Shown here in pieces: positions 1-34,133 of a DNA stretch of 34,133 nt. The stretch spans positions 1 through 34,133 of the IMG/VR virus record IMGVR_UViG_3300025168_000309; one strand, given 5' to 3'. Source of the stretch: a virus. How positions within the stretch are numbered: position 1 is the stretch's first letter; the number at the start of each line of letters is the position of its first letter. A model generated the notes under the pieces. That model was not told where the DNA came from and ran no database searches. It saw only the letters and a list, made by a program, of their open reading frames with translations. A program made the translations under genes and the position numbers.

Positions 1-45
1 GAATTTTATGGTAGAATCTTTTGTTCAAATTTAAATACACTATAA
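1..45 (+). CDS. C-terminal end of an upstream gene (partial)
   Basis: The window opens inside an open frame that reads 14 codons (EFYGRIFCSNLNTL) and stops at 43-45. A second frame stops at 32-34, so the frame choice is not certain. A strong terminator follows 42 nt later, as expected at the end of a highly expressed gene. In T4-like genomes a capsid gene could precede the neck genes, but the fragment is too short to identify. Confidence 0.3.
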   Translation, partial: EFYGRIFCSNLNTL

Positions 46-87
46 TATTTAATTATATTAAAGTATTTAAACAATTATTCTTAAAAG

Positions 88-113
88 AGCCCCACATTAG
101 TGGGGCTTTTTTT
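88..113 (+). terminator. Rho-independent terminator
   Basis: Perfect 8-bp stem (88-95 pairs with 100-107, AGCCCCAC/GTGGGGCT) with an ATTA loop, followed by an uninterrupted run of T to 113. It is the most GC-rich short segment in the neighbourhood. It closes the upstream unit just before the late promoter at 133. Confidence 0.93.
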
Positions 114-132
114 ATGATTTAATTTCCCCTGT

Positions 133-148
133 AATATTTATAACAAAA
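133..148 (+). promoter_or_regulatory. Putative late promoter, copy 1
   Basis: AATATTTATAACAAAA, the consensus form of a motif repeated before several structural genes in this window. It lies just after the terminator and ends 4 nt before the ATG at 153. If TATAAC acts as a -10-like element, transcription would begin nearly at the start codon. No -35-like partner is visible, as in T4 late promoters. Confidence 0.65.
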
Positions 149-152
149 ACCT

Positions 153-1487
153 ATGGCATCAACAGTAACTCCGTCTACTTTTCAAGTAAAAATTAAAGAA
201 GAGCATGTGATTAACGGTATAAGAACAATAAATGAAAATTTATATAGAGTTCCAAATGTAACAAATTATGATAGGAGAATTGTTACCGTTCCTGTTAATA
301 CAAATGTTGACTTAATAAACACAAATGGACTAGTACCAGGTCCAGCATTATTTCCTTCATACAGTATAGCTTATGGAAGAATAACAAATATGGATGATGC
401 TAATCGTTTAGCTGTTACCTTTACTTCATCAAATGGTGAATCAGAAACAGGAAATGTAGGGTCAGATTTAAGTGGGTCTTACACTAGTGGGGGAACAGGT
501 GGAACAGCTGGAACTTATAATAATCTTCCAACTACAACAAATGGGAATGGTGATGGGATGACGTTACGTGTTGTAACATCTAATACATTAAATGCATCCC
601 CTGTAATTACTTTAACCCCATTAGCAACAACTTTAGCAGCTATAGGTACTTATACAGTAGCGTTAACAGGTGGATCAGGAACAGGAGCAACAGGTTCTGT
701 GACAGTAACACCTGGTGCGGGTAATGACGCTTCAGTACCCACATATACGCAATTATCATTTGTAACCTCAGGTTCAGGATATACATTAGGAGATCAATTA
801 ACTATTCCTACAGGAGCATTATCTAATGGTAATCTTGTAAAAGGAAGTATTATAACTAATATATCTGTACCCACAGTAACAGTTAATACTACTATAAATA
901 ATGTTCCTATTACAACTACAACAGGTCAAGGAGCAACAGTAACTTTAACATCAGCAGGTGGTGTTATTACAACAGCTGTAATTAACTCAGTTGGTTTAGA
1001 ATATGCTGTTAACCAAGATGTTGTTATAAAAGAATCAGTATTACAAACATTAGGATATGGAGCTGTTAGTGGTGATTATATAGGAAATTTAGTAGCTGGA
1101 AATATGGCAACATCAGCAGCAAATGTTCTACCAGGTTTACAAGCTGTAAATCTTACAGTTAAACCAACTAATGTAACTATACAAACTGGAGGAAATGGAT
1201 ATGCCGTAGGAAATCAAATAACAGTAGCAAAAGCAAATATAGGGAACCCAACAGATGATTTAACATATACATTAGATCAAAGAGATTTTTCATTATCAGG
1301 AACTAAAAGTTACTGGACAATGGAATGTTTACCTACCTCTTCTATTATGTTTTCAAGCCCTAATTGCTCAGGTAGTAAATTTAATGGTTTGTTTGAACAA
1401 GATATAGAATTTATTTCTGTATACGCTCTTACTGGAAGTGTAGACGTAGAATATGTACTCGTCAACGCTCCAATAGCAACTAATTAA
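153..1487 (+). CDS. Virion protein, jelly-roll-like with inserted beta-repeat region
   Basis: A 444-aa protein that I cannot name. Residues 1-97 and about 376-444 look like the two halves of a compact beta-sandwich virion protein: a segment on position and rhythm (YSIAYGRITNMDDANRLAV), then a late part with LPTSSIMFSS, IEFISVYAL and VEYVLVNAP. Between them lies a Gly/Thr/Val-rich stretch with at least two copies of a repeat of the form GxGYxxGxxLTI (SGYTLGDQLTI, NGYAVGNQITV). The same repeat fills the insertion in the tail sheath protein encoded at 18115, so both probably carry a related surface decoration. It is the first gene after a terminator and late promoter and lies directly upstream of the neck genes. 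A neck, capsid-decoration or whisker role is plausible but unproven. Confidence 0.85.
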   Translation: MASTVTPSTFQVKIKEEHVINGIRTINENLYRVPNVTNYDRRIVTVPVNTNVDLINTNGLVPGPALFPSYSIAYGRITNMDDANRLAVTFTSSNGESETGNVGSDLSGSYTSGGTGGTAGTYNNLPTTTNGNGDGMTLRVVTSNTLNASPVITLTPLATTLAAIGTYTVALTGGSGTGATGSVTVTPGAGNDASVPTYTQLSFVTSGSGYTLGDQLTIPTGALSNGNLVKGSIITNISVPTVTVNTTINNVPITTTTGQGATVTLTSAGGVITTAVINSVGLEYAVNQDVVIKESVLQTLGYGAVSGDYIGNLVAGNMATSAANVLPGLQAVNLTVKPTNVTIQTGGNGYAVGNQITVAKANIGNPTDDLTYTLDQRDFSLSGTKSYWTMECLPTSSIMFSSPNCSGSKFNGLFEQDIEFISVYALTGSVDVEYVLVNAPIATN

Positions 1488-1488
1488 A

Positions 1489-1520
1489 ACACAAGTTAAA
1501 CACGAATTAAACGTAAATAA
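1489..1520 (+). repeat. Short imperfect tandem repeat in intergenic leader
   Basis: Two adjacent 11-mers (ACACAAGTTAA, ACACGAATTAA; 9 of 11 identical) and a degenerate third unit (ACGTAAATAA) fill the gap before the ATG at 1526. This spacer lacks the late-promoter motif, so the repeats may be leader or binding sequence. Chance in AT-rich DNA is also possible. Confidence 0.4.
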
Positions 1521-1525
1521 AAATT

Positions 1526-2719
1526 ATGAATATACCAATTTGGCCAGGCTCAAGTTCATTCCACCCAGGAGATACTCCTTTTGGATTTTATGACAACGAT
1601 CCAGCATTTGAAAAAGATGCTGATAAAGTAGCAAATTTTTGTGCATTAAGGATGGGATATCCTCTTGTTGAGATTGAATTACAAAAGAAAAATTTTTATG
1701 CTGCCTTTGAAGAAGCAGTTACTATATATGGTAACGAATTATATGCTTATAAAATCAGAGAAAATTATCTAACATTAGAAGGTGCTCCAACAAGTATAGA
1801 TATAGAAGAATCAATAGTTACACCTAATTTAGGTCGTATAATAGATTATTCAGAACAATATGGAGCTGAAGCAGGAACAGGAGGAAATGTACCTTGGCAT
1901 AAATTGCATGTTCATTTAACAGCAAGTGTACAAGATTATAATTTAGATGAAATAGCAGCACAAGCAGGATTTAAAAAAGAAAACGACATTCAAATAATGA
2001 GAGTATTTTTTGAAGCTCCACCAGCATCAGCATTAATGGCTAGTTCATATGATGGTTTTGGATTTGGTTTAGGAGGATCTGTAGCTGCAGGAATTGATGG
2101 TGTAGGAGGATTAGGTGGAATGGGTTACGGAGGTGGCTATTTAATGATGCCTTTAAATTATGATATGCAAATTATTCAACAAATTGAATTAAATGATATG
2201 GTTAGAATATCTAACTATTCATTTGAAATGCATAATAATGTATTAAGAGTATTTCCAATACCTGGGGGTGTAGTACAAGATCCATTACAATCAGGATCAA
2301 ATGCAGGGACTATGTGGGTTGAATTTATGTTAAAATCAGAAAGAACTTCAGCATCAATAGTAGAGGCATATGATAAAATAAAAATGGTAAGTGGAGTACC
2401 TTATAAAAACCCAACATATCGAGATATTAATTCTGTAGGTAGAAGTTGGATATTTGAAATGACTTTAGCTATATGTAAAGAAATGTTAGGATATGTTAGA
2501 GGTAAATACGAAACAGTACCTATACCAAATGCTGAAATAACATTAAACCAAGCTGATTTATTAGCAGCAGCTAGGGAAGAAAAAGAAGCATTATTAGCTT
2601 CATTAAGAGGATTTTTTGATGAAACCTCAAGAGAAAAGTTATTAGAAAGAAGAACAATGGAGTCTAATTTTGTAATGGAAGAATTAGATAGAGTTCCTCG
2701 TGTAATTTATATAGGATAA
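1526..2719 (+). CDS. Neck protein, T4 gp13-like
   Basis: A 397-aa protein with no signal peptide, beginning MNIPIWPGSSSFHPGDTPFG. The N-terminal half contains helical text typical of connector proteins (FYAAFEEAVTIYGNELYAYKIREN). A Gly/Met-rich low-complexity loop sits around residues 170-205, followed by a beta-rich region and a helical C-terminus (TSREKLLERRTMESNFVMEELDRV). The assignment rests mainly on order: it is followed without gaps by gp14-like and gp15-like genes, the T4 arrangement 13-14-15. T4 gp13 is about 309 aa, so this protein is longer. In the family it helps close the head after packaging and binds the tail. No late-promoter motif precedes it, so it is probably co-transcribed from 133. 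Confidence 0.6.
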   Translation: MNIPIWPGSSSFHPGDTPFGFYDNDPAFEKDADKVANFCALRMGYPLVEIELQKKNFYAAFEEAVTIYGNELYAYKIRENYLTLEGAPTSIDIEESIVTPNLGRIIDYSEQYGAEAGTGGNVPWHKLHVHLTASVQDYNLDEIAAQAGFKKENDIQIMRVFFEAPPASALMASSYDGFGFGLGGSVAAGIDGVGGLGGMGYGGGYLMMPLNYDMQIIQQIELNDMVRISNYSFEMHNNVLRVFPIPGGVVQDPLQSGSNAGTMWVEFMLKSERTSASIVEAYDKIKMVSGVPYKNPTYRDINSVGRSWIFEMTLAICKEMLGYVRGKYETVPIPNAEITLNQADLLAAAREEKEALLASLRGFFDETSREKLLERRTMESNFVMEELDRVPRVIYIG

Positions 2720-2720
2720 T

Positions 2721-3320
2721 ATGGCATTATTTGGAACACAAAGAGACGTAAGCCTTTTTAGGCATATGAGTAGGGAGTTAATGGCTGACATTATCACTGA
2801 ACAATGTGCATTTTATAAATATAAATTAGAGGAAACTAAAATTAATTTATATGGAGAAGCAGCAGAAGAAAAATTCTATATAGGTCCTGTTCTACTTAAT
2901 ACATTAGTAGAAAGAACAGATAATATCTATCCTGAAACAGATTTAGGTACAGATTATGATAAAGAAGTACAATTTAGTTTCTTAAGAGATGATTTATTAG
3001 GAGCAGGTGAAGACTTTAACAAGTTTGACAATAAAGGTAATAGTTATACTGGATTACCAGGTACTGGATATGGAGCTAATTTAGTTCCTCAAGTAGGTGA
3101 TATTATTATGTATAATGAAGGATACTATGAAGTGCATGAAACCATTTCAAATCAATATTTTGCAGGTAAAAATCCAGATTATCCAAATAATGTTAATTCA
3201 ATTAACAAAACAGATGGTCCTGGTGATTTAAGTGCATATGGTTCAAATATATCTGTAATATGTAAATCTCACTATGTACAAGCAGATAAATTAGGTTTAA
3301 CTCAAGCAAGATATCAATAA
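2721..3320 (+). CDS. Neck protein, T4 gp14-like
   Basis: A 199-aa protein starting one base after the preceding stop. A helical N-terminal part (ISTRELMADIITEQCAFYKYKL-like region, residues 15-35) leads to a beta domain with VGDIIMYNEGYYEVHETI. This corresponds to the gp14 segment in which a protein-interface strand is introduced by a 'GDLIYFP...LFEI' phrase. In T4, gp14 forms the outer neck collar with gp13 and seals the portal before the tail docks. Its stop codon shares its last A with the next ATG (TAATG), consistent with translational coupling. Identity is supported by that phrase plus its place between gp13-like and gp15-like genes. Confidence 0.62.
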   Translation: MALFGTQRDVSLFRHMSRELMADIITEQCAFYKYKLEETKINLYGEAAEEKFYIGPVLLNTLVERTDNIYPETDLGTDYDKEVQFSFLRDDLLGAGEDFNKFDNKGNSYTGLPGTGYGANLVPQVGDIIMYNEGYYEVHETISNQYFAGKNPDYPNNVNSINKTDGPGDLSAYGSNISVICKSHYVQADKLGLTQARYQ

Positions 3321-4273
3321 TGGCAGATCAAATTACACCAAGACCTAAAACACAAAGGGAGATTTTATTAGATACTCCGGGACAACAACCTTATGTTTAT
3401 CCTGATGGAACAACCAATCAAAATCCTAACTTAGATGGAGTAGGACCCGATGGTAGGACTAATAGAGGTAATCATGTTTCATTTAGAGATGATAATACAA
3501 AACCTTTTGCCTTAGGTTTAAAAGAAAATGATGAAGCAATAGTTTATTATATGGAAAATGTAATTAAACCAACAGTGACTCAAAATGGTGTAGTACAAAA
3601 AGTACCTATTTATTATGGTTCACCTGAAAGATGGGCTCAAGTACAAAAAGAAGGTTATTATAGAGATCTAAAAGGTAAAATAATGATGCCTGTTATTACC
3701 TATAAACGTACTAATGTAGAAAAAAATAGAAACATAGCAAATAAATTAGATGCAAATTATCCTAATAATGTTCAATTATTCCAAAAACCTTATAGTCAAA
3801 GAAATGCCTATGATCAATTTGATATTTTAAATAATAGAGTACCTAAAAAAGAATCATACGCAGTAGTAATGCCTGATTATGTAACATTAACTTATGATTT
3901 TATTATATCTACTTATTATGTAGAACAAATGAATAAAATAGTAGAGGCAATGAATTATGCTTCTGACTCATATTGGGGCAATAAAGAAAGATTTCAATTT
4001 AATGCTCGTATTGATAGTTATGCTACTACTGTTGAACTAGTTTCTGCAGGTAATAGGTTAGTTAAAACTAACTTTTCATTAACATTAAATGGTTATTTAA
4101 TACCAGATACTATACAAAAAGAATTAGCATCTGTTAAAAAATTAAGTAATGCATCTCAACTAATATTTGATATGGAAACTGTAGTCCAAATTCCAAATAC
4201 AAACACATCTATAGATCCTAGAAGATCAATTAATACTAACAATAATCCCGCTAGTTTTGTAGACAGGATTTAA
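3320..4273 (+). CDS. gp15: Tail terminator / sheath completion protein, gp15-like
   Basis: A 317-aa protein matching the T4 gp15 pattern in order: KVPIYYGSPERW (T4 VPITYASKEHF), MPVITYKRTNV (the strand after 'PRINL'), LTYDFIISTYYVEQMNKIVEAM (T4 IYELSIFTRYEDDMFQIVEQI), and NFSLTLNGYLIP (T4 EWSLTFEVNGWMYP). These are recalled family features, not a search result. gp15 caps the last sheath and tube ring and binds the neck. The first 60 residues are a polar, Pro/Asn-rich extension absent from T4. It overlaps the upstream stop by one base. The gene ends the neck operon; a new late-type promoter follows at 4289. Confidence 0.82.
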   Translation: MADQITPRPKTQREILLDTPGQQPYVYPDGTTNQNPNLDGVGPDGRTNRGNHVSFRDDNTKPFALGLKENDEAIVYYMENVIKPTVTQNGVVQKVPIYYGSPERWAQVQKEGYYRDLKGKIMMPVITYKRTNVEKNRNIANKLDANYPNNVQLFQKPYSQRNAYDQFDILNNRVPKKESYAVVMPDYVTLTYDFIISTYYVEQMNKIVEAMNYASDSYWGNKERFQFNARIDSYATTVELVSAGNRLVKTNFSLTLNGYLIPDTIQKELASVKKLSNASQLIFDMETVVQIPNTNTSIDPRRSINTNNNPASFVDRI

Positions 4274-4288
4274 TTTTTCAAACTAATA

Positions 4289-4305
4289 TTATATTTATAA
4301 TTAAA
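4289..4305 (+). promoter_or_regulatory. Putative late promoter, copy 2
   Basis: TTATATTTATAATTAAA, a variant of the repeated motif, 9 nt before the ATG at 4315. It would drive the fibre operon (4315-17758), in which no further copy of the motif was found. Confidence 0.55.
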
Positions 4306-4314
4306 TTGAATTAA

Positions 4315-5727
4315 ATGGCTATAATATTAAGACAGACTAAGGGTTCTGAGTTAACTTTCACCGAGGTTGATGGCAATTTTTCCTCACTTTTATTTGATGT
4401 AGCCCTATCAGGTAATTCTCTTTTATTTTATACTAATAATGGTTCAGATCAATTAAAAAGAACAATTGATTTATCTAATATAGTAAGTTCAAGTCTTATA
4501 GTTAAAAGAAATTCAACAACTGTAGTACCTTCTACTGAAATAATGAATTTTACAGGTACTGGAGTATCTGTTTCACAATCCCCTACAGGTACAGCAGTAA
4601 TTGATATATCTTCTGGTTCAGGAACATCAGGTTCAAGTGGATCTTCAGGTGAAGCTGGTACATCAGGTAGTTCGGGTTCATCAGGAGCAGCAGGTACATC
4701 AGGTTCAAGTGGATCATCAGGAGCAGCAGGTACATCAGGTAGTTCAGGTTCATCAGGAGTAGCAGGTACATCAGGTAGTTCAGGTTCATCAGGAGTAGCA
4801 GGTACATCAGGTTCAAGTGGATCTTCAGGTGTATCCGGTGTGTCCGGTTCATCAGGTTCTTCAGGAACATCAGGTGCAGATACTAGTACTTATACTAATG
4901 CAGTAGCAACACCTATAAATTTTCCAAGTGATGATGATCCTAACATACCAGCAGGAACAACATTTTCAAATAAAACATTTCCAGAAATGATGAATTTAAT
5001 GTTGTATCCAACATTATATCCTTCATTATCTAACCCATCAAGTGGTTTTTCCATTTCACCAGCAAATACTTTCCAAAAAATAGGTGCTACAATAAGTACT
5101 TTAACTTTAAGTGCAACTTTTAATAAAGGAAGCATTAACCCAGCTTATGGAACAAATGGGTTTAGAAGTGGTGATCCAAATCAATATAATTATGGTGGAA
5201 CTGGAGTATCAAATCAAACAAGTACAGCATTAACAAATTCCACAACAACTTCTAATTATGTAATTGTACAAGGAAATCAGTCATGGACAGGAGCTGTTCA
5301 ATTTGACCAAGGTCCACAACCATTAGATAGTTCAGGTGCCAATTTTAGTACCCCATTATCTGCAGGAACTACTAATACAATAACAAGAACAATAAATGGA
5401 GTTTACCCAGTATTTGGTACAACAGTAAGTCTTAATACATCCACAGAATTTTCTTTACAGACAATGACTACACTTATCCAAGCATCTTTAGTAACAGAAT
5501 CTGGGGGTGGAGGTTTAAAACAATATATAGAAGTTCCAAATGCCTGGTCAACTATTACAGGTTTACAACAATTTAATACATTAAGTAATGTTTATGATAC
5601 TATTTTATTAAGTTCATTCACTACATCTTCAGTAACAAAAACAATAGAAGGTCAATCCGTTAATTATACTAAATATACTCATAATGGCGGAACAATAGGG
5701 GCAAGAATATTAAGATTTTTAACATAA
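4315..5727 (+). CDS. Tail fibre protein with Gly-X-Y (collagen-like) segment
   Basis: A 470-aa protein. The N-terminus (ILRQTKGSELTFTEVDGNF) is a common phage fibre anchor phrase. Residues about 101-188 are strict Gly-X-Y triplets, mostly GSS, GTS, GAA and GVA, with no proline. Residues 189-470 form a beta-rich, Ser/Thr/Asn-rich head that may be the tip. The repeat composition matches the giant fibre encoded 4 nt downstream, so the two probably act together or descend from one another. Location is inferred to be the virion surface, as a long fibre segment or its attachment piece. The specific partner is unknown. Confidence 0.85.
   Translation: MAIILRQTKGSELTFTEVDGNFSSLLFDVALSGNSLLFYTNNGSDQLKRTIDLSNIVSSSLIVKRNSTTVVPSTEIMNFTGTGVSVSQSPTGTAVIDISSGSGTSGSSGSSGEAGTSGSSGSSGAAGTSGSSGSSGAAGTSGSSGSSGVAGTSGSSGSSGVAGTSGSSGSSGVSGVSGSSGSSGTSGADTSTYTNAVATPINFPSDDDPNIPAGTTFSNKTFPEMMNLMLYPTLYPSLSNPSSGFSISPANTFQKIGATISTLTLSATFNKGSINPAYGTNGFRSGDPNQYNYGGTGVSNQTSTALTNSTTTSNYVIVQGNQSWTGAVQFDQGPQPLDSSGANFSTPLSAGTTNTITRTINGVYPVFGTTVSLNTSTEFSLQTMTTLIQASLVTESGGGGLKQYIEVPNAWSTITGLQQFNTLSNVYDTILLSSFTTSSVTKTIEGQSVNYTKYTHNGGTIGARILRFLT
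4615..4878 (+). repeat. Gly-X-Y coding repeat of the 470-aa fibre protein
   Basis: 264 nt encoding about 29 Gly-X-Y triplets. The amino acid pattern is regular, but codons vary between copies (GGT/GGA for Gly; TCA, TCT, AGT for Ser), so DNA identity between units is lower than protein identity. Confidence 0.92.
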
Positions 5728-5731
5728 AACT

Positions 5732-8700
5732 ATGGCAAGAGTAAAAGGAACATTAGGTATATCGGCAAATTTCGAACCACAAATAGCGGCAGCATTTGAT
5801 GCTCGTGCAAATGTACCTACAAAAGCAGACTTGATTCTTGCTGCTACTTGGGTAGCATTAGATTCGGGAACTTACGTTTATAACGGTATGACTGTTACTG
5901 TCTCTGAGGATTCAACAGCGGCTAACAATGGTATTTATGTTTTATTAGATACAGCAGAGATAGAAACTGCTGATTTTTCAGGTTGGTTATTTGTAGGATC
6001 GGCAGCAGCTGGTACTTCAGGTAGCTCAGGTAGTTCAGGGGCAGCAGGTTCATCAGGATCTTCAGGTACAAGTGGTTCATCAGGATCTTCAGGTACAAGT
6101 GGTTCTTCAGGATCATCAGGTACATCAGGTTCTTCAGGATCATCCGGTACAAGCGGTTCATCAGGATCTTCAGGTGAATCAGGTACAAGCGGTTCATCAG
6201 GTTCATCAGGAGCAGCTGGTACTTCAGGTAGTTCAGGTTCATCAGGTACATCAGGTAGCTCAGGTTCATCAGGTACATCAGGTAGCTCAGGTTCATCAGG
6301 AGAATCAGGTACTTCAGGATCATCAGGTTCATCAGGTACAAGCGGTTCATCAGGATCATCAGGTACAAGCGGTTCATCAGGATCTTCAGGTACAAGTGGT
6401 TCATCAGGATCTTCAGGTGCTTCAGGTAGCTCAGGTTCATCAGGAGCAGCAGGTACTTCAGGATCATCAGGTTCAAGTGGTACTTCAGGTTCATCAGGAT
6501 CCTCAGGTACATCAGGTAGCTCAGGTTCTTCAGGAGAATCAGGTACATCAGGTTCAAGTGGATCTTCGGGTACATCAGGTTCAAGTGGTTCATCAGGTAC
6601 TTCAGGTTCATCAGGATCTTCAGGGGTTTCAGGTTCTTCAGGATCATCAGGTACATCAGGTTCTTCAGGATCATCAGGTACAAGTGGTTCAAGTGGATCT
6701 TCAGGTGAAGCAGGTACAAGCGGTTCAAGTGGATCTTCAGGAACATCAGGTTCAAGTGGTTCATCAGGTACTTCAGGTCAAGATGGTTCATTTGGTGGTG
6801 CTAGTTTTGATTATGATTTTTCAACAAACACAACAACATCAGACCCAGGATCAGGTAATGTAAAATTAAATAATGCAACTCAAAATGCTGCAACTCGAGT
6901 TTATATAAATGATATAGATTCTGCTGGAAGTGATATTTCAACATTTTTAGCAACATTAGATGCATCCACATCAGCAATAAAAGGTCATATAAGAATATCA
7001 AATAAATTTGATACTAATCAATTTATATTATGGTCTATTACAGGAACAACAGATAATACAGGTTGGTGGGAATTAGTTACAGCAGTAGCAAATTCATCAG
7101 CTACATCACCATTTTCAGATGGTGAAGATGTGCTATGTTCATTTGTTGTAACAGGGGATAAAGGAGATAGTGGTTCATCAGGTTCATCAGGTGTTTCAGG
7201 TAGCTCAGGTTCATCAGGAACTTCAGGTGCAGATGGTTCATCAGGTTCATCAGGAACTTCAGGTGAAACAGGTGGAACAGGTTCAAGTGGTTCATCAGGT
7301 GTTTCAGGTAGCTCAGGTTCATCAGGTACTTCAGGTGCAGACGGATCTTCAGGATCAAGTGGAACTTCAGGTGAAACAGGAGGAACAGGTTCAAGTGGTT
7401 CATCAGGTGTTTCAGGTAGCTCAGGTTCTTCAGGAACTTCAGGAGCAGATGGTTCAAGTGGATCTTCAGGTACTTCAGGTACAGACGGTTCATCAGGATC
7501 AAGCGGTACTTCAGGTGCAGATGGTTCATCAGGTTCATCAGGAACTTCAGGAGCAACTGTTATAGCACCTAATACCTTTTCATATGATTTTCAAACTTCA
7601 ACAGTAGGTGACCCAGGAGGTGGAGAAGTTCAAGGAGATAATAGTACACAAACATCAATAGCTGAATTATTTATTAATTTAGATGATGGTGATGGAAATA
7701 CTATTCCAACTCCAACAGCTCCAGGAATAATAACAATAAGAAAACAATCAAATTCATCAGTATTTATTTCATACCGTTATACTAGTGTTTCTGTAAATTC
7801 TGGTATAGCTACATTTGGCGGTACTGTTACTGCTAGTAGCACAACAAACCCATTTGCTGATAATGATCCAATTTATGTAGGATTTACACTAAGTGGATCA
7901 TCAGGTTCTTCAGGATCTTCAGGTGCTTCAGGTTCAAGTGGATCTTCAGGTACTTCAGGTGCAGATGGTTCAAGTGGTTCATCAGGTACTTCAGGTGCAG
8001 ATGGTTCAAGTGGTTCAAGTGGTACTTCAGGTGCAGATGGTTCAAGTGGTTCAAGTGGTACTTCAGGTGCAGATGGCTCTTCAGGTTCATCAGGAGCAGC
8101 AGGTACATCAGGTTCAAGTGGTTTATTTGGTGGTATTCCTTATAGTTTTTCTACAACAGTAGGAGGAGAAACAGCAGCAGGACAAATAAGACTTAATAAT
8201 GCAGATGCTCAATCTGCAACCCAAGTTCTTATTAGTGATACAGATGCAGAAACTGGTGATCAATCAGATTATTTAGCAACATTAGATGATGCTGGGTTTA
8301 CGGATAATAGGGGTTATTTAATAATACAAGATGCAGATGGTGGTGGAGCAGGTGCTCAATCATTTTCAACATTTATAATAAAATCAATTGCTAGTACTGC
8401 AGATTCACAACATACATTTAATGTTACTTTTGTAGCAGCAACAAATGCAGGAACAGGTAATCCACCATTTAGTGATGCTGATAAAATAGTAATGAATTTT
8501 TCAGCAACTGGTGAAGCAGGTTCTTCAGGATCTTCAGGTGCTTCAGGATCAAGCGGTTCATCAGGAACTTCAGGTGCAGATGGTTCAAGTGGATCAAGTG
8601 GAACTTCAGGTGAAGATGGATCTTCAGGATCATCAGGAACTTCAGGTGCAGATGGGTCTTCAGGTTCATCAGGAACTTCAGGTGCAGATGGTTCAAGTGG

Positions 8701-11700
8701 TTCATCAGGAACTTCAGGTGCAGATGGTTCTAGCGGTTCATCAGGTACATCAGGTATAACAGGTGATCCAGGTTCTTCAGGTTCGAGTGGTACTTCGGGT
8801 GCAGATGGTTCTTCAGGATCTTCAGGTACTTCAGGTAGTTCAGGTTCATCAGGAACTTCAGGTTCTTCGGGAAGTTCAGGTGCTTCAGGATCTTCAGGTT
8901 CGAGTGGTTCATCAGGTGAGTATGGTGGTGTTCCTTATGATTATGGAGGAGTTGCTTCTACAGCTCCAACTTCAGGATTTTGGACTCCAAATAATGCTAC
9001 AGTTAGTAGTATTACAGAAATATATCTTAGTGAAACTAATAACCAAGTTGTTAATGTAATAGATTGGGCTAATTCAGTTTCTACAGGTATAATTTACATT
9101 AAATCAGCTGATGGTTCAGATAATTCAATTTTAACAGCTACAATAGATTCTGTAGATTCAACAAATGTTGGATATGTAATATTTTCAGTAAGTAATCCAT
9201 CAGGTAATACTTTTAGTGAAAATCCTGATGAAGAAGCATGTAATATTATTTTAGTACCAGCAGGACCAAGTGGTGGTGGAGGTTCTTCAGGATCTTCAGG
9301 TGCTTCAGGATCAAGTGGTTCATCAGGAACTTCAGGTGCAGATGGTTCAAGCGGATCTTCAGGTACTTCAGGTGCAGATGGTTCAAGTGGTTCATCAGGA
9401 ACTTCAGGTGCAGATGGATCTTCAGGTTCATCAGGAACTTCAGGTGCAGATGGTTCTTCAGGATCTTCAGGTACTTCAGGTGCAGATGGTTCAAGCGGAT
9501 CTTCAGGTACTTCAGGTACAGATGGCTCTTCAGGTTCATCAGGTTCAAGTGGTTCATCAGGTGAATATGGTGGAGTTCCATATAGATTTAGTGATTCAAC
9601 ATCAGGTGATCCATCTTCAGGAATAGTAAGATTTAATAATGGATCTTTAGCAAGTGTTTCACAAGTAGTATTTAATAGAACTAACTCAGATAGTGTTAGT
9701 GTAGCAGATTGGCTTGACAATTTTACTACAGGAATAATGTACATAAAATCAACTAATGGTGCTGATACATCAATTGCTGTATTTACTACAACAAATAGAT
9801 CATCAGGAGCATCAGTTAACACATATTCAGTTTCAAATGGAGCTGGTTCAATATTTACAGATGAAGAATTTGTTAGTGTAATATTTGCTCCAAAAGGTAA
9901 TGATGGAGAAGGAGGATCTTCAGGTTCTTCAGGTTCTTCAGGTTCTTCAGGAACTTCAGGTACAGATGGTTCAAGTGGATCTTCAGGTACTTCAGGTGCA
10001 GATGGCTCTTCAGGTTCATCAGGAACTTCAGGAGCAGATGGTTCATCAGGATCAAGCGGTACTTCAGGTGCAGATGGTTCTTCAGGATCTTCAGGTACTT
10101 CAGGTGCAGATGGTTCAAGCGGATCTTCAGGTACATCAGGTAGCTCAGGCTCATCAGGAGATTCAGGTTCAAGTGGTTCATCAGGTACTTCAGGTGCAGA
10201 TGGTTCAAGCGGTTCATCAGGTACTTCAGGATCAAGTGGTTCATCAGGTACTTCAGGATCAAGTGGTTCATCAGGTACAAGTGGTACAAACGGAAGATAT
10301 GGTGGGGTTCCTTACAGATTTGATACTTCAACAACATCAACAGGAATATCACAAGGAGAAATAAGATTTAATAATGGTACGTTAGGAAGTGTTACTACAA
10401 TCTTTATTCATAATGAAAATGAAGATGGAGTTAGTATGTCTACTTGGTTAACTGGTATGTCTAGTGCTGGTATTTTATATGTAAAAGCAGCTAATGGTTC
10501 AGATGCATCAATAGGAATATTTAATATTACATCAAGAAGTGTAGGAGCTGCATTTACTACTTTAGGTATAAGTTCTCCTTCAGGACAAACATTTAGTAAT
10601 GGGGAAGCAGTTAATATAATATATGCACCAAAAGGTGGTGAAGGTGAAGCAGGTTCAAGTGGTTCATCAGGTACTTCAGGAGCAGCAGGTTCTTCAGGAT
10701 CATCAGGTACATCAGGTTCTTCAGGATCAAGTGGTACTTCAGGTTCTTCAGGATCAAGTGGTACTTCAGGTGCAGACGGATCTTCAGGATCAAGTGGTAC
10801 TTCAGGTTCATCAGGTTCTTCAGGAACTTCAGGTGCAACAGGAGGATCAGGTTCAAGCGGATCTTCAGGATCTTCAGGTTCATCTGGAGAAGCAGGTTCT
10901 GTTGGAGGAATGTTTATATCAAAATATGACACATCAGTAAATGCAGCACCAACAGACCCAGGAACAGGTGATTGGCAATTAAATGCTGCTTGGGGTGATA
11001 CTCCATCACAATTAAGAATAAATCATACAGCAAAAGATGGTACAAATATTGAAGACTTATTAGAAAGTATTCAAGTACCAGCTATAATGAGAATGACTGA
11101 AAATGATAATCCAGTTGCTTATAAAGTAGTTAGAATAACAGCTGCTTCAGAATTAAATGGATTTATTAATTATACAATTACACAATTAGAATCAGGAGAT
11201 ACTGGAACTAATACTAATGGTTTTTCATTTATATTTTCAGAAAATGGAGAAGATGGTAGTTCAGGTTCATCAGGAGCTTCAGGTTCATCAGGTAGTTCAG
11301 GTACATCAGGTTCATCCGGGTCAAGTGGTTCATCAGGTTCATCAGGAGCATCAGGATCCTCAGGATCAAGTGGTACTTCAGGTGCAACAGGAGGATCAGG
11401 TTCTTCAGGTTCTTCAGGAACTTCAGGTACAGATGGTTCAAGTGGATCTTCAGGTTCATCAGGTGATAGAGGAGGAGTAAGATATCAATTTGTCACAACA
11501 GTTAATTCAGATGGAGAATTTAATTATAATGGTTCCAATACTGTTCAATTTAATAGAGATGATGTAAATAGTGTTGACCAAGGAACATGGTTAAATTCAT
11601 GGAATGATACAGGTGATAGTACAAATGGATTTGGTGTACTTACAGTTCAAAGTGCTGATAGTGGAAATAATGTATTAGTTGCTATAGTAACAGCTGTAAA

Positions 11701-14700
11701 TAATTCAATAGGATTATATTTTCAAGCTACTGTTACAGAATTAACATATGATGCTTTCCAATTAAATGAACAAGTTGTTGTATCATTTGCAGCATTTGGT
11801 AATTCAGGTAGCTCAGGTTCATCAGGAGCATCAGGATCTTCAGGATCAAGTGGTACTTCAGGTTCATCAGGTTCTTCAGGAACATCAGGTGCAGATGGAT
11901 CTTCAGGTTCATCAGGAACTTCAGGTGCAACAGGTGGGACAGGTTCAAGCGGTTCATCAGGTACTTCAGGTGCAGATGGATCTTCAGGATCAAGTGGTAC
12001 TTCAGGTGCAGATGGTTCAAGTGGATCTTCAGGAACTTCAGGTTCATCAGGTTCATCAGGAACATCAGGTTCAAGTGGTTCTTCAGGTTCATCAGGATCC
12101 TCAGGTGCATCAGGTAGCTCAGGTTCATCAGGAACATCAGGTGCAACAGGTGAACCAGGTTCAAGTGGTTCATCAGGAACTTCAGGTTCATCAGGAAGTT
12201 CAGGTACATCAGGTAGCTCAGGTAGCTCAGGTAGCTCAGGATCTTCAGGATCAAGTGGTTCATCCGGAGAATATGGTGGTGTTCCTTATAATTTTAGTAC
12301 AGATACTAGTGGAGACACATCATCAAGCAACATGCGATATAATAACTCTTCTATAGGAAGTGTTACTCAAGTTGTAATGAATAGAGTTAGTAGACAATTA
12401 GCAAATGTTGGAGATTGGTTAGACAATTTCAATAGTGGTATAATGTATGTTAAATCAGCTGATTCTTCAGATACAACAATAAATGTATTCACGGTTACAG
12501 GTGAATCAGGAGCAGCTACACAAAACACATATACAGTATCAAATGGTTCAGGTACATCAGTTCCAACAAATGGAGAGGATGTTTGTGTAATATTCGCTCC
12601 AAAAGGAAATAATGGTGAAGGAGGATCTTCAGGATCAAGTGGTTCATCAGGTTCATCAGGTACTTCAGGTTCATCAGGGAGTTCAGGTACATCAGGTTCA
12701 TCAGGTTCTTCAGGAACTTCAGGTGCAACAGGTGGAACAGGTTCAAGCGGTTCATCAGGTACATCAGGTAGCTCAGGTTCTTCAGGAACATCAGGTTCAA
12801 GTGGTTCTTCAGGTACTTCAGGTAGCTCAGGTTCTTCAGGTACTTCAGGTGCAACAGGAGGATCAGGTTCAAGTGGTTCTTCAGGTACTTCAGGTTCAAG
12901 TGGATCATCAGGTACTTCAGGTTCATCAGGTTCAAGTGGTAATTCAGGTTCATCAGGATCTTCAGGTAGCTCAGGAAGTTCAGGTACAAGTGGTTCATCA
13001 GGATCTTCAGGTTCATCAGGAAGTTCAGGTAGCTCAGGTTCATCAGGAGAATATGGTGGTGTTCCTTATAGATTTAACACTTCTACAGATGCAACACCAG
13101 CTTCAGGAGATGTACAATTTAATGGTAATTTAGGTAGTAATAACAGAGTTTATATTAATAATACCAATGTACAGGGTGTAGGAGTAAGTGGTTTCTTAGA
13201 TAGTATTAACAGTGGTATAATGTATATTAAATCAGCTAATGGTGCTGATACTTCAATAGCTACATTTACAGTTACTGGAGTTACTCAAGCTGCTACAATT
13301 ACTACATATGTGGTATCAAATGGTGATGGAACAGCATTTGCTAATGAAGAAAAGATTAGTGTAATGCTCGCTCCACAAGGAAATAATGGTGAGGGAGGAT
13401 CTTCAGGATCTTCAGGATCAAGTGGTTCATCAGGATCTTCAGGATCTTCAGGTTCAAGCGGATCTTCAGGTGCTTCAGGATCTTCAGGTTCATCAGGAAC
13501 TTCAGGTGCAACAGGTGGAACAGGTTCAAGTGGATCTTCAGGTACATCAGGCTCAAGTGGATCTTCAGGTACATCAGGTAGCTCAGGTTCTTCAGGAACT
13601 TCAGGTGCAACAGGTGGAACAGGTTCAAGTGGTTCATCAGGATCAAGTGGATCTTCAGGATCTTCAGGTACATCAGGTTCATCAGGATCATCAGGTACAT
13701 CAGGTTCATCAGGAAGTTCAGGTACATCAGGTAGCTCAGGTTCTTCAGGAACTTCAGGTGCAACAGGAGGATCAGGTTCATCAGGATCTTCAGGTTCATC
13801 AGGATCATCAGGTACAAGTGGATCTTCAGGTTCAAGTGGTTCATCAGGATCTTCAGGATCAAGTGGTTCATCAGGTCAATATGGTGGTGTCCCATATAAT
13901 TTTTCAACAGCAACTACTGGAACTCCAGTTTCATCCTTTTTACGTTATAATAATGGTACAATAGGAAGTGTTAGTCAAGTTGTAATAAATAGAGTTAGTA
14001 AACAATTAGCAAATGTTGGAGATTGGTTAGACAATTTCAACAGTGGTATAATGTACATTAAATCCCTAGATGGAGCAGATACAACAATAAACGTATTTAC
14101 AGTTACAGGTGAATCAGGTGCAGCAACATCTAACACATATACAGTATCAAATGGTTCAGGTACATCAGTTCCATCAAATGAAGAAGCTATAGCAGTAATA
14201 TTTGCTCCAAAAGGAAATAATGGTGAAGGAGGTTCTTCAGGATCTTCAGGCTCTTCAGGCTCTTCAGGTTCATCAGGTTCTTCAGGTTCTTCAGGAACTT
14301 CAGGTGCAACAGGAGGATCAGGTTCAAGCGGGTCTTCAGGTACAAGTGGTTCATCAGGATCTTCAGGAACATCAGGTGCAACAGGTGGAACAGGTTCAAG
14401 TGGTTCTTCAGGTACTTCAGGTTCAAGTGGATCATCAGGTACTTCAGGATCAAGTGGTTCATCAGGTACTTCAGGTGCAACTGGTGGAACAGGTTCAAGT
14501 GGTTCATCAGGTTCAAGTGGTTCATCAGGATCAAGTGGATCTTCAGGTTCATCAGGATCTTCAGGTGCTTCAGGTAGCTCAGGTTCTTCAGGAACTTCAG
14601 GTGCAACAGGAGGATCAGGTTCAAGCGGGTCTTCAGGTTCATCAGGATCATCAGGTTCAAGTGGTTCATCAGGTAGCTCAGGATCTTCAGGTAGCTCAGG

Positions 14701-16471
14701 TTCATCAGGTTCATCAGGTGAATATGGTGGTGTCCCATATAATTTTTCAACATCAACTTCTGGAACAGTTACATCATCCTTTTTACGTTATAATAATAGC
14801 ACGGTAGGAAGTGTTAGTCAAGTTGTAATAAGTAGATCAAATAAAAATTTAGCTAATGTTGGAGATTGGTTAGACAACTTCAACAGTGGTATAATGTACA
14901 TTAAATCCCTAGATGGAGCAGATACAACAATAAATGTATTCACAGTTTCTGGAGAATCAGGTGCAGCTACTCAAAATACATATACAGTATCAAATGGTTC
15001 TGGAACAGCAAGACCATCAAATGAAGAAGCTATAGCAGTAATATTTGCTCCAAAAGGAAATAATGGTGAAGGAGGATCTTCAGGTTCAAGTGGTTCATCA
15101 GGATCATCAGGATCATCAGGTTCTTCAGGATCATCAGGTTCAAGTGGATCTTCAGGTGCTTCAGGATCAAGTGGTTCTTCAGGAACATCAGGTAATACAG
15201 GAGGATCAGGTTCAAGTGGATCTTCAGGATCTTCAGGATCTTCAGGATCATCAGGATCTTCAGGTGCTTCAGGTAGCTCAGGTTCTTCAGGAACTTCAGG
15301 TGCAACAGGAGGATCAGGTTCAAGTGGATCTTCAGGATCTTCAGGATCTTCAGGTGCTTCAGGTAGCTCAGGTTCTTCAGGAACATCAGGTAATACAGGA
15401 GGATCAGGTTCAAGTGGTTCATCAGGTTCATCAGGTTCTTCAGGAACTTCAGGTAATACAGGAGGATCAGGTTCAAGTGGATCTTCAGGTGCTTCAGGAT
15501 CAAGTGGTTCAAGTGGTACTTCAGGTAATACAGGAGGATCAGGTTCAAGTGGATCTTCAGGATCTTCAGGATCTTCAGGAACTTCAGGTGCAACAGGAGG
15601 ATCAGGTTCAAGTGGATCATCAGGTGCTTCAGGTTCATCAGGATCATCAGGTACTTCAGGTAATACAGGAGGATCAGGTTCAAGTGGATCATCAGGTACG
15701 TCAGGTTTAACAGTAGCAGGTTCTTCAGGTTCTTCAGGTACTTCAGGTAATACAGGAGGATCAGGTTCAAGTGGATCTTCAGGAAATTCAGGTTCATCAG
15801 GATCATCAGGTACTTCAGGTAATACAGGAGGATCAGGTTCAAGTGGATCATCAGGATCAAGTGGTTCAAGTGGTACTTCAGGTAATACAGGAGGATCAGG
15901 TTCATCAGGATCTTCAGGAACTTCAGGAATAGCTAGTATAACAGGATCAACCAATAATGGTATAATGACCTTAAATGGTTCATCACCAAATTTATCAGTA
16001 GAATCAAATTTTAAAATACTTGCAAGTGCAGGATCAATTGATATCACATTTTTAAGTTGTACAGCTACAGGTGCTATTGCATTTAACCATCAACAAGCAG
16101 AAAATGAAGGATCAGGAAATGCTGCTTTAATGGGGAATGGTTCAACAACTCAATATAATGTAATGTATTGGACATCTGGCGGTGTAACATCTTGGGTAAA
16201 TGCTGATAAAGATACTTCAGTTGCAGCAACTGGATTCCTTGCATATGCTTTAGGAACTGATCCTGATGCAGATGGTATGATGTTAAATGGATTTGTATAT
16301 CAAGAAGATCATGGGTTTACTATTGGTGCTCCACTTTATCTTAAAGATAATGGACAAATAAATAATACAGCTCCAACAGCAGCAGGTGATTATGTTAGAA
16401 TTATAGGTTATGCTACTACTACTGATGTATTTTATTTCAATCCAGATAATACATGGGTATTATTAAGTTAA
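5732..16471 (+). CDS. Giant modular Gly-X-Y fibre protein
   Basis: A 3,579-aa fibre protein, nearly a third of the window. Residues 1-93 are a unique N-terminal domain, presumably the virion anchor. Then 13 Gly-X-Y blocks alternate with 12 globular modules of about 110-125 aa. Most modules open with (Y/F)GGVPYxF and contain a GDWLDNFNSGIMYIKS-type core and a FAPKGNNGEGG-type exit. Blocks begin near nt 6011, 7154, 7893, 8514, 9272, 9911, 10640, 11250, 11805, 12620, 13394, 14228 and 15071. Triplets are GSS, GTS, GAD, GAT, GNT and GGS, with essentially no proline. The last ~180 residues (from nt 15926) are a tip of a type common in marine phage fibres: LYLKDNGQI, VRIIGYA, FNPDNTWVLLS. The start is 4 nt after the previous stop, and no late promoter precedes it. 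Reverse-strand open frames across it are by-products of the triplet codons. Receptor binding at a distance is the likely role. Confidence 0.9.
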   Translation: MARVKGTLGISANFEPQIAAAFDARANVPTKADLILAATWVALDSGTYVYNGMTVTVSEDSTAANNGIYVLLDTAEIETADFSGWLFVGSAAAGTSGSSGSSGAAGSSGSSGTSGSSGSSGTSGSSGSSGTSGSSGSSGTSGSSGSSGESGTSGSSGSSGAAGTSGSSGSSGTSGSSGSSGTSGSSGSSGESGTSGSSGSSGTSGSSGSSGTSGSSGSSGTSGSSGSSGASGSSGSSGAAGTSGSSGSSGTSGSSGSSGTSGSSGSSGESGTSGSSGSSGTSGSSGSSGTSGSSGSSGVSGSSGSSGTSGSSGSSGTSGSSGSSGEAGTSGSSGSSGTSGSSGSSGTSGQDGSFGGASFDYDFSTNTTTSDPGSGNVKLNNATQNAATRVYINDIDSAGSDISTFLATLDASTSAIKGHIRISNKFDTNQFILWSITGTTDNTGWWELVTAVANSSATSPFSDGEDVLCSFVVTGDKGDSGSSGSSGVSGSSGSSGTSGADGSSGSSGTSGETGGTGSSGSSGVSGSSGSSGTSGADGSSGSSGTSGETGGTGSSGSSGVSGSSGSSGTSGADGSSGSSGTSGTDGSSGSSGTSGADGSSGSSGTSGATVIAPNTFSYDFQTSTVGDPGGGEVQGDNSTQTSIAELFINLDDGDGNTIPTPTAPGIITIRKQSNSSVFISYRYTSVSVNSGIATFGGTVTASSTTNPFADNDPIYVGFTLSGSSGSSGSSGASGSSGSSGTSGADGSSGSSGTSGADGSSGSSGTSGADGSSGSSGTSGADGSSGSSGAAGTSGSSGLFGGIPYSFSTTVGGETAAGQIRLNNADAQSATQVLISDTDAETGDQSDYLATLDDAGFTDNRGYLIIQDADGGGAGAQSFSTFIIKSIASTADSQHTFNVTFVAATNAGTGNPPFSDADKIVMNFSATGEAGSSGSSGASGSSGSSGTSGADGSSGSSGTSGEDGSSGSSGTSGADGSSGSSGTSGADGSSGSSGTSGADGSSGSSGTSGITGDPGSSGSSGTSGADGSSGSSGTSGSSGSSGTSGSSGSSGASGSSGSSGSSGEYGGVPYDYGGVASTAPTSGFWTPNNATVSSITEIYLSETNNQVVNVIDWANSVSTGIIYIKSADGSDNSILTATIDSVDSTNVGYVIFSVSNPSGNTFSENPDEEACNIILVPAGPSGGGGSSGSSGASGSSGSSGTSGADGSSGSSGTSGADGSSGSSGTSGADGSSGSSGTSGADGSSGSSGTSGADGSSGSSGTSGTDGSSGSSGSSGSSGEYGGVPYRFSDSTSGDPSSGIVRFNNGSLASVSQVVFNRTNSDSVSVADWLDNFTTGIMYIKSTNGADTSIAVFTTTNRSSGASVNTYSVSNGAGSIFTDEEFVSVIFAPKGNDGEGGSSGSSGSSGSSGTSGTDGSSGSSGTSGADGSSGSSGTSGADGSSGSSGTSGADGSSGSSGTSGADGSSGSSGTSGSSGSSGDSGSSGSSGTSGADGSSGSSGTSGSSGSSGTSGSSGSSGTSGTNGRYGGVPYRFDTSTTSTGISQGEIRFNNGTLGSVTTIFIHNENEDGVSMSTWLTGMSSAGILYVKAANGSDASIGIFNITSRSVGAAFTTLGISSPSGQTFSNGEAVNIIYAPKGGEGEAGSSGSSGTSGAAGSSGSSGTSGSSGSSGTSGSSGSSGTSGADGSSGSSGTSGSSGSSGTSGATGGSGSSGSSGSSGSSGEAGSVGGMFISKYDTSVNAAPTDPGTGDWQLNAAWGDTPSQLRINHTAKDGTNIEDLLESIQVPAIMRMTENDNPVAYKVVRITAASELNGFINYTITQLESGDTGTNTNGFSFIFSENGEDGSSGSSGASGSSGSSGTSGSSGSSGSSGSSGASGSSGSSGTSGATGGSGSSGSSGTSGTDGSSGSSGSSGDRGGVRYQFVTTVNSDGEFNYNGSNTVQFNRDDVNSVDQGTWLNSWNDTGDSTNGFGVLTVQSADSGNNVLVAIVTAVNNSIGLYFQATVTELTYDAFQLNEQVVVSFAAFGNSGSSGSSGASGSSGSSGTSGSSGSSGTSGADGSSGSSGTSGATGGTGSSGSSGTSGADGSSGSSGTSGADGSSGSSGTSGSSGSSGTSGSSGSSGSSGSSGASGSSGSSGTSGATGEPGSSGSSGTSGSSGSSGTSGSSGSSGSSGSSGSSGSSGEYGGVPYNFSTDTSGDTSSSNMRYNNSSIGSVTQVVMNRVSRQLANVGDWLDNFNSGIMYVKSADSSDTTINVFTVTGESGAATQNTYTVSNGSGTSVPTNGEDVCVIFAPKGNNGEGGSSGSSGSSGSSGTSGSSGSSGTSGSSGSSGTSGATGGTGSSGSSGTSGSSGSSGTSGSSGSSGTSGSSGSSGTSGATGGSGSSGSSGTSGSSGSSGTSGSSGSSGNSGSSGSSGSSGSSGTSGSSGSSGSSGSSGSSGSSGEYGGVPYRFNTSTDATPASGDVQFNGNLGSNNRVYINNTNVQGVGVSGFLDSINSGIMYIKSANGADTSIATFTVTGVTQAATITTYVVSNGDGTAFANEEKISVMLAPQGNNGEGGSSGSSGSSGSSGSSGSSGSSGSSGASGSSGSSGTSGATGGTGSSGSSGTSGSSGSSGTSGSSGSSGTSGATGGTGSSGSSGSSGSSGSSGTSGSSGSSGTSGSSGSSGTSGSSGSSGTSGATGGSGSSGSSGSSGSSGTSGSSGSSGSSGSSGSSGSSGQYGGVPYNFSTATTGTPVSSFLRYNNGTIGSVSQVVINRVSKQLANVGDWLDNFNSGIMYIKSLDGADTTINVFTVTGESGAATSNTYTVSNGSGTSVPSNEEAIAVIFAPKGNNGEGGSSGSSGSSGSSGSSGSSGSSGTSGATGGSGSSGSSGTSGSSGSSGTSGATGGTGSSGSSGTSGSSGSSGTSGSSGSSGTSGATGGTGSSGSSGSSGSSGSSGSSGSSGSSGASGSSGSSGTSGATGGSGSSGSSGSSGSSGSSGSSGSSGSSGSSGSSGSSGEYGGVPYNFSTSTSGTVTSSFLRYNNSTVGSVSQVVISRSNKNLANVGDWLDNFNSGIMYIKSLDGADTTINVFTVSGESGAATQNTYTVSNGSGTARPSNEEAIAVIFAPKGNNGEGGSSGSSGSSGSSGSSGSSGSSGSSGSSGASGSSGSSGTSGNTGGSGSSGSSGSSGSSGSSGSSGASGSSGSSGTSGATGGSGSSGSSGSSGSSGASGSSGSSGTSGNTGGSGSSGSSGSSGSSGTSGNTGGSGSSGSSGASGSSGSSGTSGNTGGSGSSGSSGSSGSSGTSGATGGSGSSGSSGASGSSGSSGTSGNTGGSGSSGSSGTSGLTVAGSSGSSGTSGNTGGSGSSGSSGNSGSSGSSGTSGNTGGSGSSGSSGSSGSSGTSGNTGGSGSSGSSGTSGIASITGSTNNGIMTLNGSSPNLSVESNFKILASAGSIDITFLSCTATGAIAFNHQQAENEGSGNAALMGNGSTTQYNVMYWTSGGVTSWVNADKDTSVAATGFLAYALGTDPDADGMMLNGFVYQEDHGFTIGAPLYLKDNGQINNTAPTAAGDYVRIIGYATTTDVFYFNPDNTWVLLS
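12266..12619 (+). repeat. Fibre globular module 9 (near-duplicate of modules 11 and 12)
   Basis: A 354-nt, 118-aa module starting at GEYGGVPYNFST. Its core (QLANVGDWLDNFNSGIMY) and exit are almost the same as in the modules at 13874 and 14717, while other modules are clearly diverged. This indicates duplication or gene conversion within the gene. Confidence 0.8.
13874..14227 (+). repeat. Fibre globular module 11 (near-duplicate)
   Basis: The same length, 354 nt, as modules 9 and 12. It shares long DNA stretches with module 12, including the segment around GTGGTATAATGTACATTAAA and the LDGADTTINVFTV coding run. It starts with GQYGGVPYNF. Confidence 0.8.
14717..15070 (+). repeat. Fibre globular module 12 (near-duplicate)
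   Basis: 354 nt. Shares SSFLRYNN and the LDGADTTINVFTV core with module 11 and differs mainly in its first 45 codons (STSTSGTV; SRSNKNLANVGDWL). It is followed by the longest Gly-X-Y block. Confidence 0.8.
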
Positions 16472-16480
16472 TATAAAAAT

Positions 16481-17047
16481 ATGGTATATATATCTCAAAA
16501 TTTAGAATTTAATGAAAATAAAATAATATATACAGATGCAGTTATAGGTGTTGAATGGGAAGTTATGATGGATTGGGAAGACACTTTAATGTCAGCTTCA
16601 GCAGCTTATATATGTGAAGGAGGGGGTGATATTCTTGAAATAGGATTTGGAATGGCTATATCAGCTACATATATTCAATCACATACAATTAATTCACACA
16701 CTATTATAGAAAACCACCCAGATATGATTCCAAAAGCTCAAGCATGGGCTGCAGATAAATCTAATGTAATTATAGTAGAAGGTAGTTGGCATGATGTAAA
16801 AGATACATTAAGTACTTATGATGGTTTATTTATGGATACTTATGGTGATCAAGATATGGATAAATTTTCTACAGTTTTACCATCATTAATGAAAGCAGGG
16901 GGAAAAGCAACATGGTGGAATTCAATGACAGGATCAGAAAATTACTATGGTATTTCAGATGTAACGTATGACGTATATGACGTTAACCCACCATTAAATA
17001 GTTATTTTAATTATAACCAATATTATTTACCTAAAAAACAATTTTAA
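16481..17047 (+). CDS. SAM-dependent guanidino/arginine N-methyltransferase (GAMT/RMT2-like)
   Basis: A 188-aa class I methyltransferase. Residues 51-58 (ILEIGFGM) are motif I for S-adenosylmethionine. HTIIENHPDM (73-82) supplies the acidic residue after strand 2. VIIVEGSWHDV (96-106) and YDGLFMDTYGD (113-123) follow in the order of guanidinoacetate methyltransferase (VLEVGFGMAI, WIIE, GLWEDV, GILYDTYP) and of the fungal arginine methyltransferase RMT2. The upstream MMDWEDTLM keeps the Glu (E33) and the DTY keeps the Asp (D119) that in GAMT bind and deprotonate the guanidino group, so catalysis looks possible. It is shorter than GAMT (about 236 aa). It starts 10 nt after the giant fibre gene and 4 nt before the next fibre gene, inside one operon. 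The substrate is unknown: an arginine on a virion protein, or a host guanidino metabolite. Confidence 0.82.
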   Translation: MVYISQNLEFNENKIIYTDAVIGVEWEVMMDWEDTLMSASAAYICEGGGDILEIGFGMAISATYIQSHTINSHTIIENHPDMIPKAQAWAADKSNVIIVEGSWHDVKDTLSTYDGLFMDTYGDQDMDKFSTVLPSLMKAGGKATWWNSMTGSENYYGISDVTYDVYDVNPPLNSYFNYNQYYLPKKQF

Positions 17048-17050
17048 GCT

Positions 17051-17758
17051 ATGCCTAATATATATTGGTCGAAAAATGCAATTGCTTCAATTGGTCCCTC
17101 TGGACAGAGTAGTTATTCAGGTGCTAGAGAAGCAGCAGAAGATAGCTCTAATACTACTAATACAACAAGTACTAATGCCATAGTTTCTGGTTTTATTAGA
17201 ACTTCATCTAGAGGTGGTGCGGCTTTTGGTTTTAGAAGATCATATTGGGGATTTGATTTTACAGGATATACTGAGGGAACAATATCAAATTTAAAATTTA
17301 ATTTCAAACCCTCAACTGGTTCAACTGGAACTTTAAGTAATAGATTAGCACAATTTAATGGATTTGGAACAGAAGTTGGTAGTAATTATAGTACTGGTGA
17401 TTGGTGGGATAGTATTGAAAACCCTTTAGTACCTTATAGTAATGCTTTTAATTCACCAGATAGTACTACTGTTCAAGCTATTACTTTAAATTCTACAGCA
17501 ATAACCGATGCTGGGACTGATGGATTTTTAAAATTAGTTTTAATGAACACTGGAGATTATAATGGTATAGCTGTAGGAGTTGATCAAAGTAATATAACAA
17601 ATTGGAATGTAGGAAATAATTCAACAGGTAACATTTATTTATCATTTGATTATGAAGCACCAGGTTATGGTAATAAAGTTAACTCTATTTTACCAGCTAA
17701 CGTTTCTCAGATAAATGGAATTTCAAACTCTAATATATCACAAGTAATAGGAGTATAA
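17051..17758 (+). CDS. Probable fibre tip / adhesin with DNRLRE-like beta domain
   Basis: A 235-aa protein beginning 4 nt after the methyltransferase. Residues about 50-200 read as one beta-sandwich domain: RRSYWGFDFTGYTEGTISNLKFNF is similar in form to the 'R..l.FDls.ip.gatI..A.L.f' opening of DNRLRE/carbohydrate-binding-like domains. The C-terminus is a short repeat (NKVNSILPANVSQINGISNSNISQVIGV region) of the kind seen at the ends of flavobacterial phage fibre proteins. No signal peptide. I infer a receptor-binding or fibre-associated role from fold hints and from its place at the end of the fibre operon. The family is not established. Confidence 0.75.
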   Translation: MPNIYWSKNAIASIGPSGQSSYSGAREAAEDSSNTTNTTSTNAIVSGFIRTSSRGGAAFGFRRSYWGFDFTGYTEGTISNLKFNFKPSTGSTGTLSNRLAQFNGFGTEVGSNYSTGDWWDSIENPLVPYSNAFNSPDSTTVQAITLNSTAITDAGTDGFLKLVLMNTGDYNGIAVGVDQSNITNWNVGNNSTGNIYLSFDYEAPGYGNKVNSILPANVSQINGISNSNISQVIGV

Positions 17759-17792
17759 AAATAAAAAAATAATACATTATTAGAGTTTTTCT

Positions 17793-17808
17793 GATATGTA
17801 TAACAAAA
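17793..17808 (+). promoter_or_regulatory. Putative late promoter, copy 3
   Basis: GATATGTATAACAAAA, ending 4 nt before the ATG at 17813, the same spacing as copy 1. It starts the sheath unit. Confidence 0.62.
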
Positions 17809-17812
17809 TATA

Positions 17813-18070
17813 ATGATTAACAAAGGAAAAGTTTTAGATAAAGAAGAAATTAGTAAAATTCAAGAATTAAAAGATAGACTAAAGAAGATTACCGAAATTT
17901 CAGGAGTTGTAGAAATACAGAATTACAATATTCAAATAAAAAAAGAACAATTAAAATTGAGTTTACAAGGTTTACAACAAGAAGAAGCTACTTTAGCTAA
18001 AGAGCTAGAAGAAAAATATGGTCCTGGTACCATTTCTTTAGAAACCGGTGAATTTTTACCAAGTAAATAA
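17813..18070 (+). CDS. Small coiled-coil protein of unknown function
   Basis: 85 aa. Residues 10-70 are strongly helical with heptad-like spacing (IQELKDRLKKITEISGV, IKKEQLKLSLQGLQQEEATLAKELEEKYG), ending in a short turn-rich tail (YGPGTISLETGEFLP). I do not recognise it by name. It sits between the fibre operon and the tail sheath with its own late-type promoter, so it is probably a late protein such as a tail or scaffold accessory. Length, codon use and promoter support a real gene. Confidence 0.8.
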   Translation: MINKGKVLDKEEISKIQELKDRLKKITEISGVVEIQNYNIQIKKEQLKLSLQGLQQEEATLAKELEEKYGPGTISLETGEFLPSK

Positions 18071-18086
18071 AATTTTGAAAAAATTT

Positions 18087-18103
18087 AGTATATTTATCAT
18101 AAA
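18087..18103 (+). promoter_or_regulatory. Putative late promoter, copy 4
   Basis: AGTATATTTATCATAAA, a variant of the motif (C within the TATAA core), 11 nt before the sheath ATG. Confidence 0.45.
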
Positions 18104-18114
18104 AATAACATAAA

Positions 18115-20757
18115 ATGGCAGAAACATTAATTTCCCCAGGAGTATTAGCAAGAGAAAATGATCAATCTCAAATAACTTCACAACCAGTACAAGCAGGAGC
18201 TTGTATAGTTGGTCCAACGGTTTTAGGTAAGGCAAACATACCTAAAATGGTAACAAGTTACTCAGAGTATTTGGCTAATTTTGGTAGTACGTTTACAAGT
18301 GGTTCAGACACATACACTTACTTTACATCTATATCAGCATATAACTATTTTAACAACGGTGGTACATCATTAATTGTAAGTAGAGTAGTATCTGGTTCAT
18401 TTACTGCTGCAACATCTTCAGCTGTAAGAAACGAAGTTGAATCTGGTATATTACAGGATAGCTTTAACATGAGTGGATCTATTACAGGTGCTACAGGTGG
18501 AACAGCAGGTGTTGTAGTAACAGCTGGAGCTGCAAGTTCACAAACGGGTACAGGTACAGGAGCAACTTTTGATTACACAGTATCACAAGATTTAGGAAAA
18601 TTAATAGCTTCAGATAATGTTTTAGGTGAATTAACAACAAATACAACAGTAGCAGGTGCTGCATCATATACAGACGTAGCAGTAACTTCTAATTTAGTAG
18701 GTACAGGAGCAACTTTTGATGTAACAGTAGCAGGAACAACAGCTCCAGCTATTACAGCAATAACGGTTGACGCAACAAGTGTAGGATCAGGATATGTTGC
18801 TGGTGAAGTATTAACAATAGCAGCAGGTGCTTTAGGAACAGGACAATTAATAAATGCTCAAAATATATTATCAATTTCTAGTGGATTAACTGGTTTTGGT
18901 AACACAACAGGACCATTTACAAAACCACAAAGTTCAACAAGTGGAGCAGGTGCAGGAGCCTCAGTTACAATAACAGGAGATGGTGCTGGAAACGTATCAG
19001 CAATTACAGTTTTAAATATTGGAACTGGTTATGTTGCAGGTAATACTATAACAATTTCAACAGCAGATTTAAATAATGGTGCAATTGGTACAGGAGCTTT
19101 TGCTTCAACACAAGATATAGTAATAACATTAACATCAACACAATTACAAAATTCAAGTGCTTGTGTATTAACATTAGGAGCTGCTTCAGGAGGACAAACA
19201 AGAGGACCAAATGTAGCATTTGGTGTAACATCATTAGTAACAGCAGTAGCCGGAACAGGATATGCAGTTGGTAATGCACTTACATTTACAGGTGCCGCAG
19301 CAGTAGGAACAGGCAATTCAGATTTAGTACTTACACTACAAGATGCAGATTTATTAGATGCAGAAGCTTTTGTATTAGAAACATTAACAGATGGTGTAGT
19401 AATGAATAGTAATGATGCATCAGGATCAAATGGAACATTAACAAATGGTACTACAGATAATGTTAGATGGGAAATACAAGGTAGAAATGAAGCTCAAGGT
19501 ACATTTAGTGTAATAGTTAGACAAGGTAATGATACAGCAACAGCTAAAAGGGTATTAGAAATATTCCCTAACGTATCATTAGATCCTAATCAATCTAACT
19601 ACATATCTAGAATAATAGGAGATATGACAGATACTAGAAGAGGATCAGGTGCTGATTTATATATTCAATCTACAGGATCTTTTGCAAATGCTTCAAGATT
19701 CATAAGAGTAAAACAAGTAAATTATAAAACACCAGATTATTTTGATAATAATGGTGCAGCTAAAGCAGCATTTAAACCTTACCTTCCAGATAACGCAAGT
19801 GGATCATTTGGTGGAGCTGAAGGAAGAATTTTTAATGGAGCATCAGCTAGATATTATGATGAAATTTTAGATACAAATACTCAAGGATTTGCATCTACAG
19901 AAATGGCGGCTTATACAGATGCTTTTAATTTATTAGCAAATAAAGATGATTACAAATACAACATTATAACAGCTCCAGGATTATATTATGCAGCGTCAAT
20001 GATGGCAACTCCATTAAACACGTTAGTACAAAATACTCAAACAAGAGGAGATGCTATAGCAATAATAGATTTAGTTGATTATGAATCATCAGTAACACAA
20101 GTAACAGCACAAGCTGCATCAATAGATAATTCATATGCTGCATCTTATTGGCCATGGGTACAAATAATGGATCCAGATTCAAGACGATTGGTATGGTCGG
20201 TACCATCAGCGATGATTCCGGGTGTATACGCGTATAATGACAAGACAAGTGAAGCTTGGTTCGCTCCCGCTGGTATCAATAGAGGTGGTTTAAGTACGGT
20301 TGTACAAGCAGAAAGAAAATTAACTCAAACTAATAGAGATGATCTATATACAGGAAAAGTTAATCCAATAGCAACATTCCCAGGAAAAGGAGTTGTAGTA
20401 TTTGGACAAAAAACATTACAATCACAAGCATCAGCTTTAGATAGAATAAACGTTAGAAGATTATTAATAGCATTAAAAAATTATATAGTACAAATTGCTG
20501 ATAATTTAGTATTTGAACAAAATACAGCTGCTACAAGAAATAATTTCTTAGCACAAGTAAATCCATATTTAGAATCAGTACAACAAAGACAAGGTTTATT
20601 CGCGTTTAAAGTTGTAATGGATGCTTCAAATAATGGACCGGATGTAGTTGATAGAAACCAAATGGTAGGTGCAATATATGTTCAACCAACAAGAACTGCT
20701 GAATTTATTTATTTAGATTTCAACATTTTACCAACTGGAGCTCAATTTCCATCATAA
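18115..20757 (+). CDS. gp18: Tail sheath protein with large inserted domain, gp18-like
   Basis: An 880-aa contractile sheath subunit. The N-terminus (SPGVLARENDQS, then VGPTVLGKANIPKMVTSYSEY) and the C-terminal half carry standard sheath phrases: PGVYAYNDKTSEAWFAPAGINRGG, RINVRRLLIALKNYI, FEQNTAATRNNF, GAIYVQPTRTAEFIYLDF. T4 gp18 is 659 aa. The extra length is residues about 121-417, a Gly/Thr/Ala-rich insertion with repeats of the form GxGYxxGxxLTI (SGYVAGEVLTI, TGYVAGNTITI, TGYAVGNALTF). In T4 the corresponding protruding part lies on the outside of the sheath, so the insertion probably decorates the tail surface. It contracts to drive the tube through the cell envelope. A late promoter precedes it, and tube follows as in T4. 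Confidence 0.95.
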   Translation: MAETLISPGVLARENDQSQITSQPVQAGACIVGPTVLGKANIPKMVTSYSEYLANFGSTFTSGSDTYTYFTSISAYNYFNNGGTSLIVSRVVSGSFTAATSSAVRNEVESGILQDSFNMSGSITGATGGTAGVVVTAGAASSQTGTGTGATFDYTVSQDLGKLIASDNVLGELTTNTTVAGAASYTDVAVTSNLVGTGATFDVTVAGTTAPAITAITVDATSVGSGYVAGEVLTIAAGALGTGQLINAQNILSISSGLTGFGNTTGPFTKPQSSTSGAGAGASVTITGDGAGNVSAITVLNIGTGYVAGNTITISTADLNNGAIGTGAFASTQDIVITLTSTQLQNSSACVLTLGAASGGQTRGPNVAFGVTSLVTAVAGTGYAVGNALTFTGAAAVGTGNSDLVLTLQDADLLDAEAFVLETLTDGVVMNSNDASGSNGTLTNGTTDNVRWEIQGRNEAQGTFSVIVRQGNDTATAKRVLEIFPNVSLDPNQSNYISRIIGDMTDTRRGSGADLYIQSTGSFANASRFIRVKQVNYKTPDYFDNNGAAKAAFKPYLPDNASGSFGGAEGRIFNGASARYYDEILDTNTQGFASTEMAAYTDAFNLLANKDDYKYNIITAPGLYYAASMMATPLNTLVQNTQTRGDAIAIIDLVDYESSVTQVTAQAASIDNSYAASYWPWVQIMDPDSRRLVWSVPSAMIPGVYAYNDKTSEAWFAPAGINRGGLSTVVQAERKLTQTNRDDLYTGKVNPIATFPGKGVVVFGQKTLQSQASALDRINVRRLLIALKNYIVQIADNLVFEQNTAATRNNFLAQVNPYLESVQQRQGLFAFKVVMDASNNGPDVVDRNQMVGAIYVQPTRTAEFIYLDFNILPTGAQFPS

Positions 20758-20771
20758 GAAGTATAAAACAT

Positions 20772-20787
20772 AATATGTATAATAAAA
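20772..20787 (+). promoter_or_regulatory. Putative late promoter, copy 5
   Basis: AATATGTATAATAAAA, 15 nt before the tube ATG. A separate promoter for the very abundant tube protein fits its stoichiometry. Confidence 0.6.
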
Positions 20788-20802
20788 TAAAACAATAATA
20801 AA

Positions 20803-21291
20803 ATGGCAGTAGTAAATCCAAACGAGATGTTTTTCACAGCTTTTGAACCAAAAGTTGCCAATAGATTTATAATGTATGTAGATGGTATACCATCTTATAT
20901 GATTAAAGAAGTAGGTGAAATCAAAATAGAGCAAGGTGAAATAGTATTAAATCACATTAATACTTATAGAAAAGTAAAAGGAAAAGCTAAATGGTCTGAT
21001 TTATCAATGACATTGTATGATCCAATTACACCATCAGGAGCACAAGCAACTATGGAGTGGGTTAGATTACACCATGAATCAGTTACTGGTAGAGATGGTT
21101 ATAGTGATTTCTATAAAAAAGATGTAACTATTAATGTATTAGGTCCTGTAGGAGACGTAGTTTCTGAATGGATTATAAAAGGTGCATTTATTAAAGATGC
21201 AACATTTAAAGGATTTAATTGGGATACTGAAGCGGAAGCTCAAACTATCGCATTAACTTTAGGAATGGATTACTGCGTGTTAAATTTCTAA
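20803..21291 (+). CDS. gp19: Tail tube protein, gp19-like
   Basis: A 162-aa protein, the usual gp19 length (T4 163 aa). Diagnostic phrases of the T4_gp19 family appear in order: NRFIMYVDGIPSYMIKEV, GEIVLNHINTYRKVKGKAKWSDLSMTLYDPI (written here as adjacent segments), WVRLHHESVTGRDGYSDFYKKD, GPVGDVVSEWIIKGAFI and FNWDTEAEAQTIALTLGMDYC. It stacks as hexamer rings to form the inner tube through which DNA passes. It is preceded by its own late-type promoter and followed by a UUCG-loop terminator, making it a likely monocistronic, highly expressed unit. Confidence 0.96.
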   Translation: MAVVNPNEMFFTAFEPKVANRFIMYVDGIPSYMIKEVGEIKIEQGEIVLNHINTYRKVKGKAKWSDLSMTLYDPITPSGAQATMEWVRLHHESVTGRDGYSDFYKKDVTINVLGPVGDVVSEWIIKGAFIKDATFKGFNWDTEAEAQTIALTLGMDYCVLNF

Positions 21292-21316
21292 AAAGAAATT
21301 ACATACTATTAAGAAT

Positions 21317-21343
21317 AGCTTGGCTTCGGTCAAGCTTTTTTTT
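21317..21343 (+). terminator. Rho-independent terminator with UUCG tetraloop
   Basis: Stem AGCTTGGC/GTCAAGCT (21317-21324 with 21329-21336, one G-T pair) closed by a C(TTCG)G tetraloop and followed by eight T. It separates tube from the chaperone and tape-measure unit, which is needed at lower levels. Confidence 0.93.
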
Positions 21344-21349
21344 ATATTG

Positions 21350-21385
21350 GATATGTATACATGAAATCAAGTTATAACAAATAAA
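21350..21385 (+). promoter_or_regulatory. Putative late promoter(s), copies 6a and 6b
   Basis: Two partial matches stand in tandem after the terminator: GATATGTATACATGAAA (21350-21366) and AGTTATAACAAATAAA (21370-21385). The second ends 4 nt before the ATG at 21390, the spacing seen at copies 1 and 3. Either could be the working promoter. Confidence 0.5.
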
Positions 21386-21389
21386 AGAT

Positions 21390-22139
21390 ATGAGCGAAAC
21401 CAAATTTAAATTCCCAACAGAAATCGTTGATTTACCTTCAAAAGGTTTACTTTACGATAAAGAAAATCCACTATCATCCGGTAAAATTGAAATGAAATAT
21501 ATGACTGCTAAGGAAGAAGATATCCTTACAAATCAATCATACATTTCAAATGGTACTGTATTAGATAGATTATTAAAAGCATTAATAGTTTCTAAAGTAG
21601 ATTATAATGATCTTATAGTAGGTGATAAAAATGCATTATTAATAGCAGCTAGAATACTAGGTTATGGTAATGATTATGTAATTACTTATAAAGGTGAAGA
21701 AGTTAAGATAGATTTATCAATCATTGATAATAAAAAAATAACAAATAAAGACTTTGAATCCGGTAAAAATGAATTTCCTTTTACTTTACCAAAATCAGGA
21801 ACAGTAATTACTTTTAAATTATTGACACATGGTGATGAGATGAAAATTGAAAAAGAAATTAAGGGGTTGAAGAAAATAAACCCTAATGGATCACCTGAAT
21901 TATCAACACGTCTTAAATATATGATTGTGTCAGTAGATGGTTCAAGTGAAAAAAAGGATGTTAGAGAATATGTAGATAATTATTTCTTAGCACAAGACTC
22001 CAGGGCACTAAGAAACTATATAAAAGACTTCCAACCAGATGTTAATTTAAAAGTTCCTGTAGAGACTATCCAGGGTGGCGAAGAGGACATCCAAGTCCCT
22101 ATAGGGCTTACGTTTTTTTGGCCTGACGCAGACTTATAG
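21390..22139 (+). CDS. gp26: gp26 / T4_baseplate-family protein, probable tail assembly chaperone
   Basis: A 249-aa protein with the T4_baseplate (gp26) family start: FPTEIVDLPSKGLLYDKENPLSSGKIEMKYMTAKEEDILTNQS (read in segments), and the typical end GLTFFWPDADL. In T4, gp26 is a hub-assembly factor. Here the gene sits exactly where other tailed phages keep the tape-measure chaperones: after tube and before tape measure. The overlapping +1 frame is open from 22105 to 22428 and carries conserved-looking text before any ATG, so a frameshifted long form of about 345 aa is likely. A run of seven T (22113-22119) and the tta-TAG-a stop context lie in the only 33-nt stretch where the switch can occur. 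Confidence 0.85.
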   Translation: MSETKFKFPTEIVDLPSKGLLYDKENPLSSGKIEMKYMTAKEEDILTNQSYISNGTVLDRLLKALIVSKVDYNDLIVGDKNALLIAARILGYGNDYVITYKGEEVKIDLSIIDNKKITNKDFESGKNEFPFTLPKSGTVITFKLLTHGDEMKIEKEIKGLKKINPNGSPELSTRLKYMIVSVDGSSEKKDVREYVDNYFLAQDSRALRNYIKDFQPDVNLKVPVETIQGGEEDIQVPIGLTFFWPDADL

Positions 22140-22428
22140 AGTAAGTTTATTTTCTATAATTCATGAAATAGTATTTCATGGTAAAGGAGGTTATGATTGG
22201 CATACCGTTTATAATATGCCTATATGGCTTAGGACCTTTACATTTAATAAGATAAAAGATTATTATGAAGAAGAAAATAGACAAGCTAAAAAAGCACAAA
22301 ACCAAAGTGGCAGTGGTAAGTCAATAACAACTGATGGAAAGGTAACATCTCCTGAATTTCTTAAAAACGCACAAACTCCACCACCATCTTCCTCCCCCAA
22401 TTATACTACAAGAGCATCTAGAAAATAG
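22105..22428 (+). CDS. Frameshift extension of the gp26-like gene (T-like chaperone domain)
   Basis: This frame is open from just after a stop at 22102-22104. Read from 22138 it gives RVSLFSIIHEIVFHGKGG, then YDWHTVYNMPIWLRTFTF, NKIKDYYEEENRQAKK and a polar Pro/Ser tail. The first ATG is at 22216, but the meaningful sequence starts about 25 codons earlier. No start codon with a usable ribosome site explains it; the AAAGGAGG at 22183-22190 is 25 nt from that ATG and codes for the KGG of the protein. The simplest reading is a +1 (or -2) shift from the gp26 frame, giving a long form with a charged helical C-terminus that could bind the tape measure. A separate short protein (70 aa from 22216) or a sequencing indel are the alternatives. 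Confidence 0.6.
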   Translation, partial: GLRFFGLTQTYRVSLFSIIHEIVFHGKGGYDWHTVYNMPIWLRTFTFNKIKDYYEEENRQAKKAQNQSGSGKSITTDGKVTSPEFLKNAQTPPPSSSPNYTTRASRK

Positions 22429-22436
22429 ATGCTTTT
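22413..22436 (+). terminator. Hairpin terminator overlapping the stop codon
   Basis: Perfect 8-bp stem AGCATCTA/TAGATGCT (22413-22420 with 22426-22433) with a GAAAA loop and a short T4 tail. The stop codon of the extension frame lies in the right arm. The late promoter at 22438 follows at once, as with the terminators at 88 and 21317. Confidence 0.6.
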
Positions 22437-22437
22437 G

Positions 22438-22453
22438 ATATTTATAATAAAAT
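22438..22453 (+). promoter_or_regulatory. Putative late promoter, copy 7
   Basis: GATATTTATAATAAAA, 9 nt before the tape-measure ATG and directly after a terminator hairpin. Confidence 0.62.
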
Positions 22454-22462
22454 TAGCCTCTA

Positions 22463-25252
22463 ATGAGCAAGAATTCTGAAAATATAAAACAATCTGCTGC
22501 TGCACAAAAGGAATTTAACAACCTTAGTAAAGAGGGCCAAGATATTTATAGAGAATATCAAGGTATTTTTAATAGCATATCTGGTGAATTAGGAAAACAA
22601 GTAAGTTATGCTGCCCAAGCTAAAAAAGAATATAATAATTTAGCTAGTATATCAAGAAAACTTGCTGATGCTCAAAAAGAAGGTAATAGGTTATCAGATG
22701 AACAATTAACTAACCTCCAAAAAAGAGCAAAATCATCAGCTGATCAAATTACATTTGCATTAAAGGAGGTTGCAGCGAAACAAAAACTTGGAGCAGTATT
22801 AAGTGCTAATGAGCAAGCTTTATTAGCAGCTGGGGATGCGAAGCAAATCCAAGAAAAAGATTTTTTAAAGGACATTCAGAAAGAAGTAGAACTTAGAAAG
22901 AAATCAAACGAAGCAATGGGGGTAGCTGGTGGATTACTATCTGGGTTAACTGCTATGGCAGGACCATTTGCAAAAGCTCTAAAACTTGATAAAGTTCAAA
23001 AAGACATGGAAAAGACTGCTGATTCAGTAGCCAAAGGTAATAAATCATTTGGTAAAATGAGAGTATTAGCAGCTGGTGTTGGATCAGCTATTGGCTCTGC
23101 TTTTGCAACTCTTACTGACCCTGCTGTTGTAATAGGTGCTATAATAAAGAGCATGGGGGCACTTGCCAAAGAACAAAAGAATTTTAGGCAAATAACAGGA
23201 CAAAATGTAGATTTACAAGGTAGTATGAACACCAAAATGGTTACTACTATTGATTATATGAAAGGAGTAGTAGCCTTAACTAAGGAATTAGGGGTAAATG
23301 CTCAAGTAGTTTTTTCAGCAGAAACCATTACTGAAGTAGCTGATTTAACAGAAAATATGGGATTAGGTGCTAAAGAAGCAGCTAATTTAGCTAAAATGGC
23401 TAAAATAAGTGGTAAGGAATTATCTACAGTTACGGCTGAAATGGAAGCATCATTTAAATCATTTGTTAAAACTAATAAAACAGGTCTTAATCTAAAAGAT
23501 GTAATATCAGATGTAGGAAATGCATCAGCAGCCGTTTCATTATCGTTAGGAAGCCAACCAGAAAAAATACAACAAGCTGCTATGGAAGCCCGAAAATTAG
23601 GGTTATCACTAGAGCAAGTAGATAAAATAGCAGGTTCATTGTTAGATTTTGAATCTTCTATTGAAGCTGAAATGGAAGCTGAATTATTAACAGGTAAGCA
23701 ATTAAATTTAGATAAAGCTAGACAATTAGCATTAAATAATGATTTAGCAGGGGTAGCTAAAGAAATAGGTAAAAACCAAGCAATATTAGGAGCATTTTCA
23801 TCAGGTAATAGAATACAACAAGAAGCTACAGCTAAAGCTATGGGTATGTCTAGGGATGAAATGGCTAAAATGATTTATCAACAAAAAATAGCTAATGGTT
23901 TAACAGCAGAACAAGCAGCTAAGGCAGCAGATGTATCTGTATCTGAAGCAAAACGATTAACAGCCCAAGAAACAATATCTAAAGTAATGGATAAAATGAC
24001 TCAAGGAGCAGCTGCTTTCCTTGATAAAATGATGCCTATATTAGATAATACTTTTCTTATAGAAGCATCAATGATTGCAATTGGAGCTGTTGTAGTTGGT
24101 AAGATAGCAGGAGGTCTTGCTGATGCAGCAAAAAGTACAATGGATATGGCTAAAGGTGCTGCTAAGGCTTTATCAGGTATGGGAGGATCTAAAGGTGGAA
24201 AAGATGATACACCTGATCTTAAGAAAAAACCTGATACAAAGGGAATGGATAAAAAATCCGGAGAAGGAATAAAAGCATATTTAAAAGGTTTAGGTGATGG
24301 TTTGGCTTCTATTGGTAAACAGATGGGTAATGTAATAAAAGGAGCAGTAGCATTAGGTGTAGCTGGTTTAGTTTTAGGAGGAGCATTTGCTTTAGCTTTA
24401 ATGATGATTAAAGATGTAGATCCTATACAAATGATAGCATTTTCAGCTTCATTAGCTATGTTAGGACTTACAATGGCAGTAATGGGTAATATAGGAGGAA
24501 ATATTATAGTAGGAGCATTAGCTATGGGAATATTAGCATTAGCATTAATACCAGCTGCATACGCTTTTAGTTTATTAGCTGAGGTAGATATAAATAAAAT
24601 GATTGCATTTTCTTTAATGTTACCTTTATTAGCATTAGCAGCAGCAGGATTAGGATTTTTAGCACCATTTATTGCAGCTGGATCAGCAGCATTAGTAGTA
24701 TTAGGATTAGGTATGATGGCTGTTTCATTAGCTTTTGCTGCAATGGGGAATGTAGATATAGAACAAATAAGAGTATTTTCAGAAGTTCTACCTGGGTTAG
24801 GACTAGCAATGGCAGGATTAGGACTTATGGCACCTTTGATGATATTGGGATCTTTTGCATTAGGTGCTATGTCATTAGCTTTAGTACCATTAGCTTTAAT
24901 GGGTCCTGGATTATCATTAGCTGCAACAGCATTGATGGGAATGGCTCAAGCATTAAGAGAAGTAGGATCAGCTTTAGGTGATATTGATGGTAGTAAATTA
25001 GATAAGTTAGAAGATTTTGCTATAACTAGTGCTGTAACAGGGGCAGCATCAGGAGTAATGGCAGCAATTGCATCTCCAATTGCAGCATTAGGAGGAATGT
25101 TAGGAGGAGGAGATGAGGGTGATGATGCTCAAATGCAAATAGTTGAAAAACTAGATCAACTTATTGCAATAGTAGAAAAAGGAGGAGATGTTCTTTTAGA
25201 TGGAGCTAAAGTAGGAAAAAATCTAGCAATTGCATCCTCCAAAATGGGTTAA
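22463..25252 (+). CDS. Tail tape measure protein
   Basis: A 929-aa protein. Residues 1-150 are polar and helical/coiled-coil (AAAQKEFNNLSKEGQDIYREYQ-type). The middle is Ala/Lys-rich helical with MGMSRDEMAKMIYQQKIANGLTAEQAA. Residues about 610-880 hold several very hydrophobic Ala/Gly/Leu segments. Within that part a unit of about 55 residues recurs three times, opening with DVDPIQMIAFS (652), EVDINKMIAFS (707) and NVDIEQIRVFS (763). Long helices plus hydrophobic segments, and the place after tube and chaperone, identify a tape measure. At about 0.15 nm per residue it would set a tail of roughly 140 nm, longer than T4 (gp29, 590 aa). The hydrophobic end may insert into the host membrane during DNA entry. 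Confidence 0.9.
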   Translation: MSKNSENIKQSAAAQKEFNNLSKEGQDIYREYQGIFNSISGELGKQVSYAAQAKKEYNNLASISRKLADAQKEGNRLSDEQLTNLQKRAKSSADQITFALKEVAAKQKLGAVLSANEQALLAAGDAKQIQEKDFLKDIQKEVELRKKSNEAMGVAGGLLSGLTAMAGPFAKALKLDKVQKDMEKTADSVAKGNKSFGKMRVLAAGVGSAIGSAFATLTDPAVVIGAIIKSMGALAKEQKNFRQITGQNVDLQGSMNTKMVTTIDYMKGVVALTKELGVNAQVVFSAETITEVADLTENMGLGAKEAANLAKMAKISGKELSTVTAEMEASFKSFVKTNKTGLNLKDVISDVGNASAAVSLSLGSQPEKIQQAAMEARKLGLSLEQVDKIAGSLLDFESSIEAEMEAELLTGKQLNLDKARQLALNNDLAGVAKEIGKNQAILGAFSSGNRIQQEATAKAMGMSRDEMAKMIYQQKIANGLTAEQAAKAADVSVSEAKRLTAQETISKVMDKMTQGAAAFLDKMMPILDNTFLIEASMIAIGAVVVGKIAGGLADAAKSTMDMAKGAAKALSGMGGSKGGKDDTPDLKKKPDTKGMDKKSGEGIKAYLKGLGDGLASIGKQMGNVIKGAVALGVAGLVLGGAFALALMMIKDVDPIQMIAFSASLAMLGLTMAVMGNIGGNIIVGALAMGILALALIPAAYAFSLLAEVDINKMIAFSLMLPLLALAAAGLGFLAPFIAAGSAALVVLGLGMMAVSLAFAAMGNVDIEQIRVFSEVLPGLGLAMAGLGLMAPLMILGSFALGAMSLALVPLALMGPGLSLAATALMGMAQALREVGSALGDIDGSKLDKLEDFAITSAVTGAASGVMAAIASPIAALGGMLGGGDEGDDAQMQIVEKLDQLIAIVEKGGDVLLDGAKVGKNLAIASSKMG

Positions 25253-25266
25253 TATTTATAACAAAA
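25251..25266 (+). promoter_or_regulatory. Putative late promoter, copy 8
   Basis: AATATTTATAACAAAA, identical over 16 nt to copy 1. It overlaps the tape-measure stop codon and lies 19 nt before the ATG at 25286. It would start the baseplate operon through 32237. Confidence 0.65.
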
Positions 25267-25285
25267 CAATTAAAATTAAATAATT

Positions 25286-25630
25286 ATGGCACAATCATTA
25301 GAAAACAAATTTGAATCCAATGGGTCCGTATTAGGATATCCAAATAACCCATCCCAACCAGTATCTACACCAGGTAGTATGGATGCTAATCTTGCTAGAT
25401 CAACAATGCATGATTTATATTCATATGATGGCAATCCAATATCAGCAGATGTATCACCTAGACTTACTAATGCAGGTGGAGCTTCTGGTAATGTATCTTT
25501 ACCATCTCCAACAGGACTTCAACCTTTTACAGGACCTCAAAATGGTGTAGCAGCAGGAGCTGGGTTTAATACTTACAATAATAATAGTACATACGATAGT
25601 TTTATATTAGGTCAAGGAGCAACTAAGTAA
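25286..25630 (+). CDS. Small baseplate-operon protein, unknown
   Basis: 114 aa, low in charged residues and rich in Asn, Gly, Ser and Pro, with no clear helix or membrane segment. Readable phrases include SLENKFESNGSVLGYPNNP and LYSYDGNPISADVSPRL. I do not recognise the family. It has its own late-type promoter and begins a run of tightly spaced baseplate genes, so it is probably a small virion or baseplate subunit. The extended polar composition suggests a linker or arm rather than an enzyme. Confidence 0.75.
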   Translation: MAQSLENKFESNGSVLGYPNNPSQPVSTPGSMDANLARSTMHDLYSYDGNPISADVSPRLTNAGGASGNVSLPSPTGLQPFTGPQNGVAAGAGFNTYNNNSTYDSFILGQGATK

Positions 25631-25640
25631 TACACACATA

Positions 25641-27731
25641 ATGCCGTTAATAAATTCAACTACTGATTTTAACAAGTTGAAGTATACTTCAAGTGGGGGT
25701 GATAGGTGGGATCAAGGTAAAAGTGGTCAACCATATATTGTTAAATCTATCCCAGGAGCAAATGATACTTTTGAACAACAACTTGATGGAACCCCACAAT
25801 CTAATGGAGGGGTTGATTTTTTATTAAGGGGTGGATTAAAGGCCGCAAATGCTGCGTTAACTGACGTCAGTAGACTAACACAAATGTTGTTTGATACTAA
25901 GTCGCCAAACGGGTTTGAATTCATAGCTAAACAAAATGTATTATCACGTAATAATGTAAAAACAGAAGCTTCTTTTGGTTTAGGTTATGCTGGAGGAGCA
26001 CTTAATCAAGGTATATACACACCAGTGGGTACATTAGCTCAAGCAGGAGTAGGCTTTTTAGGCGCACATTTAAATTTATTAGGGTTAGATCCAACTTCCC
26101 CAATGACGGGAATAGGAGGTGATCAATTTAATGGATTTTTCCCTTCAGCAGGTTTAAATACTTATTTTTCTACAGTAAACCAACAAAACTTAACTAATGA
26201 TATTGAAGATTCAAATAGATTAGTTAACCTAAATAATGCAGTTAATACTAACACAACATCACAAACATTAAGAGGTAATATAACATTAAACCCGGGAGGA
26301 GATACTCAAACTAATGTATTACAATATGGTGGAGGACCAGGTTCACTTTTAGGTATAGGAAATACTAATATTCCATTTGCAGATCAAAGAACAGGTTTAC
26401 AAAGCGCAAAACTACCAAAAGATGTTCCTTTCATAAACCCAGATGGACCTAATAATTATAGTGTATATGGTAAAGCACCAGCTGGAACAGGTACACCAAA
26501 TGCTGAAGCTTCTCAAGTATCAAAAGGAAATTTATTTGTGTCTGGATCAGGTGTTACTGGAACATTTGCTAGTATTTATCCTGATTTTGCTGGTTATGGA
26601 TTAATTGAGGGTTTAGCCCTTAATCTTGGTTCTAGTAATTACACAGACCAACCAGCAGGTAGTATTTATAATTTTAATAATAGTGTATATGCTGGATTAA
26701 CCGGAAATGATAGATTAACATCAAATGATTTAAAACTAGATATAAGAGGTACTCGTGTTTTAACACAAGATGAGCTTTATGAAAAAGATGTAGCATCTGA
26801 ATCAGGATTAACTAATGTATCTGATTTTAGAAAAAATATAATAAAAGATTTTGGGTTATCAACAGCTCAAGATCCAAATGCTGTGTCATCAGTATTATCC
26901 ATTTCACCAAATTATACAACTAAAAATAAACAAGTTAGAGTAAATCAAGGGGACCCAGGTAAAGGTAGTAATTTAGGAGTAAAAAATGTTTTACATTATG
27001 GAGTAGCTGCAAATACATTACAGGCAATAGATAAAATAAATGCATTAAAAATGTATGAATCAACTGTAGTAGATTTAACAAAAGCTACTAATGATTTTGT
27101 TAAATTTAGAATAGCTGTTATAAACAATGATAAGGCAGATGGAACAGCAACTTACATTCATTTTAGAGCACTTATAGATGGTTTTAGTGATGCTTATACA
27201 GCAAAGTGGGATGCAGTTCAGTATGTAGGTAGGGGAGAAGAATTATATAATTATAAAGGATTTGGAAGAGATATAAGTATGGATTTCACAGTTTATGCAC
27301 AATCTAAAGCAGAACTTATACCAATGTATAAAAAATTAAATTATTTAGCATCAACTCTTGCACCAGATTATAATGCAGCTGGGTTTATGCGAGGAAATAT
27401 TGTACGTTTAACGGTAGGAGGATATTTATATGAGCAAGCAGGAATAATAAAAGGTTTAACTTATACAGTACCAATGGAATCAACATGGGAAATAGCAATT
27501 AATGAAGAAGGTGGAAATGATGAATCAGTTAAAGAATTACCACATATGATTAAAGTAACAGGAATGTCATTTACACCAATACAAAGTTTTGTCCCTGCAA
27601 AAGCTGATAGTTTAGAAGATCCAACACAGAAATATATAGCATTAGCAAATTCAGCAGGAAGAACAAATTATGAAGATACTTATGCTATAGATTATAATCA
27701 ACAAGGGTCAAATGAAAGTAATGCTATTTAA
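25641..27731 (+). CDS. Baseplate / tail-tube cap protein, gp48-gp54-like C-terminal domain
   Basis: A 696-aa protein. The N-terminal ~430 residues are Asn/Gly/Ser-rich and not recognisable. The C-terminal part (about 480-650) has strand order typical of tube-like domains: ATYIHFRALIDGFSDAYTAKW, YNYKGFGRDISMDFTVYAQS, AELIPMYKKLNYLASTLAPDY, RGNIVRLTVGGYLYEQAGII, ESTWEI and LPHMIKVTGMSFTPI. This resembles the tail-tube fold of the proteins that start the tube on the baseplate (T4 gp48/gp54). Position after the tape measure also fits, since T4 has 29-48-54. It is 10 nt from the preceding gene and 8 nt from the gp53-like gene. A tube-initiator role is likely but not certain; T4 gp48 is only about 364 aa. 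Confidence 0.7.
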   Translation: MPLINSTTDFNKLKYTSSGGDRWDQGKSGQPYIVKSIPGANDTFEQQLDGTPQSNGGVDFLLRGGLKAANAALTDVSRLTQMLFDTKSPNGFEFIAKQNVLSRNNVKTEASFGLGYAGGALNQGIYTPVGTLAQAGVGFLGAHLNLLGLDPTSPMTGIGGDQFNGFFPSAGLNTYFSTVNQQNLTNDIEDSNRLVNLNNAVNTNTTSQTLRGNITLNPGGDTQTNVLQYGGGPGSLLGIGNTNIPFADQRTGLQSAKLPKDVPFINPDGPNNYSVYGKAPAGTGTPNAEASQVSKGNLFVSGSGVTGTFASIYPDFAGYGLIEGLALNLGSSNYTDQPAGSIYNFNNSVYAGLTGNDRLTSNDLKLDIRGTRVLTQDELYEKDVASESGLTNVSDFRKNIIKDFGLSTAQDPNAVSSVLSISPNYTTKNKQVRVNQGDPGKGSNLGVKNVLHYGVAANTLQAIDKINALKMYESTVVDLTKATNDFVKFRIAVINNDKADGTATYIHFRALIDGFSDAYTAKWDAVQYVGRGEELYNYKGFGRDISMDFTVYAQSKAELIPMYKKLNYLASTLAPDYNAAGFMRGNIVRLTVGGYLYEQAGIIKGLTYTVPMESTWEIAINEEGGNDESVKELPHMIKVTGMSFTPIQSFVPAKADSLEDPTQKYIALANSAGRTNYEDTYAIDYNQQGSNESNAI

Positions 27732-27739
27732 TAAAAAAT

Positions 27740-28063
27740 ATGAATAGATATCAGGATATAACAATATTAAGAAATGAAAATAGATTTGTTGGAACTATTA
27801 GGGATAAATACTATAAAACCGTTAGTTATCCTGAAATTGCTCCAAGTGCAAATGACATTTATGTTCAAACTGAATTTGGTGATAGGTTAGATTTATTAGC
27901 ATACCAATTTTATGGAGATGTAACTCTTTATTGGATAATAGCTATTACAAATCCAGATAAAGTTAATTTTGGTTCACTTTATTTATCACCAGGTTCACAA
28001 TTAGCAATCCCAAGAGACATTAGTGGGATTATAGATAGTTTTAATAAATTAAATGAGTTATAA
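27740..28063 (+). CDS. gp53: Baseplate wedge protein with LysM-like fold, gp53-like
   Basis: A 107-aa protein. The second half (DRLDLLAYQFYGDVTLYWIIAITN, then LYLSPGSQLAIPRDI) is a LysM-like motif: a first helix ending in 'YGD', the 'W.IA..N' core, and 'L.pG..L.IP'. Similar modules occur in T4 gp53 and in P2-type tail protein X. T4 gp53 is 196 aa, so this is a minimal form. In T4 it binds wedges together around the hub. Neighbours fit: tube-cap-like gene upstream, hub-like gene downstream. Spacing of 8 nt before and 2 nt after suggests coupling. Confidence 0.72.
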   Translation: MNRYQDITILRNENRFVGTIRDKYYKTVSYPEIAPSANDIYVQTEFGDRLDLLAYQFYGDVTLYWIIAITNPDKVNFGSLYLSPGSQLAIPRDISGIIDSFNKLNEL

Positions 28064-28065
28064 TT

Positions 28066-31000
28066 ATGGCAGGAAATATAATGGGTGGTCCTTTCTTTCC
28101 ATGGGTCACTAAACAAATAGAAGCTAGACAAAAATCATTAGGCGAGGGTAGTAGTAGTAACCCAGTAAATCTCCTTTATCAACAATCAAAAACCCCATGG
28201 CTTAGATTAGCTAGTTCTGTTGATTTTTATTCTGATGAAGGTGGAGGAATTGATATTTTAAAACGATTAGGTGGTTTAGATGGTATTAATGAAAATGAAA
28301 TAACAGGCCCAGGAGCAGCTAGAAATTTTATATTGCAAGGAGGATCTATAGCTTTAACTGCTGACTCCTATAGAGCTAATGCTGGTTTAAATTTAACAAA
28401 TCAAACATTTAATGGAGCTTATGGTTGGGGAGGAGTATCAAATAGAGGATTAGTACCTATGCCTGGTATTACAGGAGCATCGGTTAAATTTTTAAATAAT
28501 GGTGCTTTAACTAAAACAGAAATTACCATAAAATGTTATAGTAGAAATCAATTTGCATTAGTTGATGCTTTATACATGAGACCTGGATATTCTTTATTAT
28601 TAGAATTTGGGTGGAGTACGTATTTAGATACAGATGGTGGTAATACAGGTACTGTATTAGGCCAATTTGATAATTTTTACTCACCAGCACTTAGTTATTT
28701 ATTTGATCCAAATATTCAAGGAGCAAACCAACATATATTAGTGCAAAAAATATTAGCGGAAAGAAAACGTAGATCTGGTAATTATGAGGGAGTATATGGT
28801 AAAATAACTAATTTTAAATGGAATTTAAATCCTGATGGAAGTTATGATTGTATAGTTAATCTAACAGGATTAGGAGAAATAATAGAATCTTTAAAAATGA
28901 ATATTAATGCTGGATCTGCAGAGGGTTATACGGGTCCATCTGAAGAAGAGGAAGAAGATGATGATTCACCTCCAATAATATCAAATGCTTACAAAACAAC
29001 ATTAAATAGTATACTATATAATATATACCAAAAAGCATCAAATGACTTAAGACCACCTAAACCACCTATTGAAAATAAAACTTTCTTCCAAAAACTTAAT
29101 GTTTTTGATGATATAGGAAGATTTGTAGGAGATACTATTGATGCTATGGTCAAACCTCTTTTAACTATAGGTAGTGGAAATCAAAAGGACCATATTAAAG
29201 ATGCAGTTATAGAAGATTTTCCTATGATCAATAGTACAACAGGTGAAATGGAAACTAGAGGAATAGTAATACCTAAGGCTTTATTAGCTCTTGGTGGTAT
29301 AAATATGGATGTAAATAGAAATGAATCACCTCAAATTTTTATAACATTTGGATATCTTATAGCATTAATACAAAAAAATATTGTACCCCATACAGAAAAA
29401 AGAAAAGTTCCATATTTTTATTTTGATATGAATTTTAATGATCTTGATAAAGATAGAAATTTTATTAAAAAGATACCAGGTCAATTTTCATGTAATCCTA
29501 AAATATGTTTAATACCTTATTATGAAAATAACATAACACCCTCAATGTTTGGGGAAGAATTTGTAAAACAAGGTTTTAATATGGAATTCGCTCAATTAGA
29601 AGATAAACCATCTAATCTTAATAAAACTTTACAAAGAGGAGCAGATTGGGGTGCTGGTGAAACATATTTAGGTAGATTATCTTGTCTATATATAAACATT
29701 AATCATATAGCAGCAGTTTTAGAGGCTATAGGTAAATCTGAGGATGGTTCAAAATCCATGTTAGATTTTCTAAATACTCTTATTGGGGATTGTAGTAGAT
29801 CTTTAGGTGGTTTAAATGACATAATAATAAAAAACTCTGCAGATGGTACAAGAGTAGGATTTTTTGAAAATATACCACAAAGATTCAACACTCCCCCTCC
29901 AGAAGTAACAGCTGCAGAACCTTGCAGATTTAATACTTTTGGGTTTACAAATGGTGTTGGGGGTAGTATAGTAAGAAATATAGGAATAGATGGTAGTATT
30001 TCTTCTAACTTTTCATCTATGTTAACTATAGGAGCTCAAAGTAATGGTAATCAAGTAGCAGGAAATGCCACTTCTTTTTCTAATTATAATAGTGGGTTAA
30101 TAGATAGAGTTATACCTACAAAAACCAACACAGACCCAGAAGATTTTGAAGAAGCAGATTATGATGAAGATGGAGTAGTATCCGATGAGGAAGCAGAAAG
30201 ATATTCAGGAGAACAACAAAATGTAAGAGACAATCTTAAAAAACAAGGTGAAAATATTAATAAAACTCTAAATAAAATAGTGATGAGTGGTTTTGGATAT
30301 AGAGCTCTAGGAGCATTAGGAATATCAGGATTGACTGGGGGTGTTTTTGCAGATGTTTATAGAGATAGAGATTGGATGGATGACGATATAGAAATGATTA
30401 CAGAAGTAGGAACACAATATTTAAGTCTTTTAGATGGTTTACATACTCAACCTCAAGGAAGTGGAGGTACAGGACAATTAAATTCACCGTTTTTCCTTCC
30501 CTTTAATTTAAGTTTAGATATGGATGGTATAGGAGGTATTGGGTTAATGCAAAAATTTACAATAGATGAAAAAATATTACCACCAACATATGATAAAGAC
30601 TCAGTAGAAATAATAGTAAGAGGAGTAAACCATACAATAGATTCAAGTAGTTGGACAACATCTTTAGAAACTCAATCAACTCCAACTTCCAAAAACCCAC
30701 CAGTAGTAAAATCAAGTGTTAAAGCATTTGTAAGTAAACTTTTCAATCCTCAAGTTTTCCAAGAAGCACCACCAGAATCAGATTTACCAGAATTATTAAG
30801 AATGAGAGTAACTAGAATAATGGATGATGGTGAACAAACCTTGGGGATAATGGATATTTTTGCTGAAGATGAACAAACTATATTATTTTCTCTTGCTACA
30901 TCAGAATTACCATGGTTGGGTAATCAAAATAATGTTAGTTGTATTCCAACTGATACTTATAAAGTAAAATCTCATGTTAGTGGCAAACATGGTAGATGTT

Positions 31001-31416
31001 TTTGGTTAGTAGGTAATAATGGAGGAGGATATGCATTTAATAAATTATATGGTAATGGGTATACTAGAGGAGCTGTATTAATTCATATGGCTCCTAAAGC
31101 ACCAAAATGGTTACATGGTTGTATAGCCCCAGGTCTTAAATTTAATACGCAAAATAATCAAAGAGGTAGACAAAAAGGAACAGGTCAATTTTATCTTGAA
31201 CCTTCAAAAGCACAATCTACTCAAGCAATGAATAAAATATTAGACAAATTATATAGTGCAGGTTCATTTGAATTGCAAATCGTGAATCAAGGAGGAGCTG
31301 AAAATTTTAACAATCCTTCTCCACAATGGTCAGAATTACCTGGAACTTTTGATACTAATGTACAAAATCTAGCTGCTGCTCAAAATCTTTTACCTAATCC
31401 TTATAAAGGCAAATAA
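28066..31416 (+). CDS. Baseplate hub-like protein with C-terminal DUF5675-type domain
   Basis: 1,116 aa. Residues about 60-300 look like a hub/spike platform protein (LLLEFGWSTYLDTDGG, YGKITNFKWNLNPDGSYDCIVNLTGLGEIIESLKM in segments). The middle is long, with acidic linkers (EEEEEDDDS near 295; EDFEEADYDEDGVVSDEEAE near 695). Residues about 910-1080 match the DUF5675 layout: TLGIMDIF, SELPWLGNQNNVSCIPTDTYKV, GRCFWLVG, GAVLIHMAP and LHGCIAPG. His1007, His1017 and Cys1019 are the conserved-looking polar residues. T4 gp5 carries a lysozyme domain in its hub; here this domain may take the envelope-facing part, though no enzymatic activity is shown. The next ATG overlaps the stop (TAATG). Confidence 0.78.
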   Translation: MAGNIMGGPFFPWVTKQIEARQKSLGEGSSSNPVNLLYQQSKTPWLRLASSVDFYSDEGGGIDILKRLGGLDGINENEITGPGAARNFILQGGSIALTADSYRANAGLNLTNQTFNGAYGWGGVSNRGLVPMPGITGASVKFLNNGALTKTEITIKCYSRNQFALVDALYMRPGYSLLLEFGWSTYLDTDGGNTGTVLGQFDNFYSPALSYLFDPNIQGANQHILVQKILAERKRRSGNYEGVYGKITNFKWNLNPDGSYDCIVNLTGLGEIIESLKMNINAGSAEGYTGPSEEEEEDDDSPPIISNAYKTTLNSILYNIYQKASNDLRPPKPPIENKTFFQKLNVFDDIGRFVGDTIDAMVKPLLTIGSGNQKDHIKDAVIEDFPMINSTTGEMETRGIVIPKALLALGGINMDVNRNESPQIFITFGYLIALIQKNIVPHTEKRKVPYFYFDMNFNDLDKDRNFIKKIPGQFSCNPKICLIPYYENNITPSMFGEEFVKQGFNMEFAQLEDKPSNLNKTLQRGADWGAGETYLGRLSCLYININHIAAVLEAIGKSEDGSKSMLDFLNTLIGDCSRSLGGLNDIIIKNSADGTRVGFFENIPQRFNTPPPEVTAAEPCRFNTFGFTNGVGGSIVRNIGIDGSISSNFSSMLTIGAQSNGNQVAGNATSFSNYNSGLIDRVIPTKTNTDPEDFEEADYDEDGVVSDEEAERYSGEQQNVRDNLKKQGENINKTLNKIVMSGFGYRALGALGISGLTGGVFADVYRDRDWMDDDIEMITEVGTQYLSLLDGLHTQPQGSGGTGQLNSPFFLPFNLSLDMDGIGGIGLMQKFTIDEKILPPTYDKDSVEIIVRGVNHTIDSSSWTTSLETQSTPTSKNPPVVKSSVKAFVSKLFNPQVFQEAPPESDLPELLRMRVTRIMDDGEQTLGIMDIFAEDEQTILFSLATSELPWLGNQNNVSCIPTDTYKVKSHVSGKHGRCFWLVGNNGGGYAFNKLYGNGYTRGAVLIHMAPKAPKWLHGCIAPGLKFNTQNNQRGRQKGTGQFYLEPSKAQSTQAMNKILDKLYSAGSFELQIVNQGGAENFNNPSPQWSELPGTFDTNVQNLAAAQNLLPNPYKGK

Positions 31417-32237
31417 TGTATATACCTAAGAATAGAATAAAAACTAATTTATATACTCGTGGAAACGAATATCAAAATAAAGAAACAAAAGTACCTTATA
31501 TAGGTCACTATTGGACCATGTATAATGGTACAACTTTTACAGGTAAAAACCCCAATGAAAAACCCCAAATAGAATTAGAAGTTATTCAAATTGCTACTGA
31601 TAATATTTGGCAGGCAGAGTCAACTAATGAAGAATTTCAACAATATGTTGACACCTGGGATAGTGAAGTAGTTCCAGGCCAAATGCAAAATTTAGATATG
31701 ATAACAACATATAATTTTATTACAGAAACAGACATTGCATCAGTAAGATATACCCCACAACAATATTATCCAACTCCTACAGAAGAAGAATATGAACTTG
31801 GTGTGTTTACTAGATACTTTGCATGTAAAATAAATGAACCTTCTTATTTAGAATTAAATAAAAAGACATATGATAAAATGCGTACAAATGATCCTGAAAT
31901 AGTATGGGTAATATATAAAATATTTAAAATTCAATGGACTTTAAAAGGAATCACTTCACAACCCGAATTAGAAATAACAAATGCTAACTCTGGTCAAATA
32001 AGATTAATAGAAGAAAGAAAAGGTTTAAAAGGGTTTGATGAATTTTTAAATAGTAATTATTTAGAATTTTATGTTGAGGGTATTAATGAAGTATTAATGT
32101 CTAATGGAGATGGACTTGTCCTCCCTGATGGAACAGCATATATTGGAGAATATCACATAATGGCAGATGGAACTCCTATGACTGGTAGATCTCATAATAA
32201 AGGTAATAATATTGTTTTAGAACAAATTTATGATTAA
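31416..32237 (+). CDS. Baseplate-associated virion protein with duplicated GxYxxMxxGTxxTG motif
   Basis: A 273-aa protein starting on the last base of the hub stop codon. The same short motif occurs near each end: IGHYWTMYNGTTFTGKNPNE (28-47) and IGEYHIMADGTPMTGRSHN (about 243-261). The 'GxYHxMxDGTxMTGxxH' phrase recurs in virion proteins of T4-like marine phages, as I recall, but its role is not known to me. The middle (residues 100-200) is mixed alpha/beta with YELGVFTRYFACKINEPSYLEL. It is the last gene of the late baseplate operon; a replication-type gene follows 48 nt later. A baseplate wedge or fibre-socket function is inferred from position only. Confidence 0.72.
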   Translation: MYIPKNRIKTNLYTRGNEYQNKETKVPYIGHYWTMYNGTTFTGKNPNEKPQIELEVIQIATDNIWQAESTNEEFQQYVDTWDSEVVPGQMQNLDMITTYNFITETDIASVRYTPQQYYPTPTEEEYELGVFTRYFACKINEPSYLELNKKTYDKMRTNDPEIVWVIYKIFKIQWTLKGITSQPELEITNANSGQIRLIEERKGLKGFDEFLNSNYLEFYVEGINEVLMSNGDGLVLPDGTAYIGEYHIMADGTPMTGRSHNKGNNIVLEQIYD

Positions 32238-32239
32238 AC

Positions 32240-32270
32240 TTGGATTGTAGATAAATTCATCGTATATTGA
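32240..32270 (+). promoter_or_regulatory. Possible host-type promoter for the polymerase gene
   Basis: TTG at 32240-32242 and TATATTG at 32263-32269, 20 nt apart, resemble the Bacteroidetes -33 (TTG) and -7 (TAnnTTTG) elements. The late motif is absent here, in keeping with a change from late to early or middle genes. TCGTATATT recurs at 34015, before the last gene. Confidence 0.35.
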
Positions 32271-32285
32271 ATCAAAATAAGAGTT

Positions 32286-33545
32286 ATGTTTTGGTTAGTT
32301 GAAGATGATAAGCAGTTAGAGTTATTTAAGAATTATGTTAGGGAAGAAGCCTTTGTTGAAATAATTCCATATAATAATTTAGAGCATCCTACAAAAAGTG
32401 GTATTTGTGCTGTTTATGTTCGTCCGTTAAATGCCGCAAAAGGGTTTATATTGACAAACGACCATAGCGAAACGTTAAATGTTGGTATAGACGCTATAAA
32501 ATGCGTGTTAAACACATTAGACAAGGTGTATGTACGTGATAAGAAGAGTTTTTTACATTATTTAATATTACAAAAGCTTTTTGACATCACATTAACAACG
32601 CCTACGTATATACCAGAACCAACTAAAACACATAATTATTTTTATAGTAAATATCCCAATAAGGAGGATATAAATAGAATAATACCAATTGTTAAACATT
32701 ATGAATATTGTGAAAATATATTTAACGATTTAAAAGATAAAATAAATGAGCCAATCAACGAGTTTTACAATACAAAAGCCACAGTGGTTTTCAACGCCAT
32801 GGAGCGAAGTGGTATACGAATTAATAGAGACGAATTCAAATCGCACTTTTATGATGAGCGTAACGAATACGTATACACGCAGTACAACTTTAAAACACTA
32901 ACAACTAGACCCTCAAATAAATTCAATGGAGTTAATTACGCAGCACTTAACAAAGATAATGGATGTAGGAAGAGTTTCATTCCACGTAACGATAAGTTTA
33001 TTGAGTTGGATATTGGTGCTTATCATCCTACTCTTCTTGGGTTGTTGGTTGGCTATGATTTTGGTGATGAAGATATTCACAAAGCCTTTGCGAAGATGTA
33101 TGGAGTGGATTACCACAAATCTAAAGAGTTAACATTTAAACAACTATACGGAGGAGTATTTGAACAGTTTAAAGATCTGGAATTTTTTCAAAGAGTACAA
33201 ATATATGTAGATGATTTGTGGTTGAAATTTAATGAAAAAGGCTGGATAGAGTGTCCTGTTTCAAAGCATGTGTATAAAAAAGACGCTTTAAACGACATGA
33301 AACCTCAAAAATTATTGAATTATGTTCTTCAAAACTTGGAGACCGCAATGAATGTTCGTATATTGTGGGATATATTTAAATCATTAAGAAACCGGAAAAC
33401 TGAGCTAGTCTTATATACTTATGATTCGTTTTTGTTTGATTTTGATGAAGGGGAAGAAGATTTGATTGATGAAATTAAACAAATAATAAAAAAATATAAA
33501 TTACAAATAAAAGAAAGTTATGGAAGCAACTACGATTTTAGATAA
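32286..33545 (+). CDS. Compact divergent family-A DNA polymerase
   Basis: A 419-aa protein with the family-A order. AMERSGIRINRDEF (171-184) is the usual 'ME..Gi.vd' phrase. RPSNKFNGVNYAAL (208-221) and RKSFIP (228-233) stand before motif A, ELDIGAYHPTLLGLL (240-254, Asp242), with EDIHKAFAKMYGV. Motif B is K280 followed seven residues later by YG (288-289), but the usual Arg four before the Lys is Tyr276. QNLETAMNVRI follows. Motif C is TYDSFL (378-383): the catalytic Asp380 is kept, while the flanking His and Glu of the usual HDE are Tyr and Ser. Only about 36 residues separate the ME phrase from RPSN, so the thumb is small. No 3'-5' exonuclease acidic motif is visible in residues 1-165. T4 itself uses a family-B polymerase. 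Confidence 0.78.
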   Translation: MFWLVEDDKQLELFKNYVREEAFVEIIPYNNLEHPTKSGICAVYVRPLNAAKGFILTNDHSETLNVGIDAIKCVLNTLDKVYVRDKKSFLHYLILQKLFDITLTTPTYIPEPTKTHNYFYSKYPNKEDINRIIPIVKHYEYCENIFNDLKDKINEPINEFYNTKATVVFNAMERSGIRINRDEFKSHFYDERNEYVYTQYNFKTLTTRPSNKFNGVNYAALNKDNGCRKSFIPRNDKFIELDIGAYHPTLLGLLVGYDFGDEDIHKAFAKMYGVDYHKSKELTFKQLYGGVFEQFKDLEFFQRVQIYVDDLWLKFNEKGWIECPVSKHVYKKDALNDMKPQKLLNYVLQNLETAMNVRILWDIFKSLRNRKTELVLYTYDSFLFDFDEGEEDLIDEIKQIIKKYKLQIKESYGSNYDFR

Positions 33546-33993
33546 ACCCGTTAATATGTATACTGTAGATGATTTTAACGAATTCTCTACACTAAACATA
33601 AAAGATTTGAATAATAAATTATTTTGCACATTTACCACATTAGACGAATTAGATTCGTTAATTGAGGGTCTTACTTCTAAGTATGATATAATGTATAATA
33701 AGATATTTGTCTTGCATATTAAAAGCAATGATGAGTATGTTTGCACATATAATATTGACCAGGCAAATCTAGATAGTCTACCACAAAATACGATTCTGGT
33801 ACATAGAAAAAAAGAATCTAACACATTGTATACTATAAATGCCCTTAATGAATTAATTAAAAAATTAAATGGAGGAGTAGTTGATACTAAATTTCCAATT
33901 GATTGGCAGCATTATAGAAATACAGTTTTACTTACACAAAGAGATGAATTGAAGCAATTAAAGACGAAGATTCATAAAATTCTTGAAGTATAG
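33520..33993 (+). CDS. Conserved-looking protein of unknown function overlapping the polymerase
   Basis: 157 aa. Its ATG lies 26 nt inside the polymerase gene in another frame, so translation is probably coupled. Beta-alpha text in the first 100 residues (KLFCTFTTLDELDSLIEGL, NKIFVLHIKSNDEYVCTYNID, QNTILVHRKKESNTLYTINAL) is followed by a helical C-terminus ending in LKQLKTKIHKILEV. I do not recognise the family. Sitting between a polymerase and a possible single-strand binding protein gene, it is probably a replication or recombination accessory factor. Confidence 0.75.
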   Translation: MEATTILDKPVNMYTVDDFNEFSTLNIKDLNNKLFCTFTTLDELDSLIEGLTSKYDIMYNKIFVLHIKSNDEYVCTYNIDQANLDSLPQNTILVHRKKESNTLYTINALNELIKKLNGGVVDTKFPIDWQHYRNTVLLTQRDELKQLKTKIHKILEV

Positions 33994-34014
33994 TTAGGAG
34001 TACCAGTTCCCATT

Positions 34015-34053
34015 TCGTATATTCACCACATAAATAAAAAGTTATAAACAAAA
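34015..34053 (+). promoter_or_regulatory. Possible promoter region before the last gene
   Basis: Contains TCGTATATTCA (34015-34025), sharing TCGTATATT with the sequence before the polymerase gene, and GTTATAAACAAAA (34041-34053), close to the late motif. The gene may therefore be read from both an early-type and a late-type start. Both calls are tentative. Confidence 0.35.
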
Positions 34054-34065
34054 ATAGTTATCATT

Positions 34066-34133
34066 ATGGATTTAAATTTAATTAAGCAACGTTTAGAATC
34101 GCTAAACAAACAATCTAACAACACTGGAGGAGA
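34066..34133 (+). CDS. Start of a gene, possibly ssDNA-binding protein (partial)
   Basis: The open frame MDLNLIKQRLESLNKQSNNTGG runs off the end of the window. A short N-terminal helix followed by a polar stretch is the way gp32-like single-strand DNA-binding proteins of some T4-like marine phages begin, as I recall. The replication-gene context supports this, but 22 codons are too few for a firm call. A leader of about 70 nt with promoter-like motifs precedes it. Confidence 0.45.
   Translation, partial: MDLNLIKQRLESLNKQSNNTGG

Follow-up and report, generated by a model that had tools for sequence, protein, structure and literature searches.

A small gene in the tail operon of an uncultured phage encodes a putatively SAM-dependent methyltransferase that belongs, by sequence and fold, to the family of guanidinoacetate methyltransferase (GAMT). 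The enzyme and its phage relatives have a conserved pocket and SAM site and a recurrent place in the gene order, and their presence covaries with arginine at residue 54 of the protein encoded directly downstream, a putative fibre tip. It is probable that this phage-encoded enzyme is a dedicated protein arginine methyltransferase (PRMT) of the tail, acting on tip Arg54. The odds lean slightly towards a wider reading, in which a PRMT derived from a creatine enzyme modifies one GRGG arginine of the tip throughout a widespread tailed-phage lineage, and loss of the enzyme, or of its Asp, leads to Lys at that site. If true, phage protein methylation gains a dedicated enzyme and a single predicted residue, a GAMT-derived lineage joins the protein arginine methyltransferases, and common marine phages turn out to mature a putative host-recognition tip by a chemical step. 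Natural variants with the enzyme, without it, and with a D119N substitution are on hand for testing.

The locus and its gene order

The window, that is, the whole stretch of 34,133 nucleotides analysed, is a 34-kb fragment taken from the record of an uncultured virus (IMGVR_UViG_3300025168_000309). Judged by sequence, the source virus is a T4-like myovirus, because its tail sheath is closest to that of Flavobacterium phage immuto (best match, 51%). The host, as inferred, is possibly a member of the Bacteroidota, and one cassette-bearing contig (L106) lies within a Flavobacteriales MAG. The locus comprises the following features.

5732–16471, plus strand: gene of the giant tail fibre, a collagen-like protein of 3579 aa with GSS/TSG repeats and interspersed beta modules (open reading frame; the adjacent collagen-like gene, 4315–5727, matches PHROG tail fibres)
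16127–16468, plus strand: C-terminal fibre domain (..vRiiGy....yFnPdntwve), common to most fibres upstream of the enzyme (alignment of fibre ends)
16481–17047, plus strand: GAMT-family methyltransferase, 188 aa, no Arg (open reading frame, sequence search, structure model)
16577–16579, plus strand: codon of E33, aligned with rat GAMT Glu45 (GAMT alignment; kept in 106/106)
16835–16837, plus strand: codon of D119, aligned with Asp134 of rat GAMT, which accepts the proton in catalysis (GAMT alignment; kept in 110/112)
17051–17758, plus strand: putative fibre-tip protein, 235 aa, with a CBM96-like N-terminal half and ANIxKVxGV-type C-terminal repeats; proposed substrate (behind the enzyme in 81/81 loci; family A4)
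17210–17212, plus strand: AGA codon for Arg54 of the tip, within SSRGGAA; candidate site of methylation (R in 114/115 with the enzyme, K in 40/42 without)

The methyltransferase frame begins with ATG and contains MMDWEDTLM, ILEIGFGM and FMDTYGD, with E33 and D119 where a preliminary description, made from the window alone, had placed them. The tight packing of the genes reported there also stands, although the spacing is 9 nt from fibre to enzyme and 3 nt from enzyme to tip gene, not 10 and 4 nt. Within the giant fibre, GSSGSSGTSG runs separate repeated beta modules, and there are 33 Arg in all 3579 aa. Elsewhere in the window, a 419-aa frame (32286–33545) includes a DNA-polymerase-A-like YDSFLFD stretch and has no Pfam match at E 0.01.

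Relatives of the enzyme occur on at least 384 IMG/VR contigs, and the carriers are hundreds of uncultured phages, mostly marine. Among 50,697 records of deposited phages, one encodes a relative: an unannotated 634-kb phage, whose enzyme has 44% identity. There the gene is the last in a run of fibre-like genes and the tip gene does not follow it; because the tip gene is not adjacent, this enzyme must have another target. The order fibre–methyltransferase–tip, noticed at a single locus in the preliminary description, recurs widely. The tip family lies directly downstream of the enzyme in all 81 loci examined (some of them near-duplicates), and a fibre with the common C-terminal domain lies upstream in 58 of the 75 loci that have enough upstream sequence; some of the enzyme loci have different upstream fibre ends. 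Gaps between enzyme and tip gene span -19 to +5 nt, and those in the cassette as a whole -19 to about +20 nt. Both the tip and the fibre domain are also found without the enzyme, which is therefore the dispensable member of the cassette.

Proteins of the tip family are about 230 aa long and have CBM96 matches below the curated cut-off; searches of Pfam, PHROG and PDB gave no significant match to the family, and no relatives were found among cultured phages. Sequences in the family alignment (A4) were too divergent for it to be used in scanning the collection. A role as a receptor-contacting adhesin is plausible from gene position and the weak resemblance to CBM96, and the earlier label 'fibre-tip-like' is likewise plausible, its backing being the sub-threshold CBM96 matches.

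A methyltransferase of the GAMT family

In a phmmer search of the PDB, the 188-aa enzyme matched four GAMT sequences at E values of 1e-15 to 6e-15 (human GAMT, 1.1e-15), and the next match was at 0.15. A 14-member profile matched GAMT at 1.3e-21. The similarity is far beyond chance, given the gap between these four matches and the next, the profile result and the 384 contigs. The enzyme passed the cut-off of no family in Pfam, PHROGs or NCBIfam. In UniProt, some phage homologues already carry the name putative GAMT.

The fold agrees with the sequence matches. An AlphaFold2 model built on 41 natural sequences (pLDDT 94.8), which replaced an unusable single-sequence model (pLDDT 30), matched GAMT chains at Z scores of 23.4, 23.3 and 21.2, the two highest being human and rat GAMT and the best running over 182 residues at about 2.1 Å and 29% identity; the next family scored 16.1. 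Foldseek likewise matched GAMT (E 3e-15). The GAMT-type identity proposed from motifs in the preliminary description is thus upheld by the best sequence match and the best structural match alike. The yeast enzyme Rmt2 is related to GAMT and has an N-terminal extension. The phage model aligns with GAMT over its whole length (residues 1–188), with no extra domain, and so lacks the Rmt2-type architecture. Classical PRMTs (Hmt1/PRMT1 type), whose catalytic core comes with a beta-barrel, are absent among the structural matches listed, an absence that does not amount to exclusion. The C-terminal tail (YFNxxxYYLPKKQF) was considered as a phage-specific addition, an idea that was dropped: a homologous last strand exists in GAMT and in bacterial relatives, and the model reaches residue 188.

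The Glu/Asp pair that handles the guanidino group, which the preliminary description had recognised, is present by alignment with GAMT: E33 corresponds to rat Glu45 and D119 to rat Asp134, which takes up the proton during GAMT catalysis (PMC12471008). Among readable phage homologues, E33 is kept in 106 of 106 and D119 in 110 of 112, and none of the SAM-binding residues E53, G55, G57 and E77 varies in any of them. In related bacterial enzymes from NRPS clusters, His replaces the Asp (HTYP); because these relatives have lost the Asp, its retention in phages is informative. D119N occurs in one phage lineage (L015/L016), seen in two metagenomes.

The phage enzymes are also depleted in arginine, with a mean of 0.55% Arg and 5.2% Lys. 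Arginine makes up 4.6% of bacterial homologues, 3.1% of the phages' sheath and 2.6% of the tips, and the enzyme of the 634-kb phage has none. Such avoidance would suit an enzyme that has to spare itself from modification, or whose own exposed arginines would compete, and it could have other causes.

Tip residue 54 and the presence of the enzyme

Where the enzyme gene lies directly upstream, residue 54 of the tip, in GRGG, is Arg in 114 of 115 tips; among alignable tips that lack the enzyme, the residue is Lys in 40 of 42. Excluded from these counts are L253, which resisted alignment, and five tips truncated at contig ends. The sole lineage with both enzyme and Lys54 is L015/L016, the one that carries D119N, and the pairing is repeated in two metagenomes. 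Its homologues (L015, 3728–4330; L016/L320, 524–1126) also have a 13-residue insert. The nearest relatives of the D119N tip, L157 and L169, have Lys54 and no enzyme, and the lineage looks like a switch caught midway; its enzyme may be dead or retuned to lysine. Two enzyme-free tips keep Arg54, on contigs of 4.5 kb (L187) and 50 kb (L247). The enzyme is missing beside the tips of L233 (1344–2021) and L247 (minus strand), which follow a different fibre end (..YGVATLDFQF); one has Lys in the motif and the other Arg.

In a column scan of the tip, residue 54 scored highest in separating the two groups (0.94, against 0.82 for the runner-up), and it was the only column right in all four local contrasts of near relatives, contrasts chosen after the tree was seen. 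Nine residues further on, R63 is Arg with and without the enzyme and therefore looks structural. The enzyme was not found elsewhere in the 42 enzyme-free records, in a search that detected two positive controls. Since all records are fragments, absence from a record is not absence from a genome, and the enzyme could lie elsewhere in those genomes.

The association is strong by count (Fisher test, p 4e-28 at 90% dereplication). At 50% dereplication, 47 Arg to 1 Lys with the enzyme compares with 2 Arg to 7 Lys without it (Fisher p 1e-6). It is also clustered on the tip tree, which was built without the motif columns and has seven changes of enzyme state and five of R/K. A Pagel-type comparison of dependent with independent evolution, known as liberal when changes are few, gave a likelihood ratio of 34 (p 7e-7), or 39 if D119N is counted as non-functional. 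Of five supported independent pairs, two were concordant, none opposite and three uninformative; with D119N as non-functional, the figures are three, none and two, too few pairs for a sign test to reach 0.05.

Proposed mechanism, alternatives and known systems

In the mechanism proposed, enzyme, fibre and tip would be made together from one closely packed gene run. SAM would be bound through ILEIGFGM and E77, and the guanidinium held between E33 and D119. Methylation would fall on Arg54, within a glycine-rich tip loop (GRGG), on one of its nitrogens and before or during fibre assembly; transfer, acceptor, nitrogen and timing are what we infer. The benefit might be, for example, protease resistance or a finer adjustment of how the tip meets the host surface.

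Covariation of D119 with R54 is equally expected if the enzyme only docks. Phages often set fibre-assembly helpers beside the fibre gene, and the protein might be a dedicated assembly partner (chaperone or cap) whose former guanidinium pocket holds tip Arg54 with no methyl transfer. This is unlikely, as docking has no need of the SAM residues E53, G55, G57 and E77, which are invariant. It is distinctly unlikely that the enzyme acts like a true GAMT on a small host guanidino metabolite (guanidinoacetate, arginine or similar), its place in the fibre operon being incidental. The closest characterised relatives are indeed creatine-forming GAMTs, the pocket residues are those of GAMT, and UniProt labels one marine-phage homologue 'putative guanidinoacetate methyltransferase'; however, such a role predicts neither the exchange of Arg54 for Lys nor D119N together with Lys, and it sits poorly with the fixed position ahead of the tip gene in 81/81 loci and with a second, distant lineage also found right behind a fibre-like gene.

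The preliminary description had favoured methylation of a virion protein, the fibre or a neighbour. A virion target is retained, given the covariation with R54 and the conserved order, with the tip in place of the fibre itself; for a protein arginine as the acceptor, the covariation is indirect support. The fibre gene lies directly upstream in most loci, its C-terminal domain, also found in the tail fibre of Flavobacterium phage immuto, has an invariant Arg in the vRiiGy segment (codon 16397–16399), and the clustering on the tip tree would suit a correlation with R54 that reflects tip lineages only. Yet that Arg is found in 100% of these fibre domains, whether the enzyme is encoded or not, and it was rejected as the target because its conservation is independent of the enzyme. 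The other upstream fibre ends at some enzyme loci, and the nested switches inside tip clades (L233/L235 versus L262–L264; L175/L306; L313), likewise make a fibre target very unlikely.

No phage-encoded protein arginine methyltransferase was found in a literature search. Methyl-Arg and methyl-Lys on structural proteins, including a tail fibre, were first reported in 2026 for Cellulophaga phages, where they are ascribed to host enzymes; no methyltransferase gene is known from those phages (PMC13288928). Arginine methylation of a virion protein, reported there without a known phage enzyme, is predicted here with one. The nearest functional analogue is yeast Rmt2, a type IV PRMT that forms delta-N methylarginine on Arg67 of Rpl12 (PMC3365026). 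Compared by description only, the two are alike in the proposed chemistry, at one arginine of one partner protein, while Rmt2 is a larger enzyme of fungi and plants and the phage enzyme's proposed target is a virion tip. Human and rat GAMT (PDB 3ORH, 1XCJ) share with the phage enzyme the whole fold, the SAM motif, the WE Glu, the DTY Asp and the C-terminal PPxNxY..yyxP strand; the phage enzyme is about 40 residues shorter, Arg-poor and always in a phage tail operon, and its substrate is only proposed.

Bacterial GAMT-like enzymes of NRPS clusters (e.g. L109, L113, L119) have the same domain at about 30% identity, but are 262 aa long or NRPS-fused, with HTYP for DTYG and normal Arg content. Such HTYP (versus DTYP) enzymes, in L109, L112, L113, L116, L119 and similar bacterial loci, stand alone between NRPS genes or are fused in them, in Flavobacteriia and other phyla, and their substrate appears to be undescribed. 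At four phage loci (L027, L031, L034, L020), glycosyltransferases (Glycos_transf_1) lie 3' of the tip gene, which suggests that fibre or tip is modified in additional ways.

Follow-up and report, generated by a model that had tools for sequence, protein, structure and literature searches.

The tail assembly chaperone locus of this virus is very probably one gene of a T4-like phage with a contractile tail, from which two products are made by way of a +1 frameshift. Such a phage would probably obtain its tail chaperone in two lengths by having some of the ribosomes skip a single base at a fixed spot, and the same spot is kept in hundreds of related wild phages. We also consider it likely, with somewhat less assurance, that +1 shifting at an RF2-type YUU_U sequence, where the A-site codon is a sense codon and no stimulator is detectable, extends across a large and mostly uncultured clade, and that within this clade the direction was flipped to −1 together with an exchange of the site, so that a single protein family combines +1 shifting, −1 shifting, and gene duplication.

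A T4-like tail module with overlapping frames

The window, by which we mean the whole stretch of 34,133 nucleotides analyzed here (IMG/VR record IMGVR_UViG_3300025168_000309), carries a T4-like tail module on the plus strand in the order tube, chaperone, tape measure. The tube gene (20803-21291, 162 aa) is an open reading frame that aligns with a gene of Flavobacterium phage immuto annotated as a tail completion/tail tube protein. The tape measure gene (22463-25252, 929 aa) has no family match of its own and is assigned from its position, which equals that of the annotated tape measure gene of immuto. Between them lies the gp26-like gene for the short tail assembly chaperone (TAC-N, "G"; 21390-22139, 249 aa). 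A search of the window for phage tRNA genes found none. Farther upstream, an open reading frame of 3579 aa (5732-16471), likely a giant fibre or adhesin, contains many long open reading frames on both strands, a nesting that suggests repetitive sequence.

The gp26-like frame ends in TFFWPDADL at a TAG (22137-22139). A TAG at 22102-22104 closes the +1 frame, which then stays open from 22105 to 22425, so that both frames are open over 22105-22136, and its first ATG, GTG, or TTG is the ATG at 22216, which lies within the conserved core of what we call the T domain (22120-22428, with the stop at 22426-22428). This domain is helical and comprises 102 aa after the shift. Joining the two frames requires a +1 (or −2) shift, as the −1 frame meets a TGA at 22124, and a +1 shift computed on the window yields a predicted product of 345 aa (TAC-NC, "GT", gp51-like; 21390-22428). 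The site itself reads TTT TTT TGG CC (22113-22123), with a predicted P-site TTT at 22116-22118, re-pairing in the +1 frame at 22117-22119, and an A-site codon that is TGG (22119-22121) in frame 0 or GGC (22120-22122) in the +1 frame. The first-pass annotation had proposed a programmed +1 or −2 shift here from the letters alone, and our frame check bore out its particulars: the FFWPDADL terminus, the extent of the open +1 frame and its lack of an early start codon, the T7 run at 22113-22119, the TGA that blocks a −1 slip, and a product of about 345 aa.

Conservation of the +1 site

IMG/VR was scanned twice with G proteins of the window group, giving 80 loci each time, and removal of near copies at 90% identity left 123 representatives, all fetched by similarity to gp26. 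The conservation of the overlap, which the first-pass annotation had left to an alignment of related phages, proved complete: all 123 have the arrangement and read [TTY or CTT] YTT T(GG, TC or AC) CC. After the site, 118 of them keep the +1 frame open for 50 codons or more; in four it runs to a contig edge, and in one it meets an early stop. The same arrangement, annotated as separate genes, is seen in the isolates that are the best relatives, immuto (gtt agc ttt ctt tgg cct gac) and Microcystis phage Mel-JY01 (gtt aac ttt ttt tgg cct aag taa); among the loci, Flavobacterium is known as a host only for the former and Microcystis only for the latter.

The block formed by T7 and GGCCTGAC is almost wholly invariant among relatives. 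For GGCCTGAC this is expected, because its letters encode both W-P-D and G-L-T, depending on the frame, but two-frame coding does not explain the invariance of the third bases of both Phe codons in the poly-T part. As slip codon, 117 of the representatives have TTT, six have CTT, and none has TTC, whereas TTC makes up 166 of 945 upstream Phe codons (17.6%) against 0 of the 117 Phe slip codons. The nominal binomial chance of this absence is about 1e-10, which is not a true probability because the sequences are related. The A-site codon is TGG in 119/123 and TTC or TAC in the remaining 4/123. Downstream of the G stop, codon positions 1/2/3 of the T frame carry 221/129/647 substitutions (40 disjoint pairs); the T frame is selected at the codon level.

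A slip that depends on the stop codon was rejected. The distance from the slip codon to the stop ranges from 3 to 6 codons, and the stop may be TAA, TAG, or TGA; since both distance and type vary, the TAG of the window is not part of the site. The switch region originally drawn, which combined T7 with a TAG stop context, thus holds for T7, which falls in the invariant part of the site, and not for the stop.

An independent sample and a change of direction

A further scan used the T domain alone, by a pattern around its VYNMPIWL motif, and returned 80 loci. In 75 of these T lies in the +1 frame relative to G behind a YTTT site, and L281 is arranged likewise after an upstream indel (76/80). In L281 the frame is broken within the G gene at about 1153, probably by a sequencing indel. 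In-frame fusions of G and T, which the first-pass annotation had named as evidence against its reading, were absent from all 80.

The other four loci (L309, L316, L323, and L325) have T in the −1 frame, around 1440-1505. Their site reads AAT TTC TTC TGG, which abolishes the +1 tetramer, and A_AAT_TTC is a canonical X_XXY_YYZ −1 heptamer. In a tree of G proteins that included three of the four, the −1 loci nest inside the +1 clade (a fork of 67 rows, 98/88), and therefore one lineage changed direction and site together. This covariation between the direction of the shift and the slip sequence is hard to explain except by ribosomal frameshifting.

T also follows G in the −1 frame in cyanophages and in T4-like phages of Aeromonas, Vibrio, Caulobacter, Xanthomonas, Stenotrophomonas, Cronobacter, and rhizobia. 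The slip site of these relatives is U_UUU_UUC or U_UUU_UUU, the former in 26 of 26 cyanophage/Aeromonas representatives, and in L174, L177, L115, L116, and L173 a stop directly before the heptamer closes the −1 frame. About 10 nt upstream, 21 of 22 cyanophage representatives have GAG GGN, which looks like a Shine-Dalgarno stimulator. Genes of 57-63 aa labeled "gp51" or "baseplate hub assembly catalyst" in L085 (3190-3390), L266 (2454-2639), and the cyanophage loci L094-L173 are T domains in the −1 frame behind the U_UUU_UUC of gp26.

Other arrangements occur as well. SP-15-like phages of Gram-positive hosts (L088, L091, L178, and L179) have T in the +1 frame and lack the YTTTGG site; a shared [ACG]CC [CA]GA TTY is a candidate shift site there. 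L087, L263, and L264 (Pseudomonas phage Cygsa01 and Ackermannviridae) have no canonical heptamer, and in Cygsa01 and VP-1 the stop and start overlap as TAATG, where T may be expressed by coupled reinitiation.

Alternative explanations

If the T7 run had been misread in assembly or sequencing, the true gene would be fused in frame, and a homopolymer in a metagenomic virus record is a typical place for such an error. The same frames are nonetheless kept in 123/123 representatives and in the isolates immuto and Mel-JY01, including cases with an interrupted run (TTTCTTT, TTCTTTT), and no fused relative occurs among the T-anchored loci, which refutes a sequencing error and makes an indel of this kind practically inconceivable. 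Slippage by RNA polymerase, adding or dropping a U at T7 so that a fraction of the mRNAs is fused in frame, is harder to separate by its product, which would be near-identical, and most members do contain T7. Yet the frames are kept where the site reads TTT CTT T or TTC TTT T and the runs are only 3-4 T long, and the −1 clade has a tandem-tRNA heptamer and no homopolymer, and we regard transcriptional slippage as very unlikely. The T domain might also be made as a separate protein through reinitiation or an internal start, as an ATG stands at or just past the G stop in cyanophages, KVP40-like phages, and some Ackermannviridae phages. The window, however, has no ATG, GTG, or TTG before 22216, and translation begun at that position would truncate the conserved core. 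Of 86 scored relatives, 67 likewise offer no start codon between the shift site and the T core, and the invariant YTTT would be left unexplained; this route is highly improbable for the window.

Within ribosomal frameshifting, a −2 shift would lead to the same final frame as +1, and the P-site UUU can re-pair two nucleotides back within T7. Shifting by −2 has been reported for another phage tail gene, that of Mu. Against it stand the members that read TTC TTT TGG (L033 and L247), where a −2 slip would meet UCU whereas +1 re-pairing on UUU is perfect; since these members break −2 re-pairing, +1 is favored and −2 is unlikely, which narrows the choice between the two directions that the first-pass annotation had offered. 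The comparative evidence that the two frames are joined in a programmed way is strong. A +1 slip one codon earlier (UUU to UUY) would be possible in most members, but not in the 3/123 whose first codon is TTC or CTT.

A model for the shift

Under the favored +1 reading, we infer that in vivo the majority of ribosomes would stop at 22137 and release the short form of 249 aa. A minority would slip one base forward while peptidyl-tRNA-Phe occupies the UUU at 22116-22118 and the UGG (Trp) codon in the A site is still unread; they would land on the UUU at 22117-22119 and read GGC next, giving the 345-aa form with its C-terminal T domain. Re-pairing in the +1 frame is possible in every variant of the site, UUU to UUU or, as in RF2, CUU to UUU. 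The junction would read LTFFGLTQ after a +1 shift and LTFFFGLTQ after a −2 shift. By analogy with lambda G/GT, both forms would coat the tape measure protein, and recruitment of tube subunits would fall to the T domain. No RNA folding signal stood out around the site (z-scores −0.4 to −0.95), and no Shine-Dalgarno sequence occurs at the RF2 spacing of about 3 nt upstream, the SD-like pentamers lying 34-39 nt upstream.

Protein family and structure

By sequence, the upstream frame is a member of the T4 gp26/gp51 family: the G protein of the window matches phrog_150 (E 2.6e-10), as do those of 18/18 relatives. T4 gp26 and gp51 both match phrog_150 and PF12322. A Pfam search with G or T gave no match above the cut-off, and a search of the window record with PF12322 gave none, the control genomes being likewise silent. 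The extra C-terminal region of T4 gp51 matches phrog_634. Direct profile comparison of the window-group T with gp51 gives a weak match (E 0.06), and the link runs through the −1 group: in hhalign, the window-group T matches the T of the cyanophages and other T4-like phages with T in the −1 frame at E 3.8e-5, which in turn matches the gp51 C-terminus at E 6.3e-8. Linked in this way, the T domain of the window is homologous to the C-terminus of gp51. Since the T domains chain to this C-terminus and the upstream proteins share the gp26/gp51 family, gp26 corresponds to G and gp51 to GT.

The AF2 model of the fusion has a mean pLDDT of 82.3; T was covered by one alignment row and was also modeled apart. 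Residues 1-94 of the model, which belong to G, show modest likeness, below Z 8, to the YqbN structure 3klu (Z 6.2, rmsd 5.0 over 89) and to the HK97 tail assembly chaperone 2ob9 (Z 5.2, rmsd 4.1 over 80). In the same comparison 5ir0, an uncharacterized PICI-element protein, scored Z 4.4 and unrelated rows Z 3.3 or less. Foldseek against the PDB returned no hit under E 0.001, and a sequence search of solved structures found none that was relevant.

Significance and comparison with known systems

These phages form a natural series, producing the same conserved pair of proteins by a +1 shift, a −1 shift, or two genes, and the need for a set ratio of short to long product can therefore be tested by swapping one solution for another. 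A clean +1 site with neither a stop codon nor an evident stimulator belongs to a poorly understood class. For annotation, our results suggest that the short cyanophage genes called "gp51" or "baseplate hub assembly catalyst" (phrog_634) each encode the C-terminal half of the long tail chaperone, whose fused form has been missed by databases.

That gp26-family proteins are the G/GT equivalent, as the first-pass annotation supposed, is right and already known at the family level. According to papers that cite their work (PMC10885494, PMC12846349), Vladimirov, Gautam and Davidson (Virology 2022) identified gp26 and gp51 as the T4 chaperone genes; by the same route, some T4-like phages are described as having a short gene alongside a single long fused one (PMC10885494), and TAC-N genes of T4-like phages as having poly-T −1 signals (PMC12846349). 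In the GenBank record of Acinetobacter phage Stupor, gp26, gp51, and gp28 are called tape measure protein assembly chaperones. A 2016 review gave T4 as an exception to G-T frameshifting (PMC5009743), and the first-pass annotation did the same; the G/GT reading covers T4 too, with gp26 and gp51 as separate paralogous genes. Our literature search, in which Vladimirov et al. was represented by citing papers, found no mention of +1 shifting in the gp26/gp51 family, and the RF2-like +1 site and the switch of direction look new.

T4 gp26 (TAC-N) and gp51 (TAC-NC) resemble the window's products in being a short form and a C-terminally extended form of the PF12322/phrog_150 family, but in T4 they come from two paralogous genes, one on each strand, where the window has one gene and a frameshift. 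The TAC genes of cyanophages and of Schizotequatrovirus/Chrysonvirus share the order of G followed by a homologous T and a poly-T near the end of G, and differ in shifting the opposite way (−1) on the tandem-slip site U_UUU_UUC. Lambda G/GT and HK97 gp13/14 are alike in gene position and in having short and long products, with modest similarity of fold between HK97 gp13 and our model, although no sequence similarity to the window was detected and lambda shifts by −1. The slip tetramer is identical to that of prfB (RF2), where both CUU_U and UUU_U occur (PMC5009743), CUU_U being the strongest +1 site tested in RF2 genes and UUU_U being found in a minority of species (PMC5009743); prfB differs in its UGA, where the A-site codon of the window and its relatives is a sense codon for Trp or, rarely, for Phe or Tyr, and in its SD at 3 nt and its autoregulation by RF2, both of which the window lacks. 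In the combination of YUU, NGG, and C, the site is also like CUU_AGG_C of yeast Ty1, where the P-site +1 slip likewise occurs next to a sense codon and GGC is read next (PMC5009743), with the difference that Ty1 is eukaryotic and needs a rare Arg tRNA.
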